Below, piece after piece: positions 1 through 64,000 of a stretch of DNA of 64,000 nucleotides. The stretch's first letter is position 1. Every line of letters begins with the position of its first letter. Under the pieces are notes generated by a model. It saw only the letters and a program-made list of their open reading frames with translations. It was not told the origin of the DNA and ran no database searches. A program made the position numbers and the translations under genes. The DNA comes from Acidobacteriota bacterium (GTDB lineage Bacteria; Acidobacteriota; Thermoanaerobaculia; Multivoradales; Multivoraceae). The stretch lies in contig QQVD01000030.1 in the NCBI GenBank assembly GCA_003388555.1, positions 1 to 64,000 of the forward strand. The letters run 5' to 3'.

Positions 1-1844
1 CGGCGCAGCGCCGCAGCCACCCGCGACGCCTCCTGGCGCAGCCGCGTCGCGCTCCAGCGCTCGCCGGCGCCGACCACCGCCTCGCGCTCCGCGGCGTCGG
101 CGAGTGCTGCGTCGATGCGCTGCGGCAGCAGCGGCTGGCTGCCGGCGTCGAGCTCGGCGCCGCGCTGCCAGAGGTCGAGCGCCGCGGCCTCGTCGTCGCC
201 CAGCATCGACAGCTCACCCAGCCGGCCGCGGTGGTGCGGCAGGCGTTCGAGCACGGTGCGGTAGTGGTTCAGCAGACGCTCGAGGCCCGCCGCGTCGAAG
301 CGATCGCTGCGGTACTCGAGCGCCAGCTCGAGCGCGGGCTCGCCACCGGGCTCAGCAGACGCTGCGCCCGGCGCGCGTTCGCCGACGAAGAGCGTCAGGT
401 CGAACTTGGCGCTGCCGAGATCGAGCAGCAACGGCTCGAGCGTCGCGTCGCCCAGGCCACGCGCCGCAGGGAGCTGCTGGTGCACGAAGAAGAGCTGCAG
501 CAGCGGCTGACCGCTCCGTAGCGCCGCCGGGAGGTCTTCGAGCACCCGGTCGAGCGGCGCTTCGGCGTCGGCCAGGGCCCGGCGCAGCGAGGCGTTCCAG
601 GCGCCGAGACCCTCCTCCGTACCCCGCGTGGAGTCGACGCCGGCGGTCAGCACGGCAGGAGCGAGGAAGTAGCCGACCATGTCGCGCGTCGCCGGATGGG
701 AGCGCAGCGAAACCGGGGTGCCGAAGACGTGCTCCGCTCGCGCGTCGGCGGCGGCATGTGCGGCATCCGCAACGTCCTGGTCTGCGGCCGGGCCGTCCCC
801 TGGCCCATCGTCGGGCAGGGTGCGGTCGAGCAGCAGCCGGAAGGCGAAGGTGTAGACCGCGTAGGGCGTGCAGGCGCAGCGCCGCGCCAGCTCGCGGACC
901 GCCGCCGCGACCCCGGCGTCGACGCGGTGCGAGATCAGGCGCCCCGGCCTGGCGCCGGGAGCCGCTGCTCGGGATCCGGCGGCTGGCGACGGCGTCGCGA
1001 CGTAGGGCAGCCCCGCCGCGGGCGGCGGCGGATCGAGCCGCGAGCGCAGCGAACGTTCGGCCTCCCGACGGGCCGCCACCGCGTCGGCGTCGGCCCCAGC
1101 GCCTTCGAGCCGCGATCGGCTCCAGTGCGTCCAGTCGTCGTACTGCAGCCGAGGCGCGCCGGCGTTCCCGGCCCTCGGATGTGCATCCTCCGCGCCGTCC
1201 GCGTAGAGCTCGGCGATCTCCGCCCACAGGATCTCGAGCGAGCGCTCGTCGGCCAGGAGGTGGTGCAGCACCAGCATCGCCACCGGCGCCCCGGCTGCCG
1301 GCTCGATGAGCACGCAGCGCACCAGCGGACCCCTGCCCAGATCGAAGGGCTGCTGCGCCGCGCCGACCGCGGCCTGCTCCGCCGAGACGCCCGCCGCGAC
1401 GACGAGGCGCTCGAGCCGCAGCTCCGCGGCCGACGAGGGAGGCGCGATGCGCTGGCTCACCTCGCCGCCGTCGCCGTGGTAGGTGGAGCGCAGGATCCGG
1501 TGCCGCGCCACCACCCGCTGGAAGGCGCGCTCCAGCGTCGCGACATCGAGCGTGCCGCGGACCCGCCAGGCGCTGACCAGGTTGTAGGCCGGATCGCCCG
1601 GCGCCAGCTGGTGCGCCAGCCACACCGCGCGCTGCAGCTCTCCGAGCCGTCGCGGCGCGTCGCGAGGAGCCGGTGGCAGGCTGCCCGACCCTCCGGTGCG
1701 AGCGGAGTCGTCCGTCCCGGCGGCGGCGTCGCGCCGGGCCCCGGCGCGACGGGCGGCAGCGGCTTTCTTCAGCCGGATCGCCCGCCGCAGCTGCGCCGCG
1801 CGGTCCGCTTCTCGCTCGTTGCTCACAGGGGAGGAAGCCGCCAT
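1..1844 (-). CDS. Non-ribosomal peptide synthetase, condensation domain and start of adenylation domain (partial, runs off left edge)
   Basis: About 614 codons are visible and the frame is open to the window edge, so the 3' part is missing. After an Arg/Ala-rich leader of about 65 residues comes a condensation domain opening with LGELQRAVWLAHQLAPG. Its catalytic motif is HHLLADE near residue 194; the canonical form is HHxxxDG, so the last position is Glu here. The final visible residues (ERWSATRLRQEASRVAAAL) match the start of an adenylation domain. C domains form the peptide bond between carrier-bound intermediates. The basic leader (LRRAIRLKKAAAARR) could be a docking segment, which is inference. 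The start is the ATG at 1842-1844, the first in this frame. The gene is divergent from the GT4 gene at 1998. Product and partner modules cannot be known from this fragment. Confidence 0.85.
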   Translation of the reverse strand, partial: MAASSPVSNEREADRAAQLRRAIRLKKAAAARRAGARRDAAAGTDDSARTGGSGSLPPAPRDAPRRLGELQRAVWLAHQLAPGDPAYNLVSAWRVRGTLDVATLERAFQRVVARHRILRSTYHGDGGEVSQRIAPPSSAAELRLERLVVAAGVSAEQAAVGAAQQPFDLGRGPLVRCVLIEPAAGAPVAMLVLHHLLADERSLEILWAEIAELYADGAEDAHPRAGNAGAPRLQYDDWTHWSRSRLEGAGADADAVAARREAERSLRSRLDPPPPAAGLPYVATPSPAAGSRAAAPGARPGRLISHRVDAGVAAAVRELARRCACTPYAVYTFAFRLLLDRTLPDDGPGDGPAADQDVADAAHAAADARAEHVFGTPVSLRSHPATRDMVGYFLAPAVLTAGVDSTRGTEEGLGAWNASLRRALADAEAPLDRVLEDLPAALRSGQPLLQLFFVHQQLPAARGLGDATLEPLLLDLGSAKFDLTLFVGERAPGAASAEPGGEPALELALEYRSDRFDAAGLERLLNHYRTVLERLPHHRGRLGELSMLGDDEAAALDLWQRGAELDAGSQPLLPQRIDAALADAAEREAVVGAGERWSATRLRQEASRVAAALR

Positions 1845-1997
1845 CGATGCCTTGCCGGGACCCACGCTGGAACCCTGCGGCGGTCGTTCGCGGTCCAGGC
1901 TTCGGCGGATCTCGGCAGTCTACCGACCCCGGATCCCGACGCCACCCGTGGGCCCTCAGGCTTGACGCGCCCTCCCGCGGCAGCGACGCTCCCGCCG

Positions 1998-3266
1998 ATG
2001 CAGGCCGACAGACCCACGGGCGAGAGCGCCGCCGCCTTCGAGGACCCTCCGCCTCACGCGGTCCTCGAGGTCCTCGAGGTCGAGACGTTCGGCAGCGGCG
2101 GCCTCGCCCACTACGCCGACAACCTCGCCCGCGCCCTCGCCGCGCAGGGGCACCGCGTCGCCCTGCTCACCACCCGCGTGCGCGAGCTCGACGCGGTGAC
2201 GCCCGATCGCGGGGCCGGCAGCGGTGACGGGGCGCGGATCCTGCGCCGGCTGGCGCCATGGGCGCAGCGGCTCGAGCGCAGCCCGCGCCTCGTCGCCTCG
2301 GGGCTGCGCAAGCTCGAGGCGCTGCTCGACGCGGTGCGCATCGCCGTCACGGTGCTGCGCACGCGGCCGGGCATCGTGCACCTGCACTGCACCAATCCCG
2401 CGGCGCTGGTGCACGCGCTGCTGGTGCGGCTGGTGGCGCCGCTCTCCGGCGGTCCCCGGCTCGTCGCCACCTCCCACGTGGTGCTGCCCCACGAGCCGAT
2501 GCCGCTGCAACGCCAGGTCTTCGGCTCCCTCTATCGGCTGTGCCACGCCGTCATCGCTCACTCGCGGCACGATCGCGACCGCCTCATCGGCGAGCTCGGC
2601 GTCGATCCCAGCCGCGTCGCGGTGATCCCCCACGGCGACTACGGCTTCTTCGCCTCCCAGGACGCAGGGATCGCCGAGAAGCGCCAGTCGGCTCGTAGCG
2701 ACCTCGCGCTCGGGGAGGGCGACGAGGTGGCGCTCTTCTTCGGCTACGTGCGCGAGTACAAGGGGCTCGACGTGCTGCTCGACGCCTGGCCGGAGGTCGC
2801 CGCGCGCCGGCCGCGTGCCCGACTGGTGGTCGCCGGCGACCCGGTGCGCCTCCCCCCCGAGCGGCGGCGCGAGCTGCGGGCGCGCGCCGAAGGTCTCGGC
2901 GCCGTCGTGCACCTGGAGTACGTGCCGTTCGAGCGGGTCGAGAGCTACTTCGCCGCCGCCGACGTGCTGGTGCTCCCCTACCGCCGGGTCAGCCAGTCGG
3001 GCGTGCTCTATCTCGCTCTGGCGCTCGGCCTGCCGGTCGTCGCGAGCCGCATCGGGGCGTGGTCGGAGATGCTCGCCGACGGCGAGAACGCGCTGCTGGT
3101 GGAGCCCCAGTCGCCCGGCGAGATCGCCGACGCGGTCGCCTCGGTGCTCGCCGACCCGGCCCTGGGCCAGCGGCTCGCCGCGGGGGGACGGGCGCTCGCC
3201 GCCGAGCACTCGTGGCCGCGCGTCGCCGAGCGCACCGCCGAGCTCTTCGCCGCCCTGGCGCGCTGA
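1998..3266 (+). CDS. Glycosyltransferase family 4
   Basis: A 422-residue GT-B enzyme. The N-terminal Rossmann part has EVETFGSGGLAHYADNLARA, the usual GG-containing loop of GT4 enzymes, and GIVHLHCTNPAALVHALL. The C-terminal part has FFGYVREYKGLDVLLDAW and the donor-binding stretch SQSGVLYLALALGLPVVAS. GT4 enzymes move a sugar from a nucleotide-sugar donor to a lipid-linked or glycan acceptor on the cytoplasmic face. The frame stays open far upstream, but similarity begins after ATG 1998, so that start was chosen. It is divergent from the synthetase and convergent with the leftward glycan operon, so it probably belongs to the same surface-glycan locus. The sugar and acceptor cannot be told. 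Confidence 0.9.
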   Translation: MQADRPTGESAAAFEDPPPHAVLEVLEVETFGSGGLAHYADNLARALAAQGHRVALLTTRVRELDAVTPDRGAGSGDGARILRRLAPWAQRLERSPRLVASGLRKLEALLDAVRIAVTVLRTRPGIVHLHCTNPAALVHALLVRLVAPLSGGPRLVATSHVVLPHEPMPLQRQVFGSLYRLCHAVIAHSRHDRDRLIGELGVDPSRVAVIPHGDYGFFASQDAGIAEKRQSARSDLALGEGDEVALFFGYVREYKGLDVLLDAWPEVAARRPRARLVVAGDPVRLPPERRRELRARAEGLGAVVHLEYVPFERVESYFAAADVLVLPYRRVSQSGVLYLALALGLPVVASRIGAWSEMLADGENALLVEPQSPGEIADAVASVLADPALGQRLAAGGRALAAEHSWPRVAERTAELFAALAR

Positions 3267-3308
3267 GGCGGGAGAGCGCCCGCGACACCGCTCAGAGCCT
3301 TAGGCGGC

Positions 3309-4790
3309 TCAGCGAGGCCGATCCGCTCCGCCGCCCTCGCCACCGCTGCGCAGCCGGGCGCCGACGAAGGCGGCGATGCGGCGCTCGGGTCCCTCCGGCC
3401 GACCCCGCAGCAGCCAGAGCGCCAGCAGCGCCGCGGCGTAGACGGAGCCGCCCAGCAACACCTCGAGCAGCAGGGCGATCCAGCCGTCGTCGCCCGCCGC
3501 GCCGATCCGACGCCAGGCCGCGAGCGCCGCGACCAGCGCGCCGCAGGCCAGCAGCGGCCGCCACATCCCGCGCAGCCATCCGACCAGGCCGAAGGCCACC
3601 GTCACCCGCAGCAGCCACAGGCTCAGGGCGATGTAGAAGACGCCGGCGAGCACGATCGCCGCCACCGCACCGCGCAGCCCGTACAGCAGCGTGCCGCCGA
3701 CGAAGAGCGGCAGGTGCACGACGGCGTAGAGCAGGCTGACCTGGAACATCAGCCGGGTGCGGCCCAGCGCCATGACGCACGGCTGCGCGCTCGACAGGGT
3801 CGCCCGCACGCCCAGGTAGGGCACGAAGATCCAGAGCAGCGGCACGATCGTCTGCCAGCCGGGGCCGAGCACCAGCGGCACCGCGCGCTCGGCGACCAGC
3901 GCGAAGCCGCAGGCGGCCGGCAGGCTGAGCGTCGCCAGCACCGCAGTCGATTCGGCGACCGCGGCGCGCAGTCTGCCGCGATCGGCGGCGATCTCGCTGT
4001 ACGAGGCGAAGAGCACCCGCTGCAGCGGCGAGACGAGCTCCGCGGTCGGCAGCACCGCGACACGCTGGGTCATGAAGTAGTAGCCGGCCTCGACGACGCC
4101 GAGCAGACGCCCGACGAGGATCCTGTCGGTGCGCATCGACAGCGTGGTCACCAGATTGGCCAGCGACATCCAGCCGCTGAAGGCGAGGATCTCGCGCCAG
4201 CGACCGAGCGACGGCCGTGGCAGGTAGGGCCGCAGCAGGTAGCTGACCGCGGTGTGCGCCAGGCGGCTCGCCACCGCGCCGGCGATCAGCGCCCAGTAGC
4301 TGCGGTAGGCGAGCGCCAGCCCGACGGTGACCGCGAACGCGAGCAGCGCCGCGACCAGCGTCTGCGCCGCCACCCGCGAGTAGACCAGCTCGCGCTCGAA
4401 GAGCACGAAGCGGGGGTTCGCCAGCCCGTCGAGAAGCGGCGCCAGCGCCAGCGCCCACAGAGCCCAGGTGATCCTCCGGTCCTCGGCGAACGGAGCGACG
4501 GCAAGCAGCGCCGCCGACGCGACCACGCCACGTCCGAGGGCCAGGGTCCAGGCGGTGTCGAACAGCTCGCGGCCCTCTTCGCGCGAGCGCACCAGGGCGC
4601 GGCGCACGTCGAACTCGCTGAGGCCCTCGATCACCAGCACCCAGGAGGTGGCGATGGCGACGAGGCCGAAGTCCTCGGGGCTCAGCAGCCGGGCGAGCAC
4701 GACGACGCCGGCGAAGCCGAGCAGCCGCTCCGCCCAGCGGCTGGCGTAGACCCAGCCGGCGCCGCGCGCGGCACGCCCGGCGCGGCTCAC
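3309..4790 (-). CDS. Lipopolysaccharide/polysaccharide flippase (Wzx/MATE-like)
   Basis: A 493-residue, strongly hydrophobic protein with about 12-14 predicted membrane segments. The N-terminal region (WVYASRWAERLLGFAGVVVL, then ARLLSPEDFGLVAIA) is typical of polysaccharide-biosynthesis flippases of the Wzx/MOP superfamily, which move undecaprenyl-linked repeat units across the inner membrane. The frame extends to 5150, but that part is an Arg-rich shadow of the neighbouring gene. The start is GTG 4788-4790, which overlaps the TGA of the upstream glycosyltransferase (GTGA, 4 bp), suggesting translational coupling. It is the last gene of the leftward glycan run. Confidence 0.88.
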   Translation of the reverse strand: MSRAGRAARGAGWVYASRWAERLLGFAGVVVLARLLSPEDFGLVAIATSWVLVIEGLSEFDVRRALVRSREEGRELFDTAWTLALGRGVVASAALLAVAPFAEDRRITWALWALALAPLLDGLANPRFVLFERELVYSRVAAQTLVAALLAFAVTVGLALAYRSYWALIAGAVASRLAHTAVSYLLRPYLPRPSLGRWREILAFSGWMSLANLVTTLSMRTDRILVGRLLGVVEAGYYFMTQRVAVLPTAELVSPLQRVLFASYSEIAADRGRLRAAVAESTAVLATLSLPAACGFALVAERAVPLVLGPGWQTIVPLLWIFVPYLGVRATLSSAQPCVMALGRTRLMFQVSLLYAVVHLPLFVGGTLLYGLRGAVAAIVLAGVFYIALSLWLLRVTVAFGLVGWLRGMWRPLLACGALVAALAAWRRIGAAGDDGWIALLLEVLLGGSVYAAALLALWLLRGRPEGPERRIAAFVGARLRSGGEGGGADRPR

Positions 4791-6190
4791 TGCGATCCCT
4801 CCGCGCCGTCGGCCGCGGCGAGCAGACCCTCGACGGTGCGCTCGAGCACCCGCTCCGGCGCATAGCGCAGGCAGTGCGAGCGCATCGTCTCGATCCGCCC
4901 GAGGGCGTCCTCGTCCTCCATCAGGGCCTCGATCCGCTCGCCGATCCGCGGCGCCCGGTCGCGCTGCGCGTCGCCGAGCGCGCCGAGGCCGTGGAAGACG
5001 ACGCGCGAGGCGACGCCCGCCATGTCGGTCTGACCGCCGCAGTAGACCAGCATCGGCGCCCCGGCGAGCACACACTCCTCGGCGGTGTTGGAGCCGCCGT
5101 GCACGACAGCGAGGTCGACCCGGCGCAGCACGTCGGGCTGCGGCACCCAAGGGAAGAGGTGCACGTTGGGCGGCAGGGTCGCGTCGCGCTCACCCAGCGC
5201 GCTCTCCTGCTCGGCGCCGCCGAGGCTGATCACCAGGTGCCACCAGGGTCGCTGCTCCACCGCCGCGATCAGCTCGCGCAGCAGCCGCGGCGAGGCGGTG
5301 AAGTGGGTGCCGAAGGCGGCGTAGATCCAGCGCGCGCCCCCGTCACCACCGGACCCGGGCTGTCGGTCGCGCCACGGCGCCGCCGGCAGCAGGGCGCGCA
5401 GCCGCGCCTCCTCGAGCCGGTGCTCGACCGGCGTCGGCCGGTCGCCGGCCACCATCGGCCCGACGTAGTGCACTCCGGCGCGCGGTCGGTGCGGCAGCTC
5501 GAGCTCGAAGGCGTGCAGCACCAACGCCGGCAGGCTGCGCCAGGTGAGCGGCATCAGCCACTGCGCGAAGTCGGCCTCGCGGCGCCACGCGAAACCGCGC
5601 TGAAGCGCCAGGTGACGCAGCAGCGACACCCGGTCGCAGCCGGCGTGGCGAGCGTAGGCACGCACCCGTCTCACCGCACGACGAATGCGCAGCACCGTCC
5701 ACAGCAGCCGGATGCCCGTTCCCGAGCCGCGGAGGCCGCGGCCCGGCAGCGCCAGCACGTGCGGCGGCGGCAGGCCGGGACGGCGCCAGATCGAGACGAA
5801 GGGGCAGAGCTGCGCCACCCGGATCCCGGCGCTGCGCGTGGCGACGATCGCCTCGTGCAGCTCGCAGTCGATCAGGGCCAGGTCGGGCGCCGACCGCTCC
5901 AGCTCGGCGGCGAAGTCGTCGGCCCCGAGCTCGTCGAGCGCCGCCCGCCGCCGCGCCGCGAGGCGCAGCCAGCGCGCCCCACCGCCGCGCTCCGCCGGCG
6001 GCGCCGCGCCGCGAGCCATCGCAGGGCCCAGCTCGGCGCCGTCGAGACCATGAGCCCGAACCACCGGCAGCGCCGCCGCCGGCGCCAGCAGGCTCACCCG
6101 ATGGCCGGCCGCGACGAGCCGTCGCGCCAGCTCGCAGCTGGCATGGAGCAGGCCGCGCTCGGCCCCGGTCACGCAGAGGATGTGCGCCAT
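4787..6190 (-). CDS. Glycosyltransferase family 1 (UDP-glucosyl/glucuronosyltransferase-like)
   Basis: A 467-residue GT-B protein. It starts with MAHILCVTGAERGLLHASCE and has the acceptor-side pattern of MGT-type enzymes. The C-terminal nucleotide-sugar signature is VHGGSNTAEECVLAGAPMLV, then QTDMAGVASRVVFHGLG, close to the PSPG/UDPGT motif (HGG, E...G.P.....D). HLFPWVPQPDVLRRVD precedes it as usual. Such enzymes glycosylate small lipophilic acceptors or glycolipids. A 139-bp gap separates it from the sulfotransferase upstream, and its stop overlaps the flippase start. The acceptor is unknown. Confidence 0.85.
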   Translation of the reverse strand: MAHILCVTGAERGLLHASCELARRLVAAGHRVSLLAPAAALPVVRAHGLDGAELGPAMARGAAPPAERGGGARWLRLAARRRAALDELGADDFAAELERSAPDLALIDCELHEAIVATRSAGIRVAQLCPFVSIWRRPGLPPPHVLALPGRGLRGSGTGIRLLWTVLRIRRAVRRVRAYARHAGCDRVSLLRHLALQRGFAWRREADFAQWLMPLTWRSLPALVLHAFELELPHRPRAGVHYVGPMVAGDRPTPVEHRLEEARLRALLPAAPWRDRQPGSGGDGGARWIYAAFGTHFTASPRLLRELIAAVEQRPWWHLVISLGGAEQESALGERDATLPPNVHLFPWVPQPDVLRRVDLAVVHGGSNTAEECVLAGAPMLVYCGGQTDMAGVASRVVFHGLGALGDAQRDRAPRIGERIEALMEDEDALGRIETMRSHCLRYAPERVLERTVEGLLAAADGAEGSQ

Positions 6191-6329
6191 GGCGGATGGA
6201 CAGATTCAGTCTCGGCGGGAGGTCGCGGGGCAAGCGTGCAGGACGGGACGGCGCCGGCGCCCGATCGCAGGTCGTGGGCCGAGCCCTCGGCCGGTGCGAC
6301 GGCCGGTCCGACCACCGGCCCTCTCTCGA

Positions 6330-7196
6330 TCAGTCGACCGGATAGCCCAACTGTTCCAGCACAGCGCGGTGCTCGTCGAGGAAGGCGGCGTGCACCCGCG
6401 GCGTGAAGTGCCGTTTCCACTGCTGGGGCGAAGGGTCGCGCACGTGGCCGTCGCGCTCGGCACGGCGGCCGCCGGCCCGCCCCATCGCGTGGCGGCGCGC
6501 CAGCCACACCCCGAGCCGTCGCTCGATCGGTCCCAGCCCGAGGAAGGTCAGCAGCTCGCCGAACACCCGTGCCTCGTCGCCGAGGATCTCCTCGTAGCGC
6601 CACAGCCGGACGCGGGGATCGCGCTCGGGCCAGGACGCCATCGACCGAAAGTGCTCACGGCGGAACTCGAGCTCGGCGAGCAGGCCCTCCTCCAACGACG
6701 ACTGCTGCAGGTAGGCGGCGAAGGAGCCGCCGCGACGCCGCAGGCCCTCGGGAACCACTCCGTTGGCGAACTCCCAGTCGGCCGGGGTCGGATCCTCGAT
6801 CCGCGTCCACGGCTCGGCGCCGCGCCGATGGTAGAAGTAGCCCGAGACCACCAGGTCGCGCGGATCGCGCACGAAGCGGGTGATGCGCACCGCGGCGCCG
6901 TCGTGGTCTGCGCCGGCGAGCTCGTCGGGATCGAGCGCCCGGTTGTTGATCGACGACACCCGGAAGCGGCGGTGCTCGCGGCGGAACGCCTCGAGATCGC
7001 TGTTGAAGTGACGGTGTCCGCCGCGCAGCGGCAGCAGACGGTTGAGCAGGGTGCCGACGACGCGGCGGAAGTAGACCGTCAGGCACTTGTGGTACGAGCA
7101 GTGCACCCGCACCCGTACCTGGGCCGCATCGCCAGGTTCCGCGAGGCCCTCGCGGTCCGCGGACCTCGCCAGCGGCGACGCGACGCGCTCAGCCAC
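6330..7196 (-). CDS. Sulfotransferase family protein
   Basis: A 288-residue protein with both PAPS-binding elements of sulfotransferases: the 5'-phosphosulfate loop near residue 33 (CSYHKCLTVYFRRV) and the 3'-phosphate strand/helix (RITRFVRDPRDLVVSGYFYH). These enzymes transfer sulfate from PAPS to a hydroxyl or amine. It lies between two glycosyltransferases and overlaps the GT2 gene by 8 bp (7189-7196), so a carbohydrate or glycolipid is a likely substrate; that is inferred from context only. Length is normal for cytosolic or stand-alone bacterial sulfotransferases, and no signal peptide or membrane segment is seen. Confidence 0.85.
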   Translation of the reverse strand: MAERVASPLARSADREGLAEPGDAAQVRVRVHCSYHKCLTVYFRRVVGTLLNRLLPLRGGHRHFNSDLEAFRREHRRFRVSSINNRALDPDELAGADHDGAAVRITRFVRDPRDLVVSGYFYHRRGAEPWTRIEDPTPADWEFANGVVPEGLRRRGGSFAAYLQQSSLEEGLLAELEFRREHFRSMASWPERDPRVRLWRYEEILGDEARVFGELLTFLGLGPIERRLGVWLARRHAMGRAGGRRAERDGHVRDPSPQQWKRHFTPRVHAAFLDEHRAVLEQLGYPVD

Positions 7197-8259
7197 CGGC
7201 GGCGCTCCCCGCCGGCGCCCGGGCCCGTCCGCTGCGCACCCTCCACCAGCCGATCGCGTAGCCGACGCCGCAGACCAGCAGGTAGACCCAGTACCAGAAC
7301 GCCGACACCACCAGCAGCAGCAGACCGCGGCGGGCGAAGAAGCGCGCCAGCTCGAGGTTGCACGCCAGCAGCAGGAGGAGCAGTGCCGCCGCTGCGATCA
7401 GCGCCCAGGGGCTGAGCACCGTCGCGGCGAGCGCCAGCGGCAGCAGCCCCGCCGCGGCGACGCTCCAGCGCTGACCGCGGCGCACGTTGAGGTCGTCGAG
7501 CAGGGCCCCCGAGGCGAGCATCAGCTCGGTCCACGGCACCGCACGCCGCCACAGATCGGTGTGCAGCATGCCGGGCACCGTCCAGCGCTTGAGGTGCTTG
7601 ACCATCAGGCTCGGCTCGAGCGCGATGCGGTGGCCGGAGCGGCGCAGCCGCATGCCGAGCTCGATGTCTTCCACCGAAGGCTGCGCGAAGCGTTCGTCGA
7701 AGCCGCCGACCTCCTCGAAGACACTGCGACGCACGGCGCCGCAGGCGCCCCAGAAGGTCGACGCGTCGCGCCGCGAGTGCTGGTGCACGAAGTGGTGCAG
7801 CAGGTTGCGGTAGCGCGACACCAGCGCCGGGTGGGAGGGGGCGTCGTCGTAGGAGCCGATGACGGCGGCCAGATCGCGCCGCTCGCGCAGCAGCCGGTCG
7901 ACCCGCGCCACCAGGTCCGGCGGCACCTCGACGTCCGAGTCGACGAAGAGCAGCACCGCGCCACGGGCCTCGCGGGCTCCCCGGTTGCGCGCCTCGGCGG
8001 GACCGCGCGGCCCCTGGAGGGCGACGACGTCGGCGTCCAGGCCACTGCGGCCCAGCGTCTCGCGGTGGTCCGGATCGTCGCCGTCGAGCACCACCACGAC
8101 CTGGCGCGGCGGTGGATCGAGGGCCGCCAGGCTGGCGGCGCAGCGATTCCAGCCCGCCGCCTCGCCGCCCACCGGCACCACCAGGGTGACGTCGCAGGGC
8201 GGGGCCACCGCGGCGGCGACGGTCGGGTCGGAGGGGGCCGGTGGACGTGGCTCGGCCAA
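7189..8259 (-). CDS. Glycosyltransferase family 2 with C-terminal membrane segments
   Basis: A 356-residue GT-A protein. After a short Pro/Ala-rich leader it shows VTLVVPVGGEAAGWNRCAAS, the metal-binding LLFVDSDVEVP (DxD-type), FWGACGAVRRSVFEEVGGFD and the acceptor-side SVEDIELGMRLRRSGHRI. Three or so hydrophobic segments near residues 270-340 anchor it in the membrane. The family builds polysaccharides or glycolipids at the inner membrane. It starts 7 bp after the FAD oxidoreductase stop and ends overlapping the sulfotransferase start, so the three are very likely co-transcribed. Confidence 0.9.
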   Translation of the reverse strand: MAEPRPPAPSDPTVAAAVAPPCDVTLVVPVGGEAAGWNRCAASLAALDPPPRQVVVVLDGDDPDHRETLGRSGLDADVVALQGPRGPAEARNRGAREARGAVLLFVDSDVEVPPDLVARVDRLLRERRDLAAVIGSYDDAPSHPALVSRYRNLLHHFVHQHSRRDASTFWGACGAVRRSVFEEVGGFDERFAQPSVEDIELGMRLRRSGHRIALEPSLMVKHLKRWTVPGMLHTDLWRRAVPWTELMLASGALLDDLNVRRGQRWSVAAAGLLPLALAATVLSPWALIAAAALLLLLLACNLELARFFARRGLLLLVVSAFWYWVYLLVCGVGYAIGWWRVRSGRARAPAGSAAGG

Positions 8260-8266
8260 GGTCCCC

Positions 8267-10267
<2,001 letters not shown>

Positions 10268-10270
10268 CGC

Positions 10271-10591
10271 TCACCCGCGCGTCGTCGCCGCGCCGCGCAG
10301 GTCGGCGATCCGGTTGTAGGTCCAGGCGAGCGACGCGCCGGCGATGCCGCCGAGCACCACACCGTAGGCGAGGCCGAGCACGGCGCCGCCCCAGGTCACC
10401 GAGTAGCCGGGCAGGTAGTTGCGCAGCAGGCCGAGGTGCTGGCCGACGTTCTCGCCGCCGCGCAGCAGCAACCAGGCCGTGGCGAGGAACAGCGCCGCGC
10501 CGCCGGTGGCGCCGAAGGTCACCGCCATCACCGCGGCGCGCAGACGGGCGACCGCCCGCCGCAGGATGATCTCCTCTCGCTGCCTCGTCAT
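10271..10591 (-). CDS. Small integral membrane protein, paralogue of the C-terminal domain of the adjacent FAD oxidoreductase
   Basis: A 106-residue protein with about two or three membrane helices and no recognised named family. The segment LLLRGGENVGQHLGLLRNYL, then PGYSVTWGGAVLG, aligns with the C-terminal tail of the next gene (LLLRG, VG/LG, LLxxYLxG, VxWxGAxxG, xxIxDL shared). The start chosen is ATG 10589-10591, because GGAGG lies 9-13 bases upstream; an upstream in-frame codon at 10627 would put that ribosome site inside the gene. It is first in the leftward run, 3 bp before the oxidoreductase. Possible roles are a membrane anchor or partner of the oxidoreductase (inference). Confidence 0.7.
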   Translation of the reverse strand: MTRQREEIILRRAVARLRAAVMAVTFGATGGAALFLATAWLLLRGGENVGQHLGLLRNYLPGYSVTWGGAVLGLAYGVVLGGIAGASLAWTYNRIADLRGAATTRG

Positions 10592-10789
10592 CTCCTCACC
10601 CCTCCGATACCTCACGGCAGCCCGCACCGCTCGCCGCCACTGTCCAGCCCGGATTATTCATGAGCCACCTACTGCGCCCGCAGATGCATCCCGTCTGACG
10701 GGCGCCTCCACGGGCTCGCTAGGAGCACCGGGGGGCCGCGCGCCGCCGCCGCGCTGTGTGCACGTACCGTCGAGCTATACGCTGCCCGG
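10592..10789. promoter_or_regulatory. Divergent intergenic region
   Basis: 198 bp between the leftward glycan operon and the rightward DUF4010 gene, so it must hold both promoters. A TATACG-like -10 box lies just upstream of GTG 10790, close enough for a short or absent leader. A GC-rich inverted repeat (GCGCCCG ... CGGGCGC, around 10675-10705) could be an operator or a hairpin in the leader. Both readings are inference. Confidence 0.3.
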
Positions 10790-11710
10790 GTGCGATCCGA
10801 TGCGGACAGCGGCCGGGACCCGAAAGGCGACGGCGAGGGCACCTGGAAGCTGCCATTCGGCCTCGGCCTGACGGTGCAGGACCGCGGAGTGCTGTGGCGC
10901 TACCTGCTGCTGCTGGCGGCGCTACCGCTGCTGCCGACCGCCACCTTCGGCCCCTACTCGGTGCTCTCGGCGCGGCAGATCGGCTGGATGGTGGTGCTGA
11001 TCGTCAGCGTCAACCTGTGCGGCTACCTGATGCTGCGCCTGTTCGGCGCCCGCGCCGGCTTCCTGCTCGCCGGCCTGCTCGGCGGCCTGATCTCGAGCAC
11101 CGCGGTGGCCATCGCCTACGCCCGCGACACCCGCACCATGACCGGGGTCGACCGCATCGCCGCGCTGGCGATCGCCGCCGCCACCGCGGTGTCGCTGGTG
11201 CGGGTGCCGCTCGAGCTCTTCGTCGTCGCCCGCTCTCAGCTGCTCGCGCTCTGGCTGCCGTTCGCGCTGCTCTTCCTCGCCACCCTCGTCGGGCCGACCT
11301 GGCTGTGGCTGCGCGGCGAGGTGCAGGACCTGCAGGAGGTGCACCCGCCGAAGAACCCGGCCCAACTCGGCACCGCGCTGCTCTTCGGGCTGCTCTACGC
11401 CGGCGTGCTGGTCGGCTCCGCCGCCGCCAAGGACCGGCTCGGCGAAGGCGGCCTCTACGCCCTCGCCGCCGTCTCCGGCTTCACCGACCTCGACGCCATC
11501 ACCCTGTCGACCGGCCGCCTGCTCGCTGACGGCCGACTCGAGCTCGCCGTCGGCTGCCGCGCCGTGATCGTCGCCGTGCTCGCCAACCAGCTGTTCAAGC
11601 TGGCGATGATCGTCGCCCTCGCCTCCCCCCGCGCCCGGCGGCTGCTGCTGGTCGCGTTCGCGCCGACCGTTGTGGCGTGCGGGGTGTTGCTGGTGCCGCG
11701 TTGGGGGTAG
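10790..11710 (+). CDS. DUF4010 family membrane protein (MgtC/SapB C-terminal-domain type)
   Basis: A 306-residue polytopic protein with about eight membrane helices. The pattern matches DUF4010: GWMVVLIVSVNLCGYLMLRL, LLGGLISSTAVAIAYAR, an ELGTA-like NPAQLGTALLFGLLYAG and the acidic AAVSGFTDLDAITLSTGRL. The family usually sits C-terminal to an MgtC/SapB domain; here the MgtC part is absent and a short hydrophilic leader replaces it. Function is unknown, with transport or ion homeostasis suspected for the family. Start is GTG 10790. The stop codon lies inside a G-rich heptamer array. Confidence 0.8.
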   Translation: MRSDADSGRDPKGDGEGTWKLPFGLGLTVQDRGVLWRYLLLLAALPLLPTATFGPYSVLSARQIGWMVVLIVSVNLCGYLMLRLFGARAGFLLAGLLGGLISSTAVAIAYARDTRTMTGVDRIAALAIAAATAVSLVRVPLELFVVARSQLLALWLPFALLFLATLVGPTWLWLRGEVQDLQEVHPPKNPAQLGTALLFGLLYAGVLVGSAAAKDRLGEGGLYALAAVSGFTDLDAITLSTGRLLADGRLELAVGCRAVIVAVLANQLFKLAMIVALASPRARRLLLVAFAPTVVACGVLLVPRWG

Positions 11711-11872
11711 GGGAGGGGTTGGGGGTTGGGGGTTGGGGGGGTTGGGCAACCAGCATCTGGCCAGCTCGAATCTGGTCCACCCAGCCCCTTAGTCCCTAAT
11801 CCCTAATCCCTAATCCCTAATCCCTAGTCCCTAATCCCTAGTCCCTGACCCCTGACCCCCAACCCCTTCCCC
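11701..11872. repeat. C/G-rich heptamer tandem arrays between convergent genes
   Basis: On the plus strand, units of TTGGGGG (11708-11745) are followed after about 40 bp by TCCCTAA heptamers (about 11792-11836), then CCCTGAC and CCCCAAC-type units up to 11872. The array spans the 3' ends of the convergent DUF4010 and MFS genes: the DUF4010 stop lies in it and the last 10 or so MFS codons are written in it. Similar units recur at 55951-56305. Confidence 0.85.
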
Positions 11873-13153
11873 CAGATGCTCCTCCCTCAACGGCGACAGC
11901 ACCAGCGCCAGCAGCGCCGCCACCGAGAGTCCCCCCATCGCCCAGCTCAGGCCGATGTCGGCGAGGCTGCCGGCGACGAGGTTGCTGATCGCGATGACCA
12001 GGGTGCGCACCATGTTGATCGTCGACAACACGGTCGCACGCCGCGCCGAGTCGACGTGGCGGTTGAAGTGGGCGGCGAAGAGCGGTGGCCGTGAGAGGCC
12101 GAGTGAGCAGGTCAGCAGCACCGCGCCGATCACCAGCCAGGCCGGCGCCTCGCGCCAGGTCAGCGCCGCGTAGCCGACGACCATCGCCAGCGGCCCGAGG
12201 CTGAGCAGCGCCTTCCACGAGCCGAGCGCCTGGCGGATGCGCTCGAAGCGCGCCAGGAAGACGATCTGGCCGATGCTGAGCCCGACGTGCACCACGCCGA
12301 ACCAGACCAGCGGCACCCCGGCGCGTTCGAGCGCCGCCTGGTAGAGCCAGATGATCGCCCACGAGAGGCCGGCGAAGATCACCATGTCGAGCGCCAGGAT
12401 GCGCAGCACGCGGTGGCGGAAGAAGTAGCGCACCCCGACCACCATCACCTCGCGGTAGCCCGGGCGCTCGGCCGGCCGTCCCTCTCTCGGCTCGTAGAGC
12501 GACAGCGCCAGCAGCGCCGACAGACCGATCGGTATCGCCTGGAAGAGCAGCGGCGCGCGTAGCCCGAACTCCTCGGCGATCACCGAGCCGAAGAGCGCCC
12601 CCACCACGATGCCGGTGAGCTGTGACGACGACAGCCAGCCGAAACGCTGCGGCGCCTCCGCCTCGCGACCCAGCTCCTGCAGCGAGTCGTAGAGCAGCGC
12701 CTCGTTGGCGCCCGAGAGCAGGGTGAACGACGCGGCGAAGAGGATCTCGGCGAGCAGGAACCGCGGCAGGCTCGGGGCGCTGACGTAGACCAGCACCGCG
12801 ACCACGCCGACGGCGCCGGAGAGCACGATCGACGCCTTGCGCCCCCAGACGTCCGCCACGGTTCCGGTCGGCACTTCGAGCAGGAAGTTCCAGACCATGA
12901 ACCAGGCGTTGACGAGCAGGATCTGGCCCAGGGTCAGCCCGCCCCAGTCGCGGTAGAAGGGCACCAGGACCGAGGAGATGAAGTGGGTCCAGAAGAGGCC
13001 GGTGATCAGGTTCAGCTTGAACAGGTTGCCGGCCGGCCCGCGCAGCGTGAAGCCACCCCCGGCCCGCGCCCTGGTGCGTCCGACCTTCCCCTGGGCCCTC
13101 TTGCGCTGAGCCCTCATGCCCTGGGCCCTTTCCCTGCTCCCGCGGCGTGCCAT
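11831..13153 (-). CDS. MFS transporter
   Basis: A 440-residue protein with about 12 membrane helices. The region after the first helices has WNFLLEVPTGTVADVWGRKA, the MFS loop 2-3 signature (G...D..GR.). The extreme N-terminus is basic and repetitive (ERAQGMRAQRKRAQGK) and may be longer than the native protein. The C-terminal tail GEGVGGQGSGTRD is encoded by a heptamer repeat array, so the native end is probably altered. Substrate cannot be inferred. A 141-bp gap separates it from the next leftward MFS gene. Confidence 0.85.
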   Translation of the reverse strand: MARRGSRERAQGMRAQRKRAQGKVGRTRARAGGGFTLRGPAGNLFKLNLITGLFWTHFISSVLVPFYRDWGGLTLGQILLVNAWFMVWNFLLEVPTGTVADVWGRKASIVLSGAVGVVAVLVYVSAPSLPRFLLAEILFAASFTLLSGANEALLYDSLQELGREAEAPQRFGWLSSSQLTGIVVGALFGSVIAEEFGLRAPLLFQAIPIGLSALLALSLYEPREGRPAERPGYREVMVVGVRYFFRHRVLRILALDMVIFAGLSWAIIWLYQAALERAGVPLVWFGVVHVGLSIGQIVFLARFERIRQALGSWKALLSLGPLAMVVGYAALTWREAPAWLVIGAVLLTCSLGLSRPPLFAAHFNRHVDSARRATVLSTINMVRTLVIAISNLVAGSLADIGLSWAMGGLSVAALLALVLSPLREEHLGEGVGGQGSGTRD

Positions 13154-13294
13154 GGTCGACGCACTGTATCGGCGTCGGGAGCGGAGCCGAGCCGACCGGG
13201 CCGTCGCGCAGCGGCCGGCCGGCGTGGATGCCCTGACTCGACTCCGCCGGACGCCTCGATCGAGGCTCGTCGCTCTCTCTGGCTCAGGCGCCGC

Positions 13295-14590
13295 TCAGGT
13301 GCCCGAGGCCTCCGCCAGCTCCTCGCGCAGGGTGCGCGCGGCGAGCACGTAGTGCACCGCGCCCCAGACGTTCACCAGCAGGGTGACCAGCAGTGCGTAG
13401 CGCAGCGACTGGTCGCCGAAGCGGTCGCGCAGCAGGTCGCTCAGCGCGCCGACCGCCGGCGGCCCGAAGCCCATGCCGATGAAGTTGAGCACGAAGAGCA
13501 GCACCGCCGCCGCCGCGGCGCGCATCCGCATCGGCACCAGCCCCTGGGTCAAGGCGAAGCTGGGCCCGGTGTAGATCGGCGACAGGAAGGCGGGAATGGT
13601 CCAGAAGGCGAACGACACGTAGGGGCTGGTGGCGAGCAGGGCCGGGAAGGCGAAGGGGATCGAGATCACCAGCGAGATGGCGCAGATCCACACGTACCAG
13701 CGCTGGTCGCGGGCGCCCAGCCGATCGCCGAGGTAGCCGCCGGTGAAGACCCCGGCGGCGCCGATGATGCCTGCGAACAGCGCCAGGAAGGTGCCGACCT
13801 CGCCGCTCGACAGGCCGTAGGTGCGCATGTAGAAGGGCGGCAGGAAGCCGCCGACGCCGTAGGCGACGAAGGCGTGCAGCGCGGCGCCGAACGACAGGTG
13901 GCGGAACGAGCGCCGCGACCACAGCAGCTGGAAGACCTCGACCATGCGGGTGGCGCTGCGCACCTCGGCGGCCGTCTGCACCCGGTGCTCGGAGAGGCCG
14001 CGCGGCGGCTCCTTGAGGAAGATCGCCACCACCCCCGCGAACAGCACGCCCGGCAGGCCGACGACCACGAACGCCATGCGCCAGCCGAAGAACTCGTTGA
14101 TCCAGCCGCCGGCAAGGAAGCCGATCATGATCCCGATCTGGATGCCGATCGAGTAGATCGCCAGCGCCGTGCCGCGCCGCTTGGGCTCGAACAGGTCCGA
14201 GATGATCGAGTGCGCCGGCGGCGAGCAGCCCGCCTCGCCGACACCGACGCCGATGCGTGCCAGCAGCAGGCTGACGAAGCCGGTGGCGGCGCCGCACAGC
14301 GCCGTCATCCCGCTCCACACGAAGATCGCGATCGCGATGATCCCCGAGCGTGACGTGCGGTCGGCCAGCGCCGCGATCGGGATCCCCAGCGTGGCGTAGA
14401 AGAGCGCGAAGGCGAAGCCGGTGAGCAGCCCGAGCTGCCAGTCGTAGAGGCCGAGGTCCTGCTTGATCGACTCCTGCAGGATGCTGAGGATCGAGCGGTC
14501 GATGAAGTTGAAGACGTACGCCACCACCAGCAGCCCCAGCGCGAACCAGCGGTAGCGCGGGGTGAAGAACTCGGCCGGGCGCGTCTGCAT
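13295..14590 (-). CDS. MFS transporter, spinster/sphingosine-like group
   Basis: A 431-residue, 12-helix transporter beginning MQTRPAEFFTPRYRWFALG. VAYVFNFIDRSILSILQESI and PIAALADRTSRSGIIA match the Spns-like bacterial MFS group (NFxDR motif in helix 1, D-R-T loop). The frame is open to 14983, but the extra part is translated repeat sequence. The start is ATG 14588-14590, with GAGGAGG about 7 bases upstream. Substrate unknown. The 5' side carries two copies of a 135-bp repeat. Confidence 0.88.
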   Translation of the reverse strand: MQTRPAEFFTPRYRWFALGLLVVAYVFNFIDRSILSILQESIKQDLGLYDWQLGLLTGFAFALFYATLGIPIAALADRTSRSGIIAIAIFVWSGMTALCGAATGFVSLLLARIGVGVGEAGCSPPAHSIISDLFEPKRRGTALAIYSIGIQIGIMIGFLAGGWINEFFGWRMAFVVVGLPGVLFAGVVAIFLKEPPRGLSEHRVQTAAEVRSATRMVEVFQLLWSRRSFRHLSFGAALHAFVAYGVGGFLPPFYMRTYGLSSGEVGTFLALFAGIIGAAGVFTGGYLGDRLGARDQRWYVWICAISLVISIPFAFPALLATSPYVSFAFWTIPAFLSPIYTGPSFALTQGLVPMRMRAAAAAVLLFVLNFIGMGFGPPAVGALSDLLRDRFGDQSLRYALLVTLLVNVWGAVHYVLAARTLREELAEASGT

Positions 14591-14734
14591 GCGGAGGCCT
14601 CCTCGGCGCGGCCGTGCCTCCGCAGGGCGAAGGGGGCGGGCGGCGGATGTCTCGATCGAAAGGCGACGGGAGAAGTGGGCGCATCCTATGCGCTCCGAAT
14701 CGTCCCGCAGCTCGGCGGCGGTGCGGGAAGAGGA

Positions 14735-14985
14735 CTCGAGCTCGCACCGGCTCCGCGAACCTTCCGCATCCTCCCCCTGCAGGGGGAGGACAGAGGTGGG
14801 GGTCTCCCAGTCAGAGATCTCGTCGCACCACGCGAAGTCCCGCCTCACGCAACGCGTGGATCCGCGCCCTCGAGCTCGCACCGGCACCGAGACGCCTTCC
14901 GCATCCTCCCCCTGCAGGGGGAGGACAGAGGTGGGGGTCTCCCAGTCAGAGATCTCGTCGCACCACGCGAAGTCCCGCCTCACGC
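14735..14985. repeat. 135-bp tandem duplication carrying two palindromic hairpins (family A)
   Basis: Two near-identical copies, offset 135 bp (14761-14850 and 14896-14985), each contain the palindrome CCTCCCCCT-GC-AGGGGGAGG (14769-14790 and 14904-14925), then CAGAGGTGGGGGTCTCCCAG and a shared 50-base tail ending CGCCTCACGC. The flanks CTCGAGCTCGCACCGG are also duplicated. The second copy ends exactly where the hydrophobic leader of the next gene begins. Confidence 0.9.
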
Positions 14986-15033
14986 GGTGCGGGGATCCGC
15001 GCCCTCGCCGTCCTCGCCGCCGCCATCCTCGCG

Positions 15034-15483
15034 ATGCCCGCCGACGCCGACGCGTCGACCTGGGAGCTGGAGCTGCCGACGAGCGGCACCCTGCAGCTCG
15101 ATCTCGAGGCCCAGTGGGGGCGCATCGAGGTGCTCGCCGATTCTGACGCGCGCCTGCTCACCATCGAGGCGCGCGACCCCGGCGCCGACCTGCGCTTCGT
15201 GTCGCTCAACGGCAGCGTCGAGCTCTGCTTCGCACGCGACCTCAGAGCCGCGGTGCACCTCAGCACCGCCGGCGACCCGATCCGTAGCGAGCTCGCGATC
15301 CGCGCGGACACCACCGAGCTCGAGACCCGGCCTCTGGTCCTGCGACCCGGCGACCGCGTCGCGGCGCGCGCCAGCGAGGTGCGCGGAAGCGTCGGCCCGC
15401 CCAGCGAAGAACCGCCCGACGTACGCCTGCGCGCCAGCACCGTGCGCGGCGAGATCGCGCTCAGCGTCTGCGAGGAGTCCTGA
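15034..15483 (+). CDS. Hypothetical secreted protein, DUF4097-like beta-rich (5' end disturbed by repeats)
   Basis: The 149 residues from ATG 15034 form a beta-rich chain (LDLEAQWGRIEVLADSDARL, then VRLRASTVRGEIALSVC) that resembles DUF4097/adhesin-like domains; function unknown. A hydrophobic stretch IRALAVLAAAILAMPADADA looks like a signal peptide but starts upstream of this ATG, directly after the second 135-bp repeat. No ATG, GTG or TTG in this frame lies between the repeat and that stretch; the next in-frame starts are upstream of both repeats (14614 or 14650). Either translation reads through the repeats, or the repeat replaced the native start. Confidence 0.5.
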   Translation: MPADADASTWELELPTSGTLQLDLEAQWGRIEVLADSDARLLTIEARDPGADLRFVSLNGSVELCFARDLRAAVHLSTAGDPIRSELAIRADTTELETRPLVLRPGDRVAARASEVRGSVGPPSEEPPDVRLRASTVRGEIALSVCEES

Positions 15484-15918
15484 GCGTGCGAGACGGCAGG
15501 CACAGCGCGCGGCAGCCACGAGACGCTGAGAGTTGGCGAGGATCGGGCCGGGGCCACCCGGCGCGGGCGGTAGCCACTTCAGTCCCGACAAAGACCCTCG
15601 TTCCCGCGAAAGCGGGAATCCACGCGTCTCGGTTCGCGGCGCGTGACCCCCTCGGCCGCACGGCCTCCCGAGCCGGGACTCGGCTCCTTCCGAGCTGCCG
15701 GCGCCATCGGGCGCTCTGCGGGGCCAAGGCAGCCCTCGGGCCCACCGCTGCTCCTCCACCATCGACGCCGACGCGCTAACGCGCGGAGCGGGCCAGCGAG
15801 ACCGCCAGGCCCATCGACTCACCTCGCGACGGGAGCACTAGAATCCGACCCATCGACGCTGAGCCGCACCGGCCCGTCGTTCCCTTCCCTTCCTCACCGA
15901 CTCTTCGGTGCCCCCTTC
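15484..15918. other. Intergenic region with one family-B hairpin and a possible promoter
   Basis: 435 bp without a convincing gene. It holds a hairpin of the TTCCCGC-GAAA-GCGGGAA type at 15600-15625, followed by the family-typical ATCCACGCG. A TAGAAT hexamer at 15839-15844 could be a -10 box for the downstream sensor gene, with no clear -35. Confidence 0.4.
15600..15625. repeat. Family-B hairpin repeat
   Basis: Stem TTCCCGC/GCGGGAA with loop GAAA, followed by TCCACGCG. The same stem and ATCCACG flank occur at 46897, 48391, 48591 and 62441. Confidence 0.75.
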
Positions 15919-18900
15919 GTGCCCGCCAACCAACGCGCCCTCGCCGCGCGACGCCGCCGCCTTTCTGGCCGTGCGCCCGTGCTCCTGAGGCTCGCCGCCG
16001 CCGTGCTGGTCGCCACGGCCGTCGCGCTCACGGGCGCTGCGCCGGCGGCGGCCAGCGAACGTCGCTTCGAGCCCGTCCCGCTGCGCGACGAGCTGCCCGA
16101 CACCACGGTCGAGGCGCTGGCGATCGACCACCAGGGCTTCCTCTGGATCGGCACCGAAGAGGGCGTGCACCGCTGGGACGGCTCGCAGCTGCGCACCTTC
16201 CGGCGCAGCGCCGAGGGCTCACCGGGCCTCGGGGCCAACCGCGTCTCGGCGCTGCTGGTCACCTCCGACGGCACGCTGTGGGCCGGCACCCGCGGCGGCG
16301 GGCTGAGCCGCTTCGACGCCGCGCTCGAGCGCTTCGACACCTTCCGCCACCGGCCAGACGACCCCGGCTCGCCGACCAGCGACGACGTCGTCGACCTGGC
16401 CGAGGACGCGCAGGGCCGCATCTGGGTCGCCACCATGCGAGCCGGCGTCAGCGTGCTCGCCGACCCCACCGCCGCGCAACCCCACTTCACCGGCATCCGC
16501 CACGACGAGGACGACCCGGGCAGCCTGCCCAGCGACGGCGCCCGCGCCCTGCTGGTGACCCGCGACGGCGCGGTGTGGGTCGCCACCATGGGCGGCGTCG
16601 CGGTGCTGCGCGACCCGGGCGCCTTCGCCGACCCCCACTTCCTCCGGCTGCACCACGATCCCGACGACCCCGGCTCGCTGCCCGACGACGAGGTGTGGGC
16701 GCTGCACGAGGCGCGCGACGGCTCGATCTGGGTCGGCATGTGGGGCGGCGGCCTGTCGCGCCTGCGCCCGGAGCAACGCGCCGACCTCGAGAATGCGCGC
16801 TTCGAGACCTTCGATGCGCGGCAGGACCACCCCCACGCGCTGGGCGACAACCGGGTGATGCAGATCTTCGAGGACTCCTCAGGGGAGAGCGGCGGCCCCG
16901 GCGCCCTCTGGATCGCCACTCTCGACGGTCTCTTCGAGCTGCCGGCGAGCGAGCGCTACGCGCCGCAGCCACGCTTCCTCGCCCACCCCGCCGACCCGCT
17001 GTGGCGGTTCAGCGTGCCCGAGGACCACACCAACGCCTTCGTCGAGGACCGCGACGGCGACCTGTGGATCGGCACGCGGGACGGGCCGGCCCGGCTCGAT
17101 CGCGCCAGCGAATCGTTCGTGCGTCTGCGCGTCGCCGAGGCCGAGGGTCTGCCCGGCCTCTCCGGCGGGGTCCGCGACGCACTGATCGACCGCCACGGCG
17201 TGCTCTGGGTGGCGACCACCAGTGGCCTCGACCGGGTGGAGCTGGCGAGCTCGCCGTTCGAGCGCCACCGCATCGAGCGGTTCCCGCGTCCAGAGGACGA
17301 TCTCTACACGCCGCCCGATTTCGAGATGCCGCGGATCCTGCGCCTGCTCGAGAGCCGTGACGGATCGCTCTGGATGGCGAGCTACGCCGGGCTGCTGCGC
17401 CTCGACCCCGAGCGCCGGCGCGTCGAACGCACCCTCGAGGGACTGAGCAGCAACGCCGTGCTTTCGCTGCACGAAGACTCCTTCGGCACCCTCTGGGTGG
17501 GCACCTACCGCGGCCTCGAGCGGGTGCTGCGCGACGAGCGCGGCGCCTTCGCCGAGAGCTTCGTGCTGCGTCACGATCCCGAAGATCCCGCCACGCTCAG
17601 CAACATGAGCGTCGGCGCTCTCGCCAGCCAGAGTGACGGCACCCTGTGGGCGGGGACCTACGCCGGTCTCAACCGCCTGCGCTTCCCCGTCGATCCCAGC
17701 CAGCCGGAGATCCTGCGCCTGCTCGCGGAGCCGCGCGGCGCCTTCGGCCTGGCGCACGACGACATCGACGCGCTGGCGGTCGGCGCCGACGACACGCTGT
17801 GGGTGGGCACCCACGGCGGCGGCGTGCACCGCCTCGAGCACGGTGCCGACCCGCCCCTCCTGGAGAGCTACGGCGTCGCCGACGGGCTGCCCAGCGACAT
17901 CGTCGGCGACGTCGCAATCGCCGCGCGCAGCAGCGACGGCAGGGCCGCCCGCGGTGACGGAGGCATGGAGAGCGTCGGCGGCAACGGCGCCGACGGCAGC
18001 AACGGCCGCAACGACGGTTCGGTGCAGCACGTCTGGATCGCGACGCCGCGGGGTCTGGTGCTGCACCGGCCCGACCACGAGACGACCGGCCGCGACCGCT
18101 TCACCACCTTCGGCGTCGGCCACGGTCTCGCCGATGACGGCGTGGGCCTCGTCCGCACCCTGCCGGACGGTCGCCTGCTGGTGGCGACACACGGCGAGCT
18201 CACCCTGCTCGACCCGCGGCGTCTCGAGGTCTCCGTGCAGCCGCCTCTGCTGCGCCTCACCGGCCTGCGGGTGCGCAACCAGCCGGTGATGCCGGAGCAG
18301 GGCTCACTGCTCGAGCGCAGCCTGCTGCTGACCGACGAGCTCACCCTGCGCCACAGTGACTCGCTGATCGCGCTCGAGTTCGCCGGCGTGACCTTCCGTC
18401 GCCCCGACGAGCTGCACTACCGCTACCGCCTCGAGGGCCTCGACGAGAGCTGGGTGCCGGCCGCTGCCGACGACCGCAAGGCGACCTACACGACGCTGCC
18501 GCCCGGCCGCTACGCCTTCCGCGTGCAGGCGCGCGAGCCGTCCGGCGAGTGGAGCCCGCACGAGGGGCGGCTCGCGGTGCACGTGCTGCCGCCGTGGTGG
18601 ATGACCTGGTGGGCACGTGGCGCTGCCGCCCTGCTCCTCGCCCTCGTCGCCGCGGCCGTTCCCCTGCTGCACGCGGCGCGGGTGCGCCGCCGCAACCGCG
18701 AGCTCGAGCAGCGCGTCGCCGAGCGCACCGCCGACCTCGAGCACGCCAACCAGCAGCTCGCCGACGCGGCGCGCAGCGACTTCCTCACCGGCCTGCCCAA
18801 CCGCCGCGCCTTCTTCGAGCGCGCCGAGGTCGAGCTCGCCGCCGCCCGCCGCGCCGACAGTCCCCTCGCCGTCGTGCTCGGTGACCTCGACCACTTCAGC

Positions 18901-19256
18901 GCGTCAACGACACCTGGGGCCACGACTGCGGCGACGAGGTACTGCGCCAAGTGGCGCGCACCGTGCGCTCCGCCGTGCGCGAGCGCGACCTGGTGGCGCG
19001 CTGGGGCGGCGAGGAGATCGTCTTCCTGCTCCCCGACACCGATCGCGAAGGCGCCCGCGAGGTCGCCGAGAAGGTGCGCCGCGCCGTCGAAGGCCTGCCC
19101 TTCCTCTGGCAGGGCAAGCGCCTCGACCTCAGCATGACCCTCGGCGTCGCCGAGCTCGAGCAGATCGACGACGAGGGGCTCGCCGACGCCGTCCGCCGCG
19201 CCGACGCGGCACTCTACGAGGGCAAGGAGAGGGGGAGGAACGCGGTGGCGGTGTAG
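15919..19256 (+). CDS. Two-component-regulator propeller / Y_Y_Y / GGDEF sensor protein, frameshifted within GGDEF
   Basis: About 1110 codons. A signal peptide (LLRLAAAVLVATAVALTG) precedes at least 13 Reg_prop blades with the LWIGTxxGLxRL pattern (residues about 75-710), a Y_Y_Y domain (YRYRLEGLDESW, about 805-890), one membrane helix (about 900-918), a coiled coil (ELEQRVAERTADLEHANQQL) and GGDEF (RSDFLTGLPNRRAFF onward). The periplasmic propeller would sense a ligand, possibly a glycan, and drive c-di-GMP synthesis. After GDLDHF the frame breaks at 18897-18899: TTCAGCGCG, where TTCAAGCGC is expected, i.e. one missing A. Restored, the other frame gives VNDTWGHDCGDEVL and RWGGEEIVFLLPD and ends at 19256. 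Read literally, the protein stops at 19137 without the GGEEI site. Start GTG 15919; GTG 15979 is an alternative. Confidence 0.85.
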
Positions 19257-19291
19257 GCGGAGGAGCGTCGGCCAGGCGCTAGGCTCCACGG

Positions 19292-20977
19292 ATGTCGCTC
19301 CTACGGCGCCGGCTCGACGAACGCACGATCCTGCTCGCGATCGTGCTGCTCGCCGCGTTCGCTCTCTCGATGCACGGCGGCACGCCGCTGCGCCACCCGG
19401 ACTCTCTGGTGGGTCGCGCCTACCACGCCCTGACGAACGCCGGAGACCCTGGCTTCTTCCACTACCCGGCGCTCGGCGTGTACCTGAACGCCGCCGCCTA
19501 CGCCGTCTACCGTGTACTCGCCGAACAGGCCACGCCCGAGCTTCTTGCCCACCTCGCGAGCTGGCCCTGGGTCGACCTCCCGGGTCACCTGGTCACCGCT
19601 ACGTTCTCGGCCGCCGGCGTCGGCGCGGCGTTCCTGATCGCTGCGCGACTGGCGGGTCTCACGGCGGGCTTCGTCGCCGCTGCGACGTTGGTCTCCGCAC
19701 CGCTGTGGAATGCCGACGCGCACTACGTGACCGTCGACATTCCTCTCGCTGCGCTCTGCGCGCTCGCACTGGCCTGGCTGACCTGTCGCGGCGAGAAAGC
19801 CGCCGGCCTGCACTTCGACCTCGCGGCGGGCGCATGGATCGGTCTGGCCACGGCGATGAAGTACAACGGCTTCGTGCTCGCGGTGCCGTTCGTGGTGGTG
19901 CTCGCCGCGAGAACGGGTTTCACCAACCGGCTCGTGCTCTCGCTGCTGCGCACGGCAGCAGTCGCCATCAGCGTGTTCTTTCTCTGCAACCCCTACGCTC
20001 TGGTTCGCCACCACCTGTTCCGCAGCCACCTCAAAGAGGAACTGGCCCACTCGCGCCAGGGCCATCCCGGCTACGACCTCGAGGCCTGGCATCAGCCCCT
20101 CACATCGACCCTCCCGACCGGCCTCGGTCTCGTGCCGCTGATGCTCGCGGTCGCAGGACTGATCTGGATCTGGCGAGATCGCGGACCTTCGTCCCGTGCC
20201 AACGCGGCGGCGCTGTCCGCGTTCCTGCTCGCCTACTTCGCACTCGTCGCCACCAGCACGGTCGACTTCGACCGCTACGCGCTGCCGCTGCTGCCGGTGG
20301 TCGCCGCGCTCTGCGGTGTCGGTGTCTCCGAGCTCGGTCGGGCAGCGTCAGGGCCCAACGCTGGACGCCTCGGGCAAACGATCGCGCTGCTGGTCTCGCT
20401 CGGGCTCGGCGTCGCGATCGGCTGGAACCTGCACACCTGCCTGCGGCACAACGCGCTGCTCGGTACCGACACCCGGACGGTGGTGCGGAACCTCCTCGAG
20501 CTCGCGCCCGAAGCCGACATCGCCCTCAGCCCATTCCTCGCTGCAGACGCACCGAGCTCCGCCCGGCTGCTGGCACCTTCCGGTGCAGAGGGCTCCGATC
20601 TCCTGCTCGTCGACTCGTTCGGCCACGACCGGTTGCTCTACGACCCCGACGTGCCCGCCGACCAGGGCGTCGAGCTGTCGGTCCTCCGGCGGTCGGAGGC
20701 GGCTCTCGTCGTGTCTCCGTTCCAACGCCCGAAGCAGGGCGTGGCGTTCTCTCCGAAGTCCGTCTACTCGCCCTATCCACCCGATCTGTGGGCGAGGTCG
20801 GCGTCGGGTCCCTACGTCGAGATCTACGGACCGCGTGAGCAGCTCGAGCACCTGGTCGAGCGGACCGGCCAGGCGTCGCCCGCCATCCGTGTGTCGCTTG
20901 CAGGACGAAACGAGGCCTTCTACTACAAGCGCCTCCTCGACTCCGGGCCGTGCGAAGCCGTGCGGAGCGACCGTTGA
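19292..20977 (+). CDS. Glycosyltransferase family 39 / PMT-like membrane protein
   Basis: A 561-residue polytopic protein with about 10-12 helices. The first periplasmic loop carries HPDSLVGRAYHALTNAGDPG, and further on are DAHYVTVDIPLAALCALALA and WIGLATAMKYNGFVLAVPF, typical of ArnT/PMT_2 enzymes that use polyprenyl-phosphate sugars. The C-terminal region after about residue 400 is soluble (SVLRRSEAALVVSPFQRP). The start is ATG 19292, with a TAGGCT hexamer just upstream. Its end overlaps the YfhO-like gene, so the two are probably co-expressed. The exact acceptor is unknown. Confidence 0.82.
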   Translation: MSLLRRRLDERTILLAIVLLAAFALSMHGGTPLRHPDSLVGRAYHALTNAGDPGFFHYPALGVYLNAAAYAVYRVLAEQATPELLAHLASWPWVDLPGHLVTATFSAAGVGAAFLIAARLAGLTAGFVAAATLVSAPLWNADAHYVTVDIPLAALCALALAWLTCRGEKAAGLHFDLAAGAWIGLATAMKYNGFVLAVPFVVVLAARTGFTNRLVLSLLRTAAVAISVFFLCNPYALVRHHLFRSHLKEELAHSRQGHPGYDLEAWHQPLTSTLPTGLGLVPLMLAVAGLIWIWRDRGPSSRANAAALSAFLLAYFALVATSTVDFDRYALPLLPVVAALCGVGVSELGRAASGPNAGRLGQTIALLVSLGLGVAIGWNLHTCLRHNALLGTDTRTVVRNLLELAPEADIALSPFLAADAPSSARLLAPSGAEGSDLLLVDSFGHDRLLYDPDVPADQGVELSVLRRSEAALVVSPFQRPKQGVAFSPKSVYSPYPPDLWARSASGPYVEIYGPREQLEHLVERTGQASPAIRVSLAGRNEAFYYKRLLDSGPCEAVRSDR

Positions 20978-23421
20978 CCATCCTCCTGCACCTGTGGCCC
21001 GGAGTCTGCCTGGGGCTGTGCGGGTTGGCTCTCGATCGGGTCCTCCGTCGTTGGTTCGACCCGGTTCCTGTCGCGACCTGGGCGCTCTTCGCCGTGCTGG
21101 TCTTCGCGCTGCTCGGGCCGACGCTCTTCCTCGGCGCCACGCTGGGCCCGCTCGACAAGCTCGGCCAATGGGTCCCCTTCGAGCATCTCGAGGTGTTCGA
21201 AGATGCGTTGGTCGGTGACGAGGGCATGGCGGTCGGCAACCCGATCCAGAACGACCTGGTCGAGGAGCTGCTGCCCTGGCTGCTCACCGTCCGGCGCAGC
21301 TACCTCGAAGGCGAGCTGCCGCTGTGGAACCCCTGGAGCGGCGCCGGGGCACCACTGCTCGCGAACCCCCAGGCGTTCGCGCTGCACCCCTTCCTGTTCC
21401 TCTCTCTGCTGGTGCCGGAGGCGTCCGCGCTGCCCTTCATCGCTGGACTGCGGCTCCTCACCACGCTGGTCTTCTCCTACCTCTTCTTCCGGCGAGCCGG
21501 CCTGGGATTCGAGGCCGCCAGGGTCGCCTCCTGTGCCTTCGGTCTCTCCGGCTTCCTGCTCCACTTCCTGACCTGGCCGCACGCCAACGCCATCGCCGGC
21601 GCCGCGGCCTGCCTCTATGCACTCGCTCGTTGGTTCGATGGACCTGCGCGTTCGGCATTCCTCCTCCTGGTCCTCTCACACACCACGCTGCTGCTCAGCG
21701 GGCATCCCGAAACGATGCTGCACGCTCTGCTCCTATTGGCTGCGTTCACGGCCTTCCGCCTGTTGCGTGAGCTGCGCTCCGAAGGATCCCGCGCCGCTGA
21801 GCTGCTGATGCGGAAGGCCGTACCCGCGGCCCTTGCCGGTCTGCTCTCCCTCGGCCTGGCCGCCCCGGCCCTGCTGCCGGCAGCCGAGTACCTGCCGCTG
21901 ACCAACCGCTATGCCGAGATGCAGGAGCGCAACGAGGCCTTCGCAAGGCTCTCGTGGTCGGAGCTCGATCCGGAGCCCATCCTCGATTCGGTCCCCGAGC
22001 GGATGATCCCGATCGCGGCGCCCAACGCCTTCGGCAGCAGTCGTCACGGGGCCTTCTGGGGCTTCCAGAACTCGAACGAGTCGTCGACCGGGTTCGCCGG
22101 ATCGTCGGCGCTGCTCTGCGCTCTCCTCGCTGCCTTCCTGGTCTGGCGACGGCCGCGAGCGAACGAAGTCTTCTTCCTGTTGCTGCTACTCGTCGGCGTC
22201 GTGGTGATCTTCCATCCGCCGGGTCTGATGCTCGTCCTGGTGCGCCTGCCGCTGCTCGACAGCTCGCCGCTCTGGCACCGACGGGTCCTGTGGTGGGTCG
22301 CCCTCGCCGCCAGCTACCTGCTCGGATCGTGCGTCGACCGGTGGCGGAAGGAGCACCTGGCGCGCTTGCCCGTGGTGGTCTGCGCTGCCTTCCTCGCCTC
22401 GCTCGTCGCCGGGTCGTACCTGGCGAACCCGCCCTCCGACCCAGAGGTTCTTGCCCACCAGCGCCTTCTGTGGCTCTTGGCGCAGCTGCTGGCGATCGTC
22501 GTGACCGCCGGGCTGCTCGCCACACGCTACCGCTCCTGGAAGGCTGGGTTGGTGACGGCGACCGTGGTCCTCGAGTTGCTCATCTTCCATCGGCCGCTCA
22601 ATCCGTCTCTGCCTGGCGAGCTCTTCTTCCCGCAGACCGAGCTCACGCAGGCACTCGGCGAGCTGCAGGAGTCCCCTCCGGGATTCCGCAGCCTCGGTCA
22701 CCATGCAGCCCTGCCGCCCGAGCTGCCTTCGATCTACCGCCTGCGCGATCCGCGGGCCCAGGGACCGTCGCTGGCGAGCGATCTCCTCGAGATCGTCGAG
22801 CCGCTCGGAATGGACGCTGGCGGACGGCTCTGGGACGTCAGAGCGCACCCCACCCTGCTCGACCTGCTTGCGGTGCGCTACGTCTACGAACGACCGGGCC
22901 TGCAAGGCGTCACCGGACCCCTGCGCCACGTAGGCGAGTCTGGAGCCATCTGGGAACGCGAGTCGGCGCTGCCGATGCTCTTCCTGCCCCAGGCTGCTCG
23001 CACCAGGAGCCGTGAGGACTGGTCCGAGCTGCACGAGGTCGAAAGCTTCCGCGATCTCGCGATCGTCGTTTCAGGGGCCGACGCAGAGCTCTCGCTGCCC
23101 TGGAAGGCCTCCGCCCAGGCGGAGCTCCTGATCGAAGCAGTAGGGAGCGGCACCGTGACCGCCAGGTTCACGTCCTCCGAGCCGCGCCTGCTCGCCTCGA
23201 GCGTGCTCGACGACGGCAACTGGATGATCGCCGCCGGAGGCGACGAGCTCGCCAGCTTCTCGGTCAACGGTCCCTTCGTCGGTGCCTGGCTTCCGGCTGG
23301 AGAGTACGACTTGATCCTTCGCTATCGCCCTCGGTCCTTCTCGATCGGGCTGGGGTTGGCGGCAATGTCCCTGATAGGAGTTGGTGCGCTTTCGATCACT
23401 GGGGTCCTGGAACCTCGCTGA
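20950..23421 (+). CDS. YfhO-like bacterial membrane protein
   Basis: An 823-residue protein with about a dozen helices and a C-terminal soluble beta-rich part. PWLLTVRRSYLEGELPLWNP, followed by WSGAGAPLLANPQ and ALHPFLFL, is the hallmark of the YfhO family, implicated in cell-wall or lipoteichoic-acid glycosylation in Firmicutes and fairly widespread elsewhere. The end has PFVGAWLPAGEYDLILRYRP, as in other family members. GTG 20950 overlaps the previous gene by 28 bp; TTG 20974, overlapping the TGA, is an alternative. It is likely to work with the GT39 enzyme in modifying a surface glycan or glycoprotein (inference). Confidence 0.8.
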   Translation: MRSRAERPLTILLHLWPGVCLGLCGLALDRVLRRWFDPVPVATWALFAVLVFALLGPTLFLGATLGPLDKLGQWVPFEHLEVFEDALVGDEGMAVGNPIQNDLVEELLPWLLTVRRSYLEGELPLWNPWSGAGAPLLANPQAFALHPFLFLSLLVPEASALPFIAGLRLLTTLVFSYLFFRRAGLGFEAARVASCAFGLSGFLLHFLTWPHANAIAGAAACLYALARWFDGPARSAFLLLVLSHTTLLLSGHPETMLHALLLLAAFTAFRLLRELRSEGSRAAELLMRKAVPAALAGLLSLGLAAPALLPAAEYLPLTNRYAEMQERNEAFARLSWSELDPEPILDSVPERMIPIAAPNAFGSSRHGAFWGFQNSNESSTGFAGSSALLCALLAAFLVWRRPRANEVFFLLLLLVGVVVIFHPPGLMLVLVRLPLLDSSPLWHRRVLWWVALAASYLLGSCVDRWRKEHLARLPVVVCAAFLASLVAGSYLANPPSDPEVLAHQRLLWLLAQLLAIVVTAGLLATRYRSWKAGLVTATVVLELLIFHRPLNPSLPGELFFPQTELTQALGELQESPPGFRSLGHHAALPPELPSIYRLRDPRAQGPSLASDLLEIVEPLGMDAGGRLWDVRAHPTLLDLLAVRYVYERPGLQGVTGPLRHVGESGAIWERESALPMLFLPQAARTRSREDWSELHEVESFRDLAIVVSGADAELSLPWKASAQAELLIEAVGSGTVTARFTSSEPRLLASSVLDDGNWMIAAGGDELASFSVNGPFVGAWLPAGEYDLILRYRPRSFSIGLGLAAMSLIGVGALSITGVLEPR

Positions 23422-23459
23422 GCCTCAGAAGGTCGACCACCTGTCCCTCTCTACTCGCA

Positions 23460-25661
23460 CTACTCGCAAGGCACCTCGAATACCGAGTGCTCGGAGAATC
23501 CATCGATTCTCGCGTCCTCACAGACACTGGTGCCTCCCCTAGCATTGTCGACCGTGAAGCTTCGCACGGCTGTCGCAATGTTCCCCCTCGTGTCCGTCGA
23601 TCGGATTCGCACCAGATGGAAGCCCTCGGAGTACTGTGTTGTGTCGACGACGAAGGAGAAACCAATGAACGGGCAGCGTGGATCCTCGAGGGGGCCATAC
23701 GTGGGTCCGGCGCAGACGTCCTGTCGAGCAACCCAACGCCAGGCGTCCTGAAGCCAGGGACCGCTGTCGATCTGGTACTCGATCGTTGCGACTCCCGACG
23801 CATCGGTGCTCCAGCCCGCGAAGACCTCCAATCCCGAGACCGGTCCGGCGGGGGATGTCTGGTTGAAGTAGTGGTAGGGGATGGCCGAATCGGTATTCGC
23901 CACGGTACCGACGGTGAAGTCCTGGTCGAAGTTCTGCCAGGTCGAGTTCAGTCCCAGGGTGTCGAAAGCCCGGATCGAGAGGTCGTTGAGACCGCTGCCG
24001 TTCGGGCCGACATAGCTGTCGAACCCTGGTTGCGGCTCGATCATTACGCCCACCACTTTGGAGTCACCGATGGTGGTGGATGCGCATGACGCCAACGTGA
24101 TGTGCTGGTGCCCCGTGGCGGCAGCACCCGCCTTGGACACGAAGCCACCCTCCCCCGTGCACTCGAGTCGATCCAGCGGCCACTTGTAGTTATTCTGCCG
24201 CCAAGCGATGCGGCCACGTTGGTTCGAGTTGTTGGAGCCCTGTACGTTGATCCCGCCCTCGATCTCGCGGATTCCGTCGGCGTCCGATGCCTCCAGCCAG
24301 ATGGGATAGTGGCGGAAACCGTCCGCCTTCCAGTGGTCGGAGAAGACCTGGGAGGCCTCGTTGACGGGGGGTGTGTTGGGGAGAACCTGAAAGACCCCAT
24401 CCGAACGACCGGACAGCAGCAGATCGGGCTCGATCGCCCAGATCGTCAGGTCGTGGTGCCCGGCAGAAGGGACGCCGCTCGTATCGAGGACCGCTTCGAA
24501 GCCACTGTTCGGCGGGCAGCCTGGGCAGTTCGGAGGCGTGGGCAGACCCGTAGTCGTGCTGATCGCTCCAACCTCTGAACCATCGAGGTAAAAGCGATGG
24601 TCCTCCAGCCCGGTCGTCGACGCCAGTACGCCTGAGACCAGTGCTCGCCCCAAAGCATCGAACTCGATGTTCGTCAAGCCCGTGTACGGTCCACGGGCCA
24701 GCGAGTCACCGCGGTTGCCGGAGCAGACGAGATAGTAGGTCGTCTGGCCATCGCAGTCGTCACCATGCCGAATTGGCGGTGGCTGCTGCGTGCATTCCTC
24801 CGGCGGCATCGGCTGGCCGTCCGGCCCGACACAGCCAACAATCTCTCCCTCGCCAACGGAGACGCAGGCGACATCCTCGAGCTCACAGAGATTGGGGTAT
24901 TCGATCTCGGGGCCTGGAGAAAGCCCGTCGCCGAGGCCTGTGCCGTCGCCGCCGCCTGGAGGTAGGACCGTTGGGTCGATATTGAACTCGTCTGCGCGAT
25001 CGCATTCTGCCTCTGAAGGAGTGTAGCTATCGATCGGGACGTAGGTATAACCCTTTCCGCCAGCCTTCGCCGGGGGCTCAAAAACCTGTTGTTCGATATC
25101 AAGCACTCCACCACAGTCATGCTCCTCCAAATTTAGGCAGTGCCCGAGCTCGTGTGCCACAACCGCGCTCAAATAAGCTGCATCGCTTCGGCACTCGAAG
25201 ACGACGCCACCTTTCTCCACCGTCCTGTACAGAAACAACCTGCCGATGCTAGGCACAATATCCGCGCAATGGGTTCCCGAAGTATTGATCTCCACAGCCT
25301 GAATATAGATAGCTTCAGGATCAGCGTAGTCACACGGAGTGTCAACTGGCGCGGAACTGAAGCGAGGGAACCTAGGGGATTCCGGTGGAGACGTATTGCA
25401 TCCGCCGAGCATCCACTTAAGGTAAGCTTCCGTGAAAACGTCGCCTCCGCCGGCGAATGACAAGGCGCTGTCACACTCCTTCACTTGGACCGTGGAGATG
25501 TTGCGAGGCGGGCCTTCCGTATGGTCAATCAAACACTCGGATCCAAGCTCGGAGTGCACATCCAGTTCTGCACACAGTTGCACTGCGCGCAATAACACGA
25601 CGAAGACTGCAGCTAGAGTTCCAGGCGTGTGCGCTTCAACCGTCCGCCGTCCGATTATCAC
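23460..25661 (-). CDS. Secreted zinc-metalloprotease-like protein (HExxHxxxxxH)
   Basis: A 733-residue protein with a signal-like segment near residues 13-31 (TPGTLAAVFVVLLRAVQLCA). The zinc site AHELGHCLNLEEH (H170, E171, H174, H181) fits the HExxHxxxxxH pattern of metzincin-like proteases, but the usual Gly is Leu. Many cysteines lie around it. The rest is a beta-rich tail with Ig-like repeats (YPIWLEASDADGIREIEGG and ATIEYQIDSGPWL), as in secreted acidobacterial proteins. It starts at GTG 25659-25661, overlapping the previous gene by 26 bp, and is the last gene of the leftward low-GC island. Substrate unknown. It could also be a non-catalytic adhesin keeping the fold. Confidence 0.72.
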   Translation of the reverse strand: MIIGRRTVEAHTPGTLAAVFVVLLRAVQLCAELDVHSELGSECLIDHTEGPPRNISTVQVKECDSALSFAGGGDVFTEAYLKWMLGGCNTSPPESPRFPRFSSAPVDTPCDYADPEAIYIQAVEINTSGTHCADIVPSIGRLFLYRTVEKGGVVFECRSDAAYLSAVVAHELGHCLNLEEHDCGGVLDIEQQVFEPPAKAGGKGYTYVPIDSYTPSEAECDRADEFNIDPTVLPPGGGDGTGLGDGLSPGPEIEYPNLCELEDVACVSVGEGEIVGCVGPDGQPMPPEECTQQPPPIRHGDDCDGQTTYYLVCSGNRGDSLARGPYTGLTNIEFDALGRALVSGVLASTTGLEDHRFYLDGSEVGAISTTTGLPTPPNCPGCPPNSGFEAVLDTSGVPSAGHHDLTIWAIEPDLLLSGRSDGVFQVLPNTPPVNEASQVFSDHWKADGFRHYPIWLEASDADGIREIEGGINVQGSNNSNQRGRIAWRQNNYKWPLDRLECTGEGGFVSKAGAAATGHQHITLASCASTTIGDSKVVGVMIEPQPGFDSYVGPNGSGLNDLSIRAFDTLGLNSTWQNFDQDFTVGTVANTDSAIPYHYFNQTSPAGPVSGLEVFAGWSTDASGVATIEYQIDSGPWLQDAWRWVARQDVCAGPTYGPLEDPRCPFIGFSFVVDTTQYSEGFHLVRIRSTDTRGNIATAVRSFTVDNARGGTSVCEDARIDGFSEHSVFEVPCE

Positions 25662-26388
25662 GATTTACCATCGCGGACAAGTCAGACACCCTATAGTGGG
25701 CACGGAGGGATTTTTCAAGGGTCGAGGCAGGAAGGGCAACTCGGCCGTCGGATTCGATCCGTAGCACCGAACTCCCGTCGACTAGCTTGAGAAGCGGCAG
25801 ATCAGAATGGACTGGGCCGCCCCCGACGGCAAGCCACAGTCGCTCACCCAACTGAGGGGGAGCGATCCAGTTGCGGTTCCGAGCACATACTCTCCTGCCT
25901 GAGACCACTACAGGGCCAACCGGCATAAAGAACTGCACGCGGGAGCCGGCCTCGTCTCCTCGCTCTACGCCTAGAACCACCGCCTCGACAAGGGTCCCCG
26001 GCGTCCACGCAAAGAAGCCACCAGTTGTCCCACTAACCTCCACCTCGAGAATATGGGCTGAAGAGCGAAGTGTCTCTTCAATCCCGCGACTACCAGACAG
26101 CCAAGTGCTGTCAATGGCGACAGTGTCTACGAGTCTGCAGTCCGAGGCCTGATTCTCTCCGACTCGGAGAAATGCTTGTAGCGTCGTTTCCCAAATCTCA
26201 CCGTAGCCGGGGAGACGGATCTCGTCACCGATCTCGACGAGCTCAGCAGAGAGCTTGTCCTCCGAGAGGAACACGGGCTCGGTCGAGTACTCGGTATAGA
26301 GCGCGTCTGGCCACCACTTGTTCGCGGGCTCCTGGCCCCAGACGACGCTACTGACGAGCAGCAGGCAAGGACAGAAGGCCTTCAGCAC
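25636..26388 (-). CDS. Hypothetical secreted protein of the island family
   Basis: 250 residues with a signal peptide (LKAFCPCLLLVSSVVWGQEP). It contains no domain I can name. The mid-part (GTLVEAVVLGVERG, VVVSGRRVCARNRNW, LGERLWLAVGG) follows the same order of beta-strand motifs as the upstream gene at 27161-27991, so the two look like distant paralogues. The start was set by the ribosome site: AAGGAG at 26395-26400 sits 6 bases before GTG 26386-26388. An in-frame ATG at 26410-26412 has no such site. The stop overlaps the metalloprotease start. Base composition is lower in GC than the rest of the window. Confidence 0.65.
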   Translation of the reverse strand: MLKAFCPCLLLVSSVVWGQEPANKWWPDALYTEYSTEPVFLSEDKLSAELVEIGDEIRLPGYGEIWETTLQAFLRVGENQASDCRLVDTVAIDSTWLSGSRGIEETLRSSAHILEVEVSGTTGGFFAWTPGTLVEAVVLGVERGDEAGSRVQFFMPVGPVVVSGRRVCARNRNWIAPPQLGERLWLAVGGGPVHSDLPLLKLVDGSSVLRIESDGRVALPASTLEKSLRAHYRVSDLSAMVNRDNRTADG

Positions 26389-26494
26389 GCTTGTCTCCTT
26401 TGCTCCTAGCATTCGCACGGTACGGTCTTCCAACCGGCTGGTCTCCCACTCTTGAGAAGCGCACAACCACATTAGTCGGCTGGCGAGCGAAGTG

Positions 26495-27159
26495 TCAACG
26501 TAATTTATTGTGATCGTCTACCCGGACAAGCAGGAGCGGAGGCCGAAACAGATACACACGGCCTCTGGCGAACTCGGTCAACTCCAGTATCAGGTGGATG
26601 TAGAAGGCCCCATTCATCCTCATCCCCCCTTGCGCGTTCGGCGACACGTCCATCGGATGGAGACCGCTCAAGAGCCGCAGTCTGGCGATCGAGCCGTACC
26701 TGCGGCAAGGACCGCACAGCGTCTGCCGAGCAGTGATCGACCGGCATCCTCTGATCCACACCTTCCGCAGCCCCCCTCCCACCGAGGAAGGCAACGCTGA
26801 CTCGCCTGCCGTCCCCCAGCACCTGCAGGGATGCCTCCAGGGTCACGGTCGCGATCTCTCCATCGGAGCAGAGCTCAGCTACTGGACTCCGCCGAGTAGC
26901 GGCTCATCGTGCACCGGGCGCTCGGCGGCGAATCGGGCAGGCAGGCAGTTCCCTCCATCTGGCTCTCGTAGTACCAGAGCTTCTTCACGGCACGGGGGAT
27001 GTGAGTGCCTCCGATCGTCGGAAGGGAGGCGACGTGAGCGGCCGACGCGTAGTCGCGGAGCTCTCCGTCGGCGCGGCGTGGCCAGCCGTTCTGCTCCGCA
27101 TCGTCCTGACCACCGCCGGACATGAGCGAAAGCACCACCAGGATCAGCCAAGAAGACAT
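26495..27159 (-). pseudogene. Decayed secreted-protein gene (frameshifted paralogue)
   Basis: ATG 27157-27159 has a good ribosome site (GGAGGGTGAG) and starts one base after the previous stop. It encodes a signal peptide (MSSWLILVVLSLMSGGG) and about 94 residues ending at 26875. A second frame directly continues with GEIATVTLEASLQVLGDG, which aligns with GEIWETTLQAFLRVGENQ of the intact gene at 25636-26388. A third frame (to 26495) carries further coding-like sequence (CGPCRRYGSIARLRLLSG). This pattern suggests one former gene of about 220 codons broken by at least two indels. The first 94 codons could still be made as a short secreted peptide. Confidence 0.45.
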
Positions 27160-27160
27160 C

Positions 27161-27991
27161 TCACCCTCCGCCTTCTCCAGCGCTCCTGTCGGCAGTGCTG
27201 CTGCTCGGTCTCACGGCCCAAGCCCTCGCCAACTCGCCGATCGCCTCTTCGAGCGCTCGACCAATCAACTCCTGGTCCGGCGAGTACAGACCCGACGGAG
27301 CTCGAACCACGAGTCCCTTCTCGGCAAGAAGAACTGAGGCCGAAGAGGCGCTTCCGACCAGGATTCCCTCGCCCCGGGTATGAATCGACTGCTTCCGATT
27401 GGGCACTGCAAAAGCAATTTCATCGCCTACCGCGGGGCGTCGATCCCGACCGATGCAGTATCTGGTTCCATCAAGGGTCACGTCCCCTTCCGTGAGCAGT
27501 AGCCAAAACGGCAACCCAGAGTCCTCGTCAGCCGGTCGCCGTTTCAACGCGATCCGCAGAGCAGTTGCCGGATGCCCGACCGAGACGCCCAGCACGACCT
27601 TCTCGATCACACCGTCGAAGACTTGCGCGCCCTGCGCCAGGTCGTACCGTTGCTCGTCCTTTGGATTGCTGTGTGTCGTCGTGCTTCCTGGACCAAGGCA
27701 CTCTCCGTCTCGAGACGCCGTCTCCTCGAGCATCCGGTGGTATTCGTGTCCCTCGACTCTTCGCAACTCTCCAAGCGCGGTGAATGCAGGATACGAGTGC
27801 TCGCCTGCGAAGCGTCGCTCCACGCGCAAAACGAGATGGACGAGCTCATCACGTTCGTTCAGTCGCGCCTCGACGACTTCCGGGCCCGCGAGGGCCTGCT
27901 GAGCCAGAGCCACGCTGGCCACCAGCAGGGCCATCGAGAACACCAGCAACGCTCGAGAGCCCTGGAAGTTGGCCGTCGACTTGGCGCTCAT
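27161..27991 (-). CDS. Hypothetical secreted protein of the island family
   Basis: 276 residues with a signal peptide (ALLVFSMALLVASVALAQQ). No known family is recognised. It shows FDGVIEKVVLGVSVG, GDVTLDGTRYCIGRD and VGDEIAFAVPN, a strand order shared with the product of 25636-26388. The start is ATG 27989-27991: CCTCCCC on the plus strand (27999-28005) gives a GGGGAGG ribosome site 7 bases upstream. The upstream in-frame codon at 28027 is less likely. Its TGA lies one base before the start of the next gene, implying coupled translation. Confidence 0.65.
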   Translation of the reverse strand: MSAKSTANFQGSRALLVFSMALLVASVALAQQALAGPEVVEARLNERDELVHLVLRVERRFAGEHSYPAFTALGELRRVEGHEYHRMLEETASRDGECLGPGSTTTHSNPKDEQRYDLAQGAQVFDGVIEKVVLGVSVGHPATALRIALKRRPADEDSGLPFWLLLTEGDVTLDGTRYCIGRDRRPAVGDEIAFAVPNRKQSIHTRGEGILVGSASSASVLLAEKGLVVRAPSGLYSPDQELIGRALEEAIGELARAWAVRPSSSTADRSAGEGGG

Positions 27992-28108
27992 CACCGGTCC
28001 TCCCCGGCTGGCACCAGATCCCTCCAACTCGTCAACGCCATCTCCCTCGTTTCGCGCATCCAGGACGGTAGGAAATGAAGGTCAGCGAAAGGCCACAATA
28101 GACCAGCG

Positions 28109-28195
28109 TCACGCGATCCCCACCAGGACCAGGAGCAGCACCGCCGTCGGCCTACGTCGCCGGGCCGGCCGCGGACGCGCTACGGCCTCGTCCAT
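28109..28195 (-). CDS. Candidate 28-residue membrane microprotein
   Basis: ATG 28193-28195 is preceded directly by GGAGGAGGG, one of the strongest ribosome sites in the region. The peptide MDEAVARPRPARRRR, then PTAVLLLVLVGIA, is a basic segment followed by a hydrophobic helix, then TGA at 28109. It is 117 bp upstream of, and co-directional with, the first secreted-protein gene of the island. It could be a small membrane protein, a leader peptide, or chance. Confidence 0.3.
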   Translation of the reverse strand: MDEAVARPRPARRRRPTAVLLLVLVGIA

Positions 28196-28290
28196 CCCTC
28201 CTCCGGTCGTCGCACCTCTCAGCCCGCGGTCATCATCTCATTGCCTTGGCACCGGAAGGCGCGCACACGGGCGATTCGAAACTTCGGAGC

Positions 28291-28320
28291 GCGTGGATCC
28301 TGAATCGAGTTCAGGATGAC
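28291..28320. repeat. Family-B-like hairpin repeat (variant stem)
   Basis: GCGTGG-ATCCTGAA-TCGAG-TTCAGGAT-GAC: an 8-bp stem with loop TCGAG. It carries the same outer flanks (GTGGATC and GATGAC) as the copies at 59417 and 62156, with a different stem sequence. Confidence 0.6.
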
Positions 28321-28502
28321 AGAGGGTGTGAGCGACGCACTTCGGCTTCGGCGGTGCGCCCGCCGACTGCCCTGCCAGGCGCCTTCGCAGACGAGGCGAC
28401 CGGCTCGAAATCACGCAGCGCCATCGCGCCGTCGTCGCACGCAGCGTCTTGCCCCGACGACGGAATCGGTGGGCGCTCGGGGTCGGACCCGTTGGGGGCC
28501 TC

Positions 28503-28790
28503 TCAGCTCTCGTCCGGGTCGTCGCCCTCGCGACTGCTCTCGACGGCACCCGAGGCGCTCCGCTGCCGACGCTGATACGCCTCGAAGTTGGCGCGATCCC
28601 ATGCGTCGCTGAGCTGCTGTGCCTCCTCGATCGAGCGGTGCTTGTGGACGCCGGGTGGAAAGCGAGGTCTCAGGGTCCGCTGCACCATCTCCCAGGTCTC
28701 ACGCAGCGCTCGAAGCAGCTCGGGACTCCCCTTGTCGAACCACAAGGCGTCGGGCATCTCCGTGACGTCGCGATACTTGCGGACCGGCAT
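28503..28790 (-). CDS. Hypothetical protein coupled to the interrupted nucleotidyltransferase
   Basis: A 95-residue, charged, helix-rich protein (MPVRKYRDVTEMPDALWFD; HKHRSIEEAQQLSDAWDRAN) with no named domain. Its ATG overlaps the TGA of the nucleotidyltransferase 3' part by one base (TGATG at 28788-28792), the usual arrangement of a two-gene unit. A partner or antitoxin-like role beside a minimal nucleotidyltransferase is possible from context only. Because the upstream gene is split by an insertion, expression may now depend on a promoter in or near the element. Confidence 0.7.
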   Translation of the reverse strand: MPVRKYRDVTEMPDALWFDKGSPELLRALRETWEMVQRTLRPRFPPGVHKHRSIEEAQQLSDAWDRANFEAYQRRQRSASGAVESSREGDDPDES

Positions 28791-29535
28791 CAGTCGTCCT
28801 CGAAGCCGAAGAACTCGCGCAGGCGCTCGGCATCGGCGCGGTCCTTGAGCCGCACAGTGTCCTTCTTCATCCTGTACAGCGTCTCGGCGCTCACCACGGA
28901 GAGCTCAGGGGCTTGCTGAAGAAGTCCTGCGGAGCCTCGCGCGGGGATCTGCGCCGTCTGGTCGTGGCGCGGCCGACGAACTCGATGCGGTGCCACGTGG
29001 AGGAGGTCCAACGCGGCCAGGCGGCGCAAACCCCCGCGCCCTTTGGGTTTCGGCGGCGTTGGCCCATCTCCTGCGTTGCGCTCACTCTACAATGGCACCG
29101 CATTGCCATCGCTCGCACGCCACAGGATCTGAGGCCAACGGCGCTCGAAACGAGGCCCACAGGACTTCTTCAGCAAGCCCCTAGCCCATCGAAGTCGACC
29201 CGCTGCGCTTCGAGGTCCTCGAAGGTGAAGGCGTCACCGAGGCGCGTGAGGATGTCGACGTGGAAGCCCTCGTCCGGCGGCACGTACTGGATGGCCGGGT
29301 ACTCCCCGAGCAGGTCCTCGGCGGTGATCTCCTCGATCTGGGGATCGCCAAAGACCGAGTGCAGCGCCGTCCTCAGCCGCTCGATGTTCTCTGCCCTGGG
29401 AGCCACGAAGAGATCGAGGTCCACGGTGGCGCGTGGCAGGCCATGGAGGCCGAGGCCGACGGCACCGAACACGACGTACTCGACGTCGTGCTCCTCGAGG
29501 GCTGCGAGCACCTGGCGGGTGCGAAGAAGATCCAC
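28790..29535 (-). pseudogene. Nucleotidyltransferase (AbiEii/MNT-like) interrupted by a 276-bp element
   Basis: The 5' part (29535 to 29183) encodes VEYVVFGAVGLGLHGLPRAT and VDLDLFVAPRAENIERL, with the G(A/G)x...DxD pattern of minimal nucleotidyltransferases, up to EAQRVDFDGL. The 3' part (28906 to 28790) continues with ELSVVSAETLYRMKKDT, then VRLKDRADAERLREFFG, the usual C-terminal signature of this family. Joining them across the element restores one frame of about 155 residues. As it stands, the N-terminal part ends in element sequence after GLGAC. The downstream 95-residue gene is translationally coupled. Natural relatives act in toxin-antitoxin pairs or tRNA/nucleotide transfer; the exact role here is unknown. 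Confidence 0.8.
28907..29182. mobile_element. MITE-like element, 276 bp, perfect 23-bp terminal inverted repeats
   Basis: The left end AGGGGCTTGCTGAAGAAG-TCCTG (28907-28929) is matched exactly, in inverse, by 29160-29182. The interior (about 230 bp) encodes no transposase I can recognise. The element sits inside the nucleotidyltransferase gene. No clean target duplication is seen; flanks are GAGCTC (left) and AGCCCA (right), and CTCAG/CTAG is at best imperfect. It is most likely a deletion derivative of an insertion sequence mobilised in trans. Confidence 0.88.
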
Positions 29536-29607
29536 GACTTCATCCTATGTCCCCAGCGCGTCGGACCCTCTGACCCTCCGAGAGCACGCCACGAAGCGAC
29601 CGATCTC

Positions 29608-32064
29608 CTACTCCGCCCGCAGCACCTGCACCGGGTCGACGCGCAGCGCCCGCACCGTCGGCACCGCCGCGGCCGCGAGGGCGGCGGCGAGCAGCAACGC
29701 CACGGTGACGCCGTAGCTCAGCGGGTCGAGCGTCTCGACCCCGAACAGCAAGCCCTCGAGCAGCCGGCCGCTGGCCAGCGCACCCACGAGGCCGAGGGCG
29801 AGGCCGGCGAGCACCGGGCGCAGGGCTCTGGTGAGCTGCGATTCGGCGACCCGGCGCGGCGAGGCGCCGACGGCGATGCGCACCCCGACCTCGCGCAGCC
29901 GGCGCAGCAGCTGGTAGGTGAGCACAGCGTAGAGGCCGAGGGCGGCGAGCAGCAGCGCCAGCACCGCGAAGAGGCCGATCATCGTCGCACCGGTGCGGTA
30001 GCGGCCGAGCTCGCGGTCGAGGATGCTCGCCAGGCTCGCCGACGGCGGCACCGCGACGGCGGGATCGATGCCGGCGATGGCGGCTTCGGCGAGACGCTGC
30101 ACCGCCGCGTCGCCGAGGCGCGACGCGATGACGAAGGCGTACGACGACGGCTCGAGCTGCGCCGCCGGTACGAAGACGTGCGGCTTCGGGTCCTCGCCGA
30201 GGTCCTGGTAGGTGGCGGTCTCGACGACGCCGACGACCTCGATCGGCTCGTCCTGACGGATCGTCTTGCCGACCGCGTCGTCACCGCGCCAGTAGCGCTC
30301 GGCGAAGGCACGGTTGACGATGGCGACGCGCGGCGCTCCGGTGGCGTCGCTCCAGGTGAAGTCGCGCCCGGCGACCAGCGGCGTGCCGAGGGCTTCGAAG
30401 TACCCCGGAGCCACGGCGTTGAACAGCTCGCTGGGCTCTTCCCCTTCGGCCACCTCGAGGCCCTCGGGCACCATGCTGCTGGTCCATCTGGCACGGAACG
30501 GCACCATGCGGGTCAGGCTGACCTGCTCGAAGCCGGGCGTCGCCGCCAGCGCCTCGAGGCTCTGGCGTGCGAACTGCGCCGCCGCCTCGCCCTCGTAGCC
30601 GTGGTTGCGCGGCGCGACGCTGACGAAGTGCAGGCCGGTGGTCTCGAAACCGAGGTCGAGACCGCGCGCCTCGCGCAGGCTGCGCGTGGTCAGCGCGCCG
30701 CCCACCACCAGCAGCGTCGCCAGCGCCACCTGCAGGGCCACCAGGGCGCCCTGGCGCCAGCCGCCGGTCGCCTCGTCGCCACGCGCCAGCGAGCTGAGCT
30801 GCAGGCGGCGCAGCGTCGAACGGGCCGCGAGCCACCCGACCACCAGCGCGGTGGCCGTGCCGAGCAGCGCCGAGAAGCCGAGCACCCCGAGGTCGGGGCG
30901 CAGGCCGAGATCGAAGGTGTACGGGAACACAGCGGCGATGGCGCGGGTGGCGCCCTGCGCCAGTGCGAAGCCGCCGAGCGCGCCGAGCAGGCCGACCACC
31001 ACGCTCTCGATCGCGAGAGCGCGCACCAGCCGGCCTCGGGCGGCGCCGAGCGCCAGGCGCACCCGCAGCTCGCGGCTGCGATCGGCGGCGCGGGCGCCGA
31101 GCAGGATTGCCAGGTCGAGCAGCGCGATGAGCAGCACCGCGACGACGCCGAGCGCCAGCAGGCGGGTGATCGAGACCAGCTCGGAGCGCCGGTTCGGATC
31201 GTGGCGCGCCCCGGCCGAGACGGTGGCGCCCCAACCCTCGTTCCACTCCGGGAACTCCTGCTCGAGATGCGCCGCCATGCGGCTGACGTCGGCCTGGGCG
31301 CCCTCGAGAGTGGCGCCCTCGGCGAGGCGGCCGACGACGTTGAGCCAGGTCCAGGTGTTGCCCGGGATGCGGCGCAGCGCCAGCTCGCCGAACTGCGGGT
31401 TGAGCAGCGCGTGGGTGGTGATCGGCACCCACAGGGCGGGCGTCGCCAGCAGCGGGTTGGTGCCGTGGAAACCCGCCGGCACGACGCCGACGACGGTGAA
31501 GGGGTGGCCGTTGAGGCGCACCGCACGTCCCACCCCCGCCTCGGCGTCGCCGAACAGCTCCTCGGCGCGGCGCTCGCCGAGCAGCGCCACCCGCGCCGGA
31601 TCCTCCACCCGCTCCTCGTCGGCGGTGAACCAGCGTCCGGCAGACGGCGACGTGCCCAGGGTGTCGAAGTAGTTGAAGCTGATGTAACGCGCCGAGCGCG
31701 TCGCGCCTTCGGAACCCGTCGGTCCCGCGCCGTCGCCGGCGGCCTCGAAGCGCACAGAGTCGAGGCGCTCGTCGAACGCCATCAGCGACGCGAACGCCTG
31801 GCCGTGCTCGCGGTAGTGCTGGAAGTCGGGATAGGCGAGCGAGCCGAAGATGACCTCGTCGCCCTCCGTGCGGGCGACCTGCACCAGCTCCGAGGGGTTC
31901 TCGACGTGTGCCGGCGCGGCGAAGAAGAGCCGGTCGGCGAGGGTGTAGATCGTCGCGTTGGCGCCGATCGCGAGGGCGAAGATCGCCACCGCGACGACGG
32001 TGAAGCGGCGGCTGCGCAGCAGCGAGCGCAGCGCGGTGCGCAGATCGAACCAGAGTCTGTCCAT
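29608..32064 (-). CDS. ABC transporter permease, ADOP class (MacB-like periplasmic core plus two FtsX domains)
   Basis: An 818-residue protein. It starts MDRLWFDLRTALRSLLRSRR, then FTVVAVAIFALAIGANATIY, the conserved first-helix signature of acidobacterial duplicated orphan permeases. A MacB-like periplasmic core (about residues 50-235) is followed by three helices of the first FtsX domain (LLALGVVAVLLIALLDLAIL; RVRLALGAARGRLVRALAIE), then a second core and a second FtsX (VGVRIAVGASPRRVAESQL). It ends VRALRVDPVQVLRAE. Such proteins have no ATPase partner next to them here and their substrates are unknown; lipoprotein or peptide export and envelope stress are suggested for relatives. Confidence 0.9.
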   Translation of the reverse strand: MDRLWFDLRTALRSLLRSRRFTVVAVAIFALAIGANATIYTLADRLFFAAPAHVENPSELVQVARTEGDEVIFGSLAYPDFQHYREHGQAFASLMAFDERLDSVRFEAAGDGAGPTGSEGATRSARYISFNYFDTLGTSPSAGRWFTADEERVEDPARVALLGERRAEELFGDAEAGVGRAVRLNGHPFTVVGVVPAGFHGTNPLLATPALWVPITTHALLNPQFGELALRRIPGNTWTWLNVVGRLAEGATLEGAQADVSRMAAHLEQEFPEWNEGWGATVSAGARHDPNRRSELVSITRLLALGVVAVLLIALLDLAILLGARAADRSRELRVRLALGAARGRLVRALAIESVVVGLLGALGGFALAQGATRAIAAVFPYTFDLGLRPDLGVLGFSALLGTATALVVGWLAARSTLRRLQLSSLARGDEATGGWRQGALVALQVALATLLVVGGALTTRSLREARGLDLGFETTGLHFVSVAPRNHGYEGEAAAQFARQSLEALAATPGFEQVSLTRMVPFRARWTSSMVPEGLEVAEGEEPSELFNAVAPGYFEALGTPLVAGRDFTWSDATGAPRVAIVNRAFAERYWRGDDAVGKTIRQDEPIEVVGVVETATYQDLGEDPKPHVFVPAAQLEPSSYAFVIASRLGDAAVQRLAEAAIAGIDPAVAVPPSASLASILDRELGRYRTGATMIGLFAVLALLLAALGLYAVLTYQLLRRLREVGVRIAVGASPRRVAESQLTRALRPVLAGLALGLVGALASGRLLEGLLFGVETLDPLSYGVTVALLLAAALAAAAVPTVRALRVDPVQVLRAE

Positions 32065-32198
32065 GAGGTCCCTCGTCGCGGCCCAGAGGTGGTCGGCTCC
32101 GCACCCGACTCACGACCGGGACGGCACGCCTGCCTCCGAAGAACGCGGGAGAGGGGATCAACGTTGCAACGAAGTCACCGCGGCGGCCGCACCGGGCC

Positions 32199-32891
32199 TC
32201 ACCACTCGATCGGTTCGCGATCGCGGAAGAAGCCGCCCGAAGGACCGTCGTCGGGCAGCGTGGCGAGCCAGATCGGCGTCTCGGCGCCCTCCTCGGGAGC
32301 CCGGTCGGCCGACGCGCCGCCCATCCGGGTACGCACCCAGCCCGGGCAGCAGGCGTTCACTTTGACGCCGCTGCGCGCGGCGTGCGCCAGGGTGACCGTC
32401 ACCGCGTTGAGCGCCGCCTTGCTGATCGCGTAGGCCGCCGGGCCCTCGAGGCCCTCACCGAACGAGCCCCAGCCCGAGGAGACGTTGACGATGCGGCCCC
32501 AGCCGCGGCGGTTCATGCCGCGCACGGCGACCTGCGACAGCGCCAGCGGCGCCACGGTGTTCACCGTCAGCGACTGGGTCACCGCGTCGACACCGATCTC
32601 GAGAGCGTCACCCTGATGCAGCACGCCGGCGTTGTTGACCAGCACGTCGACGGGGCCGTGCTCGGCGTCGATCTCGGCGAAGCGCTCCGCCGCGGCCTCG
32701 GGATCCTCGAGATCGAGGACCACGCCGACCGTGTCTCCTCCGATCTCCCCGGCGGCCTCGCTGGCGCGCTCCTCGCTACGCGCGGCGGCGAGCACACGAA
32801 GCCCACGGCGGGCCAGGCCTCGGGCGATGGCGAGTCCGATGCCTCGGTTGGCGCCGGTGATCAGGGCGGTGCGTCGGGTGTCGGTCGTCAT
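32199..32891 (-). CDS. Short-chain dehydrogenase/reductase
   Basis: A 230-residue classical SDR: cofactor motif TGANRGIG near residue 13, NNAG at about 88, catalytic Ser in VNVSSGWGS and YxxxK as YAISK. The loop before the tyrosine (FGEGLEGPA) resembles carbonyl-reductase-like SDRs. It would oxidise or reduce an alcohol or carbonyl with NAD(P)H; substrate unknown. It is leftward and not tightly linked to neighbours. The start is ATG 32889-32891. Confidence 0.88.
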   Translation of the reverse strand: MTTDTRRTALITGANRGIGLAIARGLARRGLRVLAAARSEERASEAAGEIGGDTVGVVLDLEDPEAAAERFAEIDAEHGPVDVLVNNAGVLHQGDALEIGVDAVTQSLTVNTVAPLALSQVAVRGMNRRGWGRIVNVSSGWGSFGEGLEGPAAYAISKAALNAVTVTLAHAARSGVKVNACCPGWVRTRMGGASADRAPEEGAETPIWLATLPDDGPSGGFFRDREPIEW

Positions 32892-33031
32892 CGCGCGTCT
32901 CCGTTCGTTCGCGGGCGTGCACCGCTGCAGTGCGTCTGCAGCGGTTGTCGGGGATGGCTGTCGTGCGGCTGCGGTGCGGTGGGGTTGCCGCCGGGACTCA
33001 CGTCAGCCTTCGAGGCGAGCACCGCGTCGGA

Positions 33032-33060
33032 TTCTGAACGCTCGCCGGACCGTGTATGCT
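33032..33060 (+). promoter_or_regulatory. Possible sigma-70-type promoter
   Basis: TTCTGA (33032-33037), a 17-base spacer and TATGCT (33055-33060), 107 bases upstream of ATG 33168. The spacing is ideal but the -35 box is a weak match. Confidence 0.35.
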
Positions 33061-33167
33061 GCAGGAGCATAGATCCCACAGCCCGGCCGCGGTCGACGAG
33101 CCACACACTCGAGTAGGAGTTCGCAAGCAGCTCGGAACTTTGGCCCGAGCGGAAAGACGCCAGAACG

Positions 33168-34217
33168 ATGCAAGCGACCAAGCCAGCGATCGCCAGGTTC
33201 ACCCTCTTCGCCCTGCTTCTCCTCGCTCCCGTCGCCGGCCTGCTCGCCGAGACGACGATCGAGATCGAGCCGTTCATCGCCAGCTGGCACGACGAGATCG
33301 TCGTCACCGTGCGCGGCCAGGCCTGCCTGGCCAACGAGCTCGAGCTGGTGAACATCGAGGACCGCGTCATCACCCTGCGCGTGGTCACCGAGTGCGTCGT
33401 GACGCCGCCGGTGCCGCTGGCCTACGAGCTCTCGATCACCCTGCCGCGCCTCGACCCCGATCGCTACGAGATCGAGGTGTTGACACCAGAGCCGCCGGGA
33501 GTGGCCTCCGCCCAGCTCCTCGTGCACGCTCGCGGCGACCTGGTGATCGAGGCCAGGCCGAGCGAGACACTCCCGGTGACCGGCTTCTTCGACTTCACCC
33601 TGCGCGGCTATGCCTGCGGCGACACCTGGGAGCTCGACGGCAGCGGCACCGACTTCGTGCTCGCCATCCAGGGTCTCTGCGACTTCGGCGGTGTACCGCA
33701 ACAGCCGACCTACTTCGAGACCGAGATCGAGCGGGTGCAGTTCGCGCCGGGCACCTACGACATCAGCGTCACGGCACAGTACAGCCCGCGCCTGAGCCTC
33801 GCCGACTCCGTGGTGCTCGAGGTCCCGGAGACGCCCTTCCCGCCGCTCGGCTGCGGCTCCGACACCGAGCTCTGCCTCGGGCGCACCGGCGGGCCGCACC
33901 TCGCCACCTTCACCTCCGGCAACATGATCGGCAACGCGGTGCCGTTCCGCCGCGCCGACACCGGCCAGATCGACCGCACCACCGGCTTCTTCACCCTCTT
34001 CTCCCCCACCAACCTCGAGGTCACCGTCAAGCTGCTCGACGGCTGCGCCATCAACGGTCACCGCTGGATCTTCGCCTCGTGGACCACCACCCTTCCGGGC
34101 GTGCTCACCGTCACCGACGTGATCACCCAGACCTCGCGCACCTGGGTCAAGGAGGAGGGCAGCGTGCCACCGGTTGCCGACGTCCGGGCGTTCCCGTGTG
34201 AGGACACGGCGAACTGA
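33168..34217 (+). CDS. Hypothetical secreted protein with a conserved C-terminal domain of acidobacterial exoproteins
   Basis: 349 residues with a signal peptide (ARFTLFALLLLAPVAGLLAE). The middle consists of two beta-rich repeats (SWHDEIVVTVRGQACLANEL; GFFDFTLRGYACGDTWELD). The last 95 residues (GFFTLFSPTNLEVTVKLLDG, CAINGHRWIFASWTTT, VADVRAFPC) resemble a module I recall at the ends of many Acidobacteriota secreted proteins, with paired cysteines and an NGxxWxFA core. No enzyme motif is seen, so a surface or binding role is likely. A possible promoter lies at 33032-33060. Confidence 0.7.
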   Translation: MQATKPAIARFTLFALLLLAPVAGLLAETTIEIEPFIASWHDEIVVTVRGQACLANELELVNIEDRVITLRVVTECVVTPPVPLAYELSITLPRLDPDRYEIEVLTPEPPGVASAQLLVHARGDLVIEARPSETLPVTGFFDFTLRGYACGDTWELDGSGTDFVLAIQGLCDFGGVPQQPTYFETEIERVQFAPGTYDISVTAQYSPRLSLADSVVLEVPETPFPPLGCGSDTELCLGRTGGPHLATFTSGNMIGNAVPFRRADTGQIDRTTGFFTLFSPTNLEVTVKLLDGCAINGHRWIFASWTTTLPGVLTVTDVITQTSRTWVKEEGSVPPVADVRAFPCEDTAN

Positions 34218-34468
34218 TCGGAGGGGGCCCTGTCATCGCCGGCGACACCGCCCTCGGATCCCGCGCCAGTGGGGGCTGCTTCGAAGACGGCCCGAGCGCC
34301 GGGTCGGACAATCTCGAGTGTCTTCATTTGTCATAGCTGTTGCCCGTCCATGCCTCGAGCCGGTTCTCATCCATCTTCGAGGGTGGCCCGGAGGGCCATC
34401 CGGGACTGCTAGGGTGATTCCTCGCCTGCCGCAACGACCGCGGCAGCCACGAGCGAGGAGAAGCGATC

Positions 34469-34945
34469 ATGGCGGGCAAGTGGTTCGAGGAGCTGGAGGT
34501 GGGTGCTGAGTTCCACCACGAGCCGGGACGCACGGTCACCGAGACCGACAACCTGCTCTTCTCCACCCTCACCCTCAACCTGCAGCCGCTGCACATCGAC
34601 GCCGAGTTCGCCGGCAAGACGCAGTTCGGCAAGATCCTGGTCAACTCGATCTTCACCCTCGGCTACGTCGTCGGCGTCTCGGTCGCCGACACCACCCTCG
34701 GCACCACCATCGGCAACCTCGGCTTCGACAAGACCGTCTTCCCCAATCCGGTCTTCGTCGGCGACACCCTGCGCGCCACCACCCGCATCGTCGACAAGCG
34801 CGAGTCGCGCTCCAAGCCCGACCGCGGCATCGTCACCTTCGAGCACATCGGCACCAACCAGCGTGGCGAGGTGGTGTGCTCGTGCATCCGCAAGGGGATG
34901 ATGCGCAAGCGTCCTGCCGAGGGCGAAGCGCCCGGCGAGGACTGA
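34469..34945 (+). CDS. MaoC family dehydratase
   Basis: A 158-residue single hot-dog domain. The hydratase site is in DNLLFSTLTLNLQPLHIDAE (Asp...His, the MaoC/R-hydratase pattern), then FGKILVNSIFTLGYVVGVSV. It hydrates an enoyl-CoA or related thioester. GAGGAG lies 8-13 bases before ATG 34469. It is followed 34 bp later by DUF2277 in the same direction, so the two are likely an operon. Relatives include mesaconyl-CoA hydratase-like proteins; the exact substrate is unknown. Confidence 0.88.
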   Translation: MAGKWFEELEVGAEFHHEPGRTVTETDNLLFSTLTLNLQPLHIDAEFAGKTQFGKILVNSIFTLGYVVGVSVADTTLGTTIGNLGFDKTVFPNPVFVGDTLRATTRIVDKRESRSKPDRGIVTFEHIGTNQRGEVVCSCIRKGMMRKRPAEGEAPGED

Positions 34946-34979
34946 GGGCACACCGCGAACCCAGGAGAGGACGACACCC

Positions 34980-35264
34980 ATGTGCCGCAACATCCGCACC
35001 CTGCACAACTTCGAGCCTCCCGCCACCGACGAGGAGATCGGCGCCGCGGCGCTGCAGTACGTGCGCAAGATCAGCGGCTGCACCAAGCCGTCGCAGACCA
35101 ACGAGGAGGCCTTCCACCAGGCGGTCGAGGAGGTCGCCGAGATCACCGCCCGCCTGCTCGAGGCGCTGAGCACCAACGCCCCGCCCCGCGACCGCGACGA
35201 AGAGGCGAAGAAGGCGCGGGCACGGTGGAGGAAGCGTCAGCAGAGGATCGCGGCGCAGGCGTAG
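34980..35264 (+). CDS. DUF2277 family protein
   Basis: A 94-residue protein with the invariant start MCRNIRTLHNFEPPATDEEI, then LQYVRKISGCTKPSQTNEEA and APPRDRDEEAKKARARWRKR, matching DUF2277 along its whole length. Function unknown. AGGAGAGGACGACACCC precedes the ATG. It is co-directional with the MaoC gene. Confidence 0.9.
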   Translation: MCRNIRTLHNFEPPATDEEIGAAALQYVRKISGCTKPSQTNEEAFHQAVEEVAEITARLLEALSTNAPPRDRDEEAKKARARWRKRQQRIAAQA

Positions 35265-35269
35265 GGGTC

Positions 35270-36829
35270 CTACACCCCAGCCAGCCACTCCGCGTGGAAG
35301 CCGTACGGCACCCGCTGCGGCAGCAGCACGCGGGCGACGGGATCGCCCATCTCGCGCGCGTCCCAGACGCACAGCTCGGAGCGTCGCTCGCGCTCGTCGC
35401 GCACGATGGTGAGCAGCCAGCCGTCGTCCTCGCCCTGCCCTCCCGGACGCGGCGCGAACACCGCCTCGCCGCCGAACCGACCGGCGCCGAAGCGGGTGCG
35501 CCGGGTGGCGCCGCTGTCGAGATCGATCTTCGACAGGCCCTCGAAGCGCGCCCGCGTCTCGTCGCCCCCGAGCTCGATCAGGGCGGTGTAGCCGTAGCGG
35601 TGGCGGCGCCCCATGGCCCTCGGGTCGTGGCGCGGGAAGTCGGAGGCCAGATCGTCGAGCTGCTCCTCGGACACCGCACCGGTGGTGAGATTGAAGCGCC
35701 AGCGGTGCGGACGGCCGGCCTCCTCGGGGCTGCGCGCGGCGCGACCGTCGCCGTTGCCGTGGGCGGGGCCGTCGGTCGAATGACCCGGCGGCGTGGCGAC
35801 GTCGGTGCGCGGCATGCGGCAGGCGACGAGGACGACCTCTTCCTCGCCGCGCGCGTTCGTCTCGTTCCAGGCGTTCAGGGTGTGGAAGACGTAGCACGGC
35901 GGCGCCTCGAACCAGCGCACGTCGGCATTGCCGCCGTGGCGCGGAACGATGCCGAAGCGCGACGGCGAGTCCTCGTCGAAGTGGAACGGCGACAGACCCT
36001 CGGCGAGCCGCATCGGATCGAACACCAGCGGCAGGTCCATGAAGATCGTGTGGGTGGCGGTGACCGCGAAGTCGTGCATCATCACCGGCCGCGCCAGGTC
36101 GATCGGCTCGGTGCTGGCCAGCTCTCCGCCCTCGGAGACCACGCTGTAGTTGAGGTAGGGCGCGCCCATCACGCTGTAGCCGAAGAAGACCATCTCGCCG
36201 GTCTGGGGGCAGACCTTGGGGTGGGCGGTGAAGGCGTGGCTGAGCCGGCCGGCGAAGTCGTGCTCGCCGACGGTGCGCAGCGACGGCACCTCGATCAGGT
36301 GCGGGTTGCCGCCCTCCTGCAGCGCGAAGAGCCTGCCCTGGTGCCACGCCAGCGCGGTGTTCGCGGTGTTCTTGAACATCTTGCCGTGCGGCGGATCGGC
36401 GAAGTTCGGCATCTCGGTGAGGCCGGTCCACAGCGCCGTCTTCGCCGCCTGCTCCATCTCGAAGCCGAAGGTGCGCACCCAGCGGTTGCGGTACGACGCC
36501 CTGCCGTCCTCGAGGCGCACCCCGTGCAGCATGCCGTCGCCGTCGAACCAGTGGTAGCGCCCCTTCGGCGGGAACTGCGAGTTCGGCCCGTTGCGCACGA
36601 ACATGCCCTCGAGGCCTTGCGGCAGCTCGCCGATCACCGGCAGGTCTTCGGCGGTGATCTCCTCGCTGATCGGCGCGAAGTTCCCCTTGAGGAACGGGTT
36701 CTGGTTGCGCTCGAGGTACTCGCTCCATTCGGGCGACAGCGGATCCACCTCGCCCGCGGCGTGCGCCACCGCTTCACGCGGCACCACACGGTCGAGAGCC
36801 GGGATTGCGTCTTCGTCGGGCTGCGTCAT
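35270..36829 (-). CDS. Carotenoid oxygenase (RPE65/CCD family)
   Basis: A 519-residue seven-bladed propeller enzyme. The four iron-binding histidines can be placed in SHAFTAHPKV, MHDFAVTATH, YVFHTLNAWNE and YGFHAEWLAG. Typical stretches GMFVRNGPNSQFPPKGRYHW and FDGDGMLHGVRLEDG lie at the N-terminus. It cleaves carotenoids, apocarotenoids or stilbene-like double bonds with O2. Length is normal for the family. GAGGAG lies upstream of ATG 36827-36829. No carotenoid biosynthesis gene is in the window, so the substrate is open. Confidence 0.92.
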   Translation of the reverse strand: MTQPDEDAIPALDRVVPREAVAHAAGEVDPLSPEWSEYLERNQNPFLKGNFAPISEEITAEDLPVIGELPQGLEGMFVRNGPNSQFPPKGRYHWFDGDGMLHGVRLEDGRASYRNRWVRTFGFEMEQAAKTALWTGLTEMPNFADPPHGKMFKNTANTALAWHQGRLFALQEGGNPHLIEVPSLRTVGEHDFAGRLSHAFTAHPKVCPQTGEMVFFGYSVMGAPYLNYSVVSEGGELASTEPIDLARPVMMHDFAVTATHTIFMDLPLVFDPMRLAEGLSPFHFDEDSPSRFGIVPRHGGNADVRWFEAPPCYVFHTLNAWNETNARGEEEVVLVACRMPRTDVATPPGHSTDGPAHGNGDGRAARSPEEAGRPHRWRFNLTTGAVSEEQLDDLASDFPRHDPRAMGRRHRYGYTALIELGGDETRARFEGLSKIDLDSGATRRTRFGAGRFGGEAVFAPRPGGQGEDDGWLLTIVRDERERRSELCVWDAREMGDPVARVLLPQRVPYGFHAEWLAGV

Positions 36830-37403
36830 GGCGAGCTCCTCGAGTCGACCTGAAGGATTGGGGATGGTGGGGAGTGTAACGGTGAGATCTCAGGAGTGCT
36901 GTCGCGGATCGGAGCGCGGGCGTGCTCGAGGGCAGCCTCGGGTGCCACCGCTCACTCACGTTTGCTCGTCATAGGGACATCCTCACCCCCACGCTGGCTC
37001 TCCCCTCGTCGAGGCGGCTTCTGGGGCGTGGCGCTGGCGAGCGATCACGGCAGATTGTGCCGCGCATCATCCGCCAGCCTTCCCGTCCAACGCGAGCATC
37101 TGGCTTCCTCCCCCTTCAGGGGGAGGATCGAGGTGGGGGTGTCTCGTCAAACGAACACCTGCACGGCTCAGACTCGCAAGTCTTCGGCTCGGCTCACTCC
37201 CGTTCGTCTCGCACCGGGGGTGAGGATGCCCCTGGAACGAGCTCGCTGCTGAGCGGCGGTGTGCTCACGCTTTCACCACCACACCCGCGTCTCGTCGAGC
37301 GACACCTCGCACCGCGCCACGCCCCAGTCACCAGAGCGCCGCACCAATGCGAGCATCTTGTGACCACACCCGCGTTCCCTCGAGCGACCCGCCGCCGACT
37401 CCC
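36830..37403. other. Intergenic region with the left 170-bp module
   Basis: 574 bp without a gene. It carries the family-A module at 37105-37274 and a partial related segment around 36965-37000 (GGGACATCCTCACCCCCA). The rest shows no coding or RNA signal. Confidence 0.5.
37105..37274 (+). repeat. Family-A module, left arm of a 170-bp inverted repeat
   Basis: Begins with the hairpin TCCTCCCCCT-TC-AGGGGGAGGA (37106-37127), continues GAGGTGGGGGTGTCTCGTCA, AACGAACACCTGCACGGCTC and GGGGTGAGGATGCCCCTGG, and ends CGTGCTC...CTTTC-like. It matches 38446-38615 in inverse over its whole length with only scattered differences. Confidence 0.9.
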
Positions 37404-38252
37404 TCAGGCGCCGTACGCCCAGCCGAACCCCAGCCGCGGCGGGTGCTCGTGGCCTTCGCCGCCGCTGCAGCCGAAGACGTAGGCGCAGGGCGCCGGGCCG
37501 AAGGTGTGGGCGAGGTTCTTGGCCGACTCGATCTGGAAGACCAGATCCATCTCACGGTCGCACTCCGGACAGTGCGGGTAGCAGACGTGATCCTTCCAGT
37601 AGGGCCAGCCGCCGAGCTTGTCGACCGAGGCCGGGAAGAGCCGGTCGAGCGCACGCATCACCGCGTCGCTGCGCTTGAGGCCGAGGCGCTTGAGCTCGGC
37701 GTGGCTCGGGAAGTCCTCACCGCTCACCCAGCCGGTGATCAGCCGGCTCGGCAGGTTCGGGCCCACCGACTCGACCGGCTGCGGTCCGACCTGCAGGCGC
37801 GCCACCGCGTCGGGTGGCACCACCCGCACCAGAGTGGCGTCGCCGAAGGCTACGAAGGCCTCGGCCTCGGCCTCGCACAGGGGCTCCTCCGAGACGCAGT
37901 AGAAGAGCTGCAGCACGCCGTCTCCGAACGAGCGCGGCGCGGCCTCGGGCAGCTCGCGCTCGTCGAGCTGCAGGAAGAGAGCCATCAGCTGACCACAGTG
38001 GCCACACGACGGCCGACGCCACTCGGGATGCAGCCCGCCGTAGCCCACCAGCGGCCTGCCGCCGAAACGCGACAGCGGCAGCGGACCGCCACTGGCGCCA
38101 GCCGCCGCGAGCTGTGCGGTGGCACTCTCGAAGCCCCGCGTCACCGGCCGCCAGTGCGGACGGCGGTGCAGCTGCACGCTCTTCGGCACCCACAGGCGTG
38201 AGGTGTCGGGGTCGTTGCGCCGCAGGTGCAGCTTCTGTGTCCAGGAGGCCAT
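37404..38252 (-). CDS. DUF1963-like (YwqG-type) protein
   Basis: A 282-residue protein. It has paired cysteines that could bind zinc (SCGHCGQLMALFLQLDE near residue 83; HCPECDREMDLVFQ near 232), FGDGVLQLFYCVSEEPLCEA and the DUF1963 landmark KLGGWPYWKDHVCYP. DUF1963 proteins are of unknown function. The gene is flanked on both sides, in opposite orientation, by the 170-bp modules at 37105 and 38446, as if it were carried between inverted repeats. Start at ATG 38250-38252. Confidence 0.78.
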   Translation of the reverse strand: MASWTQKLHLRRNDPDTSRLWVPKSVQLHRRPHWRPVTRGFESATAQLAAAGASGGPLPLSRFGGRPLVGYGGLHPEWRRPSCGHCGQLMALFLQLDERELPEAAPRSFGDGVLQLFYCVSEEPLCEAEAEAFVAFGDATLVRVVPPDAVARLQVGPQPVESVGPNLPSRLITGWVSGEDFPSHAELKRLGLKRSDAVMRALDRLFPASVDKLGGWPYWKDHVCYPHCPECDREMDLVFQIESAKNLAHTFGPAPCAYVFGCSGGEGHEHPPRLGFGWAYGA

Positions 38253-38700
38253 CTTCGTCTCGGGCTCGGTGCGCGTTTTCGTGGCATCGACGGATGCATC
38301 TGCGTGCGCACGCGAGGCTCCATCCTAAATGCAGCACCGGAGCGCTGTCAGGAGGGGGCGGTGTGGTAGGGGGGCGAGATCGTCCATGAAGGAAGTGGCG
38401 CGGGGCGCTGCGAAGCGTCGCCCGACGGGACGCGGGCGAGCTCGCGAAAGCGGGAGCACGCCGCCGCTCAGCAGCGAGCTCGTTCCAGGGACATCCTCAC
38501 CCCCGGTGCCGAGGCGAACGGGAGTGAGCCGAGCCGAAGATGCGGAGTCAGAGCAGTGCAGGTGTTCGTTTGACGAGACACCCCCACCTCGGTCCTCCCC
38601 CTGAAGGGGGAGGAAGAAGATGGATGCTCGCGCCGCAGGGGCATGCTGGTGGCTGGGGTGTGGCGCGGTGCGACGGGTCACTTCACGGGACGCGAGCCCC
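38253..38700. other. Intergenic region with the right 170-bp module
   Basis: 448 bp with no gene. It holds the module at 38446-38615. The rest contains the shared upstream region of the DUF1963 gene, with no identifiable promoter. Confidence 0.5.
38446..38615 (-). repeat. Family-A module, right arm of the 170-bp inverted repeat
   Basis: The inverse of 37105-37274. Read on the plus strand it ends with GACGAGACACCCCCACCTCG and the hairpin TCCTCCCCCT-GA-AGGGGGAGGA (38593-38614). Confidence 0.9.
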
Positions 38701-39330
38701 TCAGTACGTCGGCGTGGTGATCGGGAAGTCGACGACGGTCTGGTCCCAGCGCACACGCAGCCAGACGCCGCCGGTGCGCGGCACGAACTCGAGCACCAGT
38801 GCCTCGGTGACCTCGCTGCTGGTCGTGGCCTCGGCCGACACCGTGGCGACGTCGAGCGCGGGGTCGTACTCGTCGGCCAGGTGCATGCCGACGCCACGGT
38901 TGAGGTGCAGCGTCCAGCGCTCGCGTCCGGGCGTCGTGAACAGGGAGTAGACGCCGGGCTCGATCCGGGTGCCGCCGACGATCAGCGGCGCCGTCGTCGC
39001 CAGCTCGCTCGCCTGGTGCGCGCCGGTGGCCCAGACCTGGTCGTAGGCGACGACGCCTCCGAAGACCACCCGGCCGCGCTTGTACGGCTTGCCGTGCACG
39101 ACGTGCAGGTAGCCGCCGCCCGGCAGCACTGCACCGGCACGGCCGACGGCACTGCCCGGCGGCGGGGAGGCAGGGTCGACCCGCAGACCTTCGACCAGGT
39201 AGGTCTGGATTCCCGGCGCGTCGGGACCGTGACCGTGCTGCGCGAGCAGTGGGGCGCCGCCGGCCATCAGCAGGAAACTCGTCAGGACGGTGGCTCGAAG
39301 AAGGGTCGATTGCAGCAGGGTGCTTGGCAT
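38701..39330 (-). CDS. DUF2911 family secreted protein
   Basis: A 209-residue protein with a signal peptide (RATVLTSFLLMAGGAPLLAQ). DUF2911 landmarks are HGKPYKRGRVVFGGVVAYDQ, VWATGAHQASELATTAPLIV and GTRIEPGVYSLFTTPGRERW, all in the standard order. These periplasmic or surface proteins are common in Bacteroidota and Acidobacteriota; function unknown. The start is ATG 39328-39330, which gives a normal signal peptide; the frame extends upstream to 39402. Confidence 0.85.
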   Translation of the reverse strand: MPSTLLQSTLLRATVLTSFLLMAGGAPLLAQHGHGPDAPGIQTYLVEGLRVDPASPPPGSAVGRAGAVLPGGGYLHVVHGKPYKRGRVVFGGVVAYDQVWATGAHQASELATTAPLIVGGTRIEPGVYSLFTTPGRERWTLHLNRGVGMHLADEYDPALDVATVSAEATTSSEVTEALVLEFVPRTGGVWLRVRWDQTVVDFPITTPTY

Positions 39331-39423
39331 GGGAGGCCTCGAAGGGTGATCGCGATCCTCGGAGCTATGACGCCAACGAAGGCGAACGCTCCGCGGCGTC
39401 ATCGATGTCGTGATGCGTCAACC

Positions 39424-39540
39424 CGCGTCGTTGCGTTGTCGTTGGGTTGTCGTTCCGATGTCGTACGTGTCGTTCCGCGCCGTTCCGAGCCGTTTCGTGT
39501 CGTTTCGTGTCGTTTCGTGTCGTTTCGTGTCGTCTCGCAC
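39424..39540. repeat. Decamer tandem array
   Basis: Four perfect units of CGTTTCGTGT (39491-39530) are preceded by degenerate units (CGTTCCGCGC, CGTTCCGAGC, GTCGTTGGGTT-like) from about 39424. The array sits between the 5' end of the DUF2911 gene and the 3' end of the phosphoesterase gene, with a period of one DNA helical turn. Confidence 0.85.
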
Positions 39541-39608
39541 TCTGTCATCACCAAAGACGCCGTGCCCATTCTTCGAAGACGCACCCACGGCACGGCGCCG
39601 ACGCCGCA

Positions 39609-40094
39609 TCAAACCTCCAGCTCGACGATCTCCGGCGCCCGGATCCACTTGCCGCTCGCCGCGTCGAGCTCGGCGCGCGCCACCGTCACCGGGAGACGGA
39701 AGCGACGCGGGCCGCAGCTCCCCGGGTTGACCAGCCACAGATCCGCGTGCCGCTCGACCGCTGGGCGGTGGGAGTGGCCGAACACCGCCAGGCCGACGCC
39801 ACGCGCCGCCAGCTCGTCGGGTGGCTCGAGCTCGGCGCGGTCGTGCACCACCACCACCCGCAGCGCGCCTAGCTCGAGCTCGAGCCGCAGCGGCAGGCCG
39901 TCCGCACCGCTCGCCCACGCGCCGTGGTCGACGTTGCCGCGCACCACGTGCCGGCAGCCCATCGCGTGCAACTCCTCGAGCGTCTCCCGGTCACCGACGT
40001 CGCCGGCGTGGATCAGCACGTCGCAGCCCTCGAGCGCCGCGACCGCCTCGGGGCGAAGCAGCCCATGGGTGTCGGAGAACAGCCCGATGTTCAA
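39609..40094 (-). CDS. Metallophosphoesterase, YfcE/MJ0936 type
   Basis: A 161-residue calcineurin-like phosphoesterase with all five metal motifs: SDTHG (res 7), HAGDVGD, GNVDHG, VVVHDRAE and FGHSHRP. Length and the absence of insertions fit the YfcE/MJ0936 group, which hydrolyses phosphodiesters with two metals; the physiological substrate is unknown. Start ATG 40092-40094. It is leftward, 156 bp from the amidohydrolase stop. Confidence 0.92.
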   Translation of the reverse strand: MNIGLFSDTHGLLRPEAVAALEGCDVLIHAGDVGDRETLEELHAMGCRHVVRGNVDHGAWASGADGLPLRLELELGALRVVVVHDRAELEPPDELAARGVGLAVFGHSHRPAVERHADLWLVNPGSCGPRRFRLPVTVARAELDAASGKWIRAPEIVELEV

Positions 40095-40250
40095 ACCGTC
40101 ATCCCGTCTCGTCGCCCTGGCCCTCGCTGCGCGGCGCCAGGCGGCGCGTCACCACGATGACGCCACGGCGCGAACGCCGTAGCGAACCGGACGATGCCGG
40201 GGAGAGGACCACGACGCACGAGGACGACGCGCGCCCAGCCCGAGCAGCGT

Positions 40251-42023
40251 TCACCGGCCGGCGGTCGGCGACTCCTCGGGCCGCGGCTGCCGCTTCGCCT
40301 CCTCGACCATCGCCCGCACGTCGGCGCGCAGCTTCTCGGCGTCGAACACGATGCCGTCCTTGATCGTGTACTTGACACCGCCGATGCGCTCGGGCCGTCC
40401 GGTCTCGTCGTTGAGCCTCACCGCGCCGGTGCCGTAGAGCACCTTGAGGTTGTGGATCGGGTTCTCGTCGACGACCATCAGGTCGGCGAGCATGCCCTCG
40501 CGCACGATGCCGTACTCGATCGGGGTCCCCTTGGGCTCGGCGATCTCCATCGCGCCGTGCATGGTGGCGGCGCGGATCACCTCGAGCGGGTGGAAGCCCG
40601 CCTCCTGCAGCAGCTCGAGCTCGAGGATCGTGCCGAAGCCGTAGGTCTGGTAGATGAAGCCCGAATCGGAGCCCACGGTGACCTTGCCGCCGCGGTTCTT
40701 GTACTCGTTGAGGAACTGCATCCACACCCGGTAGAAGTTCTTCCACGCCACCTCGTCCCACAGGGTCCAGTCGAACCAGTAGGAGCCGTGGTCCTCGCGC
40801 GACGGGGCGTAGAACTCGTTGAGCGACGGCAGGGTGTATTCGGCGTGCCAGTCGGCGTTGCGCGCCCGCATGACGTCACGCCCCGCCGAGTAGATGGTCA
40901 TCGTGGGGTTGATGTAGAAGCCGAGCTCGAGGAACTCCTCGAGCAGCGCGTTCCACTTCTCGCCGCCGGGCTCGACCAGGCTCCACTGCCGCGCCACCTG
41001 GCCGAAGCGGAACTGCTCGTCCATGTAGTTCATGTCGGCCGGCCACGGCTGCACGTCGTGGTTCTCGTACATCGACTCGAACAGGCCGTAGAAGTGGGTC
41101 ATCGAGCCGAGGCCGAGGCGCGCCGCGTCGAGCGCGTTCATCTGCGCCACGCCCATCTGCGCCAGATGCGCGGTCGAGCCCATGCCGTGCTGCTTCGCCT
41201 CGTCGATCAGCGCCGCCATGATCTCCGGCGGATAGGCGCCGAGCTTGAGGCCGTCGACGCCCTTCGAATGCGCGTAACGCACCCACTCGCGCGCGTCCTC
41301 GGGGGTGAGGATCTTGCGTTCCTTCCACTCCTCGCCGGAGCCCGGACGCTGGTAGGAGACGATGCGCGGCGCGGTGATCTCGTTGGCCGCGCTGCGCGCC
41401 TTCTCCGACAGCGCCCACTCGAGCGGGCCGGTCGGCACGCCGCGCACCGTGGTGACGCCGTGGCCGAGCCACAGCTTGTAGACGTACTCCGCCTCCGGCG
41501 CCTTCGGCACGCCGCCGGTGTGCACGTGCAGGTCGACGATGCCGGGCATCACCCAGTGCCCGGTGAGATCGATCTCCTTCGTCGCGTCCTTGGGGCGCTT
41601 CTTCTCGTCGATCGCCACCTTCGGCGCGCCGACCGTCTTCACCTCGGCGATGCGGTTGCCCTCGATCACGATGTCGACCGGTCCGATCGGCGGCGAGCCG
41701 GTGCCGTCGACCAGCGTCGCACCGCGCAGGATCAGGCGCTCGAAGGGACCCTCGCCTTCGCCCGCCGGGCGCGGCGGCGCGGGAGTGACCTCTTCCTCCT
41801 CCTCGTCGTCACCCGAGCTCGCATCGTCGCCCTCCTCGGTTCCGCCGAGCGCCGCCGGCTCGTTGGCGGTCGGCGTGCCCTGCTGCGCCGCCAGAGGGAC
41901 CGCCAGCAGCAGCAATGTCGCGAGAGCGAGCACCAGCATCTGCAGTCGCTGTGGCACCTGGACCTGCAGACGCACTCGTAGGCGTCGAGATTCGGGACGG
42001 AGCTGGGTCGGGGTGAGGAACAT
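40251..42023 (-). CDS. Secreted amidohydrolase family protein
   Basis: A 590-residue protein. A signal peptide (MLVLALATLLLLAVPLAAQQ within a basic leader) and an acidic low-complexity linker (DDASSGDDEEEEEV) precede an amidohydrolase TIM barrel. LRGATLVDGTGSPPIGPVDI and VMPGIVDLHVHTGGVP give the HxH metal site, later STAHLAQMGVAQMNALDAAR and VGSDSGF the barrel His and Asp. Relatives act on imides, peptides or other cyclic amides; the substrate cannot be told. AGGAGG lies 7 bases before ATG 42021-42023. The 3' end of the chain looks complete. Confidence 0.85.
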   Translation of the reverse strand: MFLTPTQLRPESRRLRVRLQVQVPQRLQMLVLALATLLLLAVPLAAQQGTPTANEPAALGGTEEGDDASSGDDEEEEEVTPAPPRPAGEGEGPFERLILRGATLVDGTGSPPIGPVDIVIEGNRIAEVKTVGAPKVAIDEKKRPKDATKEIDLTGHWVMPGIVDLHVHTGGVPKAPEAEYVYKLWLGHGVTTVRGVPTGPLEWALSEKARSAANEITAPRIVSYQRPGSGEEWKERKILTPEDAREWVRYAHSKGVDGLKLGAYPPEIMAALIDEAKQHGMGSTAHLAQMGVAQMNALDAARLGLGSMTHFYGLFESMYENHDVQPWPADMNYMDEQFRFGQVARQWSLVEPGGEKWNALLEEFLELGFYINPTMTIYSAGRDVMRARNADWHAEYTLPSLNEFYAPSREDHGSYWFDWTLWDEVAWKNFYRVWMQFLNEYKNRGGKVTVGSDSGFIYQTYGFGTILELELLQEAGFHPLEVIRAATMHGAMEIAEPKGTPIEYGIVREGMLADLMVVDENPIHNLKVLYGTGAVRLNDETGRPERIGGVKYTIKDGIVFDAEKLRADVRAMVEEAKRQPRPEESPTAGR

Positions 42024-42423
42024 CTGAGGCCTCCTGGAGACGAGGGGACCCTACACGCGGCCGGGACACCGGCGCAGGTCCGAAAAGAGCCCGCTCGGCT
42101 CCGCGGCTCTGTGGCTGCGGAGCTCTGCGGCTGGGACAGTGCAGCTGTTGCGAGGACGGCGGCCGCTCGGCGGCTGTTTCGCACCCCGGAACCCCCGGCT
42201 CTCCGACGGCTCAGCCCCTCGGCGTCGAGCTCTGCGCAGTTGGGCGGCGCGCAACGAGGGCGGCCCCGACCGCGGTGATCGGGTCGAGACCGCCCGGGGG
42301 ATTGCGATCCGTCCCAGGTGAGGGGATCCGCCGACGGCCAACGTTCTGTCCGTGCACCACCGCGTCCCGGCGACTCCGCCGCGCGGCGCCCTTCCTCCGC
42401 CCGGCTCCCGGAGATCCCCAACA
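42024..42423. other. Divergent intergenic region, nothing identified
   Basis: 400 bp between the leftward amidohydrolase and the rightward beta-helix gene. It is purine/pyrimidine mixed and GC-rich. I see no repeat of the families found elsewhere, no RNA and no clear promoter, although both promoters must lie here. Confidence 0.4.
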
Positions 42424-43953
42424 ATGCGACTTCGATCCCTGACCGGTCCGATCCCCCCCCGCCTGACCTCCACCGCGCTGCTCGCCGCCGTCTGGGCCAC
42501 CGCCACCACAGCCGCGACCGCCCAGACGATCCTCCAGGTCGACACTACGACCGACTCGGCGGTGCTCACCGCCTGCCTCGACGCAGTGGCGAACGACTGC
42601 TCACTGCGCGGCGCCATCCTCACCGCCAACTCGATCCCCGACGGCACCGACGTCGTGATCGAGCTGCCGTCCCAGACCCATACGCTCACCATCGACGGGC
42701 CCAACGAGGCGGCCGGGATGACCGGCGACCTCGACGTGCACCGCTCGATGACGATCCGCAGGCAGTCCGGCCTCCCCCGGATCGACGGCGGCGGCGCTGG
42801 CGGGCTCGACGACCGGTTGATCGAGCTGCACGGCGTCGGCACGCTGTTGCAGATCGAGAACGTCATCCTGCGCAACTCACAGCCTCCAGCCGATCTGCAC
42901 GCCATCAACGTGAGCCTCGGCACCACCCTGCACTTCACCGGCGGCCGGATCGAGACCAGCGGCACCCTGGCCAGCGGCGGCGGCGCGGTGCGGGTGGCCC
43001 CACTGGGAGCCGCCACCTTCACCGACACGACGATCTGGTTCAACAACGGGCTGCAGGGCGGGGGCGTGCGCTCTAGTGGCCAGGTCACGTTCACCGGCAC
43101 CCTGTTGCGCTCGAACTTCGGCACCAATGGCGGCGCGGTCGCCCTGCTCTCCGGGCCGACGGCCTCGGCGCTCTTCGAGGACTGTCACCTGGACAACAAC
43201 AACGCCATCGAGGACGGCGGCGCCGTGTGGGCCGGCGAGGACACCTCGCTGACGATCCGCCGAACCCTGGCGGAGGACAATGACGCGTTCATCGCTCCGA
43301 TCGGTCGCGGCGGCGCCGTGTTCGCGCGCGGCGGGGTATTGATCGAGGACTCGACGTTCCTCGCCAACCAGGCCGACCGGGGCGCCGCGGTCCATGTCGA
43401 GGGCATGGCCGGATCGGCCGCCCAGCTCGACGTCGTCAACAGCACCTTCAGCGCCAACGAGACGCTGCTGGCCGGATGGGCAGCCATCGTCGTCGAGGAC
43501 GGCACTGCGGAGATGCTCTTCACCACCCACGCCGGTCAGTTCCTCGACCTGCTGATCGACGCCCAGAGCAACTTGTCGACCGCCGGCTCGCTCTATGACG
43601 GCGGCTGCTTCGCGTTTCCCGGCGGCATCTTCTCCTCCGGCGGCGGCAACCTGGCGCCACACGGCGTCTGCTGGGCCGGCGCGCCCAACGTCGGCGATCT
43701 GGTCTTCGCCAACCTCGACCTGCTCCCCCTCGGACCGTACGACGGGCCGACCCCGACCCACCTGCCACGCCCGACGTCCCCAGCCGTCGGGGCGGTCTCG
43801 GCGCCGTGCCTGGGCCTCGACCAGCGCGGTCTGCCACGTCCCGTCGCCGACTGCACCGCGGGCGCGGTCGAGCGCCAGGCGGTCGAGAGCTTCCTCTTCG
43901 GCGACGACTTCTCGAGCGGTGACGTCAGCCAGTGGTCGACGGCGGTGCCCTGA
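42424..43953 (+). CDS. Secreted right-handed beta-helix protein with CSLREA-like N-terminal region
   Basis: A 509-residue protein. The signal peptide (LTSTALLAAVWATATTAATA) leads to a CSLREA-like region (NDCSLRGAILTANSIPDGTD), then parallel beta-helix rungs (FTDTTIWFNNGLQGGGVRSS; NSTFSANETLL) typical of polymorphic outer-membrane or pectate-lyase-fold proteins. It ends GDDFSSGDVSQWSTAVP, a short acidic/aromatic tail of the 'DGFESGDTSAWS' type that I associate with acidobacterial secreted proteins. The start is ATG 42424. No catalytic residues are visible, so an adhesin or surface role is more likely than lyase. Confidence 0.78.
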   Translation: MRLRSLTGPIPPRLTSTALLAAVWATATTAATAQTILQVDTTTDSAVLTACLDAVANDCSLRGAILTANSIPDGTDVVIELPSQTHTLTIDGPNEAAGMTGDLDVHRSMTIRRQSGLPRIDGGGAGGLDDRLIELHGVGTLLQIENVILRNSQPPADLHAINVSLGTTLHFTGGRIETSGTLASGGGAVRVAPLGAATFTDTTIWFNNGLQGGGVRSSGQVTFTGTLLRSNFGTNGGAVALLSGPTASALFEDCHLDNNNAIEDGGAVWAGEDTSLTIRRTLAEDNDAFIAPIGRGGAVFARGGVLIEDSTFLANQADRGAAVHVEGMAGSAAQLDVVNSTFSANETLLAGWAAIVVEDGTAEMLFTTHAGQFLDLLIDAQSNLSTAGSLYDGGCFAFPGGIFSSGGGNLAPHGVCWAGAPNVGDLVFANLDLLPLGPYDGPTPTHLPRPTSPAVGAVSAPCLGLDQRGLPRPVADCTAGAVERQAVESFLFGDDFSSGDVSQWSTAVP

Positions 43954-44333
43954 GCACCCGAGCCGTCGAACCCCCAATCCCCCTCGCGACTGCCGACGAG
44001 CCTGCCCCCTACCCGACCGCGAAGTCCGCAACGAACGCCGGCGGACGACGCGGACTGGCGAAGGCTCCAACTCCGGCCTCGCTGCTCGCGAGCCGTGCCG
44101 TTCCCTGTGGGCTGAGAAGCGCGCGCCGCCCATCGGTCACTCCCACCTCCCGGAGGGCGGAGCTTCCCGGTGCGCAGGGCGAGAGATCCGTCGGCCGGTG
44201 GGGGACGAAGGCTGGGACAGAATCCAGCACACCCGCCACCTCGCGCCGCCACCGGCAGCGGCGGACTGCCGGGCGCCCGAAGCGCTCGCCCGCGCGCAGC
44301 GACCCGCGAACCGGCCGACCAGAGAGAAGACCC
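43954..44333. other. Intergenic region, nothing identified
   Basis: 380 bp between the beta-helix gene and the DUF4345 gene, both rightward. It is GC-rich, with several short reading frames lacking ribosome sites. No repeat or promoter is recognised. Confidence 0.4.
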
Positions 44334-44735
44334 GTGAGCCACCTCCCCACCCGTATCTTCCTGCGCGCCGTCGCCCTGATCCTGCTGGTCTTCGGCGTGG
44401 TCTACGTCGCCGATCCTTCGCGCCTGGCCGGCGAGGTCGGCATCCTCTTCGACGCCGTCGGCGCCACCGACGTGCGCGCCACCTACGGCGGGGTGCAGGT
44501 CGGCTTCGCGCTCTTCCTGTTCTGGGCCGCCAGGCGCCAGGCGGCGACCCAGCGGACCGCGCTCGTCGCCATCGCCATGGTGCTCGGGTCGATCGCCCTG
44601 CTGCGCGTGCTCGGTCCCCTGCTCGGCGACGGCTGGTCGAGCTTCCACACCGGCGCGCTGGTGTTCGAGATCCTCTTGAGCAGCATCGCCCTCTGGCTGG
44701 CGCGTCGACCAACCGATCCGGAGACCGCACCATGA
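44334..44735 (+). CDS. DUF4345 family membrane protein
   Basis: A 133-residue protein with four hydrophobic helices: FLRAVALILLVFGVVYVADP, VQVGFALFLFWAARR, AIAMVLGSIALLRVLG and GALVFEILLSSIALWLARR. The YGGVQVGFALFL motif after the first loop is typical of DUF4345; function unknown. The start is GTG 44334, after AGAGAGAAGA. Its TGA overlaps the ATG of the PQQ-propeller gene (ATGA), so the two are coupled. Confidence 0.8.
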   Translation: MSHLPTRIFLRAVALILLVFGVVYVADPSRLAGEVGILFDAVGATDVRATYGGVQVGFALFLFWAARRQAATQRTALVAIAMVLGSIALLRVLGPLLGDGWSSFHTGALVFEILLSSIALWLARRPTDPETAP

Positions 44736-46090
44736 ACCGACGACGCACTCCATCGACGATCCAGCGCCCGCGTTCATCGCGGGCAGGCGCACGCACGGTC
44801 GTCGTCGCCTCCCTGGCGCTGCTGGTTGCCGCCGGCTCTCCCGTTTCGTCCCGTTCGGGCAATCCGACGCCGACCGGCGACGAGCGCGGCGCCGCCTGGC
44901 CCGCCTGGCGCGGTCCCGGTGGCATGGGGATCGCCGAGAGCTCCCTGCCCGCCGAGATCGACCCCGCATCGCCCCTGTGGTCCGTGACTCCACCAGGCAC
45001 CAGCACCTCGACGCCGATCGTCGCCGGCGGCCGCGTCTTCCTCACTTCGCAGCTCGGCACCGCGCCGCTGGCGCGACCCGAGCCTGGGGAAGACGGCAGC
45101 GGCGATCGGCAGCTGACCTTCCTCACCCTGGCCTACGACCTGGCGACCGGAAAGGAGCTCTGGCGTCGCGAGATCCCATCGCAGGGCGAGCTGACCCCGG
45201 TGCACAGCAAGCACAACCTGGCGAGCCCGTCTCCCGCCTCCGACGGCGAGCGGGTGATCGCGTGGTTCGGTACCGGCCAGATCGCCAGCTACCGCCTCGA
45301 TGGCGAGGTCGAGTGGCAGCGGCATCTCGGCGCCGAGATCTCGCCGTTCGAGCTGCGCTGGGCGCACGGATCGTCGCCGGTGATCCTCGGCGACCGCGTG
45401 ATCCTGCTCTGCGACCACGCACCCGCCGCCTACCTGCTGGCACTCGACAAGCGCACCGGGCGCCAGCTCTGGAAGGCCGAACGAGGCACCGAGAAGCGCG
45501 CCTACTCGACGCCGCTGGTCATCCCCGACGGGCGCGGCGGCGATCTCCTGGTGGTCAACGCCAACGAGAGGATCGACGCGTACGACCCCGCCAGCGGAGA
45601 GATCGTGTGGTGGGTGGGCGAGCCCAACCGGGTGCCCGTGCCGTCGCCGGTGTGGTCGGGCGGCGTGCTCTACACCTCGCGCGGCTACCGCTCCGGGCCC
45701 TACATGGCGGTGCGCACCGCCGGCAGTGGCGATCTCTCGGACCAGATCCTGTGGCGCCACGACACCGGCGCCCCCTACGTGCCTTCCCTGCTGCTGCACC
45801 GCGGTCTGCTCTACCTGGCGACCGAGAACGGCGTGCTCAGCGCGGTCGACGCGGAGAGCGGCGCGACCGTCTACCGTGAGCGCCTCGGTGGCGGTTTCTC
45901 CGCCTCGCCGGTCGCGGCCGGGGAGCGCGTGGTGCTCGGCAACGAGGACGGCGAGCTGTTCGTGATCGGCGCCGGGCGCGAGTTCGAACTGCACCAGAAG
46001 GTCCAGTTCGACTCGCGCCTGATGGCCTCGCCGGTCGTCGTCGACGGGCGTCTCCTGGTGCGCACCGACCAGAAGCTCTACGCCTTCTGA
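44732..46090 (+). CDS. PQQ-like beta-propeller repeat protein (secreted)
   Basis: A 452-residue protein. A membrane/signal segment (RTVVVASLALLVAAGSPVSS) is followed by PQQ-type propeller repeats: LWSVTPPGTSTSTPIVAGGR, VFLTSQLG, YDLATGKELWRRE, LDKRTGRQLWKAERG, YDPASGEIVWWVG, AVDAESGATVYRERLGGG. PQQ-enzyme and BamB-like folds share these repeats; no PQQ-binding or active-site residues are evident, so a quinoprotein activity is not claimed. It is coupled to the DUF4345 gene. It may be an outer-membrane or periplasmic scaffold protein. Confidence 0.8.
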   Translation: MNRRRTPSTIQRPRSSRAGARTVVVASLALLVAAGSPVSSRSGNPTPTGDERGAAWPAWRGPGGMGIAESSLPAEIDPASPLWSVTPPGTSTSTPIVAGGRVFLTSQLGTAPLARPEPGEDGSGDRQLTFLTLAYDLATGKELWRREIPSQGELTPVHSKHNLASPSPASDGERVIAWFGTGQIASYRLDGEVEWQRHLGAEISPFELRWAHGSSPVILGDRVILLCDHAPAAYLLALDKRTGRQLWKAERGTEKRAYSTPLVIPDGRGGDLLVVNANERIDAYDPASGEIVWWVGEPNRVPVPSPVWSGGVLYTSRGYRSGPYMAVRTAGSGDLSDQILWRHDTGAPYVPSLLLHRGLLYLATENGVLSAVDAESGATVYRERLGGGFSASPVAAGERVVLGNEDGELFVIGAGREFELHQKVQFDSRLMASPVVVDGRLLVRTDQKLYAF

Positions 46091-46256
46091 GACGAGCGAC
46101 CCCGCCATCCCTCGGCCGCCGGGCCGCGGCTGCACCGGCTCGCACGGCGCGGCATGGAGCGTGGCGGGTCAGCCCCGGTGCTCGTGCCGGCCACCCCAAT
46201 CGGGTGTACATTCGAGGATCGACGTCGCCGAATCCGAACGCCGCCGGAGGATCGTC

Positions 46257-46850
46257 ATGAAGCTGTTCTGGTGCCCGAAGACACGCGCCGCGAGGGCGCT
46301 CTGGCTGCTCGAGGAGAGCGGCCTCGACTACGAGCTGGTGACGATCGACATCCGCGATCCCGGCAAGCCGCGCGATCCCGACTTCGCCAGGGCGTCGCCG
46401 CTCGGCAAGGTGCCCGCCATCCAGGACGGCGAGGTGCACGTCGCCGAGAGCGCCGCGATCGCGCTCTACCTCGCCGACCGCTATCCCGACACCGGTCTCG
46501 GCGTGCCGATCGACCATCCTCAGCGCGGCGACTTCCTGTTCTGGACGATGTTCACGCCCGGCGTCATCGAGCCGGCGATCGCCGAGAAGTTCTCCGGCAT
46601 GGACCCCAACCCGACCTCCTACTCGTGGGGGTCCTACGACAAGATGGTCGAGACCTTCGGCGCCGTCGTCGGCGAACGCGAGTGGATCCTCGGCGACCGC
46701 TTCTCCGCCGCCGACACGCTGCTCGGCTCGTCGGCCTACTTCATGAAGCAGTTCGGCCTGCTCCAGGACGGCGGGCCGATCGCCGACTACGCGGCGCGCT
46801 GCGTGGCGCGCCCGGCGTATCAGCGGGCACTGGAGCAGGACGACATCTGA
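46257..46850 (+). CDS. Glutathione S-transferase family protein
   Basis: A 197-residue GST. The thioredoxin-fold half has LFWCPKTRAARALWLLEESG, SPLGKVPAIQDGEVHVAESA and IALYLADRYPD; the cis-Pro (KVPAI) and the ES pair that binds gamma-glutamyl are clear. The helical half follows. It would conjugate or reduce electrophiles with glutathione. GGAGG lies 7 bases before ATG 46257, which fixes the start; upstream in-frame residues are excluded. A MAPEG protein at 61119 may belong to related detoxification. Confidence 0.9.
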   Translation: MKLFWCPKTRAARALWLLEESGLDYELVTIDIRDPGKPRDPDFARASPLGKVPAIQDGEVHVAESAAIALYLADRYPDTGLGVPIDHPQRGDFLFWTMFTPGVIEPAIAEKFSGMDPNPTSYSWGSYDKMVETFGAVVGEREWILGDRFSAADTLLGSSAYFMKQFGLLQDGGPIADYAARCVARPAYQRALEQDDI

Positions 46851-46896
46851 GCACAGCGCCGGCCGCAGCGCCGGCGCACGTCACCCTTGACGTCGA

Positions 46897-46925
46897 GCGT
46901 GGATTCCCGCCTGCGCGGGAAGGAC
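46897..46925. repeat. Family-B hairpin repeat
   Basis: GCGTGGA-TTCCCGC-CTG-CGCGGGAA: inverse orientation of the TCATTCCCGCG type. Confidence 0.7.
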
Positions 46926-46975
46926 GGAGTTGGGAGCGTGGGCCTCCAGGCGCGAGTCGAATGGCGCCGCTGGCC

Positions 46976-47031
46976 CCTCCCCCTGCAGGGGGAGGTTGGG
47001 TGGGGGTGTCCCAGTCATCCGGCTCGCTTCA
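46976..47031 (+). repeat. Family-A module, left of the gluzincin gene
   Basis: Hairpin CCTCCCCCT-GC-AGGGGGAGG followed by TTGGGTGGGGGTGTCCCAGT and CATCCGGCTCGCTTCA. The inverse copy is at 48488-48541. Confidence 0.85.
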
Positions 47032-47240
47032 GCCGGAGGACGGCAGGAGGCGGTTGGGGTGTCCCGTTCATCCGGCACGCTACAAAGGGAGGCTGGTTTG
47101 GCCCTTCCCCGTCATCCGGCACGTTTCAGGCGGAAGGCGCGGAACCAGCGTCAGTGTTCGCCGGCTCCCAGCAACTGTGGCTCCGCTCACGGTGCTCGTG
47201 TCGGTACCGGGGATGCCCGGCCCGTCGCTCCGGCCAGGCG

Positions 47241-48314
47241 CTACCGACGACGCGACAGCTGGTCGAGCCGCACGATGCCTTCGATCGCCAGGCGCTGGTT
47301 GGGGTCGAGCTCCAAGGCGGCCTCGAAGTGGCGACGGGCCAGCGTGTCGCCGCCGGTCTCGCGGTTCGCCAGCAGATCGCCGAGGCGCGCCAGCACATCG
47401 GCGCGCGACAGTGCAGAGGTCCGCACCGGCGGTCCGCTGGCGGTGGTCGGCACACGCAGGAACTGCCACTGCGAGACCTCGACCCAGCGTCGCAGCTGCA
47501 TCGACAGGCGCCCCGGCGTCAGGCCGTAGACCGCCTGGATGGCCTCTTCGAACTCCTCGCCGGTCGCCAGGCGGTCGAGCAGCTGCGGGAGCCCCTCGGC
47601 GCGCCGCGGCTCGATCATCAGGTAGTGGGCGAGCAGCCACGACTGGGCGTAGAAGAGCTCACCGGTGAGCGAGGCGTCGTAGCCCTTGGCCTCCGGTGTG
47701 GCGGTGACGACGGCGTCGAGCGGCAGCCAGCGCTGGCGACGCAGCACGTCGCGGTGCCGCGCGATCGGCAGGCCCACCAGAGCCTCGGAGCCGTCGATCG
47801 CGAGGGTGCTGTAGATCTCGGCGATCCCTTCCTGGAACCACAGCGGCGCGTTCGGGCGGCTGGTGCGCAGTTCGGCGTGCACCGCCTCGTGCAGCGCCGT
47901 CTCGCGCCACGGTGCCCGCGCCGAGACGTCGAGCACCAGGTAGCTGGTCTGGCCGTCGGAATGGAAGTACCCGCCGATGCCGCGAGCCTTCGGCCACGGG
48001 CTGTAGCGGGCGAAGTCGCGGTGACGATCGAAGGCCACCACCACCGTCTCGGGGCGGTCGTCCGTGGGCGGCGCAACGGACGCACCCGGCACCGGAGCAT
48101 GGCCGCCGGCGTCGCGCCGCCCGATCAGCTTCCGGAGCAGCTCGAGGTCGTCCAGCAGGACCGTGCACTCCTCCTCGCTCAGTGCACCGACCACACGGAA
48201 GTTCGGCGAGCTCGCCTCGATCCATCGCGCGCTCGGCGTCCACCCGGTCAGATCGGGCGCGATCTCGGCGGAAGCGCCGCCGAGTGCCAGAGCGAGAAGG
48301 ATGGGGAAGATCAC
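47241..48314 (-). CDS. Secreted gluzincin-type peptidase (peptidase-MA-like) with C-terminal TPR-like region
   Basis: A 357-residue protein. Signal peptide VIFPILLALALGGASAEIAP, then a small beta domain (SPNFRVVGALSEEECTVLL). The zinc motif is ALHEAVHAELR (H142, E143, H146), followed by WFQEGIAEIYS, whose glutamate is the third ligand in gluzincins. The last 60 residues form TPR-like helices (LARRHFEAALELDPNQRLAI). Relatives are annotated as DUF1570 or peptidase MA family; the target is unknown. The start is GTG 48312-48314, without a good ribosome site. The gene sits between inverted family-A modules at 46976 and 48488. Confidence 0.78.
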   Translation of the reverse strand: MIFPILLALALGGASAEIAPDLTGWTPSARWIEASSPNFRVVGALSEEECTVLLDDLELLRKLIGRRDAGGHAPVPGASVAPPTDDRPETVVVAFDRHRDFARYSPWPKARGIGGYFHSDGQTSYLVLDVSARAPWRETALHEAVHAELRTSRPNAPLWFQEGIAEIYSTLAIDGSEALVGLPIARHRDVLRRQRWLPLDAVVTATPEAKGYDASLTGELFYAQSWLLAHYLMIEPRRAEGLPQLLDRLATGEEFEEAIQAVYGLTPGRLSMQLRRWVEVSQWQFLRVPTTASGPPVRTSALSRADVLARLGDLLANRETGGDTLARRHFEAALELDPNQRLAIEGIVRLDQLSRRR

Positions 48315-48390
48315 GTGAAGATTGTACGAACGAAAGATGAAGATCGCGCCGTCCGGGTGTCGGAACTTCGATCTTCCACGCTCCAAAGAC

Positions 48391-48420
48391 CGTCTTTCCC
48401 GCGCAGGCGGGCATCCACGC
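48391..48420. repeat. Family-B hairpin repeat
   Basis: CGTC-TTTCCCGC-GCAG-GCGGGCA-TCCACGC; the next 6 bases (CTGACG) are shared with the copy at 48591. Confidence 0.8.
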
Positions 48421-48487
48421 CTGACGGGAAACGGTGACGTCGGCTGGCGTTGAGCTCGCTCACGGGACAACCCCGATCCCGGCCCGA

Positions 48488-48541
48488 TGAAGCGAGCCGG
48501 ACGACTGGGACACCCCCACCCAGCCTCCCCCTGCAGGGGGA
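48488..48541 (-). repeat. Family-A module, right of the gluzincin gene
   Basis: Inverse of 46980-47031: TGAAGCGAGCCGGACGACTG, GGACACCCCCACCCAGCC, then CTCCCCCT-GC-AGGGGGA. Confidence 0.85.
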
Positions 48542-48590
48542 AAGGGTCAGAAGCCACACCTCCGACGGAGCTCGTTGCATTTCCAATTCC

Positions 48591-48619
48591 GTCATTCCCG
48601 CGCAGGCGGGAATCCACGC
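48591..48619. repeat. Family-B hairpin repeat (best-preserved copy)
   Basis: GTCATTCCCGC-GCAG-GCGGGAATCCACGC. Palindromic stem ATTCCCGC/GCGGGAAT. Confidence 0.85.
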
Positions 48620-48734
48620 CTGACGTGAAGCGGCGGCGTCGGCGGCGCTCCACTACACTGAGACCCCACCCGCCAGCCACCGCACTCCGCCTCATCCCGA
48701 CCCACCCCCGCCACGACCACTGGCGGCCACGGCG

Positions 48735-50675
48735 ATGTCAGCGACAGCTCCCGCAGCCGAACCCTCAGGCACCGCCTCCCGCCGCCCGGCGCGTGAACCG
48801 GCGCCGTCCGCCAACGCCGGCGACGAGGCGCCGCGCAGGCGCAAGATCGTGCTGTGCTGCGACGGCACCAACAACCAGCTGCGCGAGCACTACTCGAACG
48901 TCGCCAAGCTGCGCCGCCTGCTGGTGACCGACGACCGGCAGGTCGTCTTCTACGACCCCGGGGTCGGCACCGGCGCCCATCCCGGTCTGGTGCTGGGGCC
49001 GTCGCAGCAGCTCTACCGCGTCCTCGGCCTCGGCGTCGGCTACGGCTTCGACGACAACCTCGAGCAGGCCTACACCTTCCTCATGGAGCACTACGAAGAG
49101 GGAGACGAGATCTACCTCTTCGGCTTCTCGCGTGGGGCTTACACGGCCAGGGTGCTGGCCGGCTGGCTCAAGCGCTGCGGCCTCCTGCACCGCGGCAACC
49201 AGAGCCTGGTGCCGTACGCGCGGCGCCTGTACGCGCAGAAGCGCCACGTCGCCGCCCAGCGCTTCGCCAAGTCGTTCTCCTCGCGCCAGGTCGAGGTCGC
49301 CTTCCTCGGCCTGTGGGACACCGTGTCGTCGGTCGGCTTCGCGCTCAACCAGACCTTCCTCGACACCCGCACCAACCGCATCGTGCGACGCGTGCGCCAC
49401 GCGCTGGCGATCGACGAGCGGCGTGCCTTCTTCCGCCCCAACCGCTGGACGCCGACTCCCGGGCCGCGACAGGACGTGCGCGAGGTCTGGTTCGCCGGCT
49501 GCCACTCCGACGTCGGCGGCGGTCATCCCGAGGAGCGGCCGCACTCGGGGCTGTCGAAGATCGCGCTGCGCTGGATGATCGAGGAGGCGGTCGCCGCCAA
49601 TCCCGCCGACCCGCTGCGGGTGCGCGCCGACCAGATGCGCGATCTGTTCGAACGCGACGACAGTCGCCACTCGGTGCCCTCTCCCGCGGCGCCGGTGCAC
49701 GAATCCCTGCGGGGGCCTTGGTGGCCGCTCGAGTGTCTGCCGGCGCGCCGACGGGGCTTCCCCTGGATGCGCACCCGGCTCGGCCGACGGCGTGAGATCG
49801 GACCGGACGACGAGGTGCACGACTCGGTCCTGGAGCGCATCGCGACCGTCGACGGCTACCGACCACCCAACCTCGACGCGTGGCTGGAGCGTCACCGGCC
49901 GGATCTGCTCGAGCGCCGGGCCGCCGAGCCGGGAATCGCGAGGCGCCTACTGCGCCTCGCAGAGGCTGCCGGCTGGACCCTGACCGGCGCCGCGCTGCTC
50001 CTCTACGGGCTCGGCATGGCCTTCGCGCTCGCCGACCCGCTGTCTACCTGGCTGCTGCGTTCGGGACCGGCACCGGAGCTGGCGACGGCGCTGCGCCGGG
50101 TGCTCGACTGGCCGCGCTGGATCGCCGGGCCCTCGGGCCTGGTCACCGCGATCACCGCGGCGCTGCCGCTGGTCATCCTGCACTGGGGCTCGCGCGAGGC
50201 GGAGCTGCGCTCCGGCTTCATCGACCGGCTGCAGGCGATCACCGGACCGACGCCGCCGCATCGCCGGATCGTGCCGTTCGGCCCCGCCGCGTCGACGCGC
50301 TACCTGCGGCATCTCGGCAAGCGGGCACGGCTCGACTACCGGCGACTGATGGCGCTCCGCCTCCCGCTCGCGCTCACCTGGGGCGCGGCCTACGCCGGCC
50401 TGATCTGGTGGATGCACCGGGGCCTCGGACTCACTCCCGTGACCTGGCTGCTGCTCGCACCGGTCGCCGCCGTGACCGCGGACGTCGCCGAGAGCGCCCT
50501 GTGGTCGCTGCAGGTCACGCTCTACCAGGCGGCAGACACGACCACAGGTGGCGCCGGGCGGCGGGCGAGCCCGATCGTCGCCTGGCTGGCGGGCGCCGCG
50601 ACGATCGGCAAGCGCATCGGGCTGGTCGTCTCGCTGGGGCTGCCGCTGCTCGCCATCACCCGCTTCATCCCCTGA
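48735..50675 (+). CDS. DUF2235 alpha/beta-hydrolase with C-terminal membrane segments
   Basis: A 646-residue protein. After a Pro/Ala-rich leader, RKIVLCCDGTNNQLREHYSN and LFGFSRGAYTARVLAGWL place the DUF2235 fold, with the nucleophile Ser in GxSxG (near residue 132). WFAGCHSDVGGGHPE contains the Asp usual for the triad. DUF2235 proteins include phospholipase effectors (Tle1-like) of type VI secretion, but no T6SS genes are in the window. About five hydrophobic helices follow (near 410-435, 450-475, 540-640). It may instead be a house-keeping membrane esterase. Start at ATG 48735. Confidence 0.85.
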   Translation: MSATAPAAEPSGTASRRPAREPAPSANAGDEAPRRRKIVLCCDGTNNQLREHYSNVAKLRRLLVTDDRQVVFYDPGVGTGAHPGLVLGPSQQLYRVLGLGVGYGFDDNLEQAYTFLMEHYEEGDEIYLFGFSRGAYTARVLAGWLKRCGLLHRGNQSLVPYARRLYAQKRHVAAQRFAKSFSSRQVEVAFLGLWDTVSSVGFALNQTFLDTRTNRIVRRVRHALAIDERRAFFRPNRWTPTPGPRQDVREVWFAGCHSDVGGGHPEERPHSGLSKIALRWMIEEAVAANPADPLRVRADQMRDLFERDDSRHSVPSPAAPVHESLRGPWWPLECLPARRRGFPWMRTRLGRRREIGPDDEVHDSVLERIATVDGYRPPNLDAWLERHRPDLLERRAAEPGIARRLLRLAEAAGWTLTGAALLLYGLGMAFALADPLSTWLLRSGPAPELATALRRVLDWPRWIAGPSGLVTAITAALPLVILHWGSREAELRSGFIDRLQAITGPTPPHRRIVPFGPAASTRYLRHLGKRARLDYRRLMALRLPLALTWGAAYAGLIWWMHRGLGLTPVTWLLLAPVAAVTADVAESALWSLQVTLYQAADTTTGGAGRRASPIVAWLAGAATIGKRIGLVVSLGLPLLAITRFIP

Positions 50676-50773
50676 TCCCGGGAGGAGCCGCGCGAGACCC
50701 GCGCTCTCTTGAAGATCGACCCGCCAGCGCGCTGGCTGGCCTTCGACCGGTGCGCACCCGCGACGCGGCGCAC

Positions 50774-52096
50774 TCAGGCCGGAGCCATCGGCAGCTCGGC
50801 GCGCACCGTGGTGCGACCGGGCGCGGACTCGACGACGAGCCGGCCGTCGGCCAGCTCGGCACGCTCGCGCATGCTGACCAACCCGAGGCTGTCACCGTCC
50901 TCCGCCCGTCGCATGCTCCCGGCGACGTCGAAGCCACACCCGTCGTCGTGCACTTCGATGAAGAGCTCGTGTCCGGAGCGCCGCAAAACGACGTCGATGT
51001 GCGTCGCCTCGCCGTGTCGCAGGGCATTGGTCAGCGCCTCCTGGGCGATGCGGTAGCAGGCGACGTGAAGCGCCGGCGGGATCTCCTCGTCGCCCAGCTC
51101 GCTGCGCAGACGCACGACGGCGGGCGCCGCCCGATCCTGGCGCTCCGTCAACCAGCGCAGGGCCGACACGGGACCGAGGTCGTCGAGCAGCTGCGGCCGC
51201 AGGTCGAGCGAGATCGCCCGCACCCGCTCGTGCAGATCGCCGAGGTGCTCGAGCGCCTCCCCGACGAGCGCGGGCGCCTGATCGGGGGATTCGCAGGCCC
51301 GCTGCAGGATCAGGTCGATCAGGGTGAGCATCTGACCGATCTGGTCGTGCAGCTCCGTGGAGATCAGCCGCCGCTCGCTCTCCTGAGCCTCGAGCAGTTG
51401 GCGTGAGAGGCTCTCGAGACGACCGGCCTGCTCCTCGAGTTGTTCCTTGGCGTGACGCTCGGCGGTGACGTCCTGCACCGTACCGACCAGCAACGGGCCC
51501 TCTTCGTCGATCAGCGACCGCGCCCTGATCTGCACCCAGATCTGTTCGCCGTCACCGCGCACCATGCGCACCTCGGTGTCGACCGCCTCGTCACTCTCGA
51601 TCAGGCGATCGAGAGCTTCGCGGAGCCGCGGACGATCAGACTCCGCGGTGCAGCTCAGCAGCCAGCGCACGTCGTCGCGCATGCGCGAAGGGTCGAACGC
51701 GAGCAGCTCGGCGAGCTGTCTGCTCCATCGCACCTCGTCGGTGGCGCCCGTCGCGGTCCAGCTACCGAGCCTGGCGACGGTCTGTGCCAGCTGCAGCTGC
51801 TCTCGCGTGCGCTCTACCGTGTTGGCGGTGCGACGGTGGGCCGCGTCCATCCGCTGCACGAGGTAGAGGACCAGTAGCGAGCTGAGGACGACGAAGAAGA
51901 GCCCCTTGACCGACTGTGCCTCGTCGGCCAGACGCACCGGCACGAACTCCTCCACCACCGCGTCCGAGATCAGGATCCAGGTGACCGCGAGGAGCAGGTA
52001 GGGAAGCGCGACCCTCAGGGCCGCGTGGGTGCTGGACGAGCGGGGCGTGTTAGCGTCTCCCGGAGTTCTCTGCGAATCAGCGCCAACCAGCGCCAA
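50774..52096 (-). CDS. Sensor histidine kinase, PAS plus HisKA_3/HATPase (NarX/DegS type)
   Basis: A 440-residue protein with two N-terminal membrane helices (LRVALPYLLLAVTWILISDA; GLFFVVLSSLLVLYLVQRMD), a PAS domain (about 110-215), a HisKA_3 dimerisation domain with the phospho-accepting His in ESERRLISTELHDQIGQMLT, and an HATPase_c ending GLVSMRERAELADGRLVVES. This architecture pairs with NarL-type regulators, and one is encoded divergently 76 bp away. The start is TTG at 52094-52096, which lies in a triple direct repeat; no ATG or GTG exists in frame before the first helix. Confidence 0.85.
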   Translation of the reverse strand: MALVGADSQRTPGDANTPRSSSTHAALRVALPYLLLAVTWILISDAVVEEFVPVRLADEAQSVKGLFFVVLSSLLVLYLVQRMDAAHRRTANTVERTREQLQLAQTVARLGSWTATGATDEVRWSRQLAELLAFDPSRMRDDVRWLLSCTAESDRPRLREALDRLIESDEAVDTEVRMVRGDGEQIWVQIRARSLIDEEGPLLVGTVQDVTAERHAKEQLEEQAGRLESLSRQLLEAQESERRLISTELHDQIGQMLTLIDLILQRACESPDQAPALVGEALEHLGDLHERVRAISLDLRPQLLDDLGPVSALRWLTERQDRAAPAVVRLRSELGDEEIPPALHVACYRIAQEALTNALRHGEATHIDVVLRRSGHELFIEVHDDGCGFDVAGSMRRAEDGDSLGLVSMRERAELADGRLVVESAPGRTTVRAELPMAPA

Positions 52097-52104
52097 TCAG
52101 CGCC
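52075..52104. promoter_or_regulatory. Triple 10-bp direct repeat at the kinase/regulator divergent promoter
   Basis: AATCAGCGCC, AACCAGCGCC, AATCAGCGCC in tandem: three units of exactly one helical turn. The repeat lies at the 5' edge of the kinase gene and 69 bases upstream of the regulator's GTG. It could be an operator bound on one face of the DNA by the encoded regulator (inference). Confidence 0.5.
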
Positions 52105-52172
52105 GGAGTACCGGCGGAGGGGCCACCACGCCAAAGGCTGCCAGAAAGTCGCGCGCGCCGCAGGAGCCGACC

Positions 52173-52844
52173 GTGGGCGGCCCGGCGATCCGCGTCTTCC
52201 TCGTCGACGATCACGACCTGGTGCGCGTCGGCCTGCGGAGCATTCTGTCCCAGCGCAGGGACATCGAGGTAGTGGCCGACAGCGGCGACGCGAGGCAGGC
52301 GCTGCGCCTCCTGGCCAGCGGCAAGGAGCGTATCGACGTCCTGCTGGCCGACGTGGCGTTGCCGGGCCTCAACGGCCTCGAGCTCTGCCGCGAGGTGCGC
52401 GAGTCGTTCCCGCGCTGTGCGGTCGTCATGCTGTCGATGCACGCCAACGAGGAGTACGTGCTGCGAGCGCTGCGCTACGGCGCCAGTGGCTACGTGCTCA
52501 AGAACTCCTCTCCCGAGGAGCTCGCCAAGGCGATACGTGTCGCGCACCGCGGCGAGATCTACCTCAGCTCGGCGGTCTCACGCGAGAACCTCGACTCCTA
52601 CCTCGAGCGGGTCGGCGAGAGGGATCAGCCGCTCGACGCCCTCACCGCTCGCCAACGCGAGATCCTCCAGCTCGTGGCAGAGGGGCTGACCACGCGCGAG
52701 ATCGCCGCGCGCCTACACCTCAGCGTCAAGACGGTCGAGAGCCACCGCTCCAACCTCATGAAGCGTCTCGGGATCCGCGATCTGGCCGGGCTGGTGCGCT
52801 TCGCCATCCACAACCGCATGGTCATCCCGGATCGCGACGACTGA
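52173..52844 (+). CDS. Response regulator, NarL/FixJ family
   Basis: A 223-residue regulator: receiver domain (RVFLVDDHDLVRVGLRSI; phospho-acceptor Asp in VLLADVALPGLNG near residue 60; YVLKNSS switch Lys), then a LuxR-type HTH (LTARQREILQLVAEGLTTRE, IAARLHLSVKTVESHRS). The start is GTG 52173: AGGAG sits 6 bases upstream (52162-52166), and the product has the usual length. The frame extends further up to 52029, but that part is not conserved. It is divergent from its probable cognate kinase at 50774. Confidence 0.9.
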   Translation: MGGPAIRVFLVDDHDLVRVGLRSILSQRRDIEVVADSGDARQALRLLASGKERIDVLLADVALPGLNGLELCREVRESFPRCAVVMLSMHANEEYVLRALRYGASGYVLKNSSPEELAKAIRVAHRGEIYLSSAVSRENLDSYLERVGERDQPLDALTARQREILQLVAEGLTTREIAARLHLSVKTVESHRSNLMKRLGIRDLAGLVRFAIHNRMVIPDRDD

Positions 52845-52987
52845 GGCTCCTCCCGCGCCGGGTCGCCGGCAGGCCTGCGGCGTCCGTCGTCCTTCCTCGC
52901 CAGCTCGAGCTGGGAGTGCTCAGCGGCCTCGATTTCAGGGTTTTACCCGATAGCGCAGCCTGACGAGACCCGACAGACTCTCGCACG

Positions 52988-53491
52988 ATGACGAGAACTG
53001 TCCCCGCGGCGACGACAGCCGCGACCGCAGCCACCCGGGACGGGAGCCAGGAGAAGGCGGAGGAGCTCTGCGGGGCGGGTCCGCCCGCGAACGGCGCCCC
53101 GCGCATCCGCACCCTCGTGGTCGACGACAGCTCGGCCTTTCTCGACCTGCTCGAGCACGAGGTGCGTCGCGGACTGCCCAGGCTCGAGGTCGTCGGCCGC
53201 GGCAACGACGGAATCAGCGCCATGGAGCTGGTCGAGCTCACGGCTCCGGATCTGGTGCTGCTCGACCTGCAGATGCCCGGCATGACGGGATTCGAAGTGC
53301 TGCGGGTGCTGCGGGAACGGGCGCCGGTCCCCAAGGTCGTCGTGCTCACGTCGCACCGCGGCAGCTTCTACCGCGAAGCCTGCGAGCGCCTGGGCGGCGA
53401 CGGCTTCGTGCACAAGGGCGACCTGATGAGCCAGCTCGCCCCCGAGGTGGAGCGACTCTTCGGTCGCCCCGGGGACTCGACGCACAGCTGA
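52988..53491 (+). CDS. Stand-alone receiver-domain response regulator
   Basis: A 167-residue protein. A 35-residue low-complexity leader precedes one receiver domain: LVVDDSSAFLDLLEHE, phospho-acceptor in DLVLLDLQMPGMTGFEVL, VVVLTSHRG and FVHKGD with the conserved Thr/Ser and Lys. There is no output domain. It probably receives phosphate from, or relays it to, the hybrid kinase whose gene follows 22 bp later. Single-domain receivers often regulate by binding a partner protein. Confidence 0.85.
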   Translation: MTRTVPAATTAATAATRDGSQEKAEELCGAGPPANGAPRIRTLVVDDSSAFLDLLEHEVRRGLPRLEVVGRGNDGISAMELVELTAPDLVLLDLQMPGMTGFEVLRVLRERAPVPKVVVLTSHRGSFYREACERLGGDGFVHKGDLMSQLAPEVERLFGRPGDSTHS

Positions 53492-53513
53492 GCGGGGACT
53501 CCATCCGCCTGCG

Positions 53514-55928
<2,415 letters not shown>

Positions 55929-56348
55929 TCCGAGGGGCGGAGGGACGAGAGGGGTCAGGGGTCAGGGGTCAGGGGTCAGGGGTCAGGGGTCAGGGGTCAG
56001 GGGGCAGGTAGCGAAATAGCAGATCACTCCTGTGCCTGGCGTGCCTACCTCTGTCGCCCGCCTCGCGTCTGCCTCCTACCTCTCCCGTCTCCTGCCCACG
56101 CCCATCATTCCCTCTTCCCTTTTCCCTCTTCCCTGTTCCCTTTCCCCTCTCCCCTCTCCCCTCTCCCCTTTTCCCTTTTCCCTTTTCCCTTTTCCCTCTT
56201 CCCTATCCCCCAACCCCCAACCCCCAACCCCTGACCCCTGACCCCCGACCCCTGACCCCCAGCCCCAACCCCTTCCCTTTCCCCTTTTCCCTTTTCCCTC
56301 TATCGTCTCGCGTCAACGACCGCGCACCAGGAGCCGCGGAGGCCCCGC
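55929..56348. repeat. Heptamer tandem arrays (GGGGTCA, CCCTTTT, CCCCAAC, CCCCTGA units)
   Basis: 420 bp between two rightward genes. Seven perfect GGGGTCA units run from 55951 to 55999. After an ordinary stretch (56005-56095), the top strand is almost purely pyrimidine from 56100 to 56305: CCCTCTT/CCCTTTT/CCCCTCT heptamers, then CCCCAAC x3, CCCCTGA units and CCCTTTT again. The same units occur at 11701-11872. No gene is seen in this stretch. Confidence 0.9.
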
Positions 56349-59198
56349 ATGAACCGTGACACTCTCCCGCCCCATGAAGACGACTCCCGCCGACCCCTCC
56401 GCCGCGACTGCGCGTCGCTGTCTTCACGACGGCTCTGGGTACCGCTACTCGCGGCCGGGCTGCTCGCGAGCTCGGCGATGTTGACCGCCGCGCCCTGGGA
56501 GCCGGTCGACCTCACCCGCGACGAACGTGTCGGCAGCCACGTGCTGTCGCACGACGGATCGATGGCCGCATGGGTCAAGACCGAGGTGGTGGCGAAGGAG
56601 GGCAAGCAGCAGCGGGTGGGCGATCTCTACCTGGTGCGCTTCGCCAGCGCCGAGCGCAGCGACAAGGGTCACCTGGAGCCGCTGCGCCTGACCCGCACCC
56701 AGGGCAGCTACGGGGCTCTCGCCTTCTCGCCCGACGGCCGCCACCTCGCTTTCAGCAGCGACCGCGAGGCGCCCGGAGAGACCAAGGACGACGAAGCGAA
56801 GGGAGCGCAGGTCTGGGTGCTGCCGCTGGGCGGGGGTGAGGCGAGGCGGGTCACCTCGTTCGACACCGCCGTCTCGATGTTCGCCTGGATCGACGACGAC
56901 CGGCTGCTGGTGGCACGCAGGGCGTCGCCGCCCCGACGGCTGGCGATCGGCGAGGAGGGCGGCGACGAGGCCCGCGCCATCGAGGACGTGCGCGAGCGTC
57001 CGGCGGTACGCCTCTTCCGGGTCGACGTGAAGGACGGCGAAGCGCATCCCCTCGGCCGCAACCAGGACTGGATCGACGAGATGGCGGTCTCGCCCGACGG
57101 CAAGACCGCCGTCATCAGCGCCCAGCAGAGCCTCAGCTTCGATTTCGACGCCAAGGTGCCCCCGCGCACCTTCCTGGTCGATCTCGGCAGCGGCGAGCGC
57201 CGCGAGATCCTCCAGGAGGCCAAGGACTCGAAGGGGGCGACCCTGCTGCCGACCCGCTTCCGCTGGGCACCGGACAGCGGCAGTCTCTTCTTCCTCGATC
57301 CGTTCTCGAACCATCCGATCTACCGCAACGCGTCGGTGAGTCGCCTGCACCGCCACGACCTCGCCAGCGGCGAGACCCGCCGTATCGATGCTCAGTGGGA
57401 GCGGGGATTCAGCTCCAACTACGAGGTGGTGCCGGCGCCCGGCGGCGGCGCGCGCATCGTCGCCCTGCTCGAGAACGGCGTCAGCTACCGGCCGGCGATC
57501 CTCCAGCTCGGTGCCGGCGACGAGCCACCGGCCCTGCGCGACATGGTCTGGCAGCGCGAGGCCGATCCGATGGGAATTGTCGTCTCGCGCGACGGCTCCA
57601 GGCTGCTCTACGAGGCATCCACCGCCAACCATCCGCCGCAGCTCTACTCGGCGGTGCTCGGCGCGATGTCGCCGCAGGACGAGGTGCAGCTCGGCGCCCT
57701 CAACCCGAGCTTCGAGAAGAAGCCGACCGGTCGCACCGAGGTGGTGCAGTGGGTCGGCGCCGAGGGCGACCTGGTCGAGGGCCTGCTGCACTACCCGCTC
57801 GACTGGAAGGACGGCGAGAGCGCCCCGGCGCCGCTGGTGCTCGACATCCACGGTGGCCCCTCGAGCGTCGACCGCGACCGCTGGGACTCGAACTGGGGCT
57901 CGCCCAACATCCTCTGGCGTCAGCGCGGCGCCTTCGTCTTCCAGGTCAACTACCACGGCTCGAGTGGCTACGGCCTCGACTGGGTCGAGTCGATCGAACA
58001 GCGCTACTACGAGCTCGAGCTGCCCGACATCGAGAGCGGCGTCGACGCCCTGATCGACCAGAAGCTCGTCGACCCGGAGCGCCTCGCCGCGACCGGCTGG
58101 TCGAACGGCGGCATCCTCTCGGCCGCCCTGATCACCGACACCCGGCGCTACAAGGCCGCCATCGTCGGCGCCGCCGACGTCGAGTGGATCAGCGACTGGG
58201 GCAACGTCTCGTTCGGCGCCTCGTTCGACAACTACTACTTCGGCGGCCCGCCGTGGGAGCGCCTCGAGCACTACATCGAGAAGTCGCCCTACTTCGAGCT
58301 CGGGAAGGTCACCACCCCGACCCTCATCCACACCGGCGACGCCGACACCAACGTACCGCCGTCGCAGAGCTGGTCGATGTTCCGTGCGCTGCAGCAGCTC
58401 GGCAACACCGAGGTGCGCTTCGTGCTCTACCCCGGCGAGCCGCACGGCCTGCGCAGCGTCGCCCACCAGGAGCGAAAGATCCGCGAGGACCTCGCCTGGC
58501 TCGACCGTCACCTGTTCGGCAAAGCCGAACGCACCGACTTCTTCGAGCACGATCCGGCCCTGCCGCGGGACTCTGCGTTGGCCGCCCTGTTCGAGCTGCA
58601 GCAGGTGCAGCGGCGCGGCGACGGCGCCCTCGGCCGCCAGCAGGACGGCGTGCTGGTTCCCGAGACGACGGACTTCGGCGAGCTCGAGATCGCCCGCTTC
58701 GAGCTCACCCGCGCCCAGCTCGCCGCGATGACCGGCGACGACGTCGCCACCGGCGACGCCAACCTGCCCGCGATGCTGAGCTACGAGCAGGCGCGCGAGT
58801 ACGCCACCTGGCTCTCCGAGCGCACCGGCTCGACCTACCGGCTGCCCACCGCCGCCGAAGCGAAGAAGTTCTCGCGCAAGGGCGGTAACACCCTGCAGCG
58901 CTGGCTCGGCTACGAGCCCACCGTCGACGACCTCGCCGCGGTCGAAGAGGCCCTCGACGAGCGCCTCCGAGAGCGCCACCACCTGCTCGTGCCGGTCGAC
59001 CGCGAGACCGCCCACCGCGGCCGCGACGACCAGGCGCTGGTCTGGGGCCTGGGCGGCAACGTCGCCACCTGGGCCGTGGGCGAAGACGGCAGCGGCGGAC
59101 CCGTCGGCCCCGCCGCCGACCGTGCGCCGGGGCTGAAGGGCGCCTCGGACACCACCCTCGTCGGCCTGCGCCTGGTGCGCGAAGGCCCGGCGTCGTAG
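56349..59198 (+). CDS. Prolyl-oligopeptidase-family S9 peptidase fused to a SUMF1-like C-terminal domain
   Basis: A 949-residue protein. A signal anchor (LWVPLLAAGLLASSAMLTAA) leads to a beta-propeller (DPD/TolB-like blades such as SYGALAFSPDGRHLAFSSDR) and the S9 hydrolase. The nucleophile is in ATGWSNGGILSAA (near residue 584), the Asp in HTGDADTNVPP and the His in YPGEPHGLRS. Past about residue 750 comes a domain (ELEIARFELTRAQLAAM; LSYEQAREYATWLSERTGS; TYRLPTAAEAKKFSRKGG) resembling formylglycine-generating-enzyme/SUMF1 modules; its catalytic cysteines are not visible, so it is probably non-enzymatic. It would cleave oligopeptides at the cell surface or periplasm. Confidence 0.85.
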   Translation: MNRDTLPPHEDDSRRPLRRDCASLSSRRLWVPLLAAGLLASSAMLTAAPWEPVDLTRDERVGSHVLSHDGSMAAWVKTEVVAKEGKQQRVGDLYLVRFASAERSDKGHLEPLRLTRTQGSYGALAFSPDGRHLAFSSDREAPGETKDDEAKGAQVWVLPLGGGEARRVTSFDTAVSMFAWIDDDRLLVARRASPPRRLAIGEEGGDEARAIEDVRERPAVRLFRVDVKDGEAHPLGRNQDWIDEMAVSPDGKTAVISAQQSLSFDFDAKVPPRTFLVDLGSGERREILQEAKDSKGATLLPTRFRWAPDSGSLFFLDPFSNHPIYRNASVSRLHRHDLASGETRRIDAQWERGFSSNYEVVPAPGGGARIVALLENGVSYRPAILQLGAGDEPPALRDMVWQREADPMGIVVSRDGSRLLYEASTANHPPQLYSAVLGAMSPQDEVQLGALNPSFEKKPTGRTEVVQWVGAEGDLVEGLLHYPLDWKDGESAPAPLVLDIHGGPSSVDRDRWDSNWGSPNILWRQRGAFVFQVNYHGSSGYGLDWVESIEQRYYELELPDIESGVDALIDQKLVDPERLAATGWSNGGILSAALITDTRRYKAAIVGAADVEWISDWGNVSFGASFDNYYFGGPPWERLEHYIEKSPYFELGKVTTPTLIHTGDADTNVPPSQSWSMFRALQQLGNTEVRFVLYPGEPHGLRSVAHQERKIREDLAWLDRHLFGKAERTDFFEHDPALPRDSALAALFELQQVQRRGDGALGRQQDGVLVPETTDFGELEIARFELTRAQLAAMTGDDVATGDANLPAMLSYEQAREYATWLSERTGSTYRLPTAAEAKKFSRKGGNTLQRWLGYEPTVDDLAAVEEALDERLRERHHLLVPVDRETAHRGRDDQALVWGLGGNVATWAVGEDGSGGPVGPAADRAPGLKGASDTTLVGLRLVREGPAS

Positions 59199-59239
59199 GC
59201 GCGGCCCAGAGCCCGCACCGGAACCGCACCCCTCCGACC

Positions 59240-59359
59240 TCCTCCCCCTTCAGGGGGAGGACCGAGGAACGAGCGTCAGTCTTCGCAGGCTCGACTGCCT
59301 CTCGTGCGGCTCAGCTCGCTGACGCTCGCTTCGGCTTCGGGGGTGTCTCGTGAAGCGAA
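59240..59359 (+). repeat. Family-A module, extended form
   Basis: Hairpin TCCTCCCCCT-TC-AGGGGGAGGA, then GAACGAGCGTCAGTCTTCGC, GCGGCTCAGCTCGCTGACGC and GGGGGTGTCTCGTGAAGCGA. CGAGCGTCAG and CTGACGCTCG inside it can pair into a second, longer hairpin. The inverse copy is at 61893-62000. Confidence 0.85.
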
Positions 59360-59416
59360 ACGGACGGTGGGCCGCCTACCGCGTGTCGCACCGCGCACGG
59401 CCGCCGCTCGACGCAA

Positions 59417-59449
59417 CGTGTGGATCCCGGCGTCTGCGCCCGGGATGAC
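59417..59449. repeat. Family-B-like hairpin
   Basis: GTGTGGATCCCGG-CGTCTGCG-CCCGGGATGACGA: stem ATCCCGG/CCGGGAT, with the family's outer GGATC and GATGAC flanks. Confidence 0.7.
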
Positions 59450-59501
59450 GATGCTGGGGAGGCCTTTGCCGCGGTGCGACGAATCGTTCGATTCCGTGGC
59501 G

Positions 59502-60839
59502 TCAGCCCACGTGGCTTTCGAGCAGACCCGGGATCCTGCGCTTGAACGCAAAGAAGCCGCGGGTCGCGTGCGGCCAGGCTGCGTCGTCCCACGGGCGTCG
59601 CAGGCGCGACAGCTCGATGCCGGCGTGCAGAAGTGCCGGACGGAGTTCGTCGAGGACTTCAGCGACAGGGCCGACGGGAGCCCAGGCGGTCACCAGGTGG
59701 TCGACGTCTCGATCGCGGCACCAGGCGACGAGCTGATCGGGCTCCGGGTGGTCCAGGAGGTCCTTCGCGGGATCGAAGGGGAGCGAGCGATCGTCCCCGG
59801 ACGACGGCGCGGCGACGCCATCCCGGCGCGCCGCGAAGCGCTGCAGCGCATCGTGCATGGCCTGGCGGGCGAACTCCCGGGCGAGCGCGCCGACGCGCAG
59901 CGGCGAACGATGTCTCGTGCTCGTCAGGCCGGCGGCGCCGGCGATCTCGCCGTGCACCGGCCACGACTCGGGATGCATGTCCTCCTCGGTCACCAGCAAC
60001 GCGCAGCGGCGCCTTGCCCCGTCGTTCCAGTCGAGCTCGGCCTCCGGCACGGGCGTCGGCGAGGGGTGCGGCGGGCCCTCGAGGGCGTGTGCCTCGGCGG
60101 CCAGCTGCGAGCGGTCGGGCTGGAAGCGACCGGCGGTGAACCTGGCGATGTTGTCGGGGCGGGCGAGGTAGGTCTTGCCGTGGGTGTGCAGTCCGCAGAC
60201 CCAGCGCCAGGAGAGGGTGTTCGACGCCGGGTCCCCGTCGAGCAGGTGGCGGTAGAAGAAGTCGGCGCCGAGAACCCAGGGCAGGTCGAGGGTGTAGACC
60301 CACAGCGAGGCGAACCACATGCGGGCGTGGTTGTGCAGATAGCCGGTGGAGATCAGCTCCCGGGTCCACGAGTCGAACGGATCGAGGCCGGTCTCTCCGG
60401 CGATCGCGCTCTCGTAGCGTTGCCGTAGCGAGGCGTCGCTCCCGAGCTGCTCGATCCGCCACTGCAACTCACCCCTGTAGGCGCGCCACACCGATGGCCG
60501 CATCTCCAGCCAGCCCTTCCAGTACGTGCGCCAGCACACCTCCTGAACGAACTTCTCGGCCGCGGACGCCGAGTGCTCGGCGAGCACTGCCTCGAGCACT
60601 TCGGTCTCGAGGACGAGGCGATGCCGCACGTAGGGCGAAAGGAGCGAGACCCCCTCTCGCTGTTCGGGTCCCAGATCGAAGTTGCGCCGCCGGGCGTAGT
60701 GGCTACCGGCTCGCGGCACGAACTGGCCGAGGCGATCGAGGGCCGCCTCGCGGGTCGGGGTGAAGACCTGGCGCCGGGCCGAGGCGAATTCGTTGTCGCG
60801 CTCGAGGTCGGGGTGGGGCAGTGGCAGTGCTTGTTGCAT
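59502..60839 (-). CDS. Photolyase/cryptochrome-like protein with reversed domain order
   Basis: A 445-residue protein. The N-terminal half is a photolyase FAD-binding domain: AALDRLGQFVPRAGSHYARR, VSLLSPYVRHRLVLETEVLE, FVQEVCWRTYWKGWLEMRPS, GYLHNHARMWFASLWVYTLD and NTLSWRWVCGLHTHGKTYLA, with the usual tryptophans. The alpha/beta (antenna) part comes after it (CALLVTEEDMHPESWP; HLVTAWAPVGPVAEVLDELR; RRPWDDAAWPHATRGFFAFK), whereas in canonical photolyases it is N-terminal. It would use light and FADH- for DNA repair or signalling. Start ATG 60837-60839, after a CTTGTTGC-type leader. The gene lies between inverse family-A modules. Confidence 0.85.
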   Translation of the reverse strand: MQQALPLPHPDLERDNEFASARRQVFTPTREAALDRLGQFVPRAGSHYARRRNFDLGPEQREGVSLLSPYVRHRLVLETEVLEAVLAEHSASAAEKFVQEVCWRTYWKGWLEMRPSVWRAYRGELQWRIEQLGSDASLRQRYESAIAGETGLDPFDSWTRELISTGYLHNHARMWFASLWVYTLDLPWVLGADFFYRHLLDGDPASNTLSWRWVCGLHTHGKTYLARPDNIARFTAGRFQPDRSQLAAEAHALEGPPHPSPTPVPEAELDWNDGARRRCALLVTEEDMHPESWPVHGEIAGAAGLTSTRHRSPLRVGALAREFARQAMHDALQRFAARRDGVAAPSSGDDRSLPFDPAKDLLDHPEPDQLVAWCRDRDVDHLVTAWAPVGPVAEVLDELRPALLHAGIELSRLRRPWDDAAWPHATRGFFAFKRRIPGLLESHVG

Positions 60840-61118
60840 GGGCTTTGGTGAGCTGGCCGTTCTCGGGGAGAGAGTTCAGGGGAAGGCAGGCGAGGCGCGA
60901 GCGACGCGGAGCCGAGCGTTCCGATCGCCGGGCCGGGGACGTCCCGGCGATGCGGTGGCGTTACGGAGGATCGGATGGCTCTTCGCCGGACGCGTCCGAA
61001 CGGATGGCGCGCGATATCGTCGCTTCGAACTAGCGGCGGCAAACAGGAGGTCGGAGTCGAGATCGCGGCGCCAGTCTCGTGGGCGCCACGAAGTCGACCG
61101 ATCGGTGGAGGGCGAGGA
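60840..61118. promoter_or_regulatory. Divergent intergenic region
   Basis: 279 bp between the leftward photolyase-like gene and the rightward MAPEG gene. Both promoters must lie here. Nothing more specific is recognised. Confidence 0.3.
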
Positions 61119-61556
61119 ATGCTCGAACAACAACCCCTCGACGTCTGGGCGCTGGCCGGCGTCGTCCTGTTCCTGAAGATGTTCGCCATCGCCCTCTACC
61201 AGGGGCGCTGGCGGCTGCGCACCAAGGTGTTCACCAAGGCCGAGGACGCCGCGCGCTGGGGCGACGGCACGGTCTCCGAGCGCGACGTGCCGGAGGTGGA
61301 GCGGGCGCAGCGCGCCTTCCGCAACGATCTCGAGAACATCCCGATGTTCCTGATCCTCAGCTTCGCCTACCTGCTCTACGACGCCTGGGAGCAGGGCGCA
61401 TACCTCTACATCGGTCTCTTCGTCATCGCCCGCATCGTGCACACCTGGGCCTATCTGCGGCCGAAGCAGCCGCTGCGCAACCGCGCCTACATCGTCGGCG
61501 TGCTGTGCACGCTGGCCGTGGCGGGGCACCTGGTGTTCGAGGTGGTGGCGCGGTAG
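61119..61556 (+). CDS. MAPEG family membrane protein
   Basis: A 145-residue, four-helix membrane protein: VWALAGVVLFLKMFAIALYQ, then the conserved cytosolic loop with ERDVPEVERAQRAFRNDLEN (the RxxRxxxNDLEN-type motif of MAPEG), IPMFLILSFAYLLYDA and YIGLFVIARIVHTWAYL. MAPEG proteins bind glutathione or lipid mediators; bacterial members act as glutathione transferases/peroxidases. The start is ATG 61119, with GAGGGCGAGGA upstream; the frame opens further up without family similarity. Confidence 0.88.
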   Translation: MLEQQPLDVWALAGVVLFLKMFAIALYQGRWRLRTKVFTKAEDAARWGDGTVSERDVPEVERAQRAFRNDLENIPMFLILSFAYLLYDAWEQGAYLYIGLFVIARIVHTWAYLRPKQPLRNRAYIVGVLCTLAVAGHLVFEVVAR

Positions 61557-61689
61557 CTGTCTGGCTTGGGGTGTGACGTGGTGCAGTGTGACGAGGCGGT
61601 GGACTGGAGGGCGGGCCTCTGTTCCACAGTCACGTTGTCGCCGCACATGACGGACTCTCCGCTCGCAGCATCCTCACCCCCTCCTCATG

Positions 61690-61712
61690 TCCTCCCCCTC
61701 GTAGGGGGAGGA
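61690..61712. repeat. Family-A hairpin
   Basis: TCCTCCCCCT-CGT-AGGGGGAGGA, followed by CAGATGCTCGCG, the inverse of the GCGAGCATCT flank seen at 37091. Confidence 0.8.
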
Positions 61713-61892
61713 GGACAGATGCTCGCGTTTCGATGCGGGCTCGAGGCCGCGCTGCACAGCACCCTCATGCCAGCGGAGCCGAGGGTGATGCGTTGCGTAG
61801 GCGGTGACGTCGAGCGGCGCGACGAGCAGTAGGCGGCCACAGTCCGGTTCGCTCTGGATACTCCCCACCCTGCCGCGCCCCCTGCAGGCGTG

Positions 61893-62000
61893 TTCGCTTC
61901 ACGAGACACCCCCGCAGCCGAAGCGAGCGTCAGCGAGCAGAGCCGCACGAGAGGCAGTCGAGCCTGCGAAGACTGACGCTCGTTCCTCTCTCCTCCCCCT
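61893..62000 (-). repeat. Family-A module, inverse copy of 59240-59359
   Basis: TTCGCTTCACGAGACACCCC, then AAGCGAGCGTCAGCGAGCAG, GAGCCTGCGAAGACTGACGC and CTCGTTCCTC before CTCCCCCT. It matches the earlier copy in reverse orientation with few differences. Confidence 0.85.
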
Positions 62001-62104
62001 GAAGCGAGCCGGATGACCGATAAACCCCCACCTCTATCCTCCCCCTGAAGCGAGCCGGATGACCGATAAACCCCCACCTCTATCCTCCCCCTGAAGGGGG
62101 AGGA
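61991..62104. repeat. 46-bp tandem repeat, 2.5 copies, ending in a family-A hairpin
   Basis: The unit starts TCCTCCCCCTGAAGCGAGCC, continues GGATGACCGATAAACCCCCA and ends CCTCTA. Starts are at 61991, 62037 and 62083; the last copy closes with AGGGGGAGGA instead of the repeat body. Confidence 0.9.
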
Positions 62105-62155
62105 AGTCGGCGGGTCGCGGCTTCGGTGCGAGCTCGCGGTCACACCTCCCAGCAT

Positions 62156-62187
62156 CGTCATCCCGGACTTGATCCGGGATCCACGCG
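62156..62187. repeat. Family-B-like hairpin
   Basis: CGTCATCCCGG-ACTTGA-TCCGGGATCCACGCG: stem ATCCCGGA/TCCGGGAT with the family flanks GTCAT and ATCCACGC. Confidence 0.8.
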
Positions 62188-62235
62188 TTACCTGTGGCGG
62201 CAACGACGCGCGTGCGACGAGAGCGCTGGCTCGGA

Positions 62236-62390
62236 GACCCCGAAGCCGAAGCGAGCGGTGGCGAGCTGAGCCGCAGGAGCGGCAGGGTGAGCCTGCGAAA
62301 CGCTGATGCTCATTCCTCGGCCTTGTTCCCTGAAAAGAGCGTTCGCTTCACGAGACACCCTCACCCTGCCCTCCCCCTGCAGGGGGAGGG
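62236..62390. repeat. Third, diverged family-A module
   Basis: Contains CGAAGCCGAAGCGAGCGG, GGTGAGCCTGCGAAACGC, GTTCGCTTCACGAGACACCC and the hairpin CCTCCCCCT-GC-AGGGGGAGG (62370-62389). Same orientation as 61893-62000. Confidence 0.7.
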
Positions 62391-62440
62391 ACGGAGGGTC
62401 GCGGACGGTTCGGGCCATGGAACGGTGCTCCCATTCCTCT

Positions 62441-62470
62441 GTCATTCCCGCGCAGGCGGGAACCCACGCG
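62441..62470. repeat. Family-B hairpin repeat
   Basis: GTCATTCCCGC-GCAG-GCGGGAACCCACGCG. Confidence 0.8.
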
Positions 62471-62736
62471 TTGCTTGAGGCGGTGACGGAGGGCGGTGCG
62501 ACCAGCAGTAGGCGACCCTCGAGATGAGCACGCCCGGCCTGGTGAACGCCTCTGACCGCCGGCGACTCCGCTCGAAGCAGGACAGTCAGAGACGTACGCG
62601 TCGCCCCCCGTGTCGCCACCACCCGGCATGCCACCCTTCGATACTCTCGCCCGACCCGTCGTCCAGAGCGAACCGGCCGATCCCGGCCCCTCGCGATCCA
62701 GAGCGCCTTCGCCTCGCCCGCCACAGGAGCCTCCGC

Positions 62737-63681
62737 ATGCCCTTCCGCAACCGCGTCACCCAGATGCTCGGCGTCGACATCCCGATCGTGCAGGCGCCGA
62801 TGGGTTGGATCGCGAGAGCCCAGCTCGCCTCGCAGGTCTCCGAGGCCGGCGCCTTCGGCATCATCGAGACGTCGTCCGGTCAGCTCGACGAGATCCGCGG
62901 CGAGATCGCCAAGATGCGCCAGCTCACCGACAAGCCGTTCGGCGTCAACATCGCGCAGGCCTTCATCCGCGATCCCGGCATCATCGACTTCGTCATCGAG
63001 CAGGGGGTGCGCTTCGTCACCACCTCGGCCGGCGATCCGCGCAAGTACACCGAGACGCTGAAGAACGCCGGCCTCACCGGCTTCCACGTCGTGCCGACCC
63101 TGCGCGCCGCGCTCAAGGCGGTCGACGCCGGGGTCGACGGCCTGGTGGTCGAGGGCGCCGAGGGCGGCGGCTTCAAGAACCACCAGGACGTGGCGACCAT
63201 GGTGCTGCTGCCGCTGATCCGCAGCAAGGTCGACGTGCCGCTGATCGCTGCCGGCGGCATCTGCGACGGCCGCACCATGGCGGCGGCGTTCGTGCTCGGC
63301 GCCGAAGGCGTGCAGATGGGCACCCGCATGGTCTCCGCCCTCGAGTCGCCGATCCACGACAACTGGAAGCAGGCCATCGTCGACGCCGCCGAGACCGGCA
63401 CCGTGCTGCTCAAGCCCGAGGGCCAGCCGGCGCTGCGGGCGCTGCGCACCGAGCGCACCACCCGGCTCGAGCGCGGCGAGGGCAACCCGATGCAGGAGCT
63501 GCGCGACGGCGCCATGAAGGTCTACTTCGGCGGCGAGCTCGAGGCCGGCGTCGCGCTCACCGGCCAGGTCGCCGGCCGCATCGACTCCGTCAAGCCGGTG
63601 CGCGAGATCATCGAGCAGACCACCCGCGAGTTCTTCACCTGCGTCGGCGAGCTCGGCGCCTACACCGCGTCGTCGGTGTGA
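62737..63681 (+). CDS. Nitronate-monooxygenase/enoyl-ACP-reductase-II-like flavoprotein
   Basis: A 314-residue FMN TIM barrel: IPIVQAPMGWIARAQLASQV, GVNIAQAFIRDPGI, VVEGAEGGGFKNHQDVATMV, PLIAAGGICDGRTMAAAFVL, GAEGVQMGTRMVSALES. These match NMO/2-nitropropane-dioxygenase and FabK-like enzymes. The catalytic His of true NMOs sits in GGH after the EAGG loop; here the residue is Phe (GGGFKNH), so nitronate oxidation is doubtful and a different substrate or FabK-like activity is possible. AGGAG lies before ATG 62737. The downstream acyl-CoA dehydrogenase suggests acyl metabolism. Confidence 0.85.
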   Translation: MPFRNRVTQMLGVDIPIVQAPMGWIARAQLASQVSEAGAFGIIETSSGQLDEIRGEIAKMRQLTDKPFGVNIAQAFIRDPGIIDFVIEQGVRFVTTSAGDPRKYTETLKNAGLTGFHVVPTLRAALKAVDAGVDGLVVEGAEGGGFKNHQDVATMVLLPLIRSKVDVPLIAAGGICDGRTMAAAFVLGAEGVQMGTRMVSALESPIHDNWKQAIVDAAETGTVLLKPEGQPALRALRTERTTRLERGEGNPMQELRDGAMKVYFGGELEAGVALTGQVAGRIDSVKPVREIIEQTTREFFTCVGELGAYTASSV

Positions 63682-63718
63682 GCCGTCGACGCCAGGAGCG
63701 TCTCCGGACCCGACTCCC

Positions 63719-64000
63719 ATGATCTCCCCCGACATCCTCGACCTCGACTTCCCTGCCTATCTGGAGCGCATCCGCCGCTTCACCGACGAAGAGCTGATCC
63801 CCGGCGAGGCCGAGATGGTCGCCGAGGGCGCGGTGCCCGACCGGCTGATGACCCGCCTCCGCGAGCTCGGCCTCTTCGCCATCACCCTGCCGCGCGAGTG
63901 GGGCGGCCTCGGCTGGAGCGTCGAGGAGCAGGTGCGGCTCACCTTCGAGTTCACCCGCGCCTCCTGCGTCTACCGCTCGCGCTTCTCGACCACCATCGGC
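63719..64000 (+). CDS. Acyl-CoA dehydrogenase (partial, runs off right edge)
   Basis: 94 codons are visible. DFPAYLERIRRFTDEELIPG, then RLRELGLFAITLPREWGGLG and EQVRLTFEFTRASCVYRS, match the N-terminal helical domain of acyl-CoA dehydrogenases (the E..L...GL.....P...GG.G pattern). It would desaturate an acyl-CoA with FAD. ATG 63719 is 37 bp after the flavoprotein stop, so co-transcription is likely. The active-site region is beyond the edge. Confidence 0.85.
   Translation, partial: MISPDILDLDFPAYLERIRRFTDEELIPGEAEMVAEGAVPDRLMTRLRELGLFAITLPREWGGLGWSVEEQVRLTFEFTRASCVYRSRFSTTIG

What the first reader, a model, noticed from the sequence alone, without database searches (positions are those of the whole stretch)
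23460..28195. Low-GC island of co-transcribed secreted proteins with an internal family and a decaying member
All genes are leftward, most overlap or are 1 bp apart, all have signal peptides, and base composition drops visibly compared with both sides. At least three belong to one unnamed, beta-rich family; one is frameshifted. A secreted HExxH protease closes the run. This could be a horizontally acquired surface or antagonism module.
Basis: partly seen in the sequence, partly recalled or inferred. Interest (0 to 1): 0.55.

Follow-up and report, generated by a model that had tools for sequence, protein, structure and literature searches.

The report
Secreted protease with unnamed partner gene
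The stretch belongs to a recurring pair of secreted proteins, a matrix-metalloprotease-like enzyme and an unnamed partner encoded just before it, which probably holds the protease in check.

Summary
The low-GC island is real: GC3 of genes A, C and D is 0.69, 0.65 and 0.71, against a mean of 0.89 in 35 other frames of the window. A and C belong to one unnamed family ('X'). Fragment B does not, and nothing shows it to be a decayed member.

In relatives, X is often followed on the same strand by a karilysin/matrixin-like metzincin gene: 60 of 100 X genes within 3 kb, against 0 upstream and 0 on the opposite strand. In 18 of 43 nearest pairs start and stop codons overlap. Eleven frames carry the X core fused in front of a matrixin-like domain. 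X and protease distances correlate (r = 0.71 over 43 of 52 pairs). About a third of X genes stand alone.

X genes are GC3-poor in 46 of 48 other neighbourhoods, so low GC does not by itself show transfer.

Best reading: X is the protease's dedicated partner, most likely an inhibitor or detached pro-domain, working like the potempin-KLIKK pairs of Tannerella. Inhibition and fold are unproven; the one structure run failed. The window's own protease keeps HExxH but lacks the Met-turn methionine and may be weakened.

The parts
27161..27991 (-). Gene A, family X member (276 aa), tandem extra copy upstream
   Evidence: Translation; family profile E 3.9e-38 (a row of the profile); GC3 0.69
26875..27159 (-). 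Fragment B, 94-codon frame with hydrophobic start, unassigned; not shown to be a family X member
   Evidence: Translation; no profile match, no Pfam or NCBIfam match
25636..26388 (-). Gene C, family X member directly before the protease; GTG start at 26388 behind AAGGAG is likelier than the ATG at 26412
   Evidence: Sequence, translation; family profile E 3.7e-59 (a row of the profile); GC3 0.65
23460..25661 (-). Gene D, secreted metzincin-like protein (733 aa) with Ig-like C-terminal region
   Evidence: Translation; protease profile E 6e-4; part similar to the X-linked protease of G057, 39% over 80 residues, E 3e-8
25140..25154 (-). HELGH zinc-binding motif of gene D; the residues after it read CLNLEEHD
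   Evidence: Read; in 12 relatives H, E, H and the Met-turn M are invariant, in D the M is absent

Best explanation
Genes C and D are one copy, and gene A a tandem extra partner, of a two-gene secreted system: family X followed by a matrixin-like metzincin. Shown: in relatives X and protease stand in the fixed order X then protease, often with overlapping start and stop codons; they diverge in step; and the X core also occurs as the N-terminal domain of single-chain proteases. Inferred: X is exported along with the protease, binds its catalytic domain and keeps it inactive in the cell envelope, either as an inhibitor or as a detached pro-domain, until the protease has left the cell or X is removed. 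Extra and orphan X copies would widen protection. In this window the protease lacks the Met-turn methionine, so it may be weak, or serve mainly as a binding protein.
For: 60 of 100 X genes have a protease-profile hit downstream on the same strand within 3 kb, 0 upstream and 0 on the opposite strand (less DNA was at hand upstream, 149 kb against 239 kb). In the first 21 neighbourhoods, chosen by X alone, 12 have an HExxH gene directly downstream. 35 of 47 protease hits (E<=1e-10) have X upstream. Start codon overlaps stop codon in 18 of 43 nearest pairs. Eleven frames fuse the X core in front of a matrixin-like domain, in the order of the gene pair; hhalign probability 97.9, E 4e-13, 6e-13 with 80 X rows. 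Distances correlate, r = 0.71; partners shuffled only within genomes reach that 2 times in 2000. N-terminal hydrophobic segment in 80 of 100 X and 38 of 52 proteases, against 32 of 187 control frames. Protease profile matches solved karilysin, E 8.6e-8, the protease of one potempin pair.
Against: No inhibition, binding or structure is shown. 35 of 100 X genes have no protease nearby, and 12 of 47 protease hits have no X upstream. Coupled divergence also follows from linked inheritance alone. No sequence match of X to any solved inhibitor. The protease profile was built from 12 genes chosen for lying beside X. The window's protease has a changed active-site region, and the window pair itself was too divergent to enter the correlation.
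Confidence: 0.5

Rival explanations
1. X helps the protease to fold, travel or be anchored (chaperone, secretion or surface-docking partner) and does not inhibit it.
For: The same gene order, fusion and coupled divergence would be expected. In the fusions the domain stays attached, as a docking or folding domain could.
Against: Orphan and tandem X copies are less expected of a one-to-one chaperone. Known neighbours of secreted metalloproteases that I read about are inhibitors.
Confidence: 0.27
2. X has its own surface role (adhesin or ligand-binding domain); protease and X are used together at the cell surface without a direct contact.
For: 35 of 100 X genes stand alone; one member carries a TonB C-terminal domain, so X can work in other settings.
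Against: Fusion in front of the catalytic domain in 11 frames and partner-specific correlation within genomes.
Confidence: 0.15
3. One reading: a horizontally acquired, AT-richer island with surface or antagonism genes.
For: Codon use far outside that of 20 window genes. With single sequences, A and C find nothing beyond E about 0.004 in the 23 other genomes of the same family.
Against: X is GC3-poor in 46 of 48 other neighbourhoods, tracking host GC3; the family is concentrated in one class; no tRNA in the window. No dedicated search for transposases or integrases was made.
Confidence: 0.08

Closest known systems
Potempins and KLIKK proteases of Tannerella forsythia
   Same: Inhibitor gene lies directly before its secreted protease gene (PMC7296668, passages read); one of those proteases, karilysin, is the best solved match of the protease profile. 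That some potempins are OB-fold barrels is recalled; the paper was not held.
   Different: X is about 240-420 residues with a two-cysteine core; potempins are small lipoproteins. No sequence match of the X profiles to any solved chain of that name. Different phylum. Inhibition not shown for X.
AprI/Inh inhibitors of serralysins (Pseudomonas, Serratia)
   Same: Exported inhibitor encoded close to a secreted M10-type metalloprotease (PMC4070987, passages read).
   Different: No match of X to this family in Pfam; protease of another subgroup; the fixed order with overlapping codons was tested only for X.
TIMPs (tissue inhibitors of metalloproteases)
   Same: Possible shared logic: the TIMP N-domain is an OB-fold (PMC9409782, passage read). 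The only weak solved matches of the X profiles include one chain, MP81, at E 0.06 and 0.26; that it is an OB-fold is recalled.
   Different: No TIMP match in Pfam for any of 28 or 80 rows; the fold of X is not established.
Matrixin-like proteases with an unnamed N-terminal domain (fusions found here)
   Same: Their N-terminal domain is homologous to the X core.
   Different: One chain instead of two genes; this domain lacks the conserved cysteine pair of X (read).

Membership tests
Family X (defined here) | Match to the 28-row profile with the near-invariant cysteine pair | tested here: met
   A and C match (both are rows of the profile); near-invariant columns C101, G139, C186
Family X (defined here) | Same test for fragment B | tested here: not met
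   No frame matches
Metzincin / matrixin (M10) protease, gene D | HExxH motif | tested here: met
   HELGH at 25140-25154
Metzincin / matrixin (M10) protease, gene D | Glycine and third ligand in HExxHxxGxx[HD], and Met-turn | tested here: not met
   N for G, histidine one place late, no Met-turn M in D, read; M invariant in 12 relatives
Metzincin / matrixin (M10) protease, gene D | Pfam match above the curated cut-off | tested here: not met
   None for D; for its relatives the first row scored 19.7 bits against a cut-off of 24
Potempin | Gene directly upstream of its metalloprotease | tested here: met
   C overlaps D; 60 of 100 X genes have a protease downstream within 3 kb
Potempin | Small lipoprotein | tested here: not met
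   X is about 240-420 residues; 'small lipoproteins' from PMC7296668; a lipobox was not tested by program
Potempin | Inhibits the neighbouring protease | not testable with these tools
   Needs an assay
OB-fold / TIMP-like inhibitor | Five-stranded OB barrel | tested here: inconclusive
   Weak profile match to one solved chain; structure run failed, pLDDT 31.5
Horizontally acquired island | Low GC peculiar to this genome | tested here: not met
   X is GC3-poor in 46 of 48 other neighbourhoods
Horizontally acquired island | Mobility genes or tRNA at the border | tested here: inconclusive
   No tRNA in the window; mobility genes not searched for specifically

The most novel reading that the evidence does not exclude
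One unnamed extracellular domain of these bacteria exists in four states: fused in front of matrixin-like proteases, as a separate gene before them, in tandem arrays, and as orphans. It would be a metzincin pro-domain that broke free and became a family of cognate inhibitors, possibly OB-fold and TIMP- or potempin-like, used as self-protection or immunity against proteases.
Probability: 0.3. Interest if true: 0.7.

Novelty: new variant of a known kind. Interest (0 to 1): 0.5.

Why it matters
A partner family without a Pfam or NCBIfam name, found fused to, beside and apart from matrixin-like proteases, gives a ready set of candidates for bacterial metalloprotease inhibitors and a case in which a protease's own domain may have become a separate regulator. 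If the inhibitor reading holds, it would give a function to secreted 'hypothetical' genes that precede such proteases in this class, and show how bacteria with many secreted proteases protect themselves.

Tried and rejected
Rejected: B as a third, frameshifted member; recent transfer as the reason for low GC; plasmids as carriers, no hit with two queries. In viral contigs three queries found no X, and the four loci found with the protease profile held no X. The palindrome near 28300 as a dispersed repeat: one copy in the genome.

Led nowhere: structure of C from a two-row alignment (pLDDT 31.5). Papers: no hit for metalloprotease + Acidobacteria + matrixin.

Limits of the counts. Its figure for proteases at E 1e-4 (54 of 88) is therefore biased and not used; 35 of 47 (E 1e-10) and 48 of 70 (E 1e-6) are not affected. 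One search also gave 54 of 103 X hits with a protease downstream, 1 upstream and 0 on the opposite strand; one row I did not type (G010:C116, E 1.7e-5) would be a further upstream case. The protease profile was built from 12 genes chosen for lying beside X; 28 pair regions outside these seeds were listed. One search printed 63 of 100 with a protease within 2.5 kb by profile or motif; one (L190) is a chance motif, by profile only and 3 kb, gives 60. In one search the start taken is the first possible start codon in range, so the other 25 offsets are uncertain. One search dropped 9 of 52 pairs for few aligned columns, the window's among them. An earlier GC3 count (16 of 16) used 15 of the other neighbourhoods and the window; one search repeats it with every locus that had at least two flank frames (49 used, 37 left out), and two go against the rule (L191, L203). 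Flank frames were picked by a score that favours high GC3, and some loci come from the same genome. The fusions come from 13 regions picked because an X hit lay in a long frame; 10 held one or two fusions.

Full report
Observation. The window lies on contig C13 of a 6.8 Mb genome in 74 contigs. An ADOP-family permease lies to the right (29608-32064); that ADOP stands for 'acidobacterial duplicated orphan permease' is recalled, so I take the host to be an acidobacterium or near relative, without proof. Between 23460 and 27991 lie four leftward frames: A (27161-27991), fragment B (26875-27159), C (25636-26388 or 26412) and D (23460-25661). GC drops to 0.57-0.66. GC3 of A, C and D lies 3.4 to 4.4 sd below 35 reference frames, and their codon use is outside the range of 20 reference genes. 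A, C and D have hydrophobic starts.

What A and C are. Neither has a Pfam or NCBIfam match above cut-off. A paralogue on contig C39 of the same genome opened the family. A three-row profile found 25 places in 17 of 72 genomes of the order. A 28-row profile found X in 45 of 148 genomes of the class and in 26 of 396 sampled from the phylum (where only six candidates per genome were scored). Members are mostly 240-420 aa, with two nearly invariant cysteines and a core of about 110 residues shared with the fusions below. A and C fall in this family; B does not.

The neighbour. In 21 neighbourhoods chosen by X alone, 12 have an HExxH gene directly downstream. A profile of these 12 has H, E, H and M invariant and matches solved karilysin (8.6e-8) and fibroblast collagenase (2.2e-7); its first row stays below Pfam's M10 cut-off. 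In all fetched loci, 60 of 100 distinct X genes have a protease-profile hit within 3 kb downstream on the same strand, 0 upstream and 0 on the opposite strand (149 kb of upstream against 239 kb of downstream DNA was at hand). Conversely 35 of 47 protease hits (E<=1e-10) have X upstream. In 18 of 43 nearest pairs the start codon overlaps the stop codon by the pattern xTGA. Several loci have two or three X before one protease, as the window has two (L051, L053, L060). In one search, 35 X genes have no such neighbour.

Fusions and coupled change. Eleven frames hold the X core in front of a matrixin-like domain in one chain, in the order of the gene pair. Profile comparison of X with this fused domain gives probability 97.9 and E 4e-13, and 6e-13 with 80 X rows; the fused rows had been found with the X profile, so the two are not independent. 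In the three fused proteins scanned the domain has no Pfam or NCBIfam name. Distances among X and among partner proteases correlate at r = 0.71 over 43 pairs; shuffling partners only within genomes gives a mean of 0.44 and reaches the observed value 2 times in 2000. This shows inheritance as matched pairs; it does not by itself show binding.

Composition. In 46 of 48 other neighbourhoods, most of them with orphan X, X (and its protease where present) lies below its own flanks in GC3; with the window the mean gap is 0.11 and module and flank GC3 correlate (r = 0.56). Weaker codon selection or fast evolution of this family explains this better than one recent transfer; that step is inference.

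Gene D. D keeps HELGH and has a region similar to the X-linked protease of G057 (39% over 80 residues, E 3e-8). The glycine expected after HELGHxx is asparagine, the third histidine comes one place late, and the Met-turn methionine, invariant in 12 relatives, is absent (read). It may be a weakened or non-enzymatic member.

Mechanism. Fixed order, codon overlap, fusion in front of the catalytic domain (where metzincin pro-domains sit; recalled), likely secretion of both, and coupled divergence make X a dedicated partner of the protease. Known parallels are inhibitors encoded beside secreted metalloproteases: potempins directly before KLIKK proteases (PMC7296668, passages read) and AprI near the apr operon (PMC4070987, passages read). 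I therefore put inhibitor or detached pro-domain first (0.5), folding or docking partner second (0.27). An OB-fold is only hinted at, and the one structure run failed.

Novelty. I found no paper on this pair in the searches, which cover only the open library held; of their listings I opened three papers, by passages. The kind of system is known; the family, its four states and its spread look new.

Noticed in passing
29173-29535 (-) and 28506-28790 (-): A frame matching the AbiEii nucleotidyltransferase toxin family above Pfam's cut-off (26.5 bits against 22.5), with an unassigned 95-codon frame on the same strand about 380 bases downstream; a possible remnant of a toxin-antitoxin pair.
   Followed up: no
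28295-28320: A perfect palindrome (TCCTGAACTCGATTCAGGA) between the AbiEii-like frame and gene A; one copy in the whole genome with up to two mismatches.
   Followed up: yes
about 13298-14983 (-): The frame called there begins with a stretch that occurs twice (RRDFAWCDEISDWE), so a short DNA repeat lies near its start.
   Followed up: no
L059:7052-8272 (-) (G018): An X-family protein whose C-terminal part matches TonB_C (the only one of 28 members, E 1e-11).
   Followed up: no
L172:1147-1620 and L196:1744-2217 (both G021): Two nearly identical X cores in one genome, one beside a protease gene and one without, which looks like a recent copy that became an orphan.
   Followed up: partly
L043, L044, L048, L050, L051 protease genes: Several X-linked proteases share a C-terminal part of the type SPILLDLDxxGF...ELFG, rich in aspartate and glycine, perhaps calcium-binding; not identified.
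   Followed up: no
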